This document shows positions 1 to 64,000 of a DNA stretch of 64,000 bases, piece by piece; within the stretch, counting starts at the first letter, position 1, and each line of letters starts with the position of its first letter. The stretch is from Corynebacterium testudinoris (GTDB lineage Bacteria > Actinomycetota > Actinomycetes > Mycobacteriales > Mycobacteriaceae). Below the pieces are notes generated by a model that saw only the letters and a list, made by a program, of their open reading frames with translations, was not told where the DNA came from and made no database searches. The translations under genes and the position numbers were made by a program. The stretch covers positions 992,001 through 1,056,000 of the forward strand of contig NZ_CP011545.1 in NCBI RefSeq assembly GCF_001021045.1, written 5' to 3'.

Positions 1-290
1 AGGTCAGACATGACCGTCAGCTCGCCCGTCCGCACCTGGAACGCGCGCATGGACACCGAGCCCGTGGCCAGGGTGATATCGCCCGGTTCGATCGCGGCGA
101 TTCGCAACATGGGCACGAAAATACGGCGCTTTTGTATCAGTTCCACCACAACGCCCAGCGCACGAGAAGGCTGACCTTCGGCACGGATGTTGACGACAAC
201 GTCGCGGACCCGACCAATCGGGTCCAGGTCCGGGCCACGAACCTGGAGTCCGACGAGACGGCCAGCGTAAACGCGGGTGACTGCACTCAT
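1..290 (-). CDS. MgtE-like PRC-barrel protein (partial, N-terminal part)
   Basis: The reverse strand is open from an ATG at 288-290 to the window edge, giving 96 residues of an N-terminus; the rest lies outside the window. It reads as a beta-rich PRC-barrel domain, with phrases such as VYAGRLVGLQV, GRVRDVVVNI and LATGSVSM. This matches the start of actinobacterial proteins annotated as MgtE-type Mg transporter N-domain/CBS proteins. There is no Shine-Dalgarno. A TATGCT hexamer lies 8 bases before the ATG, so the transcript may be leaderless. The gene is divergent from the stress-protein gene at 353, with 62 bases between start codons. Family assignment is by resemblance only; transporter function is not shown because the membrane part is missing. 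Confidence 0.6.
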   Translation of the reverse strand, partial: MSAVTRVYAGRLVGLQVRGPDLDPIGRVRDVVVNIRAEGQPSRALGVVVELIQKRRIFVPMLRIAAIEPGDITLATGSVSMRAFQVRTGELTVMSD

Positions 291-352
291 GGTGACCAAG
301 CATAGTCACCTGGAGCCGGGAACCAACTGGAGTGGTGTGACGTTAACCAGGT

Positions 353-856
353 ATGACAAATCCCAATGCAAACGCCCGCCCCATCGCCGACCTCCGCCCC
401 CTGCCCACCGGGTGGCCGGTGGGCAGTTTTGACCACTACACGGAGGCACAGGCGGCCGTCGATAAGCTCTCTGACCTGGAGTTTGACGTCAAGCAACTCA
501 CCATCGTCGGCGTGGACCTCATGGAAGTGGAAAGAGTCACCGGGCGGCTGACGTGGGGCAGAGTCATCGGCGGCGGCGCCCTGTCCGGGGCGTGGCTCGG
601 CGTGTTCTTCGGCGTGCTCATCGGCATTGTGTTTGGCAACTTCCTCTCCCCGCTGCTCACCGGCATTTTCATCGGCACCATTTTCGGCATCGTCATGGCG
701 GTCGTGCCCTACGCCATGTCGAGCGGGCGGCGCGACTTCACCTCCCAGACCCAGATCGTCGCCGGGCGCTACGATGTGCTCTGCGAGCCGGAGCGGGCAC
801 CGGAAGCTCGCGACATCATCGCCAAGCATCGGAGCCAGTTCACGGCGGCGGGGTAG
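353..856 (+). CDS. general stress protein 17M-like membrane protein
   Basis: The product has 167 residues. The N-terminal soluble part (about 20-60) contains the motif VGSFDHYTEAQAAVDKLSD, typical of the general stress protein 17M (YflT-like) family. Two close glycine-rich hydrophobic segments follow (about residues 66-118), then a soluble tail. The family is membrane-associated and stress-linked in actinobacteria, but the biochemical role is unknown. The Shine-Dalgarno is weak: AGGT abuts the ATG. The gene shares a 62-bp divergent region with the MgtE-like gene and is followed 58 bases later by a lipoprotein gene on the same strand. One copy of the over-represented word GTCGATAAGC lies inside at 458-467. 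Confidence 0.75.
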   Translation: MTNPNANARPIADLRPLPTGWPVGSFDHYTEAQAAVDKLSDLEFDVKQLTIVGVDLMEVERVTGRLTWGRVIGGGALSGAWLGVFFGVLIGIVFGNFLSPLLTGIFIGTIFGIVMAVVPYAMSSGRRDFTSQTQIVAGRYDVLCEPERAPEARDIIAKHRSQFTAAG

Positions 857-914
857 ACTTCTCGGGAGATTTGCCCCGCCCGTGTGGGCCCGTGTGAGAT
901 ATGAGGAGCCGTTC

Positions 915-1604
915 ATGTTGCGTCGAGGAAACCGCGGTCCCCGCGCAACCGGCACCACAATCCTGGCTAGCGTCTTAGCCGTGGCCACGGCCGCGTCGCT
1001 AAGCGCCTGCACCACCATGGAGCCCCACCGCGACGAGCTGGAGGGGCTTAAACGCTCCGTCATCATGCTCATTGAGCCGAATTCGATGGAACAAAGCGTC
1101 CTCGCCGAGATCTACCAGCAGGTACTCCAAAGTGAGGGGCGCACGACCAGCCTGCGCGTGGATCCCGAAAGCGGCGTCAAGGGCCGGATCGATGCCATCA
1201 GCAGCGGGGAAGTGGACTTCATCATTGACTGCTCCGGCCCAATGCTCGAATACGTCGATTCCGCCGCCGCCAACGAATTGGCCCAGGAGTATGCCGCCGC
1301 GGGCGCGAACCCCAATGCCGGAGACCTGGCCGAACGCACCTACGATGCCTTCGTTGGCTCCCTCCCCGGCTCGCTAGCCACCCCGGACCCGTCGACGGCG
1401 GAAGGCTGCGCGACGGAGGGCACCCAGCGACTGCCGCACAGCATCGTTCCCGTCTACTACCGGGAGCTTTTTGATCGCCGTGAGACCCAAGCCCTCAACA
1501 AAGCCACCCGCGACCTCACCACCGCGGACCTGAAGGAGCTCGTGGAGTCCGCGCAGCGCGAGTCGTCCATTTCCACCGTCGTGGCGGAGTGGCTCGCCTA
1601 CTAG
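915..1604 (+). CDS. secreted lipoprotein, substrate-binding-like
   Basis: The product has 229 residues from the ATG at 915, chosen because GAGGAG at 903-908 is a good ribosome site and because it gives a clean lipoprotein signal: a basic start (LRRGNRGPR), a hydrophobic stretch and the lipobox LSAC at about residue 32. The frame stays open upstream to 627, but that part has no coding character. The mature part contains LKRSVIMLIEPNSMEQ and VDFIIDCSGPML and weakly resembles osmoprotectant (OpuAC-type) binding proteins. No permease or ATPase is adjacent, so a transport role is only a guess. A strong hairpin follows the stop codon. Confidence 0.7.
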   Translation: MLRRGNRGPRATGTTILASVLAVATAASLSACTTMEPHRDELEGLKRSVIMLIEPNSMEQSVLAEIYQQVLQSEGRTTSLRVDPESGVKGRIDAISSGEVDFIIDCSGPMLEYVDSAAANELAQEYAAAGANPNAGDLAERTYDAFVGSLPGSLATPDPSTAEGCATEGTQRLPHSIVPVYYRELFDRRETQALNKATRDLTTADLKELVESAQRESSISTVVAEWLAY

Positions 1605-1605
1605 A

Positions 1606-1643
1606 AAAGTCCCGGCACCCCCTCTCACGGGGTGCCGAGACTT
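1606..1643. terminator. bidirectional intrinsic terminator
   Basis: The perfect 9-bp stem CGGCACCCC/GGGGTGCCG (1613-1621 with 1629-1637) is extended by AAAGTC/GACTTT on the outside, with a 7-base loop. It lies between the converging lipoprotein gene and odhA. T-rich ends on both strands suit termination of both transcripts. Confidence 0.8.
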
Positions 1644-1662
1644 TATCTCCTAAGGCCGCAAC

Positions 1663-4600
1663 TTAGTCTTCAAAGGCCTCGTCGATCAGCTGCGCCTGCT
1701 CCAGCTGGTGCACCTTGGCCACGCCGGTAGCAGTCGAGGACTGCGCGCGGCGGGAGATGCGGCGCATCGGCGGCATCTCGGGGATGAGGTTGCGCAGGTG
1801 CTCGTTGTAGAACGGCCACGGTCCCTGGTTGGCCGGCTCGTCCTGGACGAAGCGGACTTCCTTGGCGTTCGGGAAGCACTCGAAGGCCTCGCGGAGGCGG
1901 TTGAAGGGGATCGGGTGGAGCATCTCGATGCGGATGATGGCAACATCCTCGCGGTTGTCCTTCGCGCGGCGCTTTTCCAGCTCGTAGTAGATCTTGCCGG
2001 AGCACAGCAGGATTGAGGTGACCTTCTCAGCGTCGCCGATGATCTCCCCGTCGAGGGAGACCAGTCGAGGATCGTTGAAGATGGACTGGAAGGCGGTGAC
2101 CTCGGTGAACTCGGACACGGCGGAGGCGGCATCCTTGTTGCGTAGCATCGACTTCGGAGTGAAGACGACCAGGGGGCGCTTCATGGTGCCCAGCGCGTGG
2201 CGGCGCAGCAGGTGGAAGTGGTTCGCCGGGGTGGTCGGCTGAGCCACCGTCATGGAACCTTCGGCGCACAGCTGCAGGAAGCGCTCGATGCGGGCCGAGG
2301 AGTGGTCCGGGCCCTGGCCCTCGTAGCCGTGGGGCAGCAGGAGGATGACGCCGGAGGTCTCACCCCACTTGGCTTCACCGGAGGAGACGTACTCGTCGAT
2401 GATGGTCTGGGCACCGTTGGCGAAGTCGCCGAACTGTGCTTCCCAGGCCACGACGGCGTCCTGGTTGCCCAGGGTGTAGCCGTACTCGAAGCCCATGCCG
2501 GCGTACTCGGTGAGGGCGGAGTTGTAGACGAGGAACTTGCCGTCGCCCTTCTCCTGGGCCAGTTCGTTGAGGCCGTTGAACTCTTCGCCGGTGCGCGGGT
2601 CGAAGACGACGGCGTGGCGCTGCGTGAACGTGCCACGGCGGGAATCTTCGCCAGCGAGGCGGACGAGGCGGCCGGAGTTAGCCAGGGAGGAGAAGGCGAT
2701 GAGCTCGCCCCAGCCCCAGTCGATGCCACCGTCGGTGACGGACTCGGTGCGCTTCTTGGCTACCGGGGCCACGCGCGGATGCAGCTCGAAGCCCTCCGGC
2801 ACGTGCGAGTAGGCCTGCCCGATTTCCACGAGCTCTTCGCGGCTGATGGACGTATCCAGTCCGCGGGTGAGTTCCTGGGAGCCGGTGATGCCGGTCTGCT
2901 CTTGCGGCACGGCCTTGTCGGATTCCTTGACCTCGTTGAACACGGATTCCATCTGGTCGTGGAAGTCGCGGGCGGCTGCCTCGGCGTCCTCGACGGAGAG
3001 ATCACCACGGCCGACGAGGTCTTCGGTGTAGCGGGCTCGGACGGAGGCGCGGTCGCCGATGATCTCGTACATGAGCGGCTGGGTCATCGAAGGATCGTCG
3101 GCTTCGTTGTGGCCGCGGCGGCGGTAGCAGACGAGGTCGATGAAGACGTCCTTGCCAAAGCGGCGGCGGTACTCGGTGGCCAGCTGGCCGACCCACACGA
3201 CGGCTTCGGGGTCGTCGCCGTTGACGTGGAAGACGGGGCAGTCGAAGCCCTTGGCCAGGTCGGTGGCGTAGTGGGTGGAGCGGGAAGAGTCCGGGGTGGT
3301 GGTGAAGCCGATCTGGTTGTTCACCACGATGTGGACGGTGCCGCCGACGGTGTAGCCGCGCAGGCCGGAGATGTTGATCGTCTCTTGGACGATGCCCAGG
3401 CCGGCGAAGGAGGCGTCGCCGTGGAGCATGAGCGGCATGACGGTGAAGCCGTCTTCGCCCTTGTCCAGGACGTCCTGTTTGGCGCGGGCGATGCCGATCA
3501 TGACCGGGTCGACGGCCTCGAGGTGCGAGGGGTTGGCTGCGAGGGAGACGTCAATTTCGCCGTCGCCGAACATCTGGAGGTGGCGGCCGTCGGCGCCGAG
3601 GTGGTACTTCACGTCGCCGGAGCCACCGATCTGGCCCTGCTTCATGTTGCCTTCGAACTCGTTGAAGATCTGAGCCAGCGGCTTGCCCACGATGTTGAAG
3701 AGGACGTTGAGGCGCCCGCGGTGGGGCATGCCGATAACAACCTCGTCGAGGCCCTGGCCCGCGGCGGTGTCGATGGCGGCGTCCATGAGCGGGATGAGGG
3801 ACTCGGCGCCTTCGAGGGAGAAACGCTTCTGGCCGACGTACTTGGTCTGCAGGAAGTTTTCAAAGGCCTCGGCGGCGTTGAGCTTCTGCAGGATGTACTT
3901 CTGCTCGGCGTTGGTCGGCTTGGGCATACCGGCCTCGAGGCGGTCTTGGAGCCATTCGCGCTCGTCGCGGTCGAGGATGTGGGTGTACTCGGAGCCGACC
4001 TTGAGGGTGTAAGCAGCGCGGAGGCGGGAGAGCACCTCGCGCAGGGTCATGGTCTCCTTGCCGCCGAAGCCACCGACGTGGAAGACGCGGTCGAGGTCCC
4101 AGATCGAGAGGCCGTGGGTGGAGATGTCCAGGTCACGGTGGTCGGGGACGTGGAGGCCGGGCTGCTCCCAATCGAGCGGGTTGGTGTCGGCGATGAGGTG
4201 GCCGCGCGAGCGGTAGGCCTCGATGAGCTGCATGACGCGGGTGTTTTTGTCCAGGCCGGTGTTGGGGACGTCCTGGGCCCAGCGCATCGGGCTGTAGGGA
4301 ATGCCCATGCGCTGGAAGATGTGGTCCCAGAACTTGTCGTCGACCAGCAGCTGGGACATGGTGCGCAGGAATTCACCGGACTCGGCGCCCTGGATGACGC
4401 GGTGGTCATAGGTGGAGGTGATGGTGACCAGCTTGCCCACGCCGAGCTCGGCGAGGCGGTCTTCGGAGGCACCGGCGAATTCGGCGGGGTAGTCCATGGA
4501 GCCGACGCCGACGATGGTGCCTTGGCCCTTGGTCAGGCGCGGCACGGAGTGTCGGGTGCCAATGCCGCCGGGGTTGGTCAGGGAGACCGTCACGCCGGAG

Positions 4601-5367
4601 TAGTCATCCATCGTGAGCTTGCCAACGCGGGAGCGGGCGACGATGTCCTCGTATGCGTCGAGGAACTCGTCGAAGTTCATGTTCTCGGTCTCCTTGATGG
4701 CGGCGACCACGAGTGCGCGGGAGCCGTCCTTCTGCGGGAGATCGATGGCGAGGCCGATGTTGATGTGCTCCGGGGTCACCACGGAGGGCTTGCCGTCAGC
4801 CACGGTGTAGGAGACGTTCATGCCCGGGTGGGCCATGATGGCCTTGACCATGGCGTAGCCGATGATGTGGGTGAAGGAGATCTTGCCACCGCGGGTGCGC
4901 TTGAGGTGGTCGTTGACCATCGCGCGGTTTTCAAACATGAGCTTGACCGGCATGTCCCGCACGGAGGTGGCGGTCGGGATCTCCAGCGACTCGTCCATGT
5001 TCTTGGCAATGGCCTTAAACAGACCCTTGAGCGGCTTCGTGCCGGCGTCGGGCTGCGGGGAGGTTCCGGCGCGGTCGAGGGGGGAGACCTGGGCCTTTTT
5101 CGCCGGGCGGGCGGCGGTGGCCTTCTTGGTCGTCTCCTGAGCCTTAGCGGCCTGTTCAGTCACGAGGGTCTCCCGCTTCGGTGCTGCAACTTTGTTGTCC
5201 TTCACAGCGGCAGCCTTTCCGCTGGTAGTGGAGGCGGTGGAGGGGGCGCCGTTCTTTTCAAACAACTCCCGCCATTCCTTATCCACGGACTGGGGGTCCT
5301 TTTGGAACTGCTGGAACATCTCGTCTACCAGCCACTCGTTCGGGCCGAAAGTACTTGCGCTGCTCAC
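1663..5367 (-). CDS. odhA: 2-oxoglutarate dehydrogenase E1 with fused E2 acyltransferase domain
   Basis: The product has 1234 residues from a GTG start. E1 part of the 2-oxoglutarate dehydrogenase complex, converting 2-oxoglutarate towards succinyl-CoA in the TCA cycle. Residues 1-40 are the E1 N-terminal helix ([18 protein letters not shown]). Residues 40-110 are a low-complexity Ala/Lys/Thr linker. Residues about 112-345 are an E2 catalytic domain with DHRVIQG at 321-327 (catalytic His322). The rest is thiamine-diphosphate E1, with [19 protein letters not shown] followed by VVNNQIGFT, and [13 protein letters not shown]. No lipoyl domain is present, which is the known corynebacterial arrangement where lipoyl groups come from AceF and OdhI regulates activity. 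The GTG at 5365-5367 is preferred because GAGG precedes it and SSASTFG is the family N-terminus. An in-frame ATG 18 bases upstream has no ribosome site. Confidence 0.97.
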
Positions 5368-5491
5368 GGCAGGTGCTCGCCTCATTTCATTGATCTTTTT
5401 GTGGTCCGTTAGCTCACACGGTAATAGCTCACTACAGGGTAGCGTGTGCCCGCCCGCGTCAAGATAGCGGAGGGGGAGTTTCGCACCCCCA

Positions 5492-8400
5492 TTATCGGTG
5501 GGAGTGCCACATCCCCGCGTACACACCGTTCCGTTCCAGGAGCGCCGAGTGGGTGCCGTCTTCGATGATACGTCCCTCATCGATGACGAGGATGCGGTCA
5601 GCGCGGGCGGCGGTGGCGAGTCGGTGGGCTACGACGATGGAGGTGCGTTCGCGGGTGATCCGGTCGGAGGCGTCGAGGACGGCGGCTTCGGTGGCGGGGT
5701 CGAGGGTGGCGGTGGCTTCGTCGAGAAGCATGACGTCGGGGCGCAGGAGTTCGGCGCGGGCGAGGGCGATGAGTTGGCGCTGTCCGGAGGACAGGCCGCG
5801 GCCGCGTTCGCCGACGTTGTGGCGGAATCCGCCGGGGATGTCGGCGATGATGGCGAGTGCGCCGATGCGGCGGACGGCATCTTCGATGTCGCTGTCCGTG
5901 GCCTCGGGCTCGCCGTAGGCGATATTTTCCGCGATCGTGCCCATGAAGAGGTGTGCCTCCTGCGGCACCTGTGCGATGCGGCGGCGCCATTGCGGCAGCG
6001 GGAAATTGCGAATGTCGGTGCCGCTCGCTGTCACCTCGCCCGTCACCGGGTCGTAGAACCGGGCCAACAGCTTGACGACGGTCGATTTCCCCGCCCCCGT
6101 CGGCCCCACCAGGGCCAGCGTCGTCCCCGGCGCGATGGTGAGGTTCATGTCCTCGGCGACGAGCGGGGAGTCGGGGCCATAGGAGAAGGACACGTCGTGC
6201 AGTGCGAGGGGGCCGCGGGCCGCGCGCCCAGCGTCGGGGTCGGTGCCCGTGTCGTCGACCGTGGGCTTGTGAGCGAGCAGATCGGTGATGCGGCGGAAAC
6301 CGACGGCGGCCTGCTGCCAGGAGTCGAAGATCTGGCCCAATTGCTGGATCGGCCCGTACAGCTGGGCGAGGTACATGACGAAGGCGACGAGCACGCCGGC
6401 GGTGAGATCGCCCCCGGCGACCCGGCTCGCCCCGACCCCGAGGACTAAAGCAGTGGTGATCTGAGAGATGGCGTTGACGCCGGGGAAGTACAGCGCCACG
6501 GCCGCCTGGGAGCGGACCCGCAGGCGGCGGTAGCGTTCTGATTCGCGCTCGAAGGTGGCCAGCGCCAGGGGAGTGCGGCCGTGCATCTGGGCGGTGCGCA
6601 GCCCGTTGATGTCTTCTTGGAAGGTTGCGTTGACGGTGCTGATTTGCTCGCGGGCTTGGGCGTAGAGGCGGGTGGAGATCCGGCGGAAGATGATGGTCAC
6701 CACGACGATGAGCGGGATGGCCGCCACCGCGACGAGGGACAGGCCGGCGTCGGTGTAGGCGAGCATGACGAGGATGCCCACGAGCGTGCCCACCGAGACG
6801 ATCGCCTGGGCCAGTCCGGTTTGGAGGAAGGAGCTGAGGGTGTCGATGTCGGTGGTCATGCGGGTCATGATGCGGCCCGACATCGTCGTCTCATAGAAGC
6901 TCATGCTCAGCCGTTGGAGATGGGCGTAGCTGCGCAGGCGCAGGCTGTAGAGGAGTCGTTCACCGGTGCGGGAGGTGTAGATGACGAGGGCGACGGCAGC
7001 GGCCCACGAGATCGCGACGACGACGAGGCCCGCCCCGGCGATCTCCCAGAGGGTGCCCACGGAGTCTCGTCCCACGCCGAAGTCGACGGCCCACCGCATG
7101 AGGGTCGGGAAGGCGAGGGAGGCGAGCACCCCGACGATGAGCAAGGCGATGACGCCGAGGATGAGGAAGCAGACGGAGCGGAAAAGGTCGCGGAGGTGGA
7201 AGTCGGAGAGGTCCTCGCGGATGCGGGCGGAATCCAGGCCGGGTTCCTCCGTGGCGGGGGGAAGCTTGTCCACCCGTTCCAACAGCTCCGGAGTGGCGGT
7301 GATCGCGCCGATTCCTCGGCCGCCACCGCCACGCCCGCCGACGACGGCGGAGGAGTCAATGATGTGTTCCTGTCGACCGTGTTGGGTCTCGGCGGGCCAC
7401 AGGGCATCGTGGGCTGGATCGGGACCGATTTCTCGCTGGAGTGGGGTCGGGTCCATGACGGCGAGGAATTGCGGGTCGGTGGATACCTCTGACACGGGCC
7501 CGCTGGCCACCACTCGGCCGGAGTCGACGATAGCGACGTTGTCGGCGAGGTCGAGGGTGGATTGGCGGTGGGCGACGGAGACGATGGTGACGTCGTTAAG
7601 CTCCGCCCGCAGGCCGTGAATGATGCGGGCCTCGGTGGCGGCATCGATGGCGGAGGTGGCGTCGTCGAGAATGAGAATGCGGGGCCGGGCGAAGAGGGCG
7701 CGGGCCAGGGCGATGCGCTGGCGCTGCCCGCCGGAGAGGGTGAGGCCTCGCTCGCCGACGACGGTGTCAAAGCCGTCGGGCAGCTCCTCGATGAAGGACA
7801 CGGCCTGCGCGAGTTCCGCGGCGCGCCGGATCTCCTCCTCGGTGGCGGTGGCTCCCATGGTGATGTTGTCGCGGATGGTGGAGGAATAGAGGAAAGGCTC
7901 GTCGAAGACGCAGGTGACCGCCTGCCGCAGGGTGGCCAGCGTGAGCTGGCCGTAGGGGAGGGGGGTGCCGGCGGCGTCGATAAGCGAGAGCGACCCGGCA
8001 TCCGGCTGGTAGAAGCCGCCGAGCAGTTGGACCGCCATTGATTTTCCTGATCCGGGCGGGCCGATGAGGGCGAGCGAGCCGCCCGCGGGGACGGTGAGGC
8101 TGAGTGAGTCGAGGACGCGGCGACCGTCGGTATCGAAGGTGACGGCGTCGACGGCGAGGCCGAGGGGGCCCTCCGGGATGGTCAGCGGATCGGCAGGATC
8201 GACTCGCGAGGGGCGCAAGTCGAGGATGTCGGCGATGCGGTCGAGGGAGGCCAGGCCCATCTGGAAGGTGACAATCATGCCGGAGAGCATGCTGACGATC
8301 TGCGTCATCGACGTCAGATACACGGAGAAGGCGAAGAAGGTGCCCACCGTGATGTCGCCACGGATGGCCATCCACCCGCCGAGGAGGATGTTGACCACGA

Positions 8401-9208
8401 GGGCCAGCTGCGGCAGGTTTTGCAGCAACGGCTGATAGCGGGCCATGAGTTTGGCCGAGCGCATTTTCACCGCATAGAGCGTGCGTCCCAATGCGTCGAG
8501 GCGGCCGACCTCGCGGGTTTCCTGGGCGAAGGCCTTGACCACGCGGACGCCGGTGACGGTTTGTTCCACGTGGGTGGCCAGGTCGGCGGTGGCTTGTTGG
8601 GCGACCCAGTTAGCGGCGTACATCGTGCGCCGGGAGAACAGTGCCACCGCGACGATGAGCGGGAGGAAAGCGCAGGCGATGAGGGTGAGCAGGGGAGAGA
8701 CGCTAAACATCACCACGGCGGTGACCACGAGCTGAATGAGTAATCCCAGCGCCAACGGTCCCATGGCGACGAGGCCTTGGGTGGCGTTGAGATCGGAGAT
8801 CGAGCGCGATACGACCTGGCCGGTGACGATGTTGTCTTGGCCGGGGCCGTCGAGACGCTGGAGTGAGTCGAGCAGCCGGACCCGCAGCGTGTGCTGGGTA
8901 CCGATGGATAATCGGCCAGCCGTGTAGCGCCGCGCGAATTGGCAGGCGAAGCGGCCCACCGCGACGAGGACGAGCACGACAATGATCGCCGTCAGAGGCG
9001 ACCATTGTTGAAACAGCTCCGTCGCCGGGGTCGAGGTGATGGCGCCAGTGGCGACATCGACGGCCGAGCCGGTGAGCAGCGGGATGGCGACTTCAAAGAG
9101 CACCGCACCGACCGTCGCCACCAGGGCCGCGATGGTGACACCGCGGCGCTGACGAAGCACATCGATGAGGACCCGTCGGCCGGAATGCCCCTCCAAGTTA
9201 GGCTTCAA
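5492..9208 (-). CDS. single-chain tandem ABC exporter (TMD-NBD-TMD-NBD)
   Basis: The product has 1238 residues and is an ABC exporter with both halves fused. Half 1 has a membrane domain (about 20-325), Walker A GPPGSGKS (383-390), signature LSGGQ (491-495) and Walker B ILILDD (511-516). Half 2 has a membrane domain from about 680, Walker [10 protein letters not shown], signature LSSGQ and Walker [11 protein letters not shown]. The catalytic Glu is Asp in half 1, and the half-2 signature carries Ser for Gly. Both changes fall on the same composite ATP site, as in asymmetric heterodimeric exporters. Mycobacterial relatives are encoded as two separate genes. The substrate is unknown (lipid or drug). 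The start is TTG at 9206-9208, overlapping the upstream gene's stop by 11 bases, so translation is probably coupled. The exact start is uncertain because the ribosome site is weak. odhA follows 124 bases downstream. Confidence 0.92.
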
Positions 9209-9932
9209 TCACGGGGCCGGGCGTGCCAAAATCCCGCGGCAGAGGGCCGAGCGACTCGCGCGAATTAGCGATGACCGCCTTCGCCAGCTTCCGGTTCGCC
9301 AGGGTGCCCAGCACCGCGCCGATCCCCAACGGCATAATCTTGCCCAGCCACGCCCGGCGGAACTTCTTCGATACCGACTTCAACGCCGTGCGCATGAGCC
9401 GGTTGTTCACCTCCGTCAGCTTCGGAGCCGAGAACCGGGCCATGGCGGCAACGGTGGACAGCCCCGACCCCTTGGACACATCGCCCACCAGCGTATCGAC
9501 GATCGCGGTCCCCTTCGCCCCCAACAACACAATGAGGATGAGCGCCTTACGGCGCTCCTTTTCGGAGATATCCACCCCGCGCAGATGCGCGCTGGCCATG
9601 GTGTACCAGGTCGCGGCATCGAGGAAGACGAGGGATTCCGCGCCGATGGCGGCGGCACCAGTAAAGAAACCAATGCCGGGGACGGCGGCGGCAGCACCCG
9701 CGCCCGCCCCGGAACCGGTGGCCAAGTAAGCGAAGTGCTTGTCAATCTTGGTCTGCAGTTCCTGCGGGCTCGCATCGGGATTCTTGCGGCGCAGCCGTTC
9801 GACGTAGGCGATGATGGCGCCGGACTGGATGGACACGGCCCGATCCAGGGCGCCGATGAGCAGGCGCCCGGAGGAACCGCTCGTGGCCTCGACGGCCTGG
9901 GGGTCAGAATTGATGCCGTCGGTGATGGTCAT
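9198..9932 (-). CDS. EcsC-like conserved protein
   Basis: The product has 244 residues from the ATG at 9930-9932, chosen because AGGAG lies 8 bases upstream. It contains a Gly/Ala-rich hydrophobic stretch (GSGAGAGAAAAVPGIGFFTG) and a second hydrophobic part (KALILIVLLGAKGTAIVDTL). The pattern resembles the EcsC family, which is membrane-linked and often found near ABC exporters. That fits the 11-base overlap with the exporter gene downstream, so the two are probably co-transcribed. Function is unknown. The family call rests on overall pattern, not catalytic residues. Confidence 0.6.
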   Translation of the reverse strand: MTITDGINSDPQAVEATSGSSGRLLIGALDRAVSIQSGAIIAYVERLRRKNPDASPQELQTKIDKHFAYLATGSGAGAGAAAAVPGIGFFTGAAAIGAESLVFLDAATWYTMASAHLRGVDISEKERRKALILIVLLGAKGTAIVDTLVGDVSKGSGLSTVAAMARFSAPKLTEVNNRLMRTALKSVSKKFRRAWLGKIMPLGIGAVLGTLANRKLAKAVIANSRESLGPLPRDFGTPGPVIEA

Positions 9933-9953
9933 GAAGTCACTCCTCATTGTGCA

Positions 9954-9983
9954 GTGGCGTTCGGTGGCGTTCGGTGGCGCTCG
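9954..9983. repeat. three tandem 10-mers GTGGCGTTCG
   Basis: GTGGCGTTCG occurs twice exactly and once as GTGGCGCTCG, back to back, 22 bases upstream of the EcsC-like start codon. It may be slippage noise or part of the control region of that gene. Confidence 0.85.
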
Positions 9984-9996
9984 GGGGCCATGTCTG

Positions 9997-10008
9997 GCGA
10001 TATATCGC
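9997..10008. promoter_or_regulatory. 12-bp perfect palindrome, operator candidate
   Basis: GCGATATATCGC is a perfect palindrome about 65 bases upstream of the EcsC-like/ABC-exporter operon and about 70 bases past the end of the shikimate-dehydrogenase-like gene. Its position suits a regulator site. No cognate regulator is recognised. Confidence 0.4.
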
Positions 10009-10077
10009 TTACTTCTGGATCAACACACTAATACGGCTGGCACATTCCCACAGTCAACTGGCAATATGCTGTGAAAC

Positions 10078-10887
10078 TTATTGGCTGGCGTAGTCCTCGG
10101 CCGCGATGATCTGCTCCGGCGTCGGGGTGTGACCGGTGTACAGAGTGAACTGCTCCGCAGCCTGGAGGGCAACGACCTCACCACCGGTGATGACCGGCTT
10201 GCCCAAACGGCGGGCCGCCTGGATGAGGGGTGTTTCCACCGGGAAAGCCACGACGTCGAACACCACGGCCGCGGCCTCGACCTCGGCATCCGAGAACGAC
10301 TGAACGTGCGCGGATTCACCATCCATGCCCAACGGGGTGACATTAACCAGCAGCTCAGCACCCGCCGGCACCTCCGCCGAGTACTCCCAGCCATAGCGGG
10401 ACGCCAGCGCCGAGCCCGTCGCATGATTGCGGGCCACGACCGTGCCCTGCAGCCCGTGATCAGCCAACGCCGCAACAACCGCGTTGGCCATTCCACCGGA
10501 ACCGCGAACGGCAACGCGCAAGGAAGGATCAACCTCGTGGGTGCGCAGCAACTGTGCCACCGCAACGTAGTCGGTGTTGTAGCCGACCAACTCGCCGTCA
10601 GTATTGACAATCGTGTTGACGGCGTTGATGCGCTCGGCGGAGGGATCCAGGGCGTCGATAAGCGGGATGACATCCTGCTTATACGGCATGGAGACCCCGG
10701 CCCCGCGGATAGCCAGGCCGCGAACGCCCGCGATGGCGGCGGTGATGTCCGTCGGTGCCACCGCCTTGTACAGGAAGTTGAGGCCGAGTTCGGCGTAGAG
10801 CCAGTTGTGGAAACGGACGCCGTGATTCGAGGGGCGAGCAGACAACGAAATGCACAGAGTGGTTTCCCGGTCGACGTAATTAACCAT
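10078..10887 (-). CDS. shikimate 5-dehydrogenase-like protein
   Basis: The product has 269 residues from the ATG at 10885-10887. It has the AroE fold in order: substrate-binding Ser/Asn segment LSARPSNHGVRFHNW (about 14-28), catalytic lysine in GVSMPYKQDV, NTDYVA with the partner aspartate, then the Rossmann motif RGSGGMANAVV. The usual NRT cofactor motif reads ARN, and the substrate loop differs from standard AroE, so it is probably one of the extra shikimate/quinate-dehydrogenase-like paralogues of corynebacteria, not the main biosynthetic enzyme. There is no Shine-Dalgarno. A TACGGT hexamer ends 7 bases before the ATG, so the mRNA is probably leaderless. It is divergent from the esterase gene, with 19 bases between start codons. 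One GTCGATAAGC copy lies at 10654-10663. Confidence 0.85.
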   Translation of the reverse strand: MVNYVDRETTLCISLSARPSNHGVRFHNWLYAELGLNFLYKAVAPTDITAAIAGVRGLAIRGAGVSMPYKQDVIPLIDALDPSAERINAVNTIVNTDGELVGYNTDYVAVAQLLRTHEVDPSLRVAVRGSGGMANAVVAALADHGLQGTVVARNHATGSALASRYGWEYSAEVPAGAELLVNVTPLGMDGESAHVQSFSDAEVEAAAVVFDVVAFPVETPLIQAARRLGKPVITGGEVVALQAAEQFTLYTGHTPTPEQIIAAEDYASQ

Positions 10888-10906
10888 GCTCACTACCGTA
10901 GTAGCT
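10888..10906. promoter_or_regulatory. divergent leaderless promoter with overlapping -10 elements
   Basis: The 19 bases between the two opposite ATGs contain the near-palindrome TACCGTA at 10894-10900. Read forward, TACCGT (10894-10899) is followed by 7 bases and the esterase ATG. Read in reverse, TACGGT (10895-10900) is followed by 7 bases and the dehydrogenase ATG. Both fit TANNNT-N7-ATG, so each transcript would begin at or next to its start codon, and the two polymerases would compete for one site. Confidence 0.65.
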
Positions 10907-12484
10907 ATGAGCACGGGGCCCGATATCGCCACCACCGCCGGAGTGGTCCGTGGGCTGGTCGATGAAGAGTTAGGCATCCGCACCTGGCGCGGGGTTCCCT
11001 TCGGCGCGCCTACCTCCGGATCGGGCCGGTTTAGGGCCCCTCAGCAGCGCGAACCCTGGGCTGGCGTGCGCGACGCCACCCGCTTCGCCCCACCCGCCCC
11101 GCAGCCGACATACTCCTGGACGGACAGGATTATCGGTGATGAAGATTGCCTCGCCCTCGACATTGTTCGCCCCGACACGGACGACGTTTTGCCCGTCGTT
11201 GTCTACCTCCACGGCGGATCCTTCATCATGGGCTCCTCCCACGAACGGATGCTGCGCGGCTACTCCTTTGCCCGCACCATGGACGCGGTTTATGTGTCCA
11301 TTAACTTCCGCCTCGGCGTGCTCGGCTACCTTGACCTGCGCAGCATCGGCGAGGATTGCGTAGCCAACCCGGCTGTGCGCGATCAAATCCTGGCCCTCAA
11401 GTGGGTCCGGGCCAACATCGCCGCCTTCGGAGGAGACCCCGACCGCGTCACCCTCATGGGCGAATCCGCCGGTGGCGCAGCCGTGACCACCCTCATGGGC
11501 GTGCCCGCCGTCGCCGGGCTCTTCCACCGCGCCATCGCCCAATCCCCGCCGATCTCCATGATTCACTCCCGCGCCCAGGCCACGCTGTGGGCCCGCGAGC
11601 TCGTCTACCGCATGGCCCTGCCGCGCCAAGCGACCTTGGCCGACCTGCGCGATGAATCCGCCGCCGACCTCGTCCGCGCCGGGCAGTCCATGATGTGGCA
11701 CGGCGGTGAGCTGCTGCACCTCAACTCCTGTTATGGCCCGACTATCGACGGCGGGGTGGTCCCCGACCACCCCCTCACCATCTTCGAATCCGGTGGTCAG
11801 GCCCAAGTCCCGCTGCTCATTGGCACCAACTCGGATGAGGCCAGCTTTTCCAAAGTCTTCTACATGCGCACCTCCGCGCGCTCCCGCAGCGCCCTGCGCT
11901 TGCTCTCCGCGTTCGATCCCGCCCACGCCCCGCGCGTCCTCCGGGCCTACGAGGGTGCCACCGAACGCACCCAATTCGCCGAGCTGCTTGCCGACGCCCT
12001 CTTCTGGGCCCCCTCCGTCCGCCTCGCCGGTGCGCACGCCCGCACCGCCCCCACCTGGATGTACCGCTTCGACTACGCACCCGCCGCCCTGCGCTGGCTG
12101 GGTCTAGGGGCCATGCACTCCCTCGAACTCTCCGCAGTGTTCGGCGACCCCACCGCCTCCCGCACCGCCGGGCTCTCCCGCTTCGGCGGCATGGACGGAT
12201 ACGAGGAGCTGACCGACCTTATCCAATACCACTGGGGTTCCTTCATCCACCACGGCCACCCTGGGGAAGAATGGCCCGCCTATGACGGCGCGGATGACAC
12301 CCGGCCTGGCCGCGCCACAGTGGTTTTCGACCATGACACCCGTGCGCTTTTTGATCCGAAGGCCGCCCAACGCCGCGCCTGGGAGGACTACCGCATGACC
12401 GAGTGGGGGAATGGCCGCCCCGAATTGCTCGAAGAGCTGGGAATGTTGATGCAGGCTACCGATTTGCGGGAATCCCGAGGATGA
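10907..12484 (+). CDS. type B carboxylesterase
   Basis: The product has 525 residues from the ATG at 10907; a second in-frame ATG 21 bases upstream lies inside the opposite gene's start. Alpha/beta hydrolase of the cholinesterase/PnbA family that cleaves carboxylic esters. Visible motifs are the oxyanion-hole HGGSFIMGS (about residue 100), EDCLALDI just before it, the nucleophile elbow GESAGGAA (about 183-190) and a SDEAS segment near residue 310. The length is normal for the family. There is no signal peptide, so it is cytosolic. Transcription is probably leaderless from the shared promoter with the shikimate-dehydrogenase-like gene. The natural substrate is unknown. Confidence 0.88.
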   Translation: MSTGPDIATTAGVVRGLVDEELGIRTWRGVPFGAPTSGSGRFRAPQQREPWAGVRDATRFAPPAPQPTYSWTDRIIGDEDCLALDIVRPDTDDVLPVVVYLHGGSFIMGSSHERMLRGYSFARTMDAVYVSINFRLGVLGYLDLRSIGEDCVANPAVRDQILALKWVRANIAAFGGDPDRVTLMGESAGGAAVTTLMGVPAVAGLFHRAIAQSPPISMIHSRAQATLWARELVYRMALPRQATLADLRDESAADLVRAGQSMMWHGGELLHLNSCYGPTIDGGVVPDHPLTIFESGGQAQVPLLIGTNSDEASFSKVFYMRTSARSRSALRLLSAFDPAHAPRVLRAYEGATERTQFAELLADALFWAPSVRLAGAHARTAPTWMYRFDYAPAALRWLGLGAMHSLELSAVFGDPTASRTAGLSRFGGMDGYEELTDLIQYHWGSFIHHGHPGEEWPAYDGADDTRPGRATVVFDHDTRALFDPKAAQRRAWEDYRMTEWGNGRPELLEELGMLMQATDLRESRG

Positions 12485-12582
12485 CAAGTGAAGTTCCCGG
12501 CGAGATGGCGGCGGCGCGGCTAGGCTAGATCGGGACTGCCGACCGCGGTTTCGCCTCTGTTTTGGAAGGACCACAGCCCACC

Positions 12583-13395
12583 ATGAGTTTCTTTGAGGAC
12601 ATCGCTGCAGCACTGGACGCCGACGGCATCGAGTCCCGGGTGAACGACGACACGATGTTCGTCCCCATCACCTCGGACCTGGAAATCCAGTTCGTGGAAA
12701 TTGACCCGCACATGCCGGCCGCCAACGTCTACATCGCCGCCGCCGATGTAGACGAGGACGATGAGGACTTCGAGGCCGTATTGGTCTCCGTTGTTTTCTC
12801 CGTCGAGGACGCGGTGGCCACCGTGGACAAGCACGTTGCCACCGACCAGATGATCACCGTGTTGCGTGACCTGCTGGAAGGCACCGACGAGCGCATCGCT
12901 GAGCTGGAGTTTTATCAGGACTCCCTCATCGCGAACCTCGTCCGCGCGGAGGCCGGTGAGAACTCTGAGCTGGAGGTCCAGGTGGAGGTCGTCGACGGCG
13001 TGCCCACCGCCTCCGTCATCTTCATCGCCAAGGGTGAGTCCTTCGAGGACCTCATCGATCAGGCCATCGGGGAGCTGTGGGAGTCCGACGGCGATGACCA
13101 GTTGTCCGACGAGGACCGCATGCGGTTGTTCGCCGACCTCAACGCCGACGTGGAGTTGGCCACCGACGAGATCTTGGAGTTGGGCGCTTTCACCGACTTC
13201 GACCGACTCTTCGACGTCCTTTCCCTCGCCGCCGACCAGGCGAATGACTGGGAGGCTCAGCTCGTGTCCTTCGACGACGATGAGTTTGATGAGCCGGACG
13301 TCTATGACATCTTCGGCGCGGACGACGAAGACGACGTGGATTTTGATGATTCAGATGAGGATTCTGAAGATGATTCGGAAGACGACGAAAGGTAG
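12583..13395 (+). CDS. conserved acidic protein with Asp/Glu tail
   Basis: The product has 270 residues. Start ATG 12583 has GGAAGGA upstream at a slightly long spacing; an in-frame TTG at 12562 is less likely. The first 235 residues look like two related alpha/beta modules, each with a segment of the type FVEIDPHMPAANVYIAA or VEVVDGVPTASVIFIA followed by helices, loosely like the YbjN/type-III-chaperone fold. The last about 40 residues are nearly all Asp, Glu and Ser. No catalytic motif, signal or membrane segment is seen. The serine hydrolase gene starts 10 bases downstream, so they are probably co-transcribed. Function is not recognised. Confidence 0.7.
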   Translation: MSFFEDIAAALDADGIESRVNDDTMFVPITSDLEIQFVEIDPHMPAANVYIAAADVDEDDEDFEAVLVSVVFSVEDAVATVDKHVATDQMITVLRDLLEGTDERIAELEFYQDSLIANLVRAEAGENSELEVQVEVVDGVPTASVIFIAKGESFEDLIDQAIGELWESDGDDQLSDEDRMRLFADLNADVELATDEILELGAFTDFDRLFDVLSLAADQANDWEAQLVSFDDDEFDEPDVYDIFGADDEDDVDFDDSDEDSEDDSEDDER

Positions 13396-13405
13396 GTAGC
13401 TGGGC

Positions 13406-14491
13406 ATGGCCCGCTCCTCACTCCGCGAGCGGCTTGGTAGTTGGCGGAATCGACCGCAACCCACGGTGAAGGAGTCACTCGCTGACGCCGACACCAAGGT
13501 GGCGGCTATGAATAAGCTTGGCGACGTCGCGGTCGTCCTCGAAACCACGGACGGCACCGTCCGCCATTCTTATTGCTTCGACGCGATGGACACTGATGCC
13601 CGCTTCGCGGCGGAATCAGTGAGCAAGCTATTTACCCACGCGATCATTTTCCGCCTCATCGACGAGGGACGACTCACATATCACTCCTCGGTGGCCTCCC
13701 GCATGCCCTCGGGCTCCCTGGATGGACTCCACGTGGTGGGCGGGTCGGACTACGGGGCCGACATCACCGTCCGTCACTTGCTGGACCAGACGTCTGGCCT
13801 GCCGAGCTGGGAAGACAGCCGCGACCCCGGGGGCCGCACCGTTGTCGAGCAGATCGTCGATTGGGATCGCGTGGTCCACGTCGACGAGCAGATGGAAATC
13901 TCCGCCACGATTGGCGCCAAATTCCCACCCGGTGGTTCAGGGCGACGAGCCCACTACTCAGACCTCAATGCTGAGCTGTTGTCACAGGTTGCCCAGCACA
14001 CCACGGGCCGTAGCTTCCAGGAGATGGCCTACGAGTACATCCTTGTGCCATTGGGAATGGAGTTGACCACGTTCGTGGTTCCAGCGACCCGCGACTACGC
14101 CCCATTTCGGACCCACAAGGACCCGGTGTGGGCATCGCGTTACCTGTCCAGTTCCCCAGGATCAGCCGGCGTGATCTCCACGGCGGATGATCTGTTGACG
14201 TTTATCCGCGCCTTCCACACGGGCAAGCTCTTCAACCCGCGTCATCTGGCTGAACCGGAGTTGCGGCGAATCCAATACTGGCCGCTGCGCTATGGGGCGG
14301 GCATGATGGCCGCGCCCCACAACAGCCGATTCCCGTTCGGACCGAAAAAGCAACTGATGTTCGGGCATACCGGTGTGACAGGTGCGTTTGCCTTTTATAG
14401 CCCTGAAGATGATGCCTTCATTGCTGGTTCCATCAACTCGATCCTTACGTCACCATTTGACGTGATCGATCGCTACCTCCGCGCGTTGTAG
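13406..14491 (+). CDS. beta-lactamase-fold serine hydrolase
   Basis: The product has 361 residues. It belongs to the class C beta-lactamase / D-Ala-D-Ala carboxypeptidase / esterase superfamily. The nucleophile motif SVSK (S-x-x-K) lies in AESVSKLF at about residue 73, the tyrosine motif in HYSDLNAEL at about 188, and the HTG triad (in place of KTG) in MFGHTGVTGAF near residue 320. There is no signal peptide, so it is cytosolic or cell-associated and more likely an esterase than a true beta-lactamase. It sits 10 bases after the acidic protein gene. Confidence 0.82.
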   Translation: MARSSLRERLGSWRNRPQPTVKESLADADTKVAAMNKLGDVAVVLETTDGTVRHSYCFDAMDTDARFAAESVSKLFTHAIIFRLIDEGRLTYHSSVASRMPSGSLDGLHVVGGSDYGADITVRHLLDQTSGLPSWEDSRDPGGRTVVEQIVDWDRVVHVDEQMEISATIGAKFPPGGSGRRAHYSDLNAELLSQVAQHTTGRSFQEMAYEYILVPLGMELTTFVVPATRDYAPFRTHKDPVWASRYLSSSPGSAGVISTADDLLTFIRAFHTGKLFNPRHLAEPELRRIQYWPLRYGAGMMAAPHNSRFPFGPKKQLMFGHTGVTGAFAFYSPEDDAFIAGSINSILTSPFDVIDRYLRAL

Positions 14492-14500
14492 ATTCCGCTG

Positions 14501-14974
14501 CTAAGCAGCCTGTTCAAACCCACCAAAGAGTGAGGCGGGGGAGCGGACAGGCAGGTAATCACTATCGGCCAGCCACACAAACGTGGGAGCGTGGTCGGTG
14601 ACCGTGACCTCGTGGACGGCGTCAGCTGCGGCGTCATGAATCAGGGCTCTCACCCACCCCTCTGCGAGCGCAACATCAACGCTGCCGCCCCGCGGATCCG
14701 TGAACCGGAGAGTAAGGAGGTATGCCGGGACCCGATCCTCGCCGAAGCCGAAAACACGTGCCTTGGCCTGCGGACCAACTCGATGGCGAGTAATGGTCAC
14801 GTTGAGTGCCTCTCCTTCTGGTGGTGCCGGCAGCCGCTTGAGTGGTGGGCGCCACGAGGCAGTCGGCCGGGCAAGAGAGCGTGGGTGATGAATGATGGAG
14901 GACAAATCGTTGAGGGTCGAAGCCTGACGGTGGCGGAGGAGGTGGGCGTAGTAGTGAGCAGTGTTGGTTGTCAT
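14501..14974 (-). CDS. conserved hypothetical protein
   Basis: The product has 157 residues from the ATG at 14972-14974; the frame stays open further upstream, but this start fits a TAGAGT hexamer exactly 7 bases before it (leaderless pattern). N-terminal helix with HYYAHLLRHRQ, a Pro-rich linker, then a beta-rich part with ALNVTITRHRVGP and YLLTLRFTDPRGG, ending SLFGGFEQAA. The family is not recognised. It is convergent with the serine hydrolase (9 bases apart) and divergent from the MFS gene. Confidence 0.6.
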   Translation of the reverse strand: MTTNTAHYYAHLLRHRQASTLNDLSSIIHHPRSLARPTASWRPPLKRLPAPPEGEALNVTITRHRVGPQAKARVFGFGEDRVPAYLLTLRFTDPRGGSVDVALAEGWVRALIHDAAADAVHEVTVTDHAPTFVWLADSDYLPVRSPASLFGGFEQAA

Positions 14975-15066
14975 GTGGTGAACTCTAGATCCCGCCATAG
15001 ACACGAGTGTTCGATTCATGCGAACAGTAGTGCGAATCACAGTGGTCAGTGTAATCTGAACAAGAC

Positions 15067-16284
15067 ATGACCGAGCACACTGACGCCACACCGAAGCTGC
15101 CCAGCGAAATCTGGATCCTCGTATCCGCTGCCTTCATCATCGCGCTGGGCTACGGATTTATCGCGCCGATCATGCCGCAGTTCGTGGTCAGTTTCGATGT
15201 ATCCATGGCTGCCGCAGGCGCCGTCATCTCCGTCTTCGCCGGATCCCGACTCATCTTCGCTCCGGCATCAGGAAAGCTCATCGACCGCATCGGCTCTCGC
15301 CGGGTCTATCTCACGGGCCTGATGACCGTGGCAGTGACGACCGCCTTGGTCGGTGGGGCACAGGAATACTGGCACATCTTGCTCCTGCGAGGCATCGCAG
15401 GCATTGGCTCCACGATGTTCACCGTTTCGGCCATGGGCCTCATTGTGAAGATGGCCCCGCCCGACTGTCGCGGCAGAGCCTCAGCGCTCTACGGCACCGC
15501 CTTCCTCGTGGGCAACATCATCGGCCCCATTATTGGTGCCGCCCTTTCCGTCCTCGGAATGCGGGTTCCCTTCGTCATCTACGGATTCACCGTGGCGGTG
15601 GCTGCCTTCGTGGTGTGGTGGAAAATGCCAAAGCCACAGGAAGACTCCCAATCTGACAAGGCCAAAGCCAATCCTTTGCTGTTCCGCGAGGCCATCCGCG
15701 ACAGCGCCTATCGATCAGCGCTCATTTCCGCCTTCGCCCACGGATGGATCAACTTCGGCGTGCGCGTGGCAACCTTGCCCCTCTTCGTCGCCGCTGCCTT
15801 CAACAACGGCGCGGCCATCGCCGGGCTGGCCATGGCCGCCTTTGCAGCTGGCAACGCAGTAGTCCTCCAGGTTTCGGGCCGACTGGCCGACACCATCGGC
15901 CGCAAGCCACTCATCATCGTCGGGCTGGTGATCAATGCGATTTTCACGGCCACCCTCGGGTTCACCCACGACCTGTGGCCCTTACTCATCGTCTCGGCGC
16001 TGGCGGGCGCGGGAGCAGGCATGCTCAATCCATCCCAACAAGCTGTCGTGGCCGATGTCATCGGCAGTGAACGATCCGGCGGAAGCGTGCTGGCCAACTA
16101 CCAAATGGCCATGGACTTCGGCGCCATCACCGGCCCCATCCTCATCGGCTACGTCGCCCAGGTCTATGGCTTCGAGGTGGGTTTCCTCATCTGTGGTGTC
16201 ATCGGCTTGCTGGCGGCCGTGGCGTGGGCTTTCGGCCGAGAAACACTCGACGATGGCCGCGCCCCAAAGCTAGAGCGAATCTAA
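15067..16284 (+). CDS. MFS exporter, drug-resistance type
   Basis: The product has 405 residues and about 12 membrane helices. It has the MFS loop motif GKLIDRIGSRRVYL between helices 2 and 3, its half-repeat GRLADTIGRKPLII in the second half, and GTAFLVGNIIGPIIGAAL, the motif-C-like helix 5 of drug/H+ antiporters. It probably pumps small compounds out across the membrane. TAATCT at 15052-15057 lies 9 bases before the ATG, so the leader is very short. The next gene starts 23 bases after the stop and is probably co-transcribed. Confidence 0.88.
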   Translation: MTEHTDATPKLPSEIWILVSAAFIIALGYGFIAPIMPQFVVSFDVSMAAAGAVISVFAGSRLIFAPASGKLIDRIGSRRVYLTGLMTVAVTTALVGGAQEYWHILLLRGIAGIGSTMFTVSAMGLIVKMAPPDCRGRASALYGTAFLVGNIIGPIIGAALSVLGMRVPFVIYGFTVAVAAFVVWWKMPKPQEDSQSDKAKANPLLFREAIRDSAYRSALISAFAHGWINFGVRVATLPLFVAAAFNNGAAIAGLAMAAFAAGNAVVLQVSGRLADTIGRKPLIIVGLVINAIFTATLGFTHDLWPLLIVSALAGAGAGMLNPSQQAVVADVIGSERSGGSVLANYQMAMDFGAITGPILIGYVAQVYGFEVGFLICGVIGLLAAVAWAFGRETLDDGRAPKLERI

Positions 16285-16307
16285 GAGCTTTCCAATACCA
16301 TTAATCC

Positions 16308-17504
16308 ATGACCCGCATCCACGGCCTGGATCTAGCCCGCGCACTCGCCATCACCGGCATGATCGCCGCCCACTTAGGACCCGAAACGTGGATCACCACC
16401 GGCTATCCCTCGGCTTTGTTCGCCGTGCTAGCGGGCGTATCGATGGGCATCATTACCGAACGCTCGGAATCACTGAGCCGGGCGCGATTCAACATCCTCA
16501 TCCGCGCCGTCATCCTGCTCGGACTGGGGGTCATTCTCTCTGGGATCCAGAGCTACATCATGATCGTGTTGACCGCGATCGGTGCAGCCTACCTCCTACT
16601 ACTCCCGGTGATCGGGTGGCGCCTTCGGTGGCTCTTCACCTTGTTGGCAGTACTGCTCATCGCTGGACCATTACTAGCCGCCTCGCAGTACTACTTCTAC
16701 ATTGGATTCGCGGGCTTGCAGCTCAGCGATCTACTTTTTGGCTCCTACCCGCTACTAGCCTGGGTCGCCTACCTCCTCATCGGATTGCTCATCCACCGTC
16801 TGGCGCTGGAACGAGCAGATCGACAGTGGATGTTGCTCGGAATCGGCGGAATACTCCTCTTCGTGGCCTTGATGATGTCAGTCGCAGCGAGCATCGGCGG
16901 AGGACTTTTCAGGGAGCTCTTGGGTGGAACACCCCACTCCGGAGACTTCCTCGATGTCGTGAGCTCAAGCGCGGTGTCGATGATTGTCATCGCCGTCTGC
17001 CTCCTCGCATGCCGAGTACCCGCCATCGTGTGGGTGACCTACCCGCTTCGAGCGCTCGGTGCGATGTCCTACACGGTCTACATCGTCCATGTGCTGATCA
17101 CCACCATTGCCAACGGCACCTTCGTCTCCGCTCACTTCATTCCCGCCGAACCGCCGTATTACTTCCCGGACATGGATCCCAGCCTCAAGATGGGAGACGA
17201 ATTCGCCTTGGAAGGTGCCTATGCCCTCGACTTTGAGTGGGGCATGTATCCGCCGGGGGAAGGAACCTATCCCATGCCAATCGAATCCGATCCCGCCTGG
17301 ATGGGGATGTTCCTAGCCCAAATTCTCGGCTTCCTACTTTTCGCATCACTATGGCGATGGTTCTTCCGCCGTGGCCCCGTCGAATGGGCCGTCCACCGGG
17401 TGGTGGAGAAGACGATGGGTCCAGAGAGCGAAAAGGAACCTGTCCCCAGTACTCCAGACGACTCTGCCCCCAGAACCGAGAAATCCCTCCCCGAGGAGGA
17501 TTAG
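16308..17504 (+). CDS. HGSNAT/DUF418-like membrane protein
   Basis: The product has 398 residues with about 10 hydrophobic helices. The N-terminus RIHGLDLARALAITGMIAAH is the signature of the heparan-alpha-glucosaminide acetyltransferase-like / DUF418 (YeiB) membrane family, which is related to membrane acyltransferases. A large extracellular-type insert lies at about 270-330, before the last helix. The tail is charged and Pro-rich (EKEPVPSTPDDSAP). The acyl acceptor is unknown. Downstream of the MFS gene in the same direction. Confidence 0.75.
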   Translation: MTRIHGLDLARALAITGMIAAHLGPETWITTGYPSALFAVLAGVSMGIITERSESLSRARFNILIRAVILLGLGVILSGIQSYIMIVLTAIGAAYLLLLPVIGWRLRWLFTLLAVLLIAGPLLAASQYYFYIGFAGLQLSDLLFGSYPLLAWVAYLLIGLLIHRLALERADRQWMLLGIGGILLFVALMMSVAASIGGGLFRELLGGTPHSGDFLDVVSSSAVSMIVIAVCLLACRVPAIVWVTYPLRALGAMSYTVYIVHVLITTIANGTFVSAHFIPAEPPYYFPDMDPSLKMGDEFALEGAYALDFEWGMYPPGEGTYPMPIESDPAWMGMFLAQILGFLLFASLWRWFFRRGPVEWAVHRVVEKTMGPESEKEPVPSTPDDSAPRTEKSLPEED

Positions 17505-17735
17505 GGGACAAAACGAGGTGGTTACCGTAGGCTTCCAGGCTCAATGGCGTAAAGGATCCAGACAGGCCCTCTGAAAGAGCCAGAAGGCCACCATGGAGTC
17601 GGGGTTCTAGAGAGTGAAGCTCGTGCATTAGCACCAAATCGATCATTATCCGGCCTCATGTGGCTAAGTTCATTCCCTGTGGCTCGTCCTAGATTCTGCA
17701 CCGTGGTGCCGGCGGTGCCGGCTATCTTCGTCACC

Positions 17736-17951
17736 ATGTATGAGGAACTCCTAGAGGCCCTGGCGACGGGCATGATTGTGAGGGTGCGACGACAGGAACC
17801 CGCCAAGATCGAGGTAGGCCAAGCCTGGTCCATGGATCCGGATAGTGTGCGGCTCAGGACTCTCGATGATCGTCGCTACCGTGACATTCCCCTCGACGAC
17901 ATCGTTGATGTCGAGATCATTGGGGTCTTTCTCAAAGACTTTGGTAGCTGA
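17736..17951 (+). CDS. small conserved protein (71 aa)
   Basis: Start ATG 17736 is preferred over the upstream open frame because TATCTT (17723-17728) lies exactly 7 bases before it and no ribosome site exists: a leaderless gene. The product reads as a short beta-barrel-like protein, with MIVRVRRQEPAKIEVGQAW and RYRDIPLDDIVDVEIIG, as in small WYL/Sm-like regulatory domains. Function is not known. Confidence 0.55.
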   Translation: MYEELLEALATGMIVRVRRQEPAKIEVGQAWSMDPDSVRLRTLDDRRYRDIPLDDIVDVEIIGVFLKDFGS

Positions 17952-18256
17952 TCATGTAGTTGGCCTCGATGACTACTTCCGAATGGGGAGCAGGGGGGTA
18001 TCGGCGGTTCAATGGACACATGCGCGTGCATATCATCGCTACCGTCAGGACAGCTTTTGGCTACTTCTGTTGCGTCCCGAGGAACGCCGCCATCACACGT
18101 GTCGCGCAACGGAGAAGGACGAACCCTGGGCAGGACCCCGATTGTGAAAACGTAGGTGGGAAGTGCATCGCTCAGGTCTTGGTCTTCACCATCGACCACC
18201 TTTCCCGAAACGTCACGGTAGGAGGCGGCATTCGCATCCTGGCGACCCATTAACGC
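17952..18256. other. 305-bp region with no supported gene
   Basis: Lies between two convergent genes. Several short frames are open on both strands, but none has a start signal, family resemblance or coding-type composition. No clear terminator hairpin is seen. Confidence 0.5.
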
Positions 18257-21190
18257 CTATTCGATGTGACTGCGAGGAAGCCCGCTGTTCTCGACGAGGT
18301 ATTCATAGAGACCTCGTTCTACTTCTGACTCCAGATGAAGGCCCATGGTGACGACATCGTGGATCTTGTCATCCGTTCCAACCATCGTGGTTTGGCGGGG
18401 GTCAGTGCTGTCGGCCTCCCCGAGATAGAAGAAGTCTAATCCATCGGAGTCGCTCTTTTTAACAAACAGGTGCAGGGGCACCTCGTTGGTGATGATGGGT
18501 GTGAGTTCGGAGCTGTCGAGGGTCCGGTCATTTTTGGAGAACCACTTCATGAGCCGGGGGCTGGCGAACTCGTCTTCGTATCGTGTACTCGCGGAGACGT
18601 CGGGGTCCTTGTGATAGGTAACGAAGATGGGGCAGGTGGATGTCACCGTGTCCACCTTGTAGCCAAAGAGGGTGGACTCTTGGTTCTTTTCCCACAGGAG
18701 GAGTCTGCAGGCATCCTTTCGGCTGTATCGGTTGCCAATTACTAAGTCTCCATTCCAGGAGTGCCGTGCTTCGTTGAGATATAGCGCGGTGCTGAGAATG
18801 TCGTCCACGTGCGAGCGGAAAGATTGGGCAGTGTGGGCGCGGTCGCCGCCTTCACGATAGGCGAAATAGAGACTCTTGAACGTCGGATCGAGAGCGTAGG
18901 AATCCCCGTCGATGGAGAGGAAGGAGATGGCACCGTATTGGTTTCGGCGGCGGGCACCGAAAAAGTCAAGGGTGAGGACGCGCTCCGTGGAGTCCAGGAC
19001 GTCGTCAGAATGGGAGGTGCCTAGCTGTTTGAGATGCTGCTGAAATGCAGTTCTGGAGAGGGGGCCGGACTCGAGGAGCTCCTTGATCAGGAGTAGTTCG
19101 TGAGGTCGAAACCCGTTGAGAAGTTCTGTGCTGAGAAACTTGAGGTAGTGCTCTTCCTGCGGAGTGGGACCGATGTCGGTGAGCTTGAAAGAATGAAGCA
19201 GGCTCCAATAATTGCTGTACTTGCTGGCGAGCAGATAGGGATCGATGGTGTCAAAGCGGGCAAAATCGATGAGAAGGGGTATTTGACCCAGCCGGTACTG
19301 AAGATTGAGGATCGCCTCCTTAAACTCGCGCTTACCTGCGAGCCTTGCTTTGGCCAGTGCATCGAGAATTCTGCTCTGCGCGATGCGATCGAAGTTCACG
19401 CTGGAAGTGCCTAAGGTCAGCCCCTCTGCACGAGTGCGAACGATCTTTTCTCGCACGCTTTCCTTGTTGGCTGAATTGTCGCCGGTCAGGGCGATGGGGA
19501 TGAGGTAGTTGTTGGCGTAGTTGCCAATGAAGTCGATGACTCGAAGATGGTCTTTCCCAGCCGCTTTGCGTAAGCCTCTACCGAGTTGTTGGGTGAAAAT
19601 GATGCTTGATTGCGTGCCTCGGAGCATGACGATCTGGTTTACGGAGGGGATGTCAATTCCCTCGTTGAAGATGTCCACGGTGAGCACATAGTCGAGTTCG
19701 CCGGACTCAAGTTTGGCTATGGCATCTTCGCGGGCAGCCTCGGAGTCTGCTCCAGTGAGAGCCACGGTTCGGAGGAGCTGGCCATTGACATAGCGTTGGT
19801 TGAGTGACGTGGAGAGCCGGATCGCTTCCTGTGTTCTACTGCAGAAAATGAGTCCTCTGACCCCGCGGGGATAGCCGTAGACGCGGAGCATCTCGAGGAG
19901 GTAGTCGATTCGGTCGTCGGAAAGAAGTTCTTCCAACGACGACACGTCGTGGGGCACTCGGCCGCGACTATCGGTGAAGTCAGAAATGCCGTAATAGTGG
20001 AACGGCACCAGCATCTTGGATCGGAGTGCATCCTGCAAGCGGATCTCAAAGGGCACGTTGTAGTCGAATAACTCGAAGATGTTAAATCCATCAGTGCGTT
20101 CGGGAGTGGCCGTTAATCCCAACAGAAACTGTGGTTGGAAGTGGTCCAACAAGCGACGGTAGCTTTCGGCGCCGGCACGGTGGACCTCATCGATGATGAT
20201 GTAGTCGAAGGCTCGGGGATCAATAGTTGGCAATGTGTCGGGGCGAGACAGCGACTGGTAGGTGGCGAAGACGTATTTGGCGTCGAGTTGTTTTCGGCCA
20301 CCGACGTAGAAACCGAAGTCGGAGGTTGGGGCGCCGAGGACGCGTCGGAACTCTTCTGATGCCTTGGTGAGGATTTGCTCGCGGTGGACGACGAACAGCA
20401 AGCGTTGGGGTTGTGCCTTCCTGGCCGCCAGAGCGGCCAGGATCGTCTTACCCGTGCCCGTCGCAGAGATGATGACAGCTCGCTTTTCGCCCGCGTCGAC
20501 GACGTTGCCGAGAGCTTCCAGGGCCGCGGATTGCATCATATTGGGGACGATGACGTGCTGGTCATCGGTGACGTCGACCAGGTGATCAGACTGGGCCATG
20601 ATCGTTCTCGGGCGCCGGCTCTGTTCGTAGGTTGTGATCCACTCCAATGACAGCGGCTGGGCTCGGTCCCTTTGCTTGTGCACGGCTCGGTCGAGTTGAT
20701 CGACGATGTGGCCGCCGGGTAGCGCCGAGAAACGCAAGTTCCATTCTTGATTCACCACGAGGGCACTATCCGTGAGGTTGGAGCTGCCGACGATGGCAGT
20801 GACGCCGAAGCCGTGGTGAAAGATGTAGCCCTTGGCGTGGAAGCCGTCCTCGATATCTGGGTGTACGTGAACTGTCACCCGGTCAAGATTGAGAAGCTCT
20901 CGGAATACATCGGGCTCATTGAAGTCAAGGTAGCGGGAGGTAATGATCTCGCCGGTGCCAGGGAATTCATGGAGTGCTTGCTTGAGGATTGCCAGGCCTG
21001 AGCTGGTGATGAAAGCGACCGAGAAGATGAAATGAGACGAGTTTGATAGCTCTTCCCGGATGGCGCGCAGCATCGTGTTGTCATCAGTGTTTGAGATGAG
21101 CACGGGGTTGTGCAGTTGATCCGCTGGCAGAGATCCGTCGAGGAACCCGAATTCGACGTCGCGCGCGATGGAACGGGGTGGGGGTATCAC
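18257..21190 (-). CDS. PLD-nuclease / SF2 helicase / DUF3427 protein
   Basis: The product has 977 residues. Residues about 20-190 form a phospholipase-D-like nuclease domain with FHAKGYIF (His118, Lys120) and IVGSSNLTDSAL. Residues about 210-560 form a superfamily-II helicase: SATGTGKT (242-249), DEVH (334-337), GLTATPERTDG, IFCSRTQEAIR, then FTQQLGRGLRKA. The C-terminal about 350 residues match the DUF3427 type found in such helicases. It probably acts on foreign or damaged DNA. This architecture is known from predicted antiphage loci. The start is GTG 21188-21190, overlapping the NUDIX stop by 4 bases (GTGA), so translation is coupled. Base composition is clearly lower in GC than flanking genes, suggesting horizontal gain. 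Confidence 0.88.
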   Translation of the reverse strand: MIPPPRSIARDVEFGFLDGSLPADQLHNPVLISNTDDNTMLRAIREELSNSSHFIFSVAFITSSGLAILKQALHEFPGTGEIITSRYLDFNEPDVFRELLNLDRVTVHVHPDIEDGFHAKGYIFHHGFGVTAIVGSSNLTDSALVVNQEWNLRFSALPGGHIVDQLDRAVHKQRDRAQPLSLEWITTYEQSRRPRTIMAQSDHLVDVTDDQHVIVPNMMQSAALEALGNVVDAGEKRAVIISATGTGKTILAALAARKAQPQRLLFVVHREQILTKASEEFRRVLGAPTSDFGFYVGGRKQLDAKYVFATYQSLSRPDTLPTIDPRAFDYIIIDEVHRAGAESYRRLLDHFQPQFLLGLTATPERTDGFNIFELFDYNVPFEIRLQDALRSKMLVPFHYYGISDFTDSRGRVPHDVSSLEELLSDDRIDYLLEMLRVYGYPRGVRGLIFCSRTQEAIRLSTSLNQRYVNGQLLRTVALTGADSEAAREDAIAKLESGELDYVLTVDIFNEGIDIPSVNQIVMLRGTQSSIIFTQQLGRGLRKAAGKDHLRVIDFIGNYANNYLIPIALTGDNSANKESVREKIVRTRAEGLTLGTSSVNFDRIAQSRILDALAKARLAGKREFKEAILNLQYRLGQIPLLIDFARFDTIDPYLLASKYSNYWSLLHSFKLTDIGPTPQEEHYLKFLSTELLNGFRPHELLLIKELLESGPLSRTAFQQHLKQLGTSHSDDVLDSTERVLTLDFFGARRRNQYGAISFLSIDGDSYALDPTFKSLYFAYREGGDRAHTAQSFRSHVDDILSTALYLNEARHSWNGDLVIGNRYSRKDACRLLLWEKNQESTLFGYKVDTVTSTCPIFVTYHKDPDVSASTRYEDEFASPRLMKWFSKNDRTLDSSELTPIITNEVPLHLFVKKSDSDGLDFFYLGEADSTDPRQTTMVGTDDKIHDVVTMGLHLESEVERGLYEYLVENSGLPRSHIE

Positions 21191-21585
21191 GAGGCGAATT
21201 TTTCCATGATGATTTCCACGGCGGGCACGTCAGCGGGCGCCCAGTCGACTGAGAGGAGGTCGGCGGGCCGGAGCCAGCGCAAGTCGACGTGCTCGGTCAA
21301 GGTTGGTTCGTCGTGGTTTAGAGCGCAGAAGAAGGTGGTCAGCACGACGGTGCCAAAGTCGTAGTCATGGGCCGTGGTGGTGATGAGGTCGCCGATTGTT
21401 GCCTCGCAGAGGAGTTCCTCCCGGAGTTCGCGGAGGAGGGCGTCTGCTGGGCTTTCGCCGTTTTCGATTTTTCCGCCGGGGAACTCCCATGTCCCGGGGA
21501 GGGCTTTGCCGGGTCCGCGTTGGACGGCGAGGATGAGGCCGTCTCGCACGATGACTGCGCCCACTACCTCTATCCGCTGAGACAT
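21187..21585 (-). CDS. MutT-like NUDIX hydrolase
   Basis: The product has 132 residues. The NUDIX box is complete: GGKIENGESPADALLREL followed by REEL, from residue 37. LPGTWEFPGGK just before it is typical of MutT/8-oxo-dGTP-type enzymes. It hydrolyses nucleoside diphosphates linked to another group, possibly oxidised nucleotides. ATG 21583-21585 is chosen because a strong TATGAT -10 lies exactly 7 bases upstream; an in-frame ATG 12 bases further up falls inside that hexamer. The gene overlaps the PLD-helicase start by 4 bases, so the two form one operon and probably one function. Confidence 0.88.
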   Translation of the reverse strand: MSQRIEVVGAVIVRDGLILAVQRGPGKALPGTWEFPGGKIENGESPADALLRELREELLCEATIGDLITTTAHDYDFGTVVLTTFFCALNHDEPTLTEHVDLRWLRPADLLSVDWAPADVPAVEIIMEKFAS

Positions 21586-21598
21586 AGGGACAATCATA
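21586..21598 (-). promoter_or_regulatory. leaderless promoter of the NUDIX/helicase operon
   Basis: On the minus strand TATGAT (21593-21598) is followed by 7 bases and the ATG, with no ribosome site. Good match to the actinobacterial -10. Confidence 0.65.
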
Positions 21599-21650
21599 GG
21601 TGCCTGGGCACCGCTTGGCGGGAGGGGACTGCGACGCTAGCCACGGCGGC

Positions 21651-21671
21651 GTCGATAAGCAGTCGATAAGC
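21651..21671. repeat. tandem pair of the word GTCGATAAGC
   Basis: Two exact copies of GTCGATAAGC, 11 bases apart, in the non-coding region between the NUDIX operon and the ABC importer. The same word occurs ten more times in the window (458, 7976, 10654, 34026, 35087, 40683, 46019, 48727, 52429, 60943). Confidence 0.9.
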
Positions 21672-21798
21672 ATTCGCTAACGGTGACTTTGCTGTGGGCG
21701 GAAATGTCCAGCACAATCCATCTGTATCGATAATGTAGGTGTGGCATAAGTTGGGCATACGTTTGACTAAGCCCCCTGACCTGCGTTTACTTCATGGA

Positions 21799-22806
21799 AT
21801 GAAGTTCTTTAGTCGGCCGCTGGCCGCCTCCGTAGCTGTGGTTGTCACGTCGGCAGCCCTATTCCTCGCGGGTTGTTCCGCCACCGGTGGGGCTCCGCGC
21901 TCCACGGGGCAGGCTGGGGGAGGGGGCACCGTGGACACCGAGCGGATCGTCGTGTCGATGGTGAGCCATGGCGCCCCGGGGGATACCTTCTGGGATTTGG
22001 TGCGCAAGGGCGCGGAGGACGCGGCGCGGAAGAACAATGTGGAGTTGAGGTATTCGGCCGATCCGGAGGTGCCTAACCAGGCGAATCTTATTCAGTCGGC
22101 CATCGATGCGCGGGTGGATGGGCTCGCCGTGACCATGCCCAATGCTGATGCGTTGGGTCCGGCTGCGCAGCGAGCCGTCGACGCCGGTATTCCGGTCGTG
22201 GGGCTCAATGCTGGCATGGATCGCTATCAAGATTTTGGTCTGTCGGGCTTTTTCGGGCAGGAAGAGAGCGTGGCTGGCACGCGGGCGGGCGAGCGCCTGG
22301 CGCAGGAACAGGCCAAGCATGTCCTGTGTGTCATCCATGAGCAGGGAAATTCTTCCCAGGAGGCGCGCTGTTCGGGCGTAGCTTCAGGCCTCGGCGGCGG
22401 GGGTGAGGTGGAGACGATTTACGTCAATGGCATGGACCTGACCTCGGTGCAGTCGACTTTGCAGGCCAAGCTGGCTCAGGATCGGTCGATCGATTGGGTG
22501 ATGGGCCTGGTCACCCCGGTGGCTCTGGCCGCGGTGAACTCGGCGCGCGATGCGGGGGCAGAGGTGAAGATCGCTACCTTTGATACGAACGCGCAGTTGG
22601 TGGAGGCCGTCCGTAAGGGTGACATCGCCTTCGCGATTGATCAGCAGCCTTACTTGCAGGGGTATATGGCGGTTGATTCTTTGTGGTTGGCGCATCGCAA
22701 CGGCAGCACGGTCGGCGGCGGCCGCCCCGTGTACACCGGCCCGAGCTTCGTCGATTCCTCCAACATTGACACAATCGCGGACGCCGCTCAGGCAGGTTTG
22801 CGATGA
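21799..22806 (+). CDS. sugar-type ABC importer, substrate-binding lipoprotein
   Basis: The product has 335 residues. The signal peptide ends in the lipobox LAGC (about residue 24). A Gly-rich linker follows, then a periplasmic-binding-protein type 1 (ribose/xylose-like) domain: IVVSMVSHGAPGDTFWDLVRKGAE, QSAIDARVDGLAVTMPNADA, GIPVVGLNAG and AFAIDQQPYLQGYMAV. It captures a sugar or similar ligand outside the membrane. Start ATG 21799 is chosen for the signal peptide; the frame is open further upstream. First gene of a three-gene operon, overlapping the permease gene by 4 bases (ATGA). Confidence 0.9.
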   Translation: MKFFSRPLAASVAVVVTSAALFLAGCSATGGAPRSTGQAGGGGTVDTERIVVSMVSHGAPGDTFWDLVRKGAEDAARKNNVELRYSADPEVPNQANLIQSAIDARVDGLAVTMPNADALGPAAQRAVDAGIPVVGLNAGMDRYQDFGLSGFFGQEESVAGTRAGERLAQEQAKHVLCVIHEQGNSSQEARCSGVASGLGGGGEVETIYVNGMDLTSVQSTLQAKLAQDRSIDWVMGLVTPVALAAVNSARDAGAEVKIATFDTNAQLVEAVRKGDIAFAIDQQPYLQGYMAVDSLWLAHRNGSTVGGGRPVYTGPSFVDSSNIDTIADAAQAGLR

Positions 22807-23822
22807 ATGCCACGATGAGCCGCGTGTCGGAAGGGCTAACGACCCTGCTCAAGCGTCCCGAGCTGACCAGTCTCGTCGGCGCCATCATTATCTTCGTGAT
22901 GTTTTTCAGCGTCGCCCCGGCGTTCCGCTCGGTCGATGCCTTCGCCACTGTGCTGTACGCCAGCTCGACGATCGGCATTATGGCCGTGGCGGTGGGCCTG
23001 CTCATGATCGGTAGCGAGTTCGATTTGTCGGCGGGCGTCGCGGTGACCACGGCGTCGCTGGCGGCAACGATGCTCAATTACAACCTGTGGCTCAACTCGT
23101 GGGTGGGGGCGCTTATCTCCCTCGGTATTGCTCTGAGCATTGGCTTTATCAATGGTTATCTGGTCACGCGGACGAAGATTGCCTCCTTCCTCATCACGCT
23201 GGCGGCGTTCCTCATGCTGCAGGGTTTGAACTTGGCCATCACGAAGTTCGTCACCGGCCAGGTGGCCACGCCGATCATTTCGGATATGGAAGGGTTCGCG
23301 TCCGCGCGGGCGGTCTTCGCCTCGACTCTCACCATCGGCGGCGTCAACATCCGCATCACGGTCCTGTGGTGGCTGCTGTTCGTGGCGCTGGGCAGCTTCT
23401 TGCTGTTCAAGACCCGCTTCGGCAACTGGATCTTCGCTGTCGGTGGCGATGAGGATGCCGCCCGGGCAGTCGGTGTGCCGGTGCGTCGGGTGAAAATCAC
23501 CTTGTTCATGTTCGTCGGCGCCGCCGCCTGGTTTGTCGGCATGCATAACCTGTTCATGTTCGATTCGATCCAGGCTGGCCAGGGCGTGGGCAACGAGTTC
23601 CTCTACATCATCGCCGCCGTCATTGGCGGCTGTGCGATGACGGGTGGACGAGGCACGGTCATTGGCACGGCGATCGGTGCGCTCATCTTCGGCATGACCA
23701 ACCAGGGCATCGTTTACGCCGGGTGGAACCCCGACTGGTTCATGTTCTTCCTCGGCGCCATGCTGCTGTTCGCGGTGCTGACCAACAACACCTTCGAGAA
23801 GTTCACCAGGAAACGATCATGA
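22803..23822 (+). CDS. sugar-type ABC importer, permease
   Basis: The product has 339 residues and about 8-10 membrane helices of the RbsC/FrcC (BPD_transp_2) family. AVAVGLLMIGSEFDLSAG, FINGYLVTRTKIASFLITL and FAVGGDEDAARAVGVPVRRV (the EAA-like loop that contacts the ATPase) are characteristic. It forms the translocation pore, probably as a homodimer, since only one permease gene is present. Overlaps both neighbours by 4 bases, so expression is tightly coupled. Confidence 0.92.
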   Translation: MNATMSRVSEGLTTLLKRPELTSLVGAIIIFVMFFSVAPAFRSVDAFATVLYASSTIGIMAVAVGLLMIGSEFDLSAGVAVTTASLAATMLNYNLWLNSWVGALISLGIALSIGFINGYLVTRTKIASFLITLAAFLMLQGLNLAITKFVTGQVATPIISDMEGFASARAVFASTLTIGGVNIRITVLWWLLFVALGSFLLFKTRFGNWIFAVGGDEDAARAVGVPVRRVKITLFMFVGAAAWFVGMHNLFMFDSIQAGQGVGNEFLYIIAAVIGGCAMTGGRGTVIGTAIGALIFGMTNQGIVYAGWNPDWFMFFLGAMLLFAVLTNNTFEKFTRKRS

Positions 23823-24580
23823 CCGAACTCATTCGCCTCGACGAGGTGTCCAAGACCTATGGCGCTTTCACCGCCCTGGATTCCGTTTCGCTGACGGCCA
23901 ATTCCGGCGAGGTCACCTGCGTGCTCGGCGACAACGGTGCGGGCAAGTCGACCCTCATCAAGATCTTGGCGGGTCTGCACCAGGCCACGTCCGGCACGAT
24001 GTACGTCTCCGGGGAGGAAGTGAGCTTTTCGACGCCCCGCGATGCCCTCAATGCGGGCATCGCCACCGTCTATCAGGACTTGGCCGTCGTCGGCCAAATG
24101 AGCGTGTGGCGCAACTTCTTCCTCGGCCAGGAAATTGTCGGCGCCTTTGGCCGCCTGCGTGAAGATGAGATGAAAAAGATTGCCGACGAGCAGTTGCGCG
24201 AGATGGGCGTCGACCTCCGCAATGTCGACGTCCCCGTCGCCTCCCTCTCCGGTGGTCAACGTCAGGTCGTCGCCATCGCCCGGGCGATCTATTTCGGCGC
24301 GAAGGTGCTCATCCTCGACGAGCCCACCGCCGCTCTCGGCGTCAAGCAGTCCGGCATGGTCCTGCGCTTCGTCGCCGCAGCCCGCGACCGGGGTATCGGG
24401 GTCATCCTCATCACCCACAACCCCCACCACGCATTCCTGGTCGGCGATCGCTTCATCATGCTCAACCTCGGCCGCCAGGTCCTCGACGCCACCCGCGACG
24501 AAGTGACCTTGGAGGAACTCACCATCCTCATGGCCGGCGGCGGCGAGCTCGACTCACTTAGCCACGAGCTGCGGAGCTAA
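23819..24580 (+). CDS. sugar-type ABC importer, ATPase (single NBD)
   Basis: The product has 253 residues. Walker A GDNGAGKST (about 38-46), signature LSGGQRQVVAIARA and Walker B VLILDEPTAALG are all intact. It has one ATPase domain, like FrcA, rather than two as in RbsA, so it would act as a homodimer. Start ATG 23819 overlaps the permease stop. The 3' end lies inside the 87-bp repeat that bounds the inserted islet. In the ancestral order this gene ended against hutG, overlapping it by 23 bases tail to tail. A fragment of this 3' end is left at 27281-27340. Confidence 0.93.
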   Translation: MTELIRLDEVSKTYGAFTALDSVSLTANSGEVTCVLGDNGAGKSTLIKILAGLHQATSGTMYVSGEEVSFSTPRDALNAGIATVYQDLAVVGQMSVWRNFFLGQEIVGAFGRLREDEMKKIADEQLREMGVDLRNVDVPVASLSGGQRQVVAIARAIYFGAKVLILDEPTAALGVKQSGMVLRFVAAARDRGIGVILITHNPHHAFLVGDRFIMLNLGRQVLDATRDEVTLEELTILMAGGGELDSLSHELRS

Positions 24581-24607
24581 TTTCATCGACGAGGCGGGCG
24601 GCGACCT
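24521..24607. repeat. left copy of 87-bp direct repeat bounding the islet
   Basis: Identical to 27281-27367 except for one base (C at 24538, T at 27298, silent in Gly). Contains the last 60 bases of the ATPase gene and the matching last part of hutG, here only a fragment. The two copies are exactly 2760 bases apart. Confidence 0.95.
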
Positions 24608-24623
24608 GGAAAGCGATTATCGA

Positions 24624-25490
24624 CTACCTGGTCGCTAAAATAATGATCAAAATGACAAACATTAACATTCCGGCAAACATCCAGATCCCCATATTGGTCT
24701 GCGAGCGGAGATCCTTGTCTTTCTTAAGCTCGTCTTCTAGGGTCTGTGAAAAACCTCGCTTCAATGCCCAATCCCGGAAAGATTCTTTACACCCTCCCGC
24801 GACCGCGTTTTTGTAAAGAGGTAGATATCCAGCGAGCGCTTCCTGTCGGCGGCGGTATATTTTAATTCCTCGAATATCGCCTGGCATGTGGCCCAAGAGG
24901 TAACTGATGTCGTTCTGGATATCAAGACTGTTGGAGAATGGTGTCACTGGCTCTGGGAGCTTTGGTACAGGTCTCTGAGGGACAGGCCGGCAGAGGAATT
25001 TGAAGTAGCTCAGATTCTGTGGAAGATCATCGAGATCTACTCCCAGTATGGGATGGCTACGGCTGCTATCGAAGTTGAAGATGTGGAAGGTCTTGAAATT
25101 GGTACTGATTCCATACATGGGCGCAGTCGGGTCTAGATCGGAGAACCCTGCCCTGTAGTCGATGAGTTGAATATCGGCTCGTTTGATATTTACGGGAGGG
25201 CTCTTAGTTTCACCGATGAACAGGCTCCCCATTCGAACGTCTATCCTTCCCGGCGTCTGGGCTACTGGGCGAAAAGCTTGGTGTTCGAAAATGTCCATTT
25301 TCAACGCGTCAAAGCCGAAGCAGCCGAGGAAATCGAGCCAAAATCTTTGCCCGCTGCTCCTTTCTGCTGAGTTGATGGATCCTTCGTTCTTCCATCTTTT
25401 AATTTCTTGCAGCCAATGTTCGCTGAAAAGTACCAATCGTCGTTCGATTTCGTCCGTTGGGACAGTTTTCCAATACGGGTATTGAGACAA
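24624..25490 (-). CDS. membrane-anchored MmeI-N-like PD-(D/E)XK nuclease, putative
   Basis: The product has 288 residues from a TTG start (GGAAG 9 bases upstream). Residues 20-60 (FSEHWLQEIKRWKNEG, QRFWLDFLGCFGF) and the core GRIDVRMGSLFIGETKS resemble the N-terminal nuclease domain of MmeI/type IIL restriction enzymes. Asp84, Glu94 and Lys96 fit a PD-(D/E)XK site, with Gln108 and Tyr112 fitting the QxxxY motif. No methyltransferase domain follows. Instead there is a Pro-rich linker (170-185), a charged helix (250-265) and a C-terminal membrane helix (267-286). It would be a tail-anchored cytoplasmic nuclease. Base composition is much lower in GC than the surroundings. It is the only gene of the islet besides the IS. 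Family call is from motifs only; activity is inference. Confidence 0.6.
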   Translation of the reverse strand: MSQYPYWKTVPTDEIERRLVLFSEHWLQEIKRWKNEGSINSAERSSGQRFWLDFLGCFGFDALKMDIFEHQAFRPVAQTPGRIDVRMGSLFIGETKSPPVNIKRADIQLIDYRAGFSDLDPTAPMYGISTNFKTFHIFNFDSSRSHPILGVDLDDLPQNLSYFKFLCRPVPQRPVPKLPEPVTPFSNSLDIQNDISYLLGHMPGDIRGIKIYRRRQEALAGYLPLYKNAVAGGCKESFRDWALKRGFSQTLEDELKKDKDLRSQTNMGIWMFAGMLMFVILIIILATR

Positions 25491-25667
25491 TTTTATTCGC
25501 TTCCGGTGCTTGACTGAATCTACCGATATTCTATGTCAGGCAGCGGTTTTACATTGCATTGAGCGTGATGGATCTCTCGCTTGCGGGTACTGACTACTCG
25601 ATATAAGGGGTCTGCTGCACGATCAGGTGACAACCGAGCAGCCTAATCAGATGGTTGGGCTGGAAGG

Positions 25668-25970
25668 ATGTACACCGTGACCAAGCCCTATCCCAAAGAG
25701 TTCCGCGATGACGTTGTCCGTGTCGCACGGAATCGTGAGCCCGGTGTCGAGCTCTCCCAGATCGCCAAGGACTTCGGGGTCCACTTCACTACCCTGTACT
25801 CGTGGCTGAAGAAGGCTGACCTCGAGGACGGTGAAGTGTTGGGCTCGACTCAGGTTCAGTCGGCTGAACTGCGCGACGCCAAGAAGAGGATCCGTCTCTT
25901 GGAGCAGGAGAACGAGGTCCTCCGCCGTGCCGCGGCGTATCTCTCGCAGGCCAATCTGCCGGGAAAATGA
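25668..25970 (+). CDS. IS3-family transposase OrfA
   Basis: The product has 100 residues. N-terminal helix-turn-helix (YPKEFRDDVVRVARNREPG, FGVHFTTLYSWLKKAD) for binding the IS ends, then a leucine-zipper-like helix (RIRLLEQENEVLRRAAAYL) as in OrfA proteins of IS3/IS911. The end of the gene has GGGAAAATGATG, a plausible -1 slippage site for making the OrfAB fusion. The orfB frame starts 4 bases before the OrfA stop codon ends. Confidence 0.95.
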   Translation: MYTVTKPYPKEFRDDVVRVARNREPGVELSQIAKDFGVHFTTLYSWLKKADLEDGEVLGSTQVQSAELRDAKKRIRLLEQENEVLRRAAAYLSQANLPGK

Positions 25971-26869
25971 TGTACCCGCTCGTTCGTGAGTTGGCCGTGG
26001 ACGGTGTCCCCGTCACGGTGACGTGTCGGGTGCTCAATCTTGCTCGCCAGCCCTACTACCGGTGGCTGGCGGACCCGATCACCGATGCAGAGCTGAATGA
26101 GGCTTACCGTGCCAATGCCTTGTTCGACGCCCACCGGGATGATCCCGAGTTCGGCTACCGCTATTTGGTGGATGAGGCCCGCGATCTCGGTCAACCGATG
26201 GCAGCGCGCACTGCGTGGCGGATCTGCTCAGACAACCGCTGGTGGTCGGTGTTCGGGAAGAAACGCGGCAAGAACGGTAAGAAGCCCGGTCCACCGGTCC
26301 ACGATGACCTCTGCGCCGTCACCGATGAGGAGGGCAGAACCCGGCACGAGTTCAAGGCCGATGGCGCGAACGAATTGTGGATCGGCGATATCACCGAGCA
26401 CTGGACCAATGAGGGCAAGCTCTACCTCTGTGCGTTCAAGGATGTCTACTCCAACCGGATCGTGGGGTACTCGATCGATTCGCGGATGAAGTCCCGCCTA
26501 GCCGTGGCTGCCCTCAACAACGCGGTCGCCCGCCGCGGCGACGTGGCCGGCTGCGTGGTCCACACCGACCGCGGGTCTCAGTTCCGTAGCCGGAAATTCG
26601 TGCGCGCTCTGGGCATTCACGACATGACCGGATCCATGGGCCGCGTCGGTGCGTGCGGGGACAACGCAGCCATGGAGAGCTTCTTCGCACTCCTGCAGAA
26701 GAACGTCCTCGACCGCCGCGCATGGGCCAGCCGAGAAGAGCTCCGGATCGCCATCGTTACCTGGATCGAGAGGACCTACCACCGACGCCGCAGACAGGAC
26801 CGCCTAGGCCGCTTGACCCCGATCGAGTTCGAGACAATCATGACCACACCAGCCGATCAGGCTGCGTGA
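25967..26869 (+). CDS. IS3-family transposase OrfB (DDE integrase domain)
   Basis: The product has 300 residues. N-terminal HTH_21-type segment (DDPEFGYRYLVDEAR), then a retroviral-integrase-like catalytic core with the first Asp in WIGDITEHW, the second in VHTDRGSQF and the Glu in NAAMESFFALLQKNVL. Lies in the -1 frame relative to orfA and is expressed by frameshift or by the overlapping ATGA. No truncation. Confidence 0.95.
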   Translation: MMYPLVRELAVDGVPVTVTCRVLNLARQPYYRWLADPITDAELNEAYRANALFDAHRDDPEFGYRYLVDEARDLGQPMAARTAWRICSDNRWWSVFGKKRGKNGKKPGPPVHDDLCAVTDEEGRTRHEFKADGANELWIGDITEHWTNEGKLYLCAFKDVYSNRIVGYSIDSRMKSRLAVAALNNAVARRGDVAGCVVHTDRGSQFRSRKFVRALGIHDMTGSMGRVGACGDNAAMESFFALLQKNVLDRRAWASREELRIAIVTWIERTYHRRRRQDRLGRLTPIEFETIMTTPADQAA

Positions 26870-26902
26870 CTAACCACTGTCACCTGATCGTGCAGCAGAC
26901 CC

Positions 26903-27280
26903 AAGAGTCGTTGCATCTTATTTCTTAGAATTTGAAGATCGAGGTCACCTGTCATGCAAAATGTGCGAAGATGCGGCGGGCAGGCGATTGGAAGGGGGGG
27001 TCCTCAAGAGGTGACCCGTGAGTGCAGTCTCTCCAGACAATTCCAGGTGAGTGAGCCGCCGTCATTCATCGGAGGGAATGGTTTTGCCTGCTCCCGAAAA
27101 ACCCAGGTCTTCGTTTGAGTCGAAGCCGGCGAAAGGCTCATTGTCGACGAACACCAGTCCCTCGACTCTCCGAGGTCTTTCAGGGAAATGATCTTGGCAT
27201 CGCGTTGGCGCTCCAAACGAGGTCAATACTCACTAATGATTATTTTCTGTGGCCTTCTGCCGGAGAAGTTAGAAGCGTTT
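26903..27280. other. islet remainder without recognised gene
   Basis: The 378 bases lie between the IS right end and the right 87-bp repeat. Only short frames are open and none has a start signal or family resemblance. Before the IS arrived this was the upstream flank of the nuclease gene. Confidence 0.5.
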
Positions 27281-27367
27281 ACCATCCTCATGGCCGGTGG
27301 CGGCGAGCTCGACTCACTTAGCCACGAGCTGCGGAGCTAATTTCATCGACGAGGCGGGCGGCGACCT
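27281..27367. repeat. right copy of 87-bp direct repeat bounding the islet
   Basis: Contains the intact last part of hutG (stop at 27318-27320) and a leftover fragment of the ABC ATPase 3' end (reading to its stop at 27340). Differs from the left copy only at 27298. Confidence 0.95.
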
Positions 27368-28237
27368 TCGCGGTGCGCCCGTCGATGTCGTAGTCCGGGT
27401 TGAGCTCGACGATATCGACGAGCCGGAGTTTTCCGGTGGCGGCGATGGCGGTGGCCAGCGCGAGGATCCGGGGGAAGTCGACTCCGAGGGCCGCCGGGGC
27501 GCTGACGCCGGGGGCAGTGGCGGCGGGCAGCACGTCGAGGTCGATACTCAGGTGGATCGCATCGTGGTTCTCCGAGAGAGATTCGGCCAGTTCGGTGCAC
27601 TCTTCCAGGGTGAGGGAACCGAGCTTGACGTCGCTGACCACGTGGACCTCGAGGGAGGCGGCGGTGCAAAACAGCTGGCGGGTGTTGTTGGGCCGGGAAA
27701 TACCCAACACGGTGTAGTCGAACTCGGAACCGGCGAGCTCAGCGATCTGCTTAAACGGCGTGCCCGATGACGGTTGATCCGCCTCGCGGAGATCAAAGTG
27801 GGCGTCGAGATTGATGATTGCGGGGGAGTACCCCAATGCTTCCCGGACGCCCCGGTGGCTGCCAAAGGCCGTCTCATGCCCGCCGCCGAGAACGATGACG
27901 AGGTGTCCGGCCTCGACCAGCGAGGCAACCTCGCGGCTGAGGGCCTCATGCCCGGCCTCGAGATCGGTGCCGGGGACGGTGACCGTCCCGGCGTCGTAAA
28001 GCGGGGTGTTTTGGTGGACTGCCAGGGAGGCGAGAGCGGAACGGATGGCGTCGGGACCGGCCGCGGCGCCCGGACGGCCCCCATTGCGGCGGACGCCCTC
28101 GTCGCAGGCGAAGCCCAGCAGGGCGATTCCTGGGGCAGGCTGGGGGGCAGAGATGGTGGAGTGCCAGCGGGCATGCTCGATGCCGGGGCCGTCGTTACGC
28201 CCGGTCCAAGGCGTGGGGGGAATGATCATCTCGGTCA
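27318..28237 (-). CDS. hutG: formimidoylglutamase (arginase family)
   Basis: The product has 306 residues. Converts N-formimidoyl-L-glutamate to glutamate and formamide, the last step of one histidine degradation route. Arginase-family manganese ligands are visible in GGGHETAFGSH, INLDAHFDLR and SIDLDVLPAATAPGVSAP. Start ATG 28235-28237 (TEMIIPPTPW) has no ribosome site. TATTGT lies 8 bases upstream, so the mRNA is probably leaderless. Divergent from hutR, with a HutR-type palindrome in the 89-bp gap. The last codons lie in the 87-bp repeat. Confidence 0.93.
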
Positions 28238-28294
28238 TGGGGGAAAACAATAACAGTGGACACAGATGGCTATAGTCGGGCGGTAGAACTTTTC

Positions 28295-28310
28295 GTCCGG
28301 TATCCCAGAC
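28295..28310. promoter_or_regulatory. HutR operator candidate between hutG and hutR
   Basis: GTCCGGTATCCCAGAC has the same layout as the perfect palindrome upstream of hutU (one arm mismatch). From memory, a similar box (TCTGG..CCAGA) was described as the HutR site in Corynebacterium resistens. It lies 17 bases before the hutR ATG, suiting autoregulation and hutG control. Confidence 0.75.
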
Positions 28311-28326
28311 TTCTCGAGGTGAATTC

Positions 28327-29091
<765 letters not shown>

Positions 29092-29099
29092 CCTGGTAA

Positions 29100-29115
29100 G
29101 TCTGGTATTCCAGAC
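29100..29115. promoter_or_regulatory. HutR operator candidate upstream of hutU
   Basis: GTCTGGTATTCCAGAC has perfect 6-bp inverted arms around TATT. It lies 104 bases upstream of the hutU start, in the promoter region of the hutU-transporter-hutI-hutH operon, and matches the box before hutR. Confidence 0.8.
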
Positions 29116-29160
29116 ACTTTGCTGCCGTGGGGCCTATGGGCGCGCGGCACCGGTACCTAG

Positions 29161-29189
29161 AGTGTGAGACCAGTGAAGCGAATCACACT
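29161..29189. promoter_or_regulatory. spaced inverted repeat upstream of hutU
   Basis: AGTGTGA and TCACACT form perfect 7-bp arms 15 bases apart, between the HutR box and the hutU start. The half-sites resemble those of the CRP-like regulator GlxR, but the spacing is too long for a normal site, so the role is uncertain. Confidence 0.35.
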
Positions 29190-29218
29190 AGTGCCGAGCC
29201 CGTGAAGGAACCCACGCC

Positions 29219-30931
29219 ATGTCGCAAGCCCGAGAAGTACGAGCACCCCGCGGAACCAAACTCAACGCCAAGAACTGGCAAACCGAAGCCCCGCTGCGCA
29301 TGCTCATGAACAACCTCGACCCCGAAGTCGCCGAACGACCCGAGGACCTCGTCGTCTACGGCGGCACCGGCCGCGCTGCCCGCAGCTGGGAAGCATTCGA
29401 TGCCATCGTGGACACCCTCACAGACCTCGAAGAAGATGAGACGCTGCTGGTCCAGTCCGGCAAACCCGTCGGAGTGTTCCGCACCAACGTCTGGGCCCCG
29501 CGCGTCCTCATCGCCAACTCCAACCTCGTCGGCGACTGGGCCACCTGGCCCGAATTCCGCCGCCTCGAGGCCGAAGGTCTCATGATGTACGGCCAGATGA
29601 CCGCCGGATCCTGGATCTACATCGCCACCCAGGGCATCCTCCAGGGCACCTTTGAAACCTTCGGCGCCATCGCCCGCAAGCGCTTTGGCAACACGCTCGC
29701 CGGGACGTTGACCCTCACCGGTGGCTGCGGCGGCATGGGCGGCGCCCAGCCGTTATCAGTCACGCTCAACGGTGGAGTGTGCCTCATTGTGGACGTCGAT
29801 GAATCCCACCTCAAGCGCCGCCAGGCCAAGCGCTACCTCGATGAAGTCACCACCGATATCGACGACGCCATCGCCCGCGTCAACGCAGCCAAGGCAGACA
29901 AGCGGCCCCTCTCCGTCGGCCTCGTCGGCAACACCGCCGACGTCTTCCCCGAGCTGCTGCGCCGCCACCGCGCCGGGGAGGTCACCTTCGACATTGTCAC
30001 CGACCAGACCTCCGCCCACGATCCGCTCAGCTACCTGCCCGCCGAGATCGCCCTCGAAGATTGGCAGCGCGAAGCCGCCGAAGATCCCGTCACCTTCACC
30101 AAAAAGGCCCGCGAGTCCATGGCCGCCCAGGTCCAGGCAATGGTGGAATTCCAGGACGAAGGGGCCGAGGTCTTCGACTACGGCAATTGCATTCGCGACG
30201 AGGCCCGCCACGCCGGCTACAGCCGCGCCTTCGAATTCCCCGGATTCGTCCCCGCCTACATCCGCCCGCTGTTCTGCGAGGGCTTAGGCCCCTTCCGCTG
30301 GGTCGCGCTCTCCGGAGACCCCGACGACATCCGTGTCACCGACGAGGCGATCAAGGAACTGTTCCCCGATAACGAACACCTGCACCGCTGGATCGACGCG
30401 GCCGGCGAATACGTCGAATTCGAGGGCCTGCCCGCCCGCATCGCCTGGCTGGGCTACGGCGAACGCCACCAGGCTGGCCTGCTGTTCAACCGCCTCGTCG
30501 CCGAGGGCAAGGTCAAGGCCCCCATCGTCATCGGCCGCGACCACCTCGACTCCGGCTCCGTTGCTTCCCCCTACCGCGAGACCGAGTCCATGCTCGACGG
30601 CTCCGACGCCATCGCCGACTGGCCCCTGCTCAACGCCCTCACCGCCACCTCCTCCGGCGCCACCTGGGTGTCCATTCACCACGGCGGCGGCGTGGGCATC
30701 GGTCGCTCCATCCACGCCGGGCAGGTCATCGTCGCCGACGGCACGGAATTGGCCGCCGCCAAGCTCACCGCCGTCCTCACCAACGATCCCGGTATGGGCG
30801 TTATCCGCCACGTCGACGCTGGCTACAACCGGGCCAATGAGGTGGCTGAGGAACGCGGGGTGCGCGTGCCCATGCCCTTCCATTCCCGCGAAGCCAACGC
30901 CTCTGACGATCGCGCCGGGGAAGACAGCTGA
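29219..30931 (+). CDS. hutU: urocanate hydratase
   Basis: The product has 570 residues, the normal length. Converts urocanate to 4-imidazolone-5-propionate using NAD as an electrophile. The N-terminal half contains [14 protein letters not shown]. The NAD-binding motif [19 protein letters not shown] and the conserved cysteine in [14 protein letters not shown] are present. GAAGGA is the ribosome site. First gene of the hutU-transporter-hutI-hutH operon, with the transporter gene 2 bases downstream. Confidence 0.96.
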
Positions 30932-30933
30932 GC

Positions 30934-32238
30934 ATGAACGTTCGTCAGTCCACCGGTTCCTGGCGCTTCTTTGTCTACAGCGCGATCGGCATCGTTGCCT
31001 TCTTCGTGCCCGTGACCATTGGTGGGACGTCGACGATTCTGCTCGATCACATCGTCACCGGGATCAGGACGGTGCTGGGGGAGAACACCCAGTACCTCAT
31101 CTATCTCATGATCGTGGCTGGCACCGTCTATCCCTTTGTTACCGGGCGGTGGCGGCAGTCCCTCGCGAAGGGAACGTTTGCGTTCTTAGGAATCCTCGGT
31201 CTCATTGTCGCGTCCATGCTGGTGTTCGACGTCGGCCCGGCGGTGGTGTTCCGCCCGGACATCGGACCGTTCCTCTTTGACAAGCTCGTCGTGCCGATCG
31301 GCCTGCTCGTCCCGGTCGGCGGGATCTTCCTCGCTTTCCTCGTCGGATTCGGGCTCATGGAGTTCGTCGGAGTTCTCGCACAACCACTCATGCGCCCCGT
31401 GTTCAAACTCCCCGGGCGGGCAGCTATCGATGCCGTTGCGTCCTTCGTTGGCAGCTACTCCCTTGGGCTGTTGGTGACCAACCGGGTGTACAAGCGGGGT
31501 GGTTACACCGCTAAGGAAGCCGCGATCATCGCCACGGGTTTTTCTACCGTCTCCGCGACCTTCATGATCGTCATCGCCAAGACCGTCGACATCATGCACC
31601 TGTGGGGCCTGTACTTCCTGGGCACCCTCGTGGTCACCTTTGTCACCACCGCCATCACGGTCTACCTGCCGCCGCTGCGCACGTTCAGCACTGACTATTA
31701 CCCGGGAGTTACACCAACCCCGGAGGAACGAGTCAGTGGCAATCGCCTCCGCGCCGCGTGGTCTGCCGCTCAGACGACACTGGCCGCCAGCCCGTCGGTG
31801 GGAAAAGTCCTCTGGTACAACTTCCGCGACAGCGTCGTCATGGCCATGCAGATCCTCCCCGGCATCCTCTCCGTGGGTTTCCTGGGACTGCTGGCGGCGA
31901 CGTTTACCCCTTTGTTCAAGGTCCTCGGCTACATCTTCTACCCGCTGGTCCACCTTCTGCCCATCCCCGATCCGGGACTCGCCGCGGAATCGCTGGCCAT
32001 CGGCCTGGCCGAGCTTTTCCTTCCGGCGACCCTCGTGGCAGGCAACGAGTCGGAGCTCCTGCGCCTCATCATCGCCATGGTGTCGGTATCCCAGGTGTTG
32101 TTCTTCTCCGCGATGATTCCCGCGGTGCTGGCCACGGACATCCCCCTCAAGATCTGGCAGATGGTGCTCATCTGGTTCTTCCGCGTGGTCATCAGCGTCA
32201 TCGTCGCGGTCCCGGTAGCCATGCTTATTGTGCTGTAA
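30934..32238 (+). CDS. YjiH-family membrane transporter, putative histidine permease
   Basis: The product has 434 residues and about 11 membrane helices, with nucleoside-recognition (GATE)-type repeats: FVGSYSLGLLVTNRVYKRGG and AIIATGFSTVSATFMIVIAK in the first half, and FLPATLVAGNESELLRLIIA in the second. The family is the YjiH/spore-maturation-like group of uncharacterised transporters. Its place inside the hut operon, 2 bases after hutU and 33 before hutI, suggests uptake of histidine or urocanate (inference). Confidence 0.82.
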   Translation: MNVRQSTGSWRFFVYSAIGIVAFFVPVTIGGTSTILLDHIVTGIRTVLGENTQYLIYLMIVAGTVYPFVTGRWRQSLAKGTFAFLGILGLIVASMLVFDVGPAVVFRPDIGPFLFDKLVVPIGLLVPVGGIFLAFLVGFGLMEFVGVLAQPLMRPVFKLPGRAAIDAVASFVGSYSLGLLVTNRVYKRGGYTAKEAAIIATGFSTVSATFMIVIAKTVDIMHLWGLYFLGTLVVTFVTTAITVYLPPLRTFSTDYYPGVTPTPEERVSGNRLRAAWSAAQTTLAASPSVGKVLWYNFRDSVVMAMQILPGILSVGFLGLLAATFTPLFKVLGYIFYPLVHLLPIPDPGLAAESLAIGLAELFLPATLVAGNESELLRLIIAMVSVSQVLFFSAMIPAVLATDIPLKIWQMVLIWFFRVVISVIVAVPVAMLIVL

Positions 32239-32271
32239 CCCCAGCTGACACCACTAGTTACGGAGATACAC

Positions 32272-33513
32272 ATGAACTCTCGTGCCCAGACCACCCTGCT
32301 GACAGGAATATCCGAGCTGCGCACCGTCTCCGAGCTCGGCACGATCAATGACGCAGCGGTCATCATCGAGGACGGCCGCATCGCCTGGGTGGGGGCGCAG
32401 TCCGCCGCTCCGGCCGCCGATGAGGCCAGTGATCTCGGCGGGCGTGCGGTCCTCCCCGGATGGGTGGACTCGCACACCCACATGGTCTTCGCCGGCAGTC
32501 GGGCCGAGGAGTTTGAAGCCCGCATGGCGGGGGAGGACTACGCCGCCGGTGGCATCGCCGTGACTATGGAGGCCACCCGATCGGCGGGGCCGGACGCGCT
32601 GGAGGGCCTCCTCCGCGAGCGTATCGCCGCGGCTCATGCCGGGGGAACCACCACCCTGGAGACCAAGACTGGTTATGGGCTCGACGTCGCGTCGGAATTG
32701 GCTGCCGCCGAACTCGCTGCCCGCTACGTCGACGAGGTCACCTTCCTCGGCGCTCATCTTGTGCCCCCGGGCGCCGAGACGGAGGAGTACGTGGACCTCG
32801 TCGTCGGTGAGATGCTCGACGCCGTCGCCCCGCACGTCGGCTGGATCGATGTGTTCTGTGAGCGCGGTGCGTTCACCGAGGAGCAGTCGCGCCGGGTCCT
32901 CGAAGCCGGTCGCAGGCAGGGGCTGGGGCTGCGCGTCCACGGCAATCAGCTCGGGCCTGGCGCGGGTGTGCGCCTGGCCGTGGAACTGGGTGCTGCCAGC
33001 GTCGATCACGTCAACTACGTCACTGACGCCGATGTCGCCGCGCTGGCCGGTTCAGAGACCGTGGCGACGATCCTTCCGGCGTGCGATCTGTCGACCCGGC
33101 AGCCGCTGGCCCCGGGCCGCCAGCTTCTCGACGCCGGGGTGCACGTCGCCATCGCCTCCAATCTCAATCCGGGCACCTCGTACACCTCCTCGATGAATTT
33201 CTGCGTGGCCACGGCGGTGCTCCAGCAGCACTTCACCCTGGATGAGGCCATCCACGCCGCCACGACCGGTGGCGCCCGGGCCCTGCGCCGCCACGATGTT
33301 GGCGGTGGCCTGGATCCGCAGGGGCGCCCGGCGAAGGGCACCATCGCGGTGGGCGCGTCCGCCGATCTCCACGTCCTCACCAGCACCCACGCCATCGATC
33401 TGGCCTACCGGCCGGGGATGCCGCTGACCTGGCAGACCTACCACGCGGGCGAGCTGGTGTCCGCGTGGCAACTACCTCAATATCCCACTAATCTCCCACC
33501 ACGAAAGGCTTGA
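32272..33513 (+). CDS. hutI: imidazolonepropionase
   Basis: The product has 413 residues. Opens the ring of imidazolone-propionate to give formiminoglutamate. Amidohydrolase metal ligands are visible in DSHTHMVFAG (about 65-72); KTGYGLDV, HGNQLGPGAGV and ASNLNPGTSYTSSM further on are all typical. GGAG lies upstream of the ATG. The hutH ATG follows 3 bases after the stop. Confidence 0.96.
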   Translation: MNSRAQTTLLTGISELRTVSELGTINDAAVIIEDGRIAWVGAQSAAPAADEASDLGGRAVLPGWVDSHTHMVFAGSRAEEFEARMAGEDYAAGGIAVTMEATRSAGPDALEGLLRERIAAAHAGGTTTLETKTGYGLDVASELAAAELAARYVDEVTFLGAHLVPPGAETEEYVDLVVGEMLDAVAPHVGWIDVFCERGAFTEEQSRRVLEAGRRQGLGLRVHGNQLGPGAGVRLAVELGAASVDHVNYVTDADVAALAGSETVATILPACDLSTRQPLAPGRQLLDAGVHVAIASNLNPGTSYTSSMNFCVATAVLQQHFTLDEAIHAATTGGARALRRHDVGGGLDPQGRPAKGTIAVGASADLHVLTSTHAIDLAYRPGMPLTWQTYHAGELVSAWQLPQYPTNLPPRKA

Positions 33514-33516
33514 GAA

Positions 33517-35058
33517 ATGACTGACACGATCACCATCGGAATCGGCGCGCTGAGCATCGACGATGTTGTTAACGTCGCCCGCCACGGAGCCCCGGTGGAG
33601 ATTTCCCCGGACTCCCTCGCGGCGATGGAGGCCACCCGAGCGCACATCGATTCCCTCGCGGAAGGCCCCGACCCCGTCTATGGCGTCTCCACCGGGTTTG
33701 GCGCGTTGGCTCGCAAGCACATCCCGCAGGATAAGCGCACTGAGCTGCAGCGCAGCCTCATCCGCTCCCACGCCGCGGGTTCCGGCCCGGAGGTGGAGCG
33801 CGAGGTCATCCGCGCCCTCATGCTGTTGCGGTTGTCCACCCTGTGCACGGGCCGCACCGGGGTCCGCCCGCTCGTTGCCACCACCTACGCGGCGATGCTC
33901 AACGCGGGCCTCACGCCCGTCGTCCACGAATACGGCTCGCTCGGCTGCTCCGGCGACCTCGCGCCCCTGTCGCACTGCGCGTTGGCGCTCATGGGGGAGG
34001 GGCAGGTCCGTGATTCGGAAGGGATGCTTATCGACGCCGCCGTGGCCCTCCCCGCCCATCACATCGCACCGGTGGTGCTTCAAGAAAAAGAGGGCCTCGC
34101 CCTCATCAACGGCACCGACGGCATGCTCGGCATGCTGTGCCTGGCCATTCACGATCTCGACCGGCTGGCGCGCACCGCAGATGTCGCCGCCGCCATGACC
34201 GTTGAAGGTCTGGAGGGAACGCTCACCGTCTTCGCCCCGGACCTGCAAGAACTTCGGCCCCACCCGGGTCAGGCCGCGTCGGCGGCGAACATTCTCGCCG
34301 TCGCTCAAGGCTCGGAGATTCTCGACCGTGCCGCCGAGCGCTTTGCCAAGCACCATGTCCAGGATGCTTACTCGCTGCGCTGCGCCCCGCAGGTGGCCGG
34401 CGGGTTTCGGGACACGCTCGATCATGCGCGCCGGGTAGCCGGAGTGGAGCTGTCATCGGCGATCGACAATCCCGTCGTCGCTCTCGATGGCCGCGTGACC
34501 TCCAACGGCAACTTCCACGGTGCACCGGTGGGCTACGTGTTGGACTTCCTCGCCATCGTCAGCGCGGACCTCGCCAGCATTTCTGAGCGCCGCACCGATC
34601 GTTTCCTCGACGCCGCCCGCAACCGCGGGCTCACCCCGTTCCTCGCCTTCGACCCGGGGGTTGATTCGGGCCACATGATCGCCCAGTACACCCAAGCGGG
34701 CATCGTCTCGGAAATGAAGCGGCTGGCCGCACCGGCGAGCGTCGATTCGATTCCCTCCTCGGCGATGCAAGAAGATCACGTCTCCATGGGATGGTCGGCG
34801 GCCCGCAAGCTGCGGCGCAGCGTCGACGGCCTGGCCCGCGTCCTCGCCGTCGAAATTCTCACAGCCGCCCGAGCGATTGACATGCGGGATCATCGTCCGG
34901 CTCCAGCGACAGCGGCAGTGATCACCAAGCTCCGGGAGACGGTTCCGGGCCCCGGCCCGGACAGGTTCCTGGCACCCGAGATCGAGCACGCCACGCAGCT
35001 CGTCGTCTCCGGTGACGTGGTGGCAGTTGTGGAAACGGAAACGGGAGCTTTGCGATAG
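33517..35058 (+). CDS. hutH: histidine ammonia-lyase
   Basis: The product has 513 residues. Releases ammonia from histidine to give urocanate, the first step of the pathway. The active site forms the MIO electrophile from three residues; here the motif is GSLGCSGDLAPLSH, so MIO would come from Cys-Ser-Gly instead of the usual Ala-Ser-Gly. YGVSTGFGALA at the start (Tyr of the active site) and GNFHGAPVGY are also present. Last gene of the operon. One GTCGATAAGC copy lies inside (34026) and one just after the stop (35087). Confidence 0.95.
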   Translation: MTDTITIGIGALSIDDVVNVARHGAPVEISPDSLAAMEATRAHIDSLAEGPDPVYGVSTGFGALARKHIPQDKRTELQRSLIRSHAAGSGPEVEREVIRALMLLRLSTLCTGRTGVRPLVATTYAAMLNAGLTPVVHEYGSLGCSGDLAPLSHCALALMGEGQVRDSEGMLIDAAVALPAHHIAPVVLQEKEGLALINGTDGMLGMLCLAIHDLDRLARTADVAAAMTVEGLEGTLTVFAPDLQELRPHPGQAASAANILAVAQGSEILDRAAERFAKHHVQDAYSLRCAPQVAGGFRDTLDHARRVAGVELSSAIDNPVVALDGRVTSNGNFHGAPVGYVLDFLAIVSADLASISERRTDRFLDAARNRGLTPFLAFDPGVDSGHMIAQYTQAGIVSEMKRLAAPASVDSIPSSAMQEDHVSMGWSAARKLRRSVDGLARVLAVEILTAARAIDMRDHRPAPATAAVITKLRETVPGPGPDRFLAPEIEHATQLVVSGDVVAVVETETGALR

Positions 35059-35163
35059 TTTCCAACCAACTGTGACCCCCGCGGGCGTCGATAAGCACTG
35101 TAGCGGAAGACACCCTGGTGATAAATAGCATCTTGGTGCGTCGTGGCGTACTCTGGTCAGGCA

Positions 35164-37329
35164 ATGAGCATTACCGATAACGCCACCGGCGGCGTACATG
35201 AGCCGGATGACCTAAGCACGTCGGAATCTCAGGAAAACCCGCAAGGTGATGCAGCTTCTGCTGCTTCCGCCGCCACCGGGCCGCTGACCATCGAGGATGT
35301 TATTGATCCCGATGTCCCGGCCCAGGGCGATCAGGACACCAGGGACGCGGATACTTCTGAGGCCACCGGCTCCGAGACCGAAGAATTCTCGGACAACGAT
35401 GACACTATTGATACCGCTGCCGACAAGGCAGTAGACGCCTCAGAAGACGCTGGCGATGACCAGGATGACGAACACGGTTTCGCCAACCTCGGCCTGCCCT
35501 CCGCCGTCCTCAACGCGGTGAAGAAGGTCGGTTACGAGACCCCTTCCGCCATCCAGGCGCAGACCATCCCGGTTCTCATGGAAGGCAACGACGTCGTCGG
35601 CCTCGCCCAGACCGGTACCGGCAAGACCGCAGCCTTCGCGCTGCCGATCCTCGCCCGCATTGACATGCAGGACCGCTCGCCCCAGGCGCTGGTCCTCGCC
35701 CCGACCCGCGAGCTCGCGCTCCAGGTCGCCGATTCTTTCCAGTCCTTCGCTGACCACCTCGGCAAGATCAGCGTCCTGCCGATCTACGGTGGCCAGGCCT
35801 ACGGCATCCAGCTCTCCGGCCTGCGCCGCGGTGCTCAGATCATCGTTGGCACCCCCGGTCGAATCATCGACCACCTGGAAAAGGGATCCCTCGACATCTC
35901 CCGTCTGCGCTTCCTCGTCCTCGATGAGGCCGATGAGATGCTCAACATGGGCTTCCAGGACGATGTTGAACGCATCCTCGAGGACACCCCCGAGGACAAG
36001 CAGGTCGCCTTGTTCTCTGCAACGATGCCCAACGGCATCCGCAAGATCTCCAAGCAGTACCTGCAGGATCCGCGCGAAATCTCGGTCAAGTCCGAGACCC
36101 GCACGGCCACCAACATCACGCAGCGCTTCCTCAACGTCGCGCACCGCAACAAGCTCGACGCGATCACCCGCATCCTCGAGGTCACCGAGTTCGAAGCAAT
36201 GATCGTCTTCGTGCGCACCAAGCACGAGACCGAAGAAATCGCCGAGAAGCTCCGCGCCCGCGGGTTCTCCGCCGCCGCCATCAACGGCGACATCGCACAG
36301 AACCAGCGTGAACGCACCGTCGATCAGCTCAAGGACGGCCGACTGGACATCCTGGTCGCAACCGACGTTGCCGCCCGCGGCCTCGACGTCGACCGCATCA
36401 GCCACGTGTTCAACTTCGACATCCCGAACGACACCGAGTCCTACGTCCACCGCATCGGCCGCACCGGCCGCGCCGGCCGCACCGGCGAGGCAATCCTCTT
36501 CGTCACCCCGCGTGAGCGCCGCATGCTGCGCGCCATCGAGCGCGCCACCAACGCGCCGCTCACCGAGATGGAACTGCCCACGGTCGATGAGGTCAACGAA
36601 TCCCGCAAGGGCAAGTTCATGGACTCCATCACCGAGTCCCTCGAGTCCAAGCAGATCGACCTGTTCCGCGGCATGATCAAGTCCTACGCCGAAGAACACG
36701 ACGTTCCCGTCGAAGACATCGCCGCAGCCCTGGCCTCCCAGGCACAGGCCGGCAGCGACTTCCTCATGAAGGAAGCCCCGCCGGAGAAGCGCCGCGAGCG
36801 CAACGACCGCGATCGCGGCGACCGTGGTGGTCGCTTCGACCGTGACCGTGGCGGCCGTTTCGATCGCGATGATCGTGGCGGAGACCGTGGCTCCCGCTTC
36901 GACCGCGACGGTGACTTCTCCACCTACCGTCTCGCCGTGGGCAAGCGCCACAACGTACGCCCAGGTGCCATCGTCGGCGCCCTGGCCAACGAGGGTGGCC
37001 TCACCTCCAAGGACTTCGGCCGCATCACCATCGCCGTCGACCACACCCTGGTCGAACTGCCGAAGGACATGGACAAGTCGGTCCTGGGCCGCCTGTCCGA
37101 TACCCGCATCTCCGGTCAGCTCATCAACATCGAGCCCGACTCCGGTGGACGCCCCCCGCGTCGCTTTGAGCGCGACGACCGTGGTGGTCGTGGCGGAGAC
37201 CGCGGTGGTTTCCGCGGTGGACGTGACCGCGACGATCGTGGTGGACGCGGTGGATACCGTGGCAACCGCGATGACCGTGGCGGACGCGACCGCAATGACC
37301 GCGGTGGACGTGGCGGTTGGCGCGACTAG
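35164..37329 (+). CDS. deaD: DEAD-box ATP-dependent RNA helicase (DeaD/CsdA type)
   Basis: The product has 721 residues from ATG 35164. Residues 1-100 are an acidic, disordered extension. Helicase core motifs run in order: AQTGTGKT, PTRELALQV, DEADEML, SATMP and HRIGRTGRAGRTG. A DbpA-like RNA-binding domain (YRLAVGKRHNVRPGAIVGAL) lies near 580-650. It is preceded and followed by RGG-type repeats rich in Gly, Arg and Asp (about 545-575 and 660-721), which bind RNA. It remodels rRNA/mRNA structure, often during cold. GTG 35143 is a possible but less likely start. Confidence 0.94.
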   Translation: MSITDNATGGVHEPDDLSTSESQENPQGDAASAASAATGPLTIEDVIDPDVPAQGDQDTRDADTSEATGSETEEFSDNDDTIDTAADKAVDASEDAGDDQDDEHGFANLGLPSAVLNAVKKVGYETPSAIQAQTIPVLMEGNDVVGLAQTGTGKTAAFALPILARIDMQDRSPQALVLAPTRELALQVADSFQSFADHLGKISVLPIYGGQAYGIQLSGLRRGAQIIVGTPGRIIDHLEKGSLDISRLRFLVLDEADEMLNMGFQDDVERILEDTPEDKQVALFSATMPNGIRKISKQYLQDPREISVKSETRTATNITQRFLNVAHRNKLDAITRILEVTEFEAMIVFVRTKHETEEIAEKLRARGFSAAAINGDIAQNQRERTVDQLKDGRLDILVATDVAARGLDVDRISHVFNFDIPNDTESYVHRIGRTGRAGRTGEAILFVTPRERRMLRAIERATNAPLTEMELPTVDEVNESRKGKFMDSITESLESKQIDLFRGMIKSYAEEHDVPVEDIAAALASQAQAGSDFLMKEAPPEKRRERNDRDRGDRGGRFDRDRGGRFDRDDRGGDRGSRFDRDGDFSTYRLAVGKRHNVRPGAIVGALANEGGLTSKDFGRITIAVDHTLVELPKDMDKSVLGRLSDTRISGQLINIEPDSGGRPPRRFERDDRGGRGGDRGGFRGGRDRDDRGGRGGYRGNRDDRGGRDRNDRGGRGGWRD

Positions 37330-37346
37330 TACGCCGACCTAACTAG

Positions 37347-37386
37347 AGGCCTGGTACCTCCCCGATGTGGGGAGGCACCAGGCCTT
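37347..37386 (+). terminator. intrinsic terminator of the DEAD-box gene
   Basis: Long near-perfect stem AGGCCTGG(T)ACCTCCCC with GGGGAGGCACCAGGCCT around a short GATGT loop, 17 bases after the stop codon, followed by TTT. Confidence 0.88.
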
Positions 37387-37393
37387 TCGTCTG

Positions 37394-37490
37394 CAGACCC
37401 ACTGCCGACGACGAAACCCGCACTTCCTAACAACTTGGCGGGTGGGGAAGGGCGTTTGGCCCCGGAGTTGTTAGCAAGTGCGGTTTTTGG
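37394..37490. repeat. 97-bp hairpin repeat, copy A
   Basis: Begins CAGACCCACTGCC. Contains arms AAACCCGCACTTCCTAAC and its near-complement in GTTAGCAAGTGCGG about 27 bases apart. Aligns without gaps to copy B, 183 bases downstream. Confidence 0.9.
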
Positions 37491-37576
37491 CCCGGCTCTG
37501 GCCTGTCACCCGGGCGGGTGCTCGTGGCGGTAGTGCTGTTTGGATGGAAGCCCAACTTTCTTGTTCCTTAGCACTT

Positions 37577-37673
37577 CAGGCCCACTGCCTTCGGCGAAAC
37601 CCGCACTTCCTAACAACTTGGGGGGTGGGGAAGGGCTTTTGACCCCGGAGTTGTTAGCAAGTGCGGGTTTTGG
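37577..37673. repeat. 97-bp hairpin repeat, copy B
   Basis: Same length and order as copy A. The 22-base arms pair with a single mismatch (AAACCCGCACTTCC against GCAAGTGCGGGTTT), so a very stable hairpin is predicted. The centre differs more than the arms between copies. Confidence 0.9.
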
Positions 37674-37920
37674 GTTGCTCGGCGGTCGAGGGACACAGTG
37701 TGCTGGATCCCGGCCCCGGCCTGGCACCGGGTAGCACCACTAAAGACAGGTGACCGCTTGCGCTACAAAGGCAAGCGCTGGGAAACCGACCCTACTGAGT
37801 AGTGCCCTACGGAAGGCCATTTCGCGGCGGCATCGGAAAATGGGGGAACGACAGTCCACTTAGGTCGCGGCCGGCTCCGCGGTCATTCCCGTCGTTGAGG
37901 GATTGATGCAGAACATCGGG
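37674..37920. other. non-coding region with possible gene fragment
   Basis: A short frame ending at about 37800 reads GDRLRYKGKRWETDPTE before a stop. This looks like the tail of a lost gene, but no start or family is visible. Confidence 0.3.
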
Positions 37921-38088
37921 TTAGAACCCTGCTCGTCCTCGGTCAACATCTCGTTGAAAGTCCAGTGCTGCCTGACGGGCTTCGGCGTCGGGCTCTTCTG
38001 AATGCTTGCGGATGCGCTGTTGCATCAGCCCGCCAGGAATGATGATGAGCACGATGGCCGCAATGGCGACAATGATGATGGTAGACAT
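37921..38088 (-). CDS. small single-pass membrane protein (55 aa)
   Basis: Start ATG 38086-38088. The first 22 residues form one membrane helix (STIIIVAIAAIVLIIIPGG), followed by a basic then acidic cytoplasmic-type tail (QQRIRKHSEEPDAEARQAAL). A weak AGGG lies upstream. Typical of the small membrane proteins found in corynebacteria. Function unknown. Confidence 0.55.
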   Translation of the reverse strand: MSTIIIVAIAAIVLIIIPGGLMQQRIRKHSEEPDAEARQAALDFQRDVDRGRAGF

Positions 38089-38751
38089 TCTAGCCCTGAC
38101 TTTCGTATTTACTCCACGCGAGACAAGCACTGAGCTGGTAGTTTTTAACTCCTGGTTTGTTGAAAGTGTCTCGGCAGCTGTTTGCGTTTGGATACTTACC
38201 AGTGCAATGTGTGCCGTTCTCGTATTCGTAGATCATGAGTGGCTGGACGTTAGCCGCAAAGCAGACGAGATGTCGGATGCGGCAAGCACGACGCTCATCA
38301 TGTCCCCTTTGTGGCTAGGTAGCCTCCAGCCTAGCGTATGACCTAGATCACGTATGGCATAAGTGAAGCTCAGGCTAAGGGATACCCCCGCTGTTGGTTC
38401 CGAGGCGGATGTGAGTGATGGGTGCACTGCCGCGAAAGTCGCTGTGCGGCGTCCAGGTGGGCGATTGCGATTCCGGCATGATTTCTACATCTGCATGCAG
38501 CTATGTCAGTGAATGACTGCCGGCAGAGACTCGGCAGACCTCAACCTTCAAGTGCAAAGGTACCTCGGTGAAAAGACGTGAGGCCCACACAACTGTCGCA
38601 TCGCAATGGGTCCGCCCTCATTCACGTGGATGCGCTCGCATTGGGGAATATCAACGTCAGCATGTCAGTGGGTCAGCCCGGTTACAGTTGGGGTGCATGC
38701 GCTTTTCCACGAGCGACAATCGTCTTCAACAGCTTCGATAGGAGTAACAAG
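38089..38751. other. 663-bp region with no supported gene
   Basis: Lower GC than flanking genes. Frames are open on both strands but lack start signals and family resemblance. The end of the region carries the AGGAG ribosome site of the VOC gene. It may hold decayed sequence. Confidence 0.5.
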
Positions 38752-39108
38752 ATGCGCCTGTTGCCGGTCATCTATGTCGGGAATACTGACGCAAGCATTC
38801 GATTCTACTCGGCTCTTGGCCTCGACCTGGGTTTTCACGCCGAGGCGGGCGACTGGGTGGAGCTCCAGGCCAGTGGGGGCACGTTGGCTCTCCACTCGGT
38901 GTCGAGCGCAGACTCCGGACACAAATCGAGGTCGATTGATCTGTGCTTCGAGGCGGATCAGCCGCTTGAGGACACGATGCGGCGGTTGAACGATGCCGGA
39001 TTTTCTGGTGGAGAGATTGTGGACGAAGATTTCGGCCGCTCTCTTCGAATTGACGACCCGGATGGGCGGTCGATTCAGATCAACGAATCTCCAGATATTC
39101 GCTCCTGA
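38752..39108 (+). CDS. VOC/glyoxalase-fold protein
   Basis: The product has 118 residues. Start ATG 38752 is set by AGGAG 7 bases upstream; the open frame upstream is not coding-like. VOC family pattern: LLPVIYVGNTDASIRFYSALG, WVELQASGGTLALHS, SIDLCFEADQPLEDTMRRL and SLRIDDPDGRSIQINE. His (about residue 46) and Glu (about 114) could be metal ligands. Might be a lyase, dioxygenase or antibiotic-binding protein. Its end overlaps the GNAT gene tail to tail by 29 bases. Confidence 0.8.
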   Translation: MRLLPVIYVGNTDASIRFYSALGLDLGFHAEAGDWVELQASGGTLALHSVSSADSGHKSRSIDLCFEADQPLEDTMRRLNDAGFSGGEIVDEDFGRSLRIDDPDGRSIQINESPDIRS

Positions 39109-39649
39109 GAATTCCCATCTGAATCTGGGCCCAGTACTGCCCGGCGTGAATAGTAGCCGCGCGACGTGACCCTTCGACGACAAACCCCACGCGTTCGTAC
39201 GTTCGCAGCGCCCGTGAGTTGTACTCCCAGACACTGAGCTCGATCTTGTTGATGCCTAGCTCTTCGAAAGCGAATCGGAGCACCACCCGCATGGCATCCG
39301 TGCCGAGGCCCCGACCGACGTGCTCGCCACCGATGATGATCGCGAGAGTTCCGGCACGGACAATCGGATCAATTCCCCAGACAGTGACATGACCGACTAG
39401 TTCCTTGCTCGCGGCCTCCTCAATGGAAAATCCGAAGTTGCTGGCATCCTTGTTGCCACTCCACGTTCGAAACATGTCAATCGTAGAAGAGTGCGGCGTC
39501 GGTGTGATCTTGGCGTTTTGAAAGACCATCCACGTCGGGTCATTCCACCAGGTAGCGAGCAGGGGGAGGTCATCCTCCTCAAGAGCTCGCAGGCGAACCT
39601 TGTCGCCCTGCAGAATTGACGCTGCATAGTCCCTAAAATCAATGTTCAC
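39080..39649 (-). CDS. GNAT-family N-acetyltransferase
   Basis: The product has 189 residues from GTG 39647-39649 with GGAG 6 bases upstream. RimJ/RimL-type GNAT: VRLRALEEDDLPLLATWWND at the start, acetyl-CoA motif GGEHVGRGLGTDAMRVVLRF, and IELSVWEYNSRALRTYERVG near the end. It acetylates an amine of a protein or small molecule; the substrate is unknown. Convergent overlap with the VOC gene. Confidence 0.88.
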   Translation of the reverse strand: MNIDFRDYAASILQGDKVRLRALEEDDLPLLATWWNDPTWMVFQNAKITPTPHSSTIDMFRTWSGNKDASNFGFSIEEAASKELVGHVTVWGIDPIVRAGTLAIIIGGEHVGRGLGTDAMRVVLRFAFEELGINKIELSVWEYNSRALRTYERVGFVVEGSRRAATIHAGQYWAQIQMGILRSEYLEIR

Positions 39650-39752
39650 TTTTTACTCCAATCGGAAGTACGTGGGGTGAACTTGCAGTGGAATCCAGCG
39701 CCCGTGGTGTTGCTGGAGAAAAGCCACACCTGGTTGTCCGCTGGTGTGACCT

Positions 39753-40229
39753 CTAGAGGTACATGAGGACGAGCATGATGACCCAGAGGAGGGCGAAGAT
39801 GCCGCTGAACATGGACAGCTGAGACTTGGTCTTGTCCCACTTGGCGTCGTCGAGCTGATCTGTTTCGGGATCGAAGTCCCCGGCGTCGAGCAGGCCGAGA
39901 GAGCCCATCATCTTCCGCTGGCGAGGCTGGATGAGGAAGAGGAGGATTGCCCACGCGATAATGGCCAGGGTGATCGCGATGTGGTACTTGCCCTCCCGCC
40001 AATAGGAGCCATCGGTGAACATGATGCCCACGCCGATGATCGGTACGAGGGCGGAAAGCATGCCGTAGACACTGGTGATGCGGTGCAGGACGGCAGCGGC
40101 TCCAGCGGCCTTCGCGTCACCCGCGCGGGCCTTGACAGCCTGGGCCGGGAAGGTGGACGTGGCGATGGTGACTGGTCCGATGAACAGGACAGCCGCCAAC
40201 ACGTGGAGGACGATCATGATGGTGGTCAA
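39753..40229 (-). CDS. DUF2269-like membrane protein
   Basis: The product has 158 residues and four membrane helices: IMIVLHVLAAVLFIGPVTIA, GMLSALVPIIGVGIMF, IAITLAIIAWAILLFLI and GIFALLWVIMLVLMYL. The first contains the His typical of DUF2269 proteins. The start is TTG 40227-40229 with AAAGGG 7 bases upstream; ATG 40215-40217 is the alternative. Function unknown. Confidence 0.7.
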   Translation of the reverse strand: MTTIMIVLHVLAAVLFIGPVTIATSTFPAQAVKARAGDAKAAGAAAVLHRITSVYGMLSALVPIIGVGIMFTDGSYWREGKYHIAITLAIIAWAILLFLIQPRQRKMMGSLGLLDAGDFDPETDQLDDAKWDKTKSQLSMFSGIFALLWVIMLVLMYL

Positions 40230-40298
40230 GGAGTGACCCTTTCAGAATTGGTAGTCTCGGTATTCCCTGGCCATCCTAGTGAAGCCAGGTGGGGGAAG

Positions 40299-40892
40299 CT
40301 ACGTGAGGATGTGGTGACACGCCCGCCTCATCGTGCGGATGTCTGCGGTGGGGAGGGGAAGCTCGTAGGCCTCGGCGACTGCCGCGAGGCGCTGGGCGTA
40401 CCAGCAGCGCGAGCTACGGTGCGACGGCATCCAGTCCGACGGAAGCTGGTCCGACTTGTCCCGGTTCGCGGCGGCGGACACGGGGTAGAGGTTGCGGGGA
40501 TCATTGGCGAAGGCCTGGCGCTGGCTCGGTGTCCAACGATGCGCGCCCAAATCCCACGCGGCGGAGAGCGGGAAGATGTGATCGATGTCGATGGCATCGG
40601 AGATGCTCAACGAGGATCCCGTATAGGGATCGTCGAAGGTGGCTACACCGGTGAGGGTGCAGGTGGGGGTGTCTAAGACGGCGTCGATAAGCAGGGAGGC
40701 GAGGAGCGCCTCCCGGATGGTGCAGGGACCATGGGGAGCCCAGCCGGAGCCGAACTCGGCGCGCGAGTAGCCCAGGACGCGGGCACGTTGGGGAACGTCG
40801 GCGACCTCAGGCAGCGGTTGGGGCAGTCCGCGGGGCACCACCATGACGGCGGTAGCGACGACGAGGACGGCGAAGAAAAAAGAAAGCCTCAC
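40299..40892 (-). CDS. secreted HNH endonuclease family protein
   Basis: The product has 197 residues. Signal peptide RLSFFFAVLVVATAVMVV at the N-terminus, then a GmrSD/DUF1524-like HNH domain: IDIDHIFPLSAAWDLGA (the DHI metal site) and NLYPVSAAANRDKSDQLPSD. Such secreted nucleases are common in corynebacteria and would degrade extracellular DNA. Odd feature: the GTG start (40890-40892) lies inside the 3' arm of the putP terminator hairpin, and the T-tract encodes Leu-Ser-Phe-Phe-Phe of the signal peptide. Starting at the ATG 48 bases in would remove the signal, so GTG is preferred. Confidence 0.8.
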   Translation of the reverse strand: MRLSFFFAVLVVATAVMVVPRGLPQPLPEVADVPQRARVLGYSRAEFGSGWAPHGPCTIREALLASLLIDAVLDTPTCTLTGVATFDDPYTGSSLSISDAIDIDHIFPLSAAWDLGAHRWTPSQRQAFANDPRNLYPVSAAANRDKSDQLPSDWMPSHRSSRCWYAQRLAAVAEAYELPLPTADIRTMRRACHHILT

Positions 40893-40917
40893 ACCAGTAT
40901 TGGACTGGTGTGAGGCT
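40870..40917 (-). terminator. putP intrinsic terminator overlapping the next gene's start
   Basis: Perfect 14-bp stem AGCCTCACACCAGT (40885-40898) with ACTGGTGTGAGGCT (40904-40917) and a 5-base loop. On the minus strand it is followed by TTTCTTTTTTCTTC. It lies 28 bases past the putP stop codon. Confidence 0.9.
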
Positions 40918-40945
40918 GCGCAGGTTCCCTGAGAAGATCCTCTGG

Positions 40946-42523
40946 CTAGAGTTCGCCGCGCTCGACCTTTGCGGCGGCGACCTCAATGTCGATGTCTTCG
41001 TGCTTATTCACGATGGCGGCCAGGTGAGAGGCCTTATCAAACTCCTCGAGAACCTCCTGCTTGGGAGGGGCGGTGAGCAGCGTGACAGCAATCATCACGA
41101 CGGAGGCGGCGATGAAGCCCGGAACCATTTCGTAGATGATGTCGGACCCGCCGAGCGTGCCCCAGGCGAGGACCACGACCGCGCCGGTGACCATGCCGGC
41201 GATCGCGCCCGGAGCGTTGAGGCGCTTCCAGTACAGCGACGCCAAGACCAGCGGGCCGAAGGCGGCACCGAAGCCTGCCCAGGCGAAGCCGACCAGGCCC
41301 AAAATGGTGTCGGAGGGCGTGATGGCCAAGATACCGGCCACGATGGCGACGACGAAGACCGCCGAGCGCGAGAGGTTAATGAGAACATTCTCCTCGGGCA
41401 GACGCTTGCGGATGATCTTGTACAGATCCTCGATGAGCGAGGAGGACACGACCAGCAGTTGGGAAGACATCGTCGACATGATCGCGGCGAGCACGGCCGT
41501 GAGGACGAGGCCAGCGAGCAGCGGGTGGAAGAGAATGCGTCCCATGTCGAGGAAGACCGTCTCAAACGCGGAGCGGTCGGTGACGGCAATATCCGGGTTC
41601 TGCGAGAAGAACACGGTACCGATGACAGCAGTGGCCGTGGCACCGAGGATGCACAGGAGCATCCAGCCGATGCCGATCCAGCGGCCCACCTTCGCCTCGG
41701 CGGGGGAGCGCAGAGCCATGAAGCGGACGAGGATGTGCGGCTGCCCGAAGTAGCCCAAACCCCACGCCAAGTTGCCGATGATCGCCGCGGCCGAAACACC
41801 GGCGATCATGTTGAAGTACGTCGGATTGCCCACGCCGCTGGTGTACGGGCCGTAGTCATTCGACGCGGCCCAGGTCCAGATGTCGGAGGGATTGTCCAAG
41901 GCAATGAGCGCCATGACCGGCACGATGATGAGCGAGGCGAACATAATCATGCCCTGCACCGCATCGGTATAAGACACGGCCAGGAAGCCGCCGATGAAGG
42001 TGTACGCCACGGTCACGGCCGCGATGATGAGCATGCCGTTGAGGTATTCGCCACCGAAGGTTGCCTCGAAGTAGCGGCCGCCGGAAACCATGCCGGCGGA
42101 GACGTAGAAGGTGAAGAAGAAGATAATAATGCCCGCCGCCACGATGCGGAGGATCCTGGACTTATCGTGCAGGCGGTTTTCGAAGAAGCTGGGCAAGGTG
42201 ATGGAGTTGTTGGCCACCTCCGAGTAGGAGCGCAGTCTGGGGGCCACCCACTTCCAGTTTGCCCAGGCACCGACGAGAAGTCCGATGGCAATCCACAGCT
42301 CGGACATACCGGTGACAAACAGGGCGCCCGGCAGGCCCATGAGCAGCCAGCCCGACATGTCAGAGGCGCCGGCGGACATGGCGGCGACGAAGGGGTTCAA
42401 TCCGCGATCAGCCAGCACGTAGTCGTCGTACTTATCTGTCTTGCGATAACTCCAATAACCAATCGCGAGCATCAGCGCCATATACATGATGATGGCGATG
42501 ATGAACCAGGTTGTTTCGCTCAC
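40946..42523 (-). CDS. putP: sodium/proline symporter
   Basis: The product has 525 residues and about 13 membrane helices of the solute:sodium symporter family. Typical stretches are DRGLNPFVAAMSAGASDMSGW (sodium and proline site), GWLLMGLPGALFVTG, GLGYFGQPHILVRFMA and STMSSQLLVVSSSLIEDLY. It takes up proline with sodium, for nutrition or osmoprotection. Start GTG 42521-42523 has an excellent AAGGAGG 8 bases upstream. Divergent from the SNF2 helicase gene. Confidence 0.94.
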   Translation of the reverse strand: MSETTWFIIAIIMYMALMLAIGYWSYRKTDKYDDYVLADRGLNPFVAAMSAGASDMSGWLLMGLPGALFVTGMSELWIAIGLLVGAWANWKWVAPRLRSYSEVANNSITLPSFFENRLHDKSRILRIVAAGIIIFFFTFYVSAGMVSGGRYFEATFGGEYLNGMLIIAAVTVAYTFIGGFLAVSYTDAVQGMIMFASLIIVPVMALIALDNPSDIWTWAASNDYGPYTSGVGNPTYFNMIAGVSAAAIIGNLAWGLGYFGQPHILVRFMALRSPAEAKVGRWIGIGWMLLCILGATATAVIGTVFFSQNPDIAVTDRSAFETVFLDMGRILFHPLLAGLVLTAVLAAIMSTMSSQLLVVSSSLIEDLYKIIRKRLPEENVLINLSRSAVFVVAIVAGILAITPSDTILGLVGFAWAGFGAAFGPLVLASLYWKRLNAPGAIAGMVTGAVVVLAWGTLGGSDIIYEMVPGFIAASVVMIAVTLLTAPPKQEVLEEFDKASHLAAIVNKHEDIDIEVAAAKVERGEL

Positions 42524-42790
42524 CGTGCGGTCCTCCTTGTAGAAAATCTCGTAGACGTGGAAACAGGGTGTCGTTCCGCACGTTAACGGCCCAGGCATTG
42601 TGTGCCCAAACCGATAGTCCCACCATTGAGACCTAGCCCACGATCTTAGTGTGCAGAACCAGGAGATAACCTGCATCGGGCCTGAACGTAACAACCCTGT
42701 AACAAACTCGTCACCAGGGGAGCGAGCCCACGATGACGTCGATGATGCTCGACCCTGCTTGTGTCTGCCCCAGGTGGTAGAAAAGAACCT

Positions 42791-45700
42791 ATGCCTTCTT
42801 TCCTTCTGCACGGCCTCTGGATGCCTTCCGGCCTCCATATTTGGGTCGAGCAGGTGGAGGGACATCGAGTGGTGTTGCCCTCGGCGGTGCCCCAGTCGAC
42901 CTTCCCGCCAGCGGCCCGTTTCCTCCTCCGGGACCGTTCTTTTCGGCATCGAGTTCGCACAGAGTTGCGGACTCCGAAGGGCCGCAAGGTCGAGTTGACC
43001 ATTCCCACCGCCTCTTTCGCGCCGGAACAGGCGGTGGAGGTGCTCAGCCAGCTGGCGTTCCTGCTGGAGCCAGGCGCGGCGGCGACGAAAGCCCAGCGGG
43101 CGGCCATCGCCCCCGACCTGGAGTGGCTGGTGCGCATGAACACCGGCCTGGCGCGCTTTGCCCAGGCCGGTCGGGTGGTGCCCAAGCTGCTCTTCGAAGA
43201 CGGCATGTGGTGGCCGCAGTGGCAACTGGCCTCGGGGCTGGGGGAGCGGGGCTGGTTGGCGGAGATGGTCGCCTCCGCGCCGGGCATTCTCACGGCGAAT
43301 AACCGGAACCTCGAGTCGATCGCGGATCAGCTCATCCATTGGAATGCCTCGGCGCTGTTGGAGGATTTGTCGCAATCGCCGCGGCCTTATCCTTGGCACG
43401 ATTTCGCTGAATCCCTGCTCAATTCCACGCCGCTGCGCCGCGGTGGGCCGACACTGCTGCGCGCAGTGAACGATTGGAAAGATTCCATCACTGCGATCGA
43501 CCTGCAATTGGTCTTCATCGTGGAGGAACCTTCCAAGGATGATCTGCACGTCGATCCGGATGACAACTCGTGGCCCATTCGGGTGCAGGTGCGCTCGGGG
43601 ACGGACTCGCCGCGACCGGTGCGCACGGATGAGGTGGACCGGGCGAGCGTGGAAAAGCTGCGCTCGTCCCAGCGCCGGGCGATCGACGTCAGTGATCTGC
43701 TTGATCCTTCCCTGCGGACCCGCTTTGGCACTGATGCTGGCATCGACCCGGGGCACCGCGAGCAAGCCGGTGACTGGGATGTGTACCTGACCACCGCTGA
43801 AATCGTTGAGTTTATTGCCCGTGATGTGCCCAAGCTCAAGGCTGCCGGGTTCGTGGTCATGCTGCCGAAGGCGTGGTCGACCTATGAGACCAAGGCGCGG
43901 TTGGAAACCTCCGAGCAGACCGATGCGGCCGTGGGGGCGACGAAGAAGCACTTCGGGCTCGATCAAATCGTGGAGTACAACTGGCGCATGTCGGTGGGCG
44001 ATATTGAGCTGACCGATGCGGAGATGACAGAGCTGGTTAATTCCAAGACCGGCCTGATTAAGCTGCGCGGCGAGTGGGTCATGGCCGATACCTCCGCCCT
44101 GGCCAAGATCACCGGCTATATGCAGGAGCTGGCCGCGACCTCGCGGAAGCGGCGCAGGAAAGAGTTGGATAAGGCCGCCGCTCGTGCGGAGCGGGCGCGC
44201 GTGCTGGAGGAACCGGGCTGGGAGGAGCTCGTTACTGCTGTGGACCGGCAGCGCGAAGCGTTTAACCAGGATTTCTCGGAGGGCGGGGATGTCGGCGAGG
44301 TCACCCTCGCGGAGTTGCGGCAGCTTGCTCTGGAATCCATGGCCGCCGAGCCCATCGAGTTCACCGGCTCGACGTGGCACGCAGCGCTGCTCGGCGGTAC
44401 CGCGACCGTTGCCCCGGAACGCGTCGAGCTGCCCGCTACCGTCCACGCGGAGCTGCGTGACTATCAGCGGCGCGGCGTTGATTGGTTGTACTGGATGTCG
44501 CGAAATAATCTCGGCGCCGTCCTTGCCGATGACATGGGCTTGGGCAAGACGCTGCAACTTTTGTCCCTGCTGGCCATTGAGCACGAGCGGGGGGAAGCCG
44601 CCGGGCCGACCCTCGTGGTCGCCCCGACGTCCGTGGTGGGCAACTGGGCGAAAGAAGCGGCGCGTTTCGTGCCGGACCTGCGGGTCTTGGTGCATCACGG
44701 GCCGGAGCGCCTCCACGGAGAGGAGTTGCTTGCGACGTTGAACACCACCGACCTCATGGTCACCAGCTACGGCGTGGTGGGGCGCGATTTCCAGGAGCTG
44801 GGCACGGTGGAGTGGGATCGCGTGGTGCTCGATGAAGCTCAGGCGATTAAGAATTCCACCACGCGGGCGTCCAAGGCCGTGCGTTCTCTGCCCAGCCGGC
44901 ACCGCATCGCTCTGACCGGCACTCCGGTAGAAAACCGCCTGAGCGAAATGCGTTCCATCCTCGATTTTGTCAATCCGGGCGTGCTCGGGTCGACGAGCTT
45001 TTTCCGCAACCATTTCGCCAAAGCCATCGAGCGCGAGCAGGACCCGGAGATGACGGAACGCCTGCGTGCCCTCACCGCGCCGTTTATCTTGCGCCGCCTC
45101 AAAACTGATCCGACGATCATCGATGATCTCCCGGAGAAGAATGAGGAGATTATTACTGTCCAGATGACGGCGGAGCAGGCGGCGCTGTACAAGGCGCTGG
45201 TCGATGATGTCCAGACTCGCCTCGCCCAGCGCCAGGGGATGGCCCGCCGCGGCCTCGTGCTGGCCACGATCACGCGCATCAAGCAGATTTGTAATCACCC
45301 GGCGCAGTACCTCGGCGACGGTTCCTCGGTGACGGCCAAGGGCCGCCATCGTTCCGGCAAGGTGGCGGAACTCATGCGCCTGCTCGACGAGGCCGTGGCG
45401 ACTGAGCAGCGCGTGCTCATTTTTACCCAGTACAAGGCCTTCGGCGATCTCCTCGTTCCTTATCTTTCCGAGCGTTTCGGTGAGACCATTCCCTTCCTCC
45501 ACGGCGGCGTGACCAAGACTGGCCGCGATCGCATGGTTGCCAACTTCCAATCGCCCGGAGGTCCGCCCGCGATGATCCTTTCGCTCAAGGCGGGTGGCAC
45601 GGGCCTCAACCTCACCGCTGCGTCGATGGTCATCCACATGGACCGGTGGTGGAACCCGGCCGTGGAGAACCAGGCCACCGACCGGGCCTTCCGCATCGGG

Positions 45701-45886
45701 CAGGACAAAAACGTCGCGGTGTACAAGATGACTACCGCCGGTACGCTGGAGGAATCCATCCAAGACATTCTTGATGGCAAGACGGAACTTGCTGGCGCCG
45801 TCATCGGTGAGGGCGAGGGCTGGATCACCGAGCTCGGCCCGGAGCAGCTTGCCCAGCTCATGAGCTATCGCGGGAGGGAGGAATAG
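42791..45886 (+). CDS. SNF2-family helicase
   Basis: The product has 1031 residues from ATG 42791 (frame open to 42761). The N-terminal half (1-540) is the helicase-associated region of bacterial SNF2 proteins. The motor has DDMGLGKTLQLLSLL (near 578-592), VAPTSVVGNWAKEA, DEAQAIKN, LTGTPVENRLSE, ILRRLKTDP, then SLKAGGTGLNLTAASMVIH and the motif VI segment RAFRIGQ. It probably translocates on DNA to remodel protein-DNA complexes in repair or recombination. First gene of a four-gene operon with the SWIM protein 1 base downstream. Confidence 0.92.
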   Translation: MPSFLLHGLWMPSGLHIWVEQVEGHRVVLPSAVPQSTFPPAARFLLRDRSFRHRVRTELRTPKGRKVELTIPTASFAPEQAVEVLSQLAFLLEPGAAATKAQRAAIAPDLEWLVRMNTGLARFAQAGRVVPKLLFEDGMWWPQWQLASGLGERGWLAEMVASAPGILTANNRNLESIADQLIHWNASALLEDLSQSPRPYPWHDFAESLLNSTPLRRGGPTLLRAVNDWKDSITAIDLQLVFIVEEPSKDDLHVDPDDNSWPIRVQVRSGTDSPRPVRTDEVDRASVEKLRSSQRRAIDVSDLLDPSLRTRFGTDAGIDPGHREQAGDWDVYLTTAEIVEFIARDVPKLKAAGFVVMLPKAWSTYETKARLETSEQTDAAVGATKKHFGLDQIVEYNWRMSVGDIELTDAEMTELVNSKTGLIKLRGEWVMADTSALAKITGYMQELAATSRKRRRKELDKAAARAERARVLEEPGWEELVTAVDRQREAFNQDFSEGGDVGEVTLAELRQLALESMAAEPIEFTGSTWHAALLGGTATVAPERVELPATVHAELRDYQRRGVDWLYWMSRNNLGAVLADDMGLGKTLQLLSLLAIEHERGEAAGPTLVVAPTSVVGNWAKEAARFVPDLRVLVHHGPERLHGEELLATLNTTDLMVTSYGVVGRDFQELGTVEWDRVVLDEAQAIKNSTTRASKAVRSLPSRHRIALTGTPVENRLSEMRSILDFVNPGVLGSTSFFRNHFAKAIEREQDPEMTERLRALTAPFILRRLKTDPTIIDDLPEKNEEIITVQMTAEQAALYKALVDDVQTRLAQRQGMARRGLVLATITRIKQICNHPAQYLGDGSSVTAKGRHRSGKVAELMRLLDEAVATEQRVLIFTQYKAFGDLLVPYLSERFGETIPFLHGGVTKTGRDRMVANFQSPGGPPAMILSLKAGGTGLNLTAASMVIHMDRWWNPAVENQATDRAFRIGQDKNVAVYKMTTAGTLEESIQDILDGKTELAGAVIGEGEGWITELGPEQLAQLMSYRGREE

Positions 45887-45887
45887 C

Positions 45888-46715
45888 ATGCCGCAGCGCC
45901 CATCTGAGGACAACGTCATCTACGCCAACTTCGGCGCCAAAACCCGCGTCAGTGGCCCGGCCGATGTCACGGCCATCCCGCAGCGATCCCGGCAGAAGAT
46001 GTCGCCGGGGGCACAAGTGCTTATCGACGCCATTACCTCCCGCACCGACAGCGGTCGCCTCAGCCGCGGCCGCAAGTACGCGGCCGGAGGCCACGTGGTC
46101 ACCCTGGAGCTGCTCAACGGTCGGGCACATGCGCAGGTGGCGGGCTCCCAAAACGAGCCCTTCAATGTCTCCGTCGTGTTGCCCTATCGCTCCTCCGATG
46201 AGCTCAGTGACGTCGCGGCGGCACTGGCCCGTACCCCGAACGGCATGAAGCGGGCCCGGCAGGGAGATCTGTCCGAGGAATTGCTCAAGGTGCTGGTCAC
46301 CGAACTCCCGGAGGACATTCGTTTCCTCTGTGACTGCCCCGATCCGGCCCCGGTGTGCAAGCACGAGGTGGCGGTCGTTGAGGTGCTTGCCTCGCGTATT
46401 GATGCCGACCCGCAGCTGCTCTTCGAGATCCGGGGGCTGAACCTTCCCGCGTTGGAGCAGGCCGTCATGGCCCAGGCGAAGGGAGCGGCGAAGGAGTCGG
46501 AGGATGACCCACAGCTGTTCTGGTCGGGCCGGCAATTCCCCGACCTGCCGACCCCGCGCCTGGCCCCGGCGCTCGATGACTCTGACCTGGATCTTCTGCA
46601 CAAGGCCATGCGCATTATTTCTTATACCAATGTCGAACAATTGCGGGCTGTGTCCGACTTGGAAGACCTGTACGACGCCTTGTGTCAGGGTGGCGTGATA
46701 GACAATGACTCATGA
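45888..46715 (+). CDS. SWIM zinc-finger protein
   Basis: The product has 275 residues. SWIM zinc finger (CxCx..CxH) in LCDCPDPAPVCKHEVAVV near residues 147-164. The N-terminal region GRLSRGRKYAAGGHVV is typical of SWIM proteins paired with SNF2 helicases, and the finger probably binds DNA or the helicase. GGGAGGGAGG precedes the start. Overlaps the next gene by 4 bases (ATGA). One GTCGATAAGC copy lies at 46019. Confidence 0.9.
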   Translation: MPQRPSEDNVIYANFGAKTRVSGPADVTAIPQRSRQKMSPGAQVLIDAITSRTDSGRLSRGRKYAAGGHVVTLELLNGRAHAQVAGSQNEPFNVSVVLPYRSSDELSDVAAALARTPNGMKRARQGDLSEELLKVLVTELPEDIRFLCDCPDPAPVCKHEVAVVEVLASRIDADPQLLFEIRGLNLPALEQAVMAQAKGAAKESEDDPQLFWSGRQFPDLPTPRLAPALDDSDLDLLHKAMRIISYTNVEQLRAVSDLEDLYDALCQGGVIDNDS

Positions 46716-47854
46716 CGTCATGCACGTTCCTCCACACCTCTGACCTGCAATTGGGAATGACCCGGTGGTTCTTGGACTCTGATGCCCAGGGCCGGTTCGA
46801 TGATGCCCGCCTCCGCTCGATCGACCGGCTCGGCCAGGTGGCGGCCGAGCACGGCTGTGCCTTCATCGTCGTCGCCGGTGATGTGTTTGAACATAACTCT
46901 CTGTCTGACCGGGTGACCGGCCGCGCACTGGAGCGCTTGCGGGCGTTGCCCGTGCCCGTGTATCTGCTGCCCGGCAACCATGACCCGCTGGTGGCGGATT
47001 CGGTTTTCCGCCGCATCGACGTCGATGGGGTCCACGTCCTGGGGGACTCCATTCCGGTGGAGGTGGCCCCGGGGGTGGAGCTCGTCGGGGCGCCCTTGTT
47101 GGCCAAGCGCGCGACGACTGACCTGGTGCACCGGGCACTCGATGGCCTCGAGCCCACCGATGGGATCCGGGTGATGGTGGGCCATGGCCAGGCGGAATCC
47201 CGCTCCAATGACATCCACGCCGACCTCATTGATCTGGCCCACGTCGAGGCCCGGCTCGCTGACGGCACCATTGACTACCTGGCGTTGGGGGACACCCATT
47301 CCGCGCAACCTGTGGGCGACTCCGGGCGAGTGTGGTTTTCGGGGTCACCGGAAGTTACTGATTTTCGTGATCTGGCCACCGCCGGCGGGGGCGAGACCAA
47401 CTCTGGCAAGGCCCTCGTTGTGGAGGTGACTAAATCCTCGGCGTCGGATGCGTCCGTCGTGGTGGAGGAAGTCCCGATCGGGGAGTGGACCTTCGAGGCG
47501 CTTGACCGTGAGCTGGCGTCCGCCGCGGATGTGGCGGAGTTCCTGGCGGCCCTTGACGCCTATCCCCATAAGGACCGCACCGTGATCAAATACGGTCTGC
47601 GCGGAACTCTCACCATGACCGATACCCGTCAGCTCGAGACCGGAGTGGCGGCTCGCACCCCCGTCTTCGCCGCCCTCTACGAACGTGAGCGCCTCACCGA
47701 CCTGCACGTGGAACCGGGGGAGGAGGAGCTCGCCGATCTCGGCCTGTCCGGTTTCGCGGCCACCGCGTTGACCGAGTTGGTCAGCGCAGCCGACGAGGAC
47801 CCCACCGCCCGCGACGCCGTCAACCTCCTCTTCCGTCTGTCACAGGAGTCCTAG
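46712..47854 (+). CDS. Mre11/SbcD-like metallophosphoesterase nuclease
   Basis: The product has 380 residues. Metallophosphoesterase motifs in order: FLHTSDLQLG (D, H), FIVVAGDVFEHN (GD), LLPGNHDP (GNHD), VGHGQAE (GH) and LGDTHSAQ (GDTH). YhaO/SbcD-type DNA exonuclease subunit. The C-terminal part replaces the usual capping domain with a region rich in acidic residues. Partner of the Rad50-like ATPase that starts 3 bases after its stop. Confidence 0.9.
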   Translation: MTSCTFLHTSDLQLGMTRWFLDSDAQGRFDDARLRSIDRLGQVAAEHGCAFIVVAGDVFEHNSLSDRVTGRALERLRALPVPVYLLPGNHDPLVADSVFRRIDVDGVHVLGDSIPVEVAPGVELVGAPLLAKRATTDLVHRALDGLEPTDGIRVMVGHGQAESRSNDIHADLIDLAHVEARLADGTIDYLALGDTHSAQPVGDSGRVWFSGSPEVTDFRDLATAGGGETNSGKALVVEVTKSSASDASVVVEEVPIGEWTFEALDRELASAADVAEFLAALDAYPHKDRTVIKYGLRGTLTMTDTRQLETGVAARTPVFAALYERERLTDLHVEPGEEELADLGLSGFAATALTELVSAADEDPTARDAVNLLFRLSQES

Positions 47855-47857
47855 CTC

Positions 47858-50494
47858 ATGCGCATCCACTCCCTGACCCTTGACAACGTCCGCGGCATTG
47901 ACCACCTGGAACTCAAGGAACTGCCCGACACCGGGGTTATCGTCATTCACGGCGATAACGAGAAGGGCAAGTCCACCATTCTTGATGCCCTCCACCTCGT
48001 TCTCAACGAGAAGCACAGTGCGAAGAACAAGGTGGTCAAGGCCGCCAAACCCGTCGACCGTGACGTCTCTCCCTCCGTTGCGGTGACCATGTCCTTGGGC
48101 CCGGTGACCTTCACGGTGGAGAAGACGTGGTTTCGAGACAAAAGTGCCCGCTTGTCCCTGTCCTCCCCGCAGCGCCAGGTGTTCACCGGCGACGAAGCGG
48201 AAGCGAAGCTGAAGGAGCTCATCGCCGAGCACCTCGACTCGGACCTGCTGAGCACTTTGTTCCTGCGCCAGGATGACCTGGGCAACAGCGTCGATGCCCT
48301 TGGCATTTCCTCCCTCACCCGCGCTCTTGACGGGGCATCCGGTACCCAGGGGGCTGGTATCGAGGACACCGGGCTCATGGCTGCGGTGAATAGTGAATAC
48401 CAGCGTTACTACACCGCGACCGGCAAGCAGCGCGGTGAGCTGGCCCAGGCCATGGACGACGTTAAGGCAGCCACCGAGGAAAACTCCGCAGCCCAGGCTT
48501 CGGCCGCGGAGCTCGATGGTTACGTTCTCCGGCACGACCACGTCACGGATACCCGCGCACGGGCGACCGCGGCGCTGCCGGAGGCTGTGGCCGAAGCGGA
48601 GGCCGCCGCCGAGGTGGCCCGCGTTGCCGCCGAGGCCGCCGCGAAGGCGGAGGCGTTGGCGGGCGAGGTAGAGCGAGCTGAGAGGGAATTCCAGCGCGCC
48701 ACTCACGCCGTCGAGCAGCGCCGGATGCTTATCGACGCCGTCGTTCTCGCCGCCGCCGAACTCGACCGCCGCCGCGCCGGGCTGGAGGATGCGGCCGCGG
48801 CCGCGGCCACCGAAGCAGCCCAACTGGTAGAGCTAGGGGGGAAGTTAGAGGAAGCCAAGCGCCAACAGGCGGTGGCAGCAGCCAATGTGCGAGAGGCGCG
48901 CTCGGTGGCGCGGCGGGTCGAGGCAGCAGTGCGTCGGGACGAGGTGGCTGCGAAGCACACACAGGTCACGCAGCTGACTACCCAGATCGCGGAGCTACGA
49001 CAAGAACATGCTCGCCTGAAGGTCTCCGATGCCCACGTCCGCGCGGTAGAGGAAGCCAGCCAAGAACTCATCCTCCAACAACGGCTGCGGGAGCAAACCA
49101 CATCCAAACTCCAGTTGACGGCGACTACCCCCGGGTCAGTGCTGGTCAACGGCGAAGAAGTCTCCATTGGCACTGAAGCTGTCTCCGTGGAGTTGGAACG
49201 CGGAAGTGAAATCACAATCGGCGAGGTCACCGCCCGCTACCTCCCCGGACTGGCTGAATCGGCTGCTGAGGAGGATCTGGTTGCTCGGGCCACCGCCCGG
49301 GTGGCTGAACTTCTCCAAGACTTGGGCTGCTCCTCCCTCGACGCACTTCGCACCCGCCGCGATGCCTACCGGGAGGTAGCGGAGAAGCTCGCTGCCCTAG
49401 AGCGCGAAAGAACGTCAGTGCTCAGCGGCACCGATGCGGAGTCCCTCGCCGCCGAGCTCGCCGGACTCACAGCCGACGGAGAGGGGAGCGAGGCGCTCCC
49501 CGAGGACCTTGATGTCGCTGCCGCCACCGCGAACGTTCGGGCGACGGAAGAGGAACTCGATCGGCTTGGAGCGGAGGCCGCCGAACTCGATGCGGCGCTA
49601 ACTCCGTGGCGTGAGCGACAAGCCACGACCGCGCTGAGCACGCTGACCGTGCGAATCGAAGCTGCGGAGCAGGCCGACGGTGCCGCGAAGAAAACGTTGG
49701 CTGACGCGGAGGAGAAGGCGGGCGCGGCGGAGTTGGACGGGGACGTCGACAAGCAGCGCGCAGCGCGGGATGCGGTGGTCGAGCAGTGGCGCGTGGCCCA
49801 GGCCGAGGTGGCGGCGGCCGATCCGGAGCGGGCCGCGGGCCTGCACCGGACGAAGGCGACGCGAGTCGAATCGCTACACAAGCAAATCGCGGATTCGACG
49901 ACGCAGCTTGCGGAGCTCAGTGGGCGGATCGAGATGGCCACGGGTGCTGCCGAACGCCTGGAAAAGGCGGAGGCGTCGTTGGCTGCCGCGTCGCATCGTC
50001 TGGATTCGGTGCAGCGTCGTGCCGAGGCGGTGGAGATGTTGAGAAACACTCTTCACCGGCACCGGGATGCGGCACGGGCCCGCTACGCGCAGCCGTTTGC
50101 TGATGAGCTCAGCCGACTGGCTCGGTGGGTGTTCGGCGATGATGTGGAGTTCCAGCTGTCCGACACGCTGCAGGTGACTGATCGCACCGTCGGGGAGGCC
50201 ACGGTCGGCCTCGACTTCCTGTCGGGCGGGGCTAAGGAACAGCTAGCGATTCTTACTCGCTTTGCCATCGCCGAGTTGGTGTCTCGGGAGGACAGTGATG
50301 GATGGGTACCTGTTCCCGTCGTCGTTGATGATGCGTTGGGGTCCACCGATATGCACCGGCTGGCCCTCATGTCGACATTGTTTGAGCAGATGGGAAAGAA
50401 GGGGCAAGTTATTGTGCTTACCTGCGTACCGGAGCGTTATCACCTGGTGCAGGATCGAACCGAGTTTGCCATTGATGATTTGAAGATGAGGTAG
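47858..50494 (+). CDS. Rad50/SbcC-like AAA ATPase (YhaN type)
   Basis: The product has 878 residues. N-terminal Walker A HGDNEKGKST (about 31-40) after IHSLTLDNVRGIDHLEL; long coiled coils, Ala/Glu-rich, from about 180 to 400 and 480 to 735, broken by a small globular beta insert (about 425-465). The C-terminal signature LSGGAKEQLAILTRFA and Walker B VPVVVDDALGSTD complete the head. Together with the upstream nuclease it should tether and process DNA ends. No CxxC zinc hook is seen in the centre. One GTCGATAAGC copy lies at 48727. Confidence 0.9.
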   Translation: MRIHSLTLDNVRGIDHLELKELPDTGVIVIHGDNEKGKSTILDALHLVLNEKHSAKNKVVKAAKPVDRDVSPSVAVTMSLGPVTFTVEKTWFRDKSARLSLSSPQRQVFTGDEAEAKLKELIAEHLDSDLLSTLFLRQDDLGNSVDALGISSLTRALDGASGTQGAGIEDTGLMAAVNSEYQRYYTATGKQRGELAQAMDDVKAATEENSAAQASAAELDGYVLRHDHVTDTRARATAALPEAVAEAEAAAEVARVAAEAAAKAEALAGEVERAEREFQRATHAVEQRRMLIDAVVLAAAELDRRRAGLEDAAAAAATEAAQLVELGGKLEEAKRQQAVAAANVREARSVARRVEAAVRRDEVAAKHTQVTQLTTQIAELRQEHARLKVSDAHVRAVEEASQELILQQRLREQTTSKLQLTATTPGSVLVNGEEVSIGTEAVSVELERGSEITIGEVTARYLPGLAESAAEEDLVARATARVAELLQDLGCSSLDALRTRRDAYREVAEKLAALERERTSVLSGTDAESLAAELAGLTADGEGSEALPEDLDVAAATANVRATEEELDRLGAEAAELDAALTPWRERQATTALSTLTVRIEAAEQADGAAKKTLADAEEKAGAAELDGDVDKQRAARDAVVEQWRVAQAEVAAADPERAAGLHRTKATRVESLHKQIADSTTQLAELSGRIEMATGAAERLEKAEASLAAASHRLDSVQRRAEAVEMLRNTLHRHRDAARARYAQPFADELSRLARWVFGDDVEFQLSDTLQVTDRTVGEATVGLDFLSGGAKEQLAILTRFAIAELVSREDSDGWVPVPVVVDDALGSTDMHRLALMSTLFEQMGKKGQVIVLTCVPERYHLVQDRTEFAIDDLKMR

Positions 50495-50501
50495 AAGAAA
50501 A

Positions 50502-50535
50502 CCCCCGCGCAGACCACTGTGGGTCCGTGCGGGGG
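50502..50535. terminator. intrinsic terminator between Rad50-like gene and yceI
   Basis: CCCCCGC pairs with GCGGGGG and GACC with GGTC, with a short loop. On the minus strand TTTTCTTC follows, so it best fits the end of yceI and may also stop the repair operon. Confidence 0.75.
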
Positions 50536-50550
50536 TGAAGAGCGCGGAGC

Positions 50551-51087
50551 TTAGGCCTGCTTGATGCCCGAACCGTCGATCTGAATGGTGATCTGCTCGG
50601 AGACGAGCACGCCGCCGGAGGCCAGGGGGGCCTGGAAGTCGACGCCGAAGTCCTTGCGGTTGATCTTGGTGTTGGCTTCGAAGCCGACGCGGGTGTTGCC
50701 GAAGGGATCTTCCTCGACGCCGAAGATCTCCACGTCGAGGGTGACCGGCTTGGTCACGTCCTTGATGGTGAGGTCGCCGGTGACGGTGCTGCCATCGCCG
50801 TGGAGGTTGAAGGAGGTGGCGGCGAAGGTCATCTCCGGGAACTTTTCCACAGCGAAGAAGTCGTCGCCGCGGACGTGGCCGTCGCGGTCAGCGTTGCCGG
50901 TGTGGACGGAAGCGGTCTTGATGACGGCGACTGCGGAGTCATTGGCCGGGTTGGCTTCGTCGACGACGACGGTGGCCTCGAACTCATCGAAGGTGCCGCG
51001 CACCTTGGTCACCATGGCGTGGCGGGCGATGAAGGCGATGCTGGTGTGGGCGGGATCGAGGACCCAGGTACCGGTGAGGTTAGACAT
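50551..51087 (-). CDS. YceI-family lipid-binding protein
   Basis: The product has 178 residues, full YceI domain: TGTWVLDPAHTSIAFIARH, VRGTFDEFEA, GDLTIKDVTKPVTLDVE and RKDFGVDFQAPLASGGVLV. It forms a lipocalin-like barrel that binds polyisoprenoid or similar lipids. There is no signal peptide, so it is cytosolic. The ribosome site AAAAGGAGC is strong, and a textbook sigma-A promoter lies at 51133-51161. Divergent from the MarR gene, which might regulate it. Confidence 0.92.
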   Translation of the reverse strand: MSNLTGTWVLDPAHTSIAFIARHAMVTKVRGTFDEFEATVVVDEANPANDSAVAVIKTASVHTGNADRDGHVRGDDFFAVEKFPEMTFAATSFNLHGDGSTVTGDLTIKDVTKPVTLDVEIFGVEEDPFGNTRVGFEANTKINRKDFGVDFQAPLASGGVLVSEQITIQIDGSGIKQA

Positions 51088-51132
51088 TGTGTTGCTCCTT
51101 TTAAGTGTGGTGTTTTCTCAAGTGCAGGTGCA

Positions 51133-51161
51133 ACAATAGCGCGATGTGTATGACGTGTCAA
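51133..51161 (-). promoter_or_regulatory. sigma-A promoter of yceI
   Basis: On the minus strand TTGACA (51156-51161), a 17-bp spacer, and TATTGT (51133-51138), 45 bases upstream of the yceI start. One of the few promoters here with a consensus -35. Confidence 0.75.
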
Positions 51162-51235
51162 CAAGAAACTCGACATTAACGAAACCCCAGGCAGCGGGGG
51201 TTGACAACGATTTTCAATCACGGTAGGCAAGGGGC

Positions 51236-51248
51236 TATGATTGTTGAC
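51236..51248 (+). promoter_or_regulatory. leaderless promoter of the MarR gene
   Basis: TATGAT (51236-51241) followed by 7 bases and the ATG. A TTGACA lies further up at 51201-51206, but with spacing too long for this -10. Confidence 0.55.
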
Positions 51249-51746
51249 ATGGCTACTGAAACCCGCTGGCTCAATGATGAGGAACAGGCGTTCTGGCGCC
51301 TCATGCTCGCCGCCACGCGCAAGATTGATCGCGTGCTCGACGACACCTTGGAGGCCGTAAGCGGCGTCTCGGCCTCTGAATTTGCCGTCCTCGTCTCCAT
51401 CTCCGAGGCCCCCGACCAGACCCTCCGCCTACGTGACCTGTGCAATTCACTCGATTGGGACCGCTCCCGCACGTCCCACCAGATCACTCGGATGGAACGT
51501 CGCGGCCTCGTGACCAAAAATAAGAGTGAATGCGATGCCCGAGGTGTCGAGGTCACCCTCACCGATGAAGGCCTCAAGCGGCTTTCCGATGCCGCTCCCG
51601 ACCACGTGGAAAGCGTGCGTCGCGTCGTCTTCGACCACATGACCCCGGAACAAATGACGGCGCTGACCTCATTCTGGAAGGGCGTGGTGGACGTAGATAA
51701 CGTCATCGGGCACTCCGGCATCTCCCCGGGATTGGGCGCCACATAG
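51249..51746 (+). CDS. MarR-family transcriptional regulator
   Basis: The product has 165 residues. Winged-helix core SASEFAVLVSISEAPDQTLR, DLCNSLDWDRSRTSHQITRM and RRGLVTKNKSECDARGVEV. ATG 51249 is preferred over the in-frame ATG at 51237, which lies inside the -10 hexamer. Divergent from yceI across 161 bases, so yceI and itself are the likely targets. The ligand is unknown. Confidence 0.9.
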   Translation: MATETRWLNDEEQAFWRLMLAATRKIDRVLDDTLEAVSGVSASEFAVLVSISEAPDQTLRLRDLCNSLDWDRSRTSHQITRMERRGLVTKNKSECDARGVEVTLTDEGLKRLSDAAPDHVESVRRVVFDHMTPEQMTALTSFWKGVVDVDNVIGHSGISPGLGAT

Positions 51747-51844
51747 ATCAGGGTGGATATCAGGGGCTCTCCCGATGTATTTGCCTCCCCGCTCCATCAC
51801 AATGGAGTCATCAGCACAAAACGAGGCACAAGGAGCCCCAGATC

Positions 51845-52045
51845 ATGACTAACGAACCCATCTACCAGCGTCGCCTTCACCGCTCGATCACCGATCGCTA
51901 CGTCGCCGGCGTCCTCGGCGGCATCGCCGAAACCTACGGCTGGAACCCCACCCTGGTCCGCCTGCTTTTTGTCGCTTCCTTCTTGCTCCCCGGCCCGCAG
52001 GCCATTTTGTACCTGGTGGCCTGGATCCTCATGCCGGAGGCCTAA
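51845..52045 (+). CDS. PspC-domain membrane protein (66 aa)
   Basis: Single PspC domain: RSITDRYVAGVLGGIAETYG, then a hydrophobic helix with LLFVASFLLPGPQAILYLVAW and the end ILMPEA. Small stress-linked membrane protein. AAGGAG lies upstream of the ATG. A strong terminator follows. Confidence 0.92.
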   Translation: MTNEPIYQRRLHRSITDRYVAGVLGGIAETYGWNPTLVRLLFVASFLLPGPQAILYLVAWILMPEA

Positions 52046-52057
52046 GCACTAGGCGCA

Positions 52058-52097
52058 ACAACCGCCCGTTTCCCTTTGCTGGGGGACGGGCGGTTGT
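52058..52097 (+). terminator. intrinsic terminator after pspC-like gene
   Basis: Perfect 12-bp stem ACAACCGCCCGT / ACGGGCGGTTGT with a 16-base loop. Lies between the convergent PspC and isomerase genes and could serve both. Confidence 0.85.
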
Positions 52098-52110
52098 CTG
52101 TTACTCGCGG

Positions 52111-52401
52111 CTAGGCGAAGAAGTCGCGCGTGGCGTTGGGGTGTTGCGCGAGCGGGGTGACCTCGATGTTCATGTACTTGTACATCGGGAAACCGCTGAG
52201 CACCTCCTGCAACTCATCGTTGCTCGCGACGTCATAAATTGAGTAGTTCGAATACTTGCCTACGACCCTCCAAATACCCTTCATCGTCCCTTTGGCCTGC
52301 AGGTTCCCAGAATATTCCTTCTCCCGGGCCTGGAAATCCGCCACCTGCTCCGGTGTCAAATTATCGGGGAATGACACATCCATGCGAGCAATAAACAGCA
52401 C
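52111..52401 (-). CDS. catC: muconolactone delta-isomerase-like protein
   Basis: The product has 96 residues from GTG 52399-52401 with AGAGGA upstream. Full CatC pattern: MLFIARMDVSFPDNLTPEQ, EREKEY-type helix (AREKEYSGNL), WRVVGKYSNYSIYDVASNDE and FPMYKYMNIEVTPLAQHPN. CatC converts muconolactone to 3-oxoadipate enol-lactone in catechol degradation. No other cat gene is in this window, so it may serve a pathway encoded elsewhere or have another substrate. Confidence 0.82.
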   Translation of the reverse strand: MLFIARMDVSFPDNLTPEQVADFQAREKEYSGNLQAKGTMKGIWRVVGKYSNYSIYDVASNDELQEVLSGFPMYKYMNIEVTPLAQHPNATRDFFA

Positions 52402-52430
52402 GTAAGATCCTCTCGCTTCGTGGGAATTGC

Positions 52431-52976
52431 TTATCGACGTCCGCCGCCCAGCAGTCCGCCGAGAATCTCACCGAATCCACCACCACCTCCGGTGGTGGCT
52501 CGAGTATTCCCGCTGCCGAGCACCTGCCCGAGGATCTGCTCCAACAGCCCACCTTGGGCACCGCCGCCTTGGGAGTTCTTGGTCAGCTGACCCGCCAACC
52601 ACGACATTGCCAACGGCGCGAGGATGGGGATGAGCTTGTTCACCAGGCTGCTGCCTCCACTGCCCAGGCCACCGAGCTGGCTGACCACCTGCTCCTCCTG
52701 GGAGCCAAAAATATGGTGGGCAATCTTAGCGCCATCCTCGGTGTCGATGGCCTCCACATCGACCTCGCCTTCCACCAGTGAGGGATCGTGGCCATCCAGC
52801 GCCTTCTCCAAGGACTCCTTGCCGTTGGGATCTTGAGCATTGGCGCCCATTCCCATGAGCAGAGTCGGCACGATAGCTTCGGCTGCGGAGCGAACGTCGT
52901 CGGGGCTCTCGCCGAGCTGGTTGGCGATCTTGTCGATGGGCAAGCTGGACAGGAAACCGCTGATGTTGTTGGTCAT
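52431..52976 (-). CDS. DUF937 family protein
   Basis: The product has 181 residues. DUF937 pattern: FLSSLPIDKIANQLG, AAEAIVPTLLMGMGANAQ and HHIFGSQEEQVVSQLGGLG, ending in a Gly-rich low-complexity tail (GGGGGFGEILGGLLGGGRR). Cytoplasmic, function unknown. No ribosome site. TATGGT lies 6 bases before the ATG, so leaderless. The stop codon lies within a GTCGATAAGC copy (52429-52438). Confidence 0.85.
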   Translation of the reverse strand: MTNNISGFLSSLPIDKIANQLGESPDDVRSAAEAIVPTLLMGMGANAQDPNGKESLEKALDGHDPSLVEGEVDVEAIDTEDGAKIAHHIFGSQEEQVVSQLGGLGSGGSSLVNKLIPILAPLAMSWLAGQLTKNSQGGGAQGGLLEQILGQVLGSGNTRATTGGGGGFGEILGGLLGGGRR

Positions 52977-52998
52977 GTCACAACCATAGTGGGAGTTA

Positions 52999-53030
52999 CC
53001 GACATGGGGAAGGCTCTTGCCCCATGTCGG
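52999..53030. promoter_or_regulatory. 11-bp inverted repeat over the DUF937 promoter
   Basis: CCGACATGGGG (52999-53009) and CCCCATGTCGG (53020-53030) are perfect complements with a 10-base loop. No T-run follows on either strand. For the minus-strand DUF937 gene it would cover the -35 region, so an operator is more likely than a terminator. Confidence 0.45.
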
Positions 53031-53546
53031 ACTGCGCCCATCGGTTTTGGATATGGACTTCCGCGAACCGGTGAGCCAGTGCGATTAGCGTGCCGTATTT
53101 CGACCTTGGACGTGTCCCTGAGAGGAGTGCGGCCGATCGCGTTGTAGTTCGTCTAGGTGCTGGCACCGGTTACTCATTGGTGAGCGTGACCAACGACGCG
53201 CCAGAGCAAATGATCGGTGGATACTGGCCTCCCTCCAAATTCGGCCCTACACACGAACTGGCATGAAGGTTTGTGCTTGTGTCCGACGAGATCTTCGTGG
53301 GCGCTGCTTGATTGATTCCCGGATGCCCAGGGGTTCAATGTGCGAGACTTATACTGACGACAAGCCTAGGCGAGATCGTGATGGGTGATGTATCACAAGT
53401 ATTCCTCCAAGTCATCTATTCGTACTCGCGGTTAAACCGTCTTTTCCGCCAGGAAAGCCCAGCTTGTTCTTAAAACATTTAGCTCCGGTCTCGCGAGACC
53501 ATCCATTACATCCCGGGAAACAGTAAAAGAATTGAAGGGACTATCT
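53031..53546. other. 516-bp region with no supported gene
   Basis: GC falls from left to right. Short frames only. Its end holds the GAAGGGA ribosome site of the lipoprotein gene. Confidence 0.5.
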
Positions 53547-54431
53547 ATGAAAAAAAGCCTCGTACTGGCGTCAATCATGGCTCCAATGCTCCTTATTGGA
53601 GTCGTAGCTTGTACACAAGGAAACGGTGGTGTCGAGTCAGAACCAACCACGACGATTGATGAGGAGGTCTCGAATGGCGCGACTGCTCAGCTTGGAGATC
53701 TAAGTAAAGGTGTGGAGGGGCAAGTAGGATTTCGACACGGCATGGACTGTACTGACGTTTCCGATTGTTCAATCAACTTTACTGTGGAATCGCTCGATCT
53801 GCTGGAGATGTGCGAAGGAACAGTTTTTGGCGAGCAGCCTTCAGGAACTCACCTCGTTAAAGCGACTGTTCTTCTGGAAACAAAGCCATCCGACTCTGAC
53901 TATCGTCCTGGTGAATTCCCGATTTGGTCGGATTGGTCAGCATTGGACAAAGAAGGAATCAACCAAGAGCTTCCCCAGTCTTCTTGGTGTTCACCATCGA
54001 CGCGTGAGCAAGCTTGGAGGGAAACGATGCAAGTCGGAGATACTGAACGGAGGGTTCACATTATGGATGTTCCTGATGGTGCTTCAAAGATTCGATTGAC
54101 GGAAACCCTAAATGGTGCGAGGTGGGAATTCCCGGCTCCCGATGCGTCTGCAACGCGTGCCTCACTCGACGAGGTAGGTCCCGCGCAAGAGCCAGGCCCA
54201 ACGCCCAATTTTGCTCACACGCCGGCGCCGGTCGCGCCAGCCCCTCGTCCAACTCCGGAAGCGTCTCCCGTTGTTGGTTTTACTGGAGCTCCTGGCGTAG
54301 AAGCACCTAGAGTTCTCGATAAGCAAGTCTCTCACTGTGGGGACCCTCAAATTCACCAAACCGGTACCACATTTTTCACCGATGGAACCTCTGGATGGAC
54401 TGAGGTTTGTAGCAACCAGATGCTCCAGTAG
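53547..54431 (+). CDS. lipoprotein with Pro-rich C-terminal region
   Basis: The product has 294 residues. Lipoprotein signal KKSLVLASIMAPMLLIGVVAC with the Cys at residue 22. A beta-rich domain follows with four cysteines (CTDVSDC, EMCEGTVF and SSWC), resembling DUF4352-like extracellular domains: HLVKATVLLETKPSD. Then a Pro/Ala linker (about 222-250) and a short tail with two further cysteines. Anchored outside the membrane. Clearly lower in GC than the neighbouring core genes, suggesting recent gain. GAAGGGA is the ribosome site. Function unknown. Confidence 0.75.
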   Translation: MKKSLVLASIMAPMLLIGVVACTQGNGGVESEPTTTIDEEVSNGATAQLGDLSKGVEGQVGFRHGMDCTDVSDCSINFTVESLDLLEMCEGTVFGEQPSGTHLVKATVLLETKPSDSDYRPGEFPIWSDWSALDKEGINQELPQSSWCSPSTREQAWRETMQVGDTERRVHIMDVPDGASKIRLTETLNGARWEFPAPDASATRASLDEVGPAQEPGPTPNFAHTPAPVAPAPRPTPEASPVVGFTGAPGVEAPRVLDKQVSHCGDPQIHQTGTTFFTDGTSGWTEVCSNQMLQ

Positions 54432-54944
54432 TTGAATAGCTCGTGTTTTGCAAAGAGCCTCCAGAAATGAACGAATTTCAGATGTTTAACTGAGAAGGTT
54501 ATCGGCACAGTAAAGGGTCTAGTCGCGCTGTGCCTTAGTGGGGATGGAGATCACCGAAAAAAATGGGGATGCTAAATAGTGTAAAGAAGCTATCTAGGGA
54601 ACTTCGGGTATCAATCTGTAGAGAACCATTGACCTAACAAGCTTTGTGCTGTGCATCTTTAATGGATCCTAGGACTTCACGTGTCCGCAATGGACTTTAT
54701 AATTCCTCTAGATAAATGAATTCTGACATAGAGCTCGACGGTGCAATCGCAGGTAGTTTTCCCCTAAGGTATCGACTCTGCGGCATCTGACACTAAATCC
54801 TGTTCGGATATTTGCCGCCTTCATTAAGCTCGAATTTACTTCGAACAGTTTGCCAGTCGGCGATCCTGGCGGCGATCGACTGATATTTCGTTGCCGTCCG
54901 CCGCCAGTTGACTAGCAGACTATGCTAGCTGCAGTTTAGTCAGA
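54432..54944. other. 513-bp low-GC region without gene
   Basis: Between the convergent lipoprotein and monooxygenase genes. AT-rich, all frames closed quickly, no strong hairpin. Probably decayed foreign DNA. Confidence 0.5.
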
Positions 54945-56750
54945 TTATTGATCTCTAGTGTTGTCGTAGACCGGTGTCTCCATACCTTCGTATCGAGCCT
55001 TGAGCTGCATGGACAGGTACCTCGAATAGTGCCGTGACTGATGGAGGTTACCGCCGTGGAACCACAGCCCGTCTACTGCCGTCGGCTTCCACATGTTCCG
55101 CAATTCACCTTCCCACGGGCCCGGATCCTTCGTGGTGTCCGAACCCAAGCCCCAGCACGGCCCGACTTGATCAGCGACTTCTTGGCTGATCAGTTGGGCG
55201 GCCCAGTTGTTCATGTTCCCGTACCCGGTGGCCAGGACGATGACGTCGGCAGGCAACTCGGTGCCGTCGGACAGCACTACGGAGCGCTCCCGGACTTCCT
55301 CGATGTTGACTCGCGAGCGAACCGGGATCTCTCCACTGGCGACGAGCTCGGAGGCACCGACATCGATGTAGTAGCCGGAACCGCGCCGCAGGTACTTGAG
55401 GAACAACCCCGAATCATCATCACCGAAGTCGAGGAGGAAACCTGCTTTCTCCAATCGATCGTAGAAGTCCTTATCGATCTCCCGGACCTTGTCAAAGGCT
55501 ACCTTCTGTACCTCGGGCAGAACCTTGTACGGCCACGAAGCAAAGAGCAGGTCGGCGGTGTCGGTATCCACCCCGGCTTCCAGAGCTTCCTCGGAATACA
55601 GGGGCCCGAAAACCTCCTGCATGAGCGTCTCGGAACGCACGATGTGGGTCGAGGAGCGCTGAATCATCACCGGACGAGCACCGTTGTCATAGAGGTCCGC
55701 GCAGATGTCGTGGGCCGAGTTGTTCGCACCCAACACGACGACATCCTTATCCCGATCAACCTCACCTCCAGCATGCTCGGAAGAGTGTCGGATCTCCCCG
55801 TGGAAGCTATCCTCACCCGGCAGTGAGGGCCGGTTCGGCACACCTGACATCCCCGTCGCTAGGACAAGCTGAGCGGGATGGAGGGTCATCTCGGCGCCAT
55901 CCCGATTAACGGTGACATCCCAGCGGTTCTCGGCCTCGTTGTAACTGGCTCGCACGCACTCCGTCCTCGTCCAGTAGTCCAAGTCCATGATTCCGACATA
56001 GTGTTCGAGCCAGTCACCCATCTTGTCCTTAGGGGTGAACACTGGCCAGTCATCTGGGAAGGGCAGGTAAGGGAGGTGGTCGTACCAGACCGGATCGTGG
56101 AGGCAGAGTGAGTGGTAGCGACCGCGCCACTGGTCACCGGGGCGCGCGGCCTTGTCCAAAATGAGGGCGGGCACCCCCAGGCGCTTCAGCCGTGCACCCA
56201 GAGCGATGCCGCCCTGACCGCCTCCCACGATGAGAACATAGGGTTGCTCCGTCACACCGAGTGCGTTCTGACGATCGAGTTTCTTGTCCGCCCAGTTCCG
56301 CTTGTCGGCGCTTTGCCCATGTTCCGCACCCAGCGGACGACGCCGACCGCTCGGTTCTGGGAATTGCCTCAACTCGCGCGCCGAGGTGAGCATGGTCCAC
56401 GCCTTGCCGTTACGAAGACGCACGATGCCCGTGCAACGGAAGTCCTGGGAGTCGCAGGAGAACTTGACGCGCGTGACGCCGTTTCCCTCATCAACCGGTT
56501 CGCCGTCCAGGACAACATTGCTCAACCTGCTGGCAGGCCACGTTGTGCGGATCATCTCCGCAATCTCTTCCGCCCCTTCGGCGGTGGTGATGTTCCAAGT
56601 GAAGGCGAGCAGATCCCGCCAGTATCCCTCGGTTTCAAACAGCTCGCTTATTGCCGTGGCGGCGGTAGCAGCGTCAGAAGCTCCACCCGCCTGCTCCAAC
56701 GAGTGGAGCCACTCGGTTGCCGTGTCCTTCACGTCGATGACCTTGGTCAT
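54945..56750 (-). CDS. flavin-dependent monooxygenase with N-terminal SnoaL/NTF2-like domain
   Basis: The product has 601 residues. Residues 1-145 look like an NTF2/SnoaL-type domain (AISELFETEGYWRDLLAFTW). Residues about 165-595 are an FMO/YUCCA-like enzyme: FAD site VGGGQGGIALGARL, FMO-like FHGEIRHSSEH, NAD(P)H site VLGANNSAHDICADL and VIVLATGYGNMNNW near the end. It inserts one oxygen atom into an organic substrate (hydroxylation, N-oxidation or Baeyer-Villiger type); the substrate is unknown. No pathway genes are adjacent. Confidence 0.88.
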   Translation of the reverse strand: MTKVIDVKDTATEWLHSLEQAGGASDAATAATAISELFETEGYWRDLLAFTWNITTAEGAEEIAEMIRTTWPASRLSNVVLDGEPVDEGNGVTRVKFSCDSQDFRCTGIVRLRNGKAWTMLTSARELRQFPEPSGRRRPLGAEHGQSADKRNWADKKLDRQNALGVTEQPYVLIVGGGQGGIALGARLKRLGVPALILDKAARPGDQWRGRYHSLCLHDPVWYDHLPYLPFPDDWPVFTPKDKMGDWLEHYVGIMDLDYWTRTECVRASYNEAENRWDVTVNRDGAEMTLHPAQLVLATGMSGVPNRPSLPGEDSFHGEIRHSSEHAGGEVDRDKDVVVLGANNSAHDICADLYDNGARPVMIQRSSTHIVRSETLMQEVFGPLYSEEALEAGVDTDTADLLFASWPYKVLPEVQKVAFDKVREIDKDFYDRLEKAGFLLDFGDDDSGLFLKYLRRGSGYYIDVGASELVASGEIPVRSRVNIEEVRERSVVLSDGTELPADVIVLATGYGNMNNWAAQLISQEVADQVGPCWGLGSDTTKDPGPWEGELRNMWKPTAVDGLWFHGGNLHQSRHYSRYLSMQLKARYEGMETPVYDNTRDQ

Positions 56751-57072
56751 GTCTATCTCTCCTCATCGGTATCGTTCTGACCTCACCAATAGTGGCACAG
56801 ATTACAAAAGGAGAGTGGATAGATGTGCATCACGTTATCTTCTTGAAGTCGGAATTGGGGTGCTTGTCTCTAGGGGCTTAGCAGGGACGATGTATGGATC
56901 ATGGTGTTGGTGGGGGACGCGAATGAAATAGCTTCCATGGGCAGTAAACGGGCGGTGGTGGCGCCCCTTCCGTGGATGTCGCAATGGTGTGTCGTCGCGG
57001 TTTGGGGGCTAGCATCTCAGTGCCGCGTGAGTTTCCTGTATGGAAAATGCTGGGTGTGGGTACCGTGGGGTT
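56751..57072. other. 322-bp region with no supported gene
   Basis: Divergent region between the monooxygenase and the unknown gene at 57073. Contains the -10 TACCGT (57061-57066) of the latter. Nothing else recognised. Confidence 0.45.
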
Positions 57073-57732
57073 ATGGAACTAGACCGACGCATGAATTCCC
57101 TGGTAGCGTTCTATTTCTCCAAAGGGGTGGCGCACGAATTCTCCAGAGGGGTGGCACACAAACCGCACGGTGACGAGGCAATCAGGGTTGTCTCCAAGCG
57201 CGCATATCGCGATTTGGCACGGACCCTTCGCGGGATTGGGTCGCACCCGTCAGCGGAAAGAATCAAGCGGAATGTCGAGGACAGCGTCCTCTCGTTCGTA
57301 GAGTCTTTGAAAGAAATTGGTGACCAGGACAGGTTCGACATCGCACACCAAGCCTGGTGCGAAGGCGTAGTAGAGATGGTCAACGCTGAAGAGCACCCTC
57401 AGCGTCCGACGTTCAAGTTCCATTACGGGCAAGCGCAGAAGTGGTTAAACATGACTCTCAAATATCTTGCAGTTCTTGACCATTCCGCAATCGGGAAGGT
57501 TTACCAGTACCTTCACGCCCCTGTTGACCGCATTATCTACGATCGAGGGAAGGAGACTCTCGAGGTCACTCCTCCCAATGGTGCATGGTCGACACTCGGC
57601 GGTGCGGATTACCGTCAGTACCAGACTCAACTGCGGGAGGCCATCAAAGACAAGGCCTGGGACTGCGTGATGGATTGGGAAGCGGACGCGTGGACCAGTG
57701 AGGGTGAGGAACCAGCAGCCCAAGAGCCCTAA
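57073..57732 (+). CDS. unknown protein with internal octapeptide duplication
   Basis: The product has 219 residues. Start ATG 57073 is set by TACCGT 6 bases upstream (leaderless pattern). Near the N-terminus FSKGVAHE and FSRGVAHK are tandem copies from a 24-bp DNA duplication. The middle contains FKFHYGQAQKWLNMTLKYLAVLD and HAPVDRIIYD, which recall a widespread uncharacterised family, but no enzyme motif is clear. Mostly helical and soluble. Lies in a gene-poor stretch next to a tRNA gene, so it may be part of a mobile or defence cargo (inference). Confidence 0.6.
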   Translation: MELDRRMNSLVAFYFSKGVAHEFSRGVAHKPHGDEAIRVVSKRAYRDLARTLRGIGSHPSAERIKRNVEDSVLSFVESLKEIGDQDRFDIAHQAWCEGVVEMVNAEEHPQRPTFKFHYGQAQKWLNMTLKYLAVLDHSAIGKVYQYLHAPVDRIIYDRGKETLEVTPPNGAWSTLGGADYRQYQTQLREAIKDKAWDCVMDWEADAWTSEGEEPAAQEP

Positions 57733-57822
57733 CTGGCTCCAGCATGACATGATGGAGCAGAGAACCAACGGCAGCGTTTCGGTATCGATTCACTACCCCC
57801 CATAGTGCCACGTGAAGAACAC

Positions 57823-57996
57823 CGCCAATGTCAGCTTTGAAGACTGAGGCACTCGGGAAGCAGTGTGACACAGAGGAAAATGAGTTCCTTTGCTCCCGCC
57901 GCATCGACCAGATTCGACCCACGTGAACCCGCACAAAAAAGGTCATGCCCCGAGCCATAGTAGGAACTATGTCTCGAGACATGACATTGTGCCCCC
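57823..57996. repeat. 174-bp direct repeat, copy 1
   Basis: Aligns without gaps to 58270-58443. The second half is nearly identical (from CCCGCACAAAAAAGG to the palindrome TGTCTCGAGACATGACAT). The first half is more divergent but keeps a 32-codon frame ending IRPT-stop in both copies. Confidence 0.85.
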
Positions 57997-58269
57997 AGCA
58001 GTGTCTGATTCCGTGACATCGTTCCGCCCCACAAGGCCCTGATGTCTCACAACATAGTTCCGCATGCCCCACCCTCCCACGGGAGGAACACCATCGTGCC
58101 CAAGATCAGAAAAACAGATGTCCTGCGACATCGTTCCACCCACCACGAACACGCAGGGGGACGAGTCTCAAAAGACGCCACCGAAACGTCAAGGCCAGCT
58201 GCTAACAGCCTTACAGCTCGGATCAGCAGGTTCCTTGGCATCAGCGAAGATCAGCCAGGCTCAGGAGGC
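57997..58269. repeat. cluster of TGTC..GACAT / CATAGTTCC motifs
   Basis: Between the two 174-bp copies, related phrases recur: GTGACATCGTTCCGCCCCAC, TGTCTCACAACATAGTTCCG and TGTCCTGCGACATCGTTCCA. With the two TGTCTCGAGACAT palindromes of the repeats this makes five variants within 470 bases. Similar arrays mark the ends of IS481-like elements (recalled, not checked). No intact transposase is present. Confidence 0.55.
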
Positions 58270-58443
58270 CGCCAGTGACGGCTTTGAAGACTGGGGCACC
58301 CGAAAAGTCGCAAGCATCAGCGGAGAAGAAGCTCCGTTACTCCCGCAGAATCAACCACATTCGACCCACCTGAACCCGCACAAAAAAGGTCATGCCCCGA
58401 GACAAAGTAGGAACTATGTCTCGAGACATGACATGGTGTCCCC
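58270..58443. repeat. 174-bp direct repeat, copy 2
   Basis: Partner of 57823-57996, offset exactly 447 bases. Its right end runs into the 3' end of the tRNA-Arg gene. Confidence 0.85.
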
Positions 58444-58509
58444 GACAGGATTCGAACCTGCGACCTTTGGTACCGGAAACCAATGCTCTATCCACTGAGC
58501 TACGGAGAC
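58434..58509 (-). tRNA. tRNA-Arg (anticodon CCG)
   Basis: Cloverleaf visible on the minus strand: acceptor GTCTCCG with CGGGGAC, D-arm GCTC..GAGC, anticodon stem TTGGT/ACCAA with loop TTCCGGT (anticodon CCG, reading CGG), T-arm GCAGGTTCGAATCCTGT. The 3' CCA is encoded (58434-58436). tRNA genes are common integration sites, and the repeats abut its 3' end. Confidence 0.95.
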
Positions 58510-58618
58510 CCGCTGCACCCCGACGCGTGGTCGGGATAACAACGGTGAAATCTTAGCACCCGGTCTAGGCCGGGGCCGAATCACCTACACAAAACCGCGC
58601 AAGCAAACCTGGCCAAAC

Positions 58619-60187
58619 CTAGTTCACGCCGGGGACGTTCGCTACGGGGGCGACGCCGGTACGCAGGTAGGAGACGACGGCGTCGTCGACAGCCTGGTTG
58701 CCGGTGGCGACGTGGCCGTGGCCGTTGCCGTGGACGGTGATGACTTGGCTGCGCATCTGCTCGGCAAGCGTGTAGTGGTTTTGGTAGGGGGTCTGGGGGT
58801 CGCCGGTGGCTTGAATCTGCAGCGGACGGGTGGCGAGCTGGGAGCCGTCGGTGAGCTGGCGGCCGGAGTTGGGCTCGATGCCGGAGCAGCCGGCGCCGGA
58901 GGTGAACATGGCGTTGGGGGCGGTGAAGATGTCGCCGGTGACGTAGTTGGTCCAGGCGTAGCGGGGAACGTCGGCCAGGTTGGGAGTGGTGGTGTTTTCG
59001 TTGCACATGACCATGCGCTGCATTGCTGAAGTGTTCAACACGGCCAACTGTTGTTCGGGGGTGCCGGAGAGATCTTCGATGGTGGGGATCTCGGCGGTGC
59101 CGTTGATCATCTTGGCCAGTTGGTCCCAGGCGCCGGGGTTGGGCAGGGACATGCGGGTTATGGACAAGGTGACGGAGCGAGACTGGTTCGCACCGGGGCG
59201 TACTGCCTGGGAGGAGAGGCCCTCGGAGGAGACGCGGGCGGGGCCGGTGGCCGTCATGGCATCTGCGGCGAGTTGCCCGGCCCAGTCGAATCCCGGCGGG
59301 ATGTCACCGATCTGGGCGGGCGGCGGGACGACGGTGGGGTTGGTGCCGGCCTCGGAGACGACCTTGCGGGACCAGGATTGGTAGACGGCGAGGGGAGTGG
59401 TGCCCAGGCCGTAGGTGTCGTTGCGTTCGGCGACCCAGCCGAGGAAGTCGTGGAGGCTGGATTCGAAGCCGCCCTGCTGGGTGCCCATGACGCCGTTCCA
59501 GGCCAGGTTGGGGTCCATGCCAGAGTCGAGGACAACGCGGTCGGTGTGCTGGGGATAGCGGGAAGCGTAGACGGAGCCCAAGTAGGTGCCGTAGCTCAGG
59601 CCCATGATAGAGATGCGGTCCTCGTTGAGGGCTTGGCGGACCCATTCCCAGTCATTGGCGGTGTTGTCGGTCGTTAGGGATGCGGTGTAGCCGGGGGTCT
59701 TGATTTCGCAGGAGTCGCGGATGAAGGCACCCTGACGCAGGTGGGGGTCGGTGGGGCTGGTGTTGGCGGGCATCTCGGTGCAGTCGAGCGGGGTGGAGCC
59801 GGCGAGGCCGCGGGGTTGAACGGCGACGCGGTCCCACTCGGAGGTGATACCGGTCGGCCAGGCGAAGACCTGGGGGTTGCCGAAGTAGGAGTAGGCGTCG
59901 CCGCCTGGGCCGCCGGGGTTGCCGAAGAGCGTGCCACGCTTGGCACCTGGGTTGGATGCGGGGACTTTGATGAAGCCCACGGAAATGGTCGCGCCGGCGG
60001 GATCGGAGTGGTACATGGGGACGTCGATACGCCCGCAGGTTGCGGCAGGATCGGTGACCTGCTCTGGGCACTCTTCCCAGGTGATGGGCTGGGCGGGGGC
60101 GGCATTGGCGGGAGCGGTGGCGATGGACAGTCCAGCTAGTCCGACAATGGCAGCGGCGAAAGCCGCGACTGGGCGCGATACGTTCAT
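58619..60187 (-). CDS. secreted alpha/beta hydrolase, tripeptidyl-aminopeptidase family
   Basis: The product has 522 residues. Sec signal peptide ([20 protein letters not shown], cut near ANAAPA). Hydrolase fold with [10 protein letters not shown] (oxyanion region), nucleophile [10 protein letters not shown], and the C-terminal TAP-like domain ending with catalytic His in [12 protein letters not shown]. Similar to SlpD/SlpE and mycobacterial secreted peptidases. It removes peptides or hydrolyses esters outside the cell; substrate not known. Confidence 0.9.
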
Positions 60188-60321
60188 GGGTGGCGTCGTC
60201 TCTTCTCAGTTACGTGGCAGGTCCGCATCAGCTTAATTGCAAACTGGTTCCTCTTCTAGTCTTTTGCCCGCTAGTGGCCGGGGTAAGAATCTGTCGTGGG
60301 TGTGCATTACACTTATCCGCC

Positions 60322-61974
60322 ATGACACCAGCTGACCTTTCCTCCCTGATCCGGGAGGTCGCCATCGGCGTGCTCGCCAGCCGCGACCTCGACACCTCTG
60401 TTCTGCCCGAGCAGGTGGTGGTGGAGCGTCCGCGCAACCCGGAGCATGGCGATTACGCGACGAACCTCGCGTTGCAGGTGGCAAAAAAGGTCGGGCAGAA
60501 CCCGCGAGAGCTAGCCACGTGGCTGGCGGAGGCGCTGGCGGAGGATCCCGCGATTGAGGTCGCGGAGATTGCCGGGCCGGGCTTCCTTAACATTCGCCTG
60601 GCGGCCGCCGCGCAGGGCGAGGTCGTCGGTCGGATTCTCGCGGAGGGGGAGGCCTTCGGTTCTTCCGACCTGTATGCGGGGGAGAAGATCAACCTGGAGT
60701 TCGTCTCCGCCAACCCGACGGGACCGGTCCACCTTGGTAGCACCCGCTGGGCAGCCGTCGGCGATTCCCTGGGGCGTATCTTGACTGCCTCGGGAGCCAA
60801 CGTCACCCGCGAGTACTACTTCAACGATCACGGCGGGCAGATCGACCGCTTTGCCCGCTCCCTCGTGGCGGCCGCCAAGGGCGAGCCGACCCCGGAGGAT
60901 GGCTATGGTGGCGCCTATATTGCGGAGATTGCTCGGGCGGTCGTCGATAAGCAGCCGCAGGCCCTGGAAGGGACTGCAGAACAAGTGCAGGAAACCTTCC
61001 GCGCGGAGGGCGTGGACATGATGTTCGCGCACATCCGGGAGTCACTGCACGAATTCGGGACTGACTTCGACGTGTTCTTCCACGAGAATTCGCTATTCGA
61101 GTCCGGGGCCGTCGACCGGGCGGTGCAAACGCTCAAGGACAACGGCAACCTCTACGAGGCGGATAATGCCTGGTGGCTGCGGTCGACCGACTTCGGTGAT
61201 GACAAGGACCGCGTGGTCATCAAATCCGACGGCGAGGCCGCGTACATCGCTGGTGACATCGCCTACGTCAAGGACAAGTTCGACCGTGGGCACACCCTGT
61301 GCATTTACATGCTCGGCGCGGATCACCACGGCTACATCGCTCGCCTCAAGGCAGCGGCAGCGGCGCTGGGCTATAACGCCGAGCAGGTCGAGGTCATGAT
61401 CGGGCAGATGGTCAACCTCGTCCGCGATGGCGAAGCCGTGCGCATGTCCAAGCGGGCCGGCACCATCATCACCCTCGATGACCTCGTGGAGGCCATCGGC
61501 ATCGACGCTGCCCGCTACTCGCTCATTCGCTCCTCGGTCGATTCATCCCTGGACATTGACCTGGCGCTGTGGGCGTCGCAGTCCTCGGACAACCCCGTCT
61601 ACTACGTCCAGTACGGCCACGCCCGCCTGTGCTCTATCGCCCGCAAGGCCGCCGAGCTGGGCCTGGACTATGACGGCGCCGATTTCTCCCTGCTCACCCA
61701 TGAGCGCGAAGGCGACCTCATTCGCACCCTCGGTGAGTTCCCCGCCGTGGTGAAGGCGGCCGCTGAACTGCGCGAACCGCACCGCGTTGCCCGCTACGCC
61801 GAGGAGCTGGCCGGAGTATTCCACCGCTTCTACGACAACTGCCAGATCCTGCCCAAGGCTGGCGAAGAGACGGAGCCGATCCATTCCGCGCGCCTCGCGC
61901 TGGCCGCCGCCACCCGCCAGACCTTGGCTAATGCTCTCGGCCTCGTGGGCGTGAGCGCCCCGGAAAGAATGTAA
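60322..61974 (+). CDS. argS: arginyl-tRNA synthetase
   Basis: The product has 550 residues. Class I synthetase that charges tRNA-Arg. The HIGH-like motif is in [19 protein letters not shown] (about 130-148), the KMSKS-like motif in RMSKRAGT, and the C-terminal anticodon-binding domain includes [13 protein letters not shown]. Start ATG 60322 fits a TACACT 8 bases upstream (leaderless or near-leaderless); the open frame upstream is not coding. The stop overlaps the lysA start by one base (TAATG). Confidence 0.97.
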
Positions 61975-63308
61975 TGGCTGCCGCAGACTTCAACGAGCTC
62001 CCCGCGCACGTCTGGCCGCGCAATGCCCGCCGGGAAGAAGACGGCGTGGTCACCATCGCCGGGGTCCCACTGCCGGAAATCGCCGAACAGTACGGCACGC
62101 CCGTCTTCGTCGTGGACGAGGATGATTTCCGCTCACGCTGCCAGGACATGGCGCGCGCCTTCGGTGGGCCCCAGCACGTGCACTATGCCTCGAAGGCGTT
62201 CCTCACCCGCGCGGTCGCCCGCTGGGTTGATGAGGAGGGCCTCAGTCTCGATGTCGCCTCGCACAATGAGCTGCAGATTGCCCTGCTGGCGGATTTCCCC
62301 GCCGAGCGAATCACGGCGCATGGCAATAACAAAGGTTCGGAGTTTCTCCGCGCCTGCGTGGTGGCCGGCGTTGGCCACGTCGTCCTCGATTCGGATGCGG
62401 AGTTGCGTGAGCTCAACGCCATCGCAGCCGCGGAGGGCCGGACGCAGCAGGTCATGATCCGCGTCAAGCCCGGCATCGAGGCCCACACCCACGAGGCGAT
62501 CGCCACCAGCCACGAGGACCAAAAGTTCGGCTTCTCCCTAGCTTCCGGGTCGGCATTCCGCGCGGCTGCGGCAGCCGTGGATGCCAGCAATCTCGACCTC
62601 GTTGGTCTGCACTGCCATGTCGGTTCCCAGGTCTTCGACGCCACCGGCTTCACCATGGCCGCCGATCGCGTCCTCGGCCTCTATTCCACCATCCACCGCG
62701 AGCTCGGCGTCGAGCTAGCCGAACTCGACCTCGGCGGCGGATACGGCATCGCCTACACCGAAGACGAACAGCCCCTCGACGTCGATGAAGTGGCGCATGA
62801 CCTGCTCACGGCCGTGGCAAAAACCGCCGCCGAGCTCGGCATCGAGGCGCCGGCCGTCCTCGTCGAGCCCGGCCGCGCCATCGCCGGCCCCGGCACCGTC
62901 ACCGTCTACGAGGTCGGCACGGTCAAAGATGTCACCATCGATGATGGTGTCACCCGCCGCTACCTGTCCGTCGACGGTGGAATGTCCGACAACATCCGGC
63001 CCGCCCTCTATGGTTCGCTTTACGACGCCCGCGTGGTCAACCGTGACACCGAGGCCGAAGGAATTCCCTCCCGCCTCGTCGGCGCCCACTGTGAATCCGG
63101 CGACATCCTCGTCCGCGATGCACGCTACCCGTCCGACATCGGGGAAGGCGACCTCATCGCGGTTGCCGCCACCGGCGCTTACGCCTATGCAATGTCGAGC
63201 CGCTACAACGCCTTCGGGCGGCCCGCCGTCGTCGCCGTCCGGGCCGGTAAATCACGGCTGATGCTGCGGCGCGAGACCATCGCAGACATTCTTGCGCTGG
63301 AACCCTAA
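61974..63308 (+). CDS. lysA: diaminopimelate decarboxylase
   Basis: The product has 444 residues. PLP enzyme that makes lysine from meso-diaminopimelate, the last step of lysine synthesis. PLP lysine in [43 protein letters not shown] and the catalytic Cys in [10 protein letters not shown] are all present. Coupled to argS by the one-base overlap, the classical corynebacterial argS-lysA operon. Confidence 0.98.
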
Positions 63309-63391
63309 GTGGGAAAGTTACTTTTGGCCCCGGTAAGCTCATCCGGGTATCAATCCGCCTAGGACGTCATACGCCACCCCTCAGGAGAACC

Positions 63392-64000
63392 ATGACCGAC
63401 AACATCCAGCCCACGTTCAACCCAGGCAAGGGAGCCGGCGAGCCGGTCGGCATCGCGATTCTCGGCCACGGCACCGTGGGCACTGAGGTGCTGCGCCTCA
63501 TGAGTGAGCACTCCGACCCCTTAGCGCACCGCATCGGCGGGCCCCTGGAACTCAAGGGAGTGGCCGTCTCTGACTTGTCCAAGGACCGGGCGGGAGTCGA
63601 TCCCTCCTTGCTCACTGATGACGCCATGAGTCTGATCAATCGCGACGATGTCGACATCGTCGTCGAGGTCATCGGCGGCATCGATTACCCCCGTGAGCTG
63701 GTCCTCGCTGCACTCCAGGCGGGCAAGTCCGTCGTCACCGCGAACAAGGCCCTTGTTGCCGCGCACGCGGATGAACTGGCCGAGGCCGCCGACGCCGCCA
63801 ACGTCGATCTGTACTTCGAGGCCGCCGTCGCCGCCGCCATCCCCGTCGTGAGCATGCTGCGCCGCTCCCTCGCAGGAGACCAGATCGAGCGGATCTCCGG
63901 CATCGTCAACGGCACCACCAACTTCATCCTCGATGCGATGGAATCCACCGGCGCCTCCTACGAAGACGCACTGGCAGAGGCCACCCGCCTGGGTTACGCC
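63392..64000 (+). CDS. hom: homoserine dehydrogenase (partial, N-terminal part)
   Basis: The first 203 residues are in the window; the C-terminus lies outside. Reduces aspartate semialdehyde to homoserine, the branch to threonine and methionine. NAD(P) site ILGHGTVGTEVLRL, the substrate region VVTANKALVAAH and the IVNGTTNFIL signature are present. AGGAG lies 4 bases upstream of the ATG. The 83-bp gap after lysA may hold its own promoter. Confidence 0.97.
   Translation, partial: MTDNIQPTFNPGKGAGEPVGIAILGHGTVGTEVLRLMSEHSDPLAHRIGGPLELKGVAVSDLSKDRAGVDPSLLTDDAMSLINRDDVDIVVEVIGGIDYPRELVLAALQAGKSVVTANKALVAAHADELAEAADAANVDLYFEAAVAAAIPVVSMLRRSLAGDQIERISGIVNGTTNFILDAMESTGASYEDALAEATRLGYA

Follow-up and report, generated by a model that had tools for sequence, protein, structure and literature searches.

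Restriction nucleases are normally safe for their host through methylation of host sites. The closest described systems to the locus reported here are the type IIL enzymes MmeI and DrdV, to which the type IIG enzyme BpuSI is related, and their N-terminal PD-(D/E)XK domain, catalytic residues, and fold are shared by a small protein encoded in the window of the Corynebacterium testudinoris genome that we analyzed (the whole 64-kb stretch of DNA, bases 992001 to 1056000 of a single contig of 2.72 Mb). Unlike the type IIL enzymes, the window protein has no helical spacer, methyltransferase, target recognition domain, or C-terminal bundle, and it possesses instead a new tail of approximately 120 residues bearing one predicted membrane helix. 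Two other groups of nucleases can be compared with it, mammalian TREX1, which is an exonuclease of another fold, and the CoCoNuTs and McrBC-type IV systems, which are GTPase-based. According to published abstracts, TREX1 is likewise a DNase that a C-terminal helix keeps on a membrane and whose substrate is cytosolic DNA (PMC11904002, PMC12316019); it belongs to the eukaryotic endoplasmic reticulum, and the likeness is an analogy only. The CoCoNuT and McrBC-type IV nucleases are, as here, restriction-type nucleases outside classical restriction-modification, and the texts on them contain the terms "transmembrane helix" and "PD-D"; however, CoCoNuTs are McrBC-derived and combine coiled-coil and nuclease parts, and the excerpted descriptions include no MmeI_N domain (PMC11090510, PMC10542128).

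The nuclease gene has the position, strand, and length given in the initial annotation (Table 1), which had also described it as low in GC. The GC content of the open reading frame (ORF) is 48.6%, versus 0.60 to 0.69 in 49 of the 64 one-kilobase blocks of the window. The protein database entry (P0001) is a shorter version of 270 amino acids that starts from an in-frame TTG 18 codons downstream, but the N termini of the relatives align to the longer form, which favors the 288-residue start over the database start. The database cluster of this protein holds 5 member sequences on 2 contigs, which may be several records of one genome.

Table 1. Coordinates of the nuclease gene, its parts, and the surrounding features (window numbering)
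Feature	Position	Strand	Description
PLD-helicase-DUF3427 gene	18257-21190	minus	977 aa; PADLOC type IV methyl-directed restriction enzyme, E 1.7e-219
NUDIX gene	21187-21597	minus	PDC-S07 match, E 1.3e-50; adjoins PLD-helicase-DUF3427 gene
Left 87-bp direct repeat	24521-24607		covers the end of the ABC ATPase gene plus a duplicated arginase-family gene end
Islet	24608-27280		inserted; absent at the equivalent place in G029
Nuclease gene	24624-25490	minus	288 aa, TTG start; stand-alone MmeI_N (PD-(D/E)XK) with C-terminal transmembrane helix (predicted)
C-terminal region	24627-24989	minus	residues 168-288; no convincing homologue found
Predicted membrane helix	24630-24695	minus	model residues 265-286 of 287 (266-287 with start codon)
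MmeI_N nuclease domain	24990-25427	minus	residues 22-167; D84/E94/K96 layout; E43, Q108, Y112 conserved
IS3-family insertion sequence	25608-26902	plus	1,295 bp; perfect inverted repeats of 25 bp; flanked by AAG at either end
Rest of islet	26903-27280	minus	378 bp; short open frames only (six frames)
Right 87-bp direct repeat	27281-27367		99% identical to left copy
Short/broken type IIL loci across the genus	L008, L016-L027, L029-L035, L069

The assignment of the N-terminal part to the MmeI/type IIL nuclease domains, made initially from residue layout, was borne out by Pfam, PADLOC, PDB sequence, and fold comparisons. The Pfam match (MmeI_N, PF20464; residues 22 to 167; E 6.6e-12) exceeds the curated cut-off of the family (46.5 versus 27 bits), and the PADLOC match (REase_MTase_IIG; residues 14 to 168; E 1.6e-14) is to models of type IIG enzymes aligned over the nuclease part alone. 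Among PDB sequences the protein matches MmeI (5hr4; residues 30 to 173; E 1.4e-5). The predicted structure has pLDDT block means of at least 89 across residues 11 to 160, and fold comparison of this model retrieved PD-(D/E)XK nucleases, with type IIG/IIL enzymes ranked top. The protein thus combines a restriction-endonuclease-like fold with the Asp...Glu-x-Lys set of the PD-(D/E)XK superfamily. A plain Foldseek search of the model and a comparison with a viral structure library each returned nothing at an E value of ≤0.001, and an NCBIfam scan of the protein gave zero matches.

Alanine mutants of D70, E80, and K82 in MmeI abolish cleavage, as stated in the report on that enzyme (PMC4833311), and the window protein retains all three equivalents. 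The layout recognized at the outset (Asp84, Glu94-x-Lys96, Gln108, and Tyr112) is retained in full. D84, E94, and K96 are invariant throughout every row of alignments A1 and A2, and Gln108 does not vary among the 13 genus rows. In alignment A2 (17 rows, columns counted up to residue 171), nine columns are invariant across the 16 other rows, of which the window protein retains seven (E43, D84, E94, K96, Y112, P124, and F132), with changes at G78 (to Q) and L102 (to I). It has lost 9 of the 31 genus-invariant columns. The initial annotation would have been contradicted by a fold outside PD-(D/E)XK or by homologues lacking the catalytic residues; neither was the case, the fold comparison pointing to PD-(D/E)XK nucleases and the three residues being invariant among the aligned relatives.

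The absence of methyltransferase and specificity domains, likewise claimed from the start, was confirmed by a Pfam scan of the protein (limit E 10), which returned only MmeI_N and no spacer, methyltransferase, target recognition, or C-terminal domain. The helical spacer of the type IIL enzymes (MmeI_hel, PF20465) is missing here, and all 4 scanned genus relatives match it, one of them weakly. The chain, at 288 amino acids, has no match to MmeI_Mtase, the gamma-class N6-adenine methyltransferase that type IIL enzymes carry in the same chain, or to MmeI_TRD. Its closest relatives come from the same genus and are type IIL-like, exemplified by the full-length 943-residue protein of G878, in which MmeI_N, MmeI_hel, MmeI_Mtase, MmeI_TRD, and MmeI_C are all present.

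Past residue 167, the model runs through a proline-rich linker and several helices, modeled with low to middling confidence, into a hydrophobic helix. The single C-terminal membrane helix of the initial annotation stands as a prediction: the model places it at residues 265 to 286, and the only 19-residue windows with a mean hydropathy of at least 1.6 start at residues 264 to 270 (maximum, 2.71), versus a best value of 1.05 elsewhere. A lone hydrophobic helix at the extreme C terminus, with the stop codon directly after it, is the arrangement of a tail-anchored protein. The first 40 residues contain no hydrophobic stretch (best window, −0.2). The nuclease had been placed at the cell surface, and this should read "on the cytosolic face": with the helix at the extreme C terminus and no hydrophobic stretch at the N terminus, the N-terminal nuclease would face the cytosol, with the tail in the inner membrane. 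The charges flanking the helix do not decide its orientation. The C-terminal 121 codons, a stretch that was picked after the fact, were simulated 20,000 times under a first-order Markov model; 88 of the simulated sequences were free of stops and 2 reached a hydropathy of 2.71, and it is unlikely that the hydrophobic helix is an accident of base composition.

The origin of the tail was sought by similarity. Residues 160 to 287 (start codon uncounted) were compared with 5.8 billion clustered proteins, and the only hit among the 88 candidates scored was the gene itself. A search of 300 other family genomes gave nothing convincing. The possibility that the tail is the C-terminal part of MmeI left after an internal deletion was rejected because those 300 genomes yielded only two weak short matches (E 0.003 and 0.007). 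Modeled alone from one sequence, the tail gave a poor structure (mean pLDDT, 60.6), and a fold comparison of this model (2 chains compared) found nothing.

The genome-wide search suggested by the initial annotation, for homologues keeping both the nuclease core and the C-terminal helix, produced no convincing second example; the protein is therefore a singleton rather than a family, and selection on the protein as a whole is consequently without comparative proof. In the same genus (242 genomes, E ≤ 1e-8), matches were found in 50 genomes at 56 places, one being the gene in the window, and at the 55 other places every match ends by query residue 180. Open frames of at least 900 amino acids occur at 29 of these 55 places, the domain scan covering G878 only, and frames below 900 amino acids at the remaining 26, at least 4 of which are accounted for by a contig end (G061, G198, G017, and G110). 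Short or broken type IIL genes are thus common in the genus. Twenty-two of the 26 were examined (all but those of G061, G180, and G145 and one of G884). By eye, 11 continue into the MmeI spacer, the other 11 are interrupted or change frame within the nuclease domain or shortly past it, and a C-terminal membrane helix was seen in none of the 22 (by hydropathy for 21 and by eye for G858).

In wider searches, PF20464 was present in 25 of 396 genomes of the phylum set (E ≤ 1e-3), 18 of them exceeding the cut-off, and, at E ≤ 1e-5, in 13 of the 394 genomes of the class set, the source genome being included in both counts. Five shorter frames of the phylum set (G842, G601, G633, G820, and G767) read by eye as truncated MmeI-like proteins, that of G633 lying at a contig end; the by-eye set excludes the shorter frames of G768 (99 aa, phylum) and G1083 (161 aa, class). 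A profile search over 6,043 candidates, which were proteins of approximately 158 to 502 amino acids having short words in common with the query rows, gave 312 proteins at E ≤ 1e-3, and the best 120 of these 312 were screened for hydropathy. A window of at least 1.6 occurs in ten of these 120 listed proteins, the highest being P0054 (2.72), the window's own protein P0001 (2.71), and P0039 (2.12). Neither of the other two was accepted as a second example. P0054 is read as a likely chimera, its second half being a Pfam permease domain (PF00860). P0039 is read as a frame-shifted fragment, whose hydrophobic stretch lies near the C terminus, after MmeI_hel and just past the point where the MmeI-like sequence ends.

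Pattern scans of genome contigs and viral contigs with the protein, which detect close relatives only, found no relative. Phage records contained at E ≤ 0.01 only a 927-residue protein of Leptospira phage LE1 (two records), with one Vibrio phage record more at E ≤ 10 (E 10). Among plasmid records, 24 matches were obtained; each is below 60% identity and covers less than 80% of the query, and no match extends beyond residue 166. The DNA at 24608 to 25607 matched nothing but 23 bp in G086 among 200 other genomes of the genus. In the literature, the titles and abstract openings listed, with few subscription papers among them, mention no stand-alone or membrane-anchored MmeI domain.

Phylogenetic analyses place the nuclease domain within the type IIL proteins of the genus. 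In the first tree it is beside G122 and G050 (94/87) inside a genus clade (90/80), and in the second it falls inside a genus clade (96/87), beside G878, G122, and G050 in no settled order. The end branch of the window protein is 3.3 and 2.1 changes per column in the two trees, respectively (medians, about 0.1), a length at which the tree program warns that placement is unsure. The simplest reading is that the domain descends from the type IIL group of the genus, was detached, gained a new tail, and changed fast with its catalytic residues held. Seven of the nine invariant columns survive this long branch, and decay would presumably have erased them. The same genome holds a further MmeI_N remnant, interrupted by two stops (1394019 to 1394429, minus strand; L028 and L071), approximately 2.1 kb from another IS3 copy at 1396555.

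We propose that the gene encodes a live, cytosolic-facing, tail-anchored DNA endonuclease, built from a split-off type IIL nuclease domain, a new linker, and a membrane helix, and we put the probability of this reading at about 0.5. The domain matches, the fold, the catalytic set, the seven retained columns, the non-random tail, the type IIL clade, the islet, and the type IV neighbor described below all speak for it. The singleton status, the very long branch, and the nine lost genus-invariant columns speak against it, as do the insertion sequence 117 bp upstream, the empty plain Foldseek search, and a simple sigma-70 scan of 24450 to 27450, which found two promoter-like sites (1.3 expected), none of them upstream of the nuclease gene on the minus strand.

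The main rival, which we consider unlikely, is that the gene is a decayed remnant without selected function, in which the 5′ part of a type IIL gene, spared by a deletion or recombination, became joined by chance to coding DNA of another origin, the source of the tail. The frequency of short or broken type IIL genes in the genus and the stop-bearing remnant elsewhere in the genome would suit such an origin, and so would the lone occurrence, long branch, adjacent insertion sequence, and lack of an upstream promoter-like site. P0039, as read here, further illustrates that a chance hydrophobic end can arise when the frame of an MmeI-like gene changes. However, the catalytic set has been retained although most positions changed on the branch, and the C-terminal frame is open and ends in a strong helix with an immediate stop, whereas the 22 short relatives run into the spacer or break in or soon after the domain, none with such a helix.

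The gene lies in an inserted islet, as the initial annotation had proposed, flanked by 87-bp direct repeats, with an ABC transporter ATPase gene on one side and an arginase-family gene on the other, the reading frames of both being left whole. Of the 200 other genus genomes searched, the relative G029 matches the locus best; it is collinear on both sides at 84 to 87% DNA identity and carries the 87-bp sequence once, uninterrupted (L059, 9309 to 9395); the islet was therefore gained. At 87 bp, the duplication exceeds the usual footprint of transposition, and it would suit recombination between short homologies or a site-specific integrase since lost. A tRNA/Rfam search of the window gave a single match, at 58.4 kb. 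The IS3-family element within the islet is present in 9 full copies in the genome at 100% (rounded) identity, the islet copy included, and its spread is therefore recent. An 893-bp partial copy of the element abuts a full copy, and a 100-bp piece is found elsewhere in the genome.

The direct repeats and the precise empty site suggest that the islet was once mobile, and the nuclease might accordingly have an element-borne role not directed against phage, aiding the transfer of the islet or excluding competing elements. We regard this as improbable: the islet ORFs of at least 80 amino acids include no integrase, relaxase, or other transfer gene and no transposase genes except those of the inserted element itself, the islet DNA is unmatched in plasmid records, and the 87-bp repeat, used as the query, is unmatched in phage records. 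The 378 bp between the insertion sequence and the right repeat are possibly decayed. They contain, at 27007 to 27229 on the minus strand beside the repeat, two overlapping short open frames of 55 and 72 amino acids, which could be pieces of one decayed gene. The least probable explanation, that the nuclease was the effector of a two-gene system whose upstream sensor or antidote partner was broken by the insertion sequence or by decay, draws on this non-coding-looking stretch, its minus-strand frames, and its separation from the nuclease gene by the insertion sequence, but a Pfam scan of the two fragments gave zero matches, the 378 bp have no similar DNA elsewhere in the genome or in plasmid records, and there is no relative in which an intact partner could be seen.

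The nuclease gene has a type IV restriction-like gene 3.4 kb to its left, which a NUDIX gene adjoins (Table 1), and these neighbors lend weak support to a defense setting. Window positions 18001 to 21216 have no DNA match in the aligned stretch of G029, and the pair may be variable too. Elsewhere in the window, GC falls to about 0.50 to 0.52 at 53001 to 55000, around a 299-residue ORF whose start resembles a lipoprotein signal by eye.

If the tail-anchored nuclease is live, for which the odds are about even, a role in defense is a further step with lower odds. It is doubtful, though conceivable, that the protein represents a new use of a restriction nuclease, in which a type IIL cutter without modification or recognition parts gains safety and selectivity from an inner-membrane tether and cuts incoming DNA. 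An isolated MmeI-type domain is not known to have a DNA specificity of its own, which speaks against the proposed endonuclease. The gene would be expressed, and the tail would insert in the inner membrane, leaving the nuclease on the cytosolic side. Single copies would be only weakly active, since MmeI requires a dimer for cleavage of both strands (PMC4833311). Copies crowded on the membrane near entering DNA, from phage or plasmid, might then pair and cut. The tether would take the place of sequence recognition as the limit on self-damage, and the host would be spared through the location of the nuclease and its low intrinsic affinity, since the protein has no methyltransferase.

The locus offers an example of a type IIL nuclease domain that appears to have been rebuilt into something else, in a genus rich in short and broken type IIL genes. 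A lone MmeI-type nuclease with an anchor and without a methyltransferase would need to tell self from non-self by place and not by sequence, and one small gene would make that question testable.
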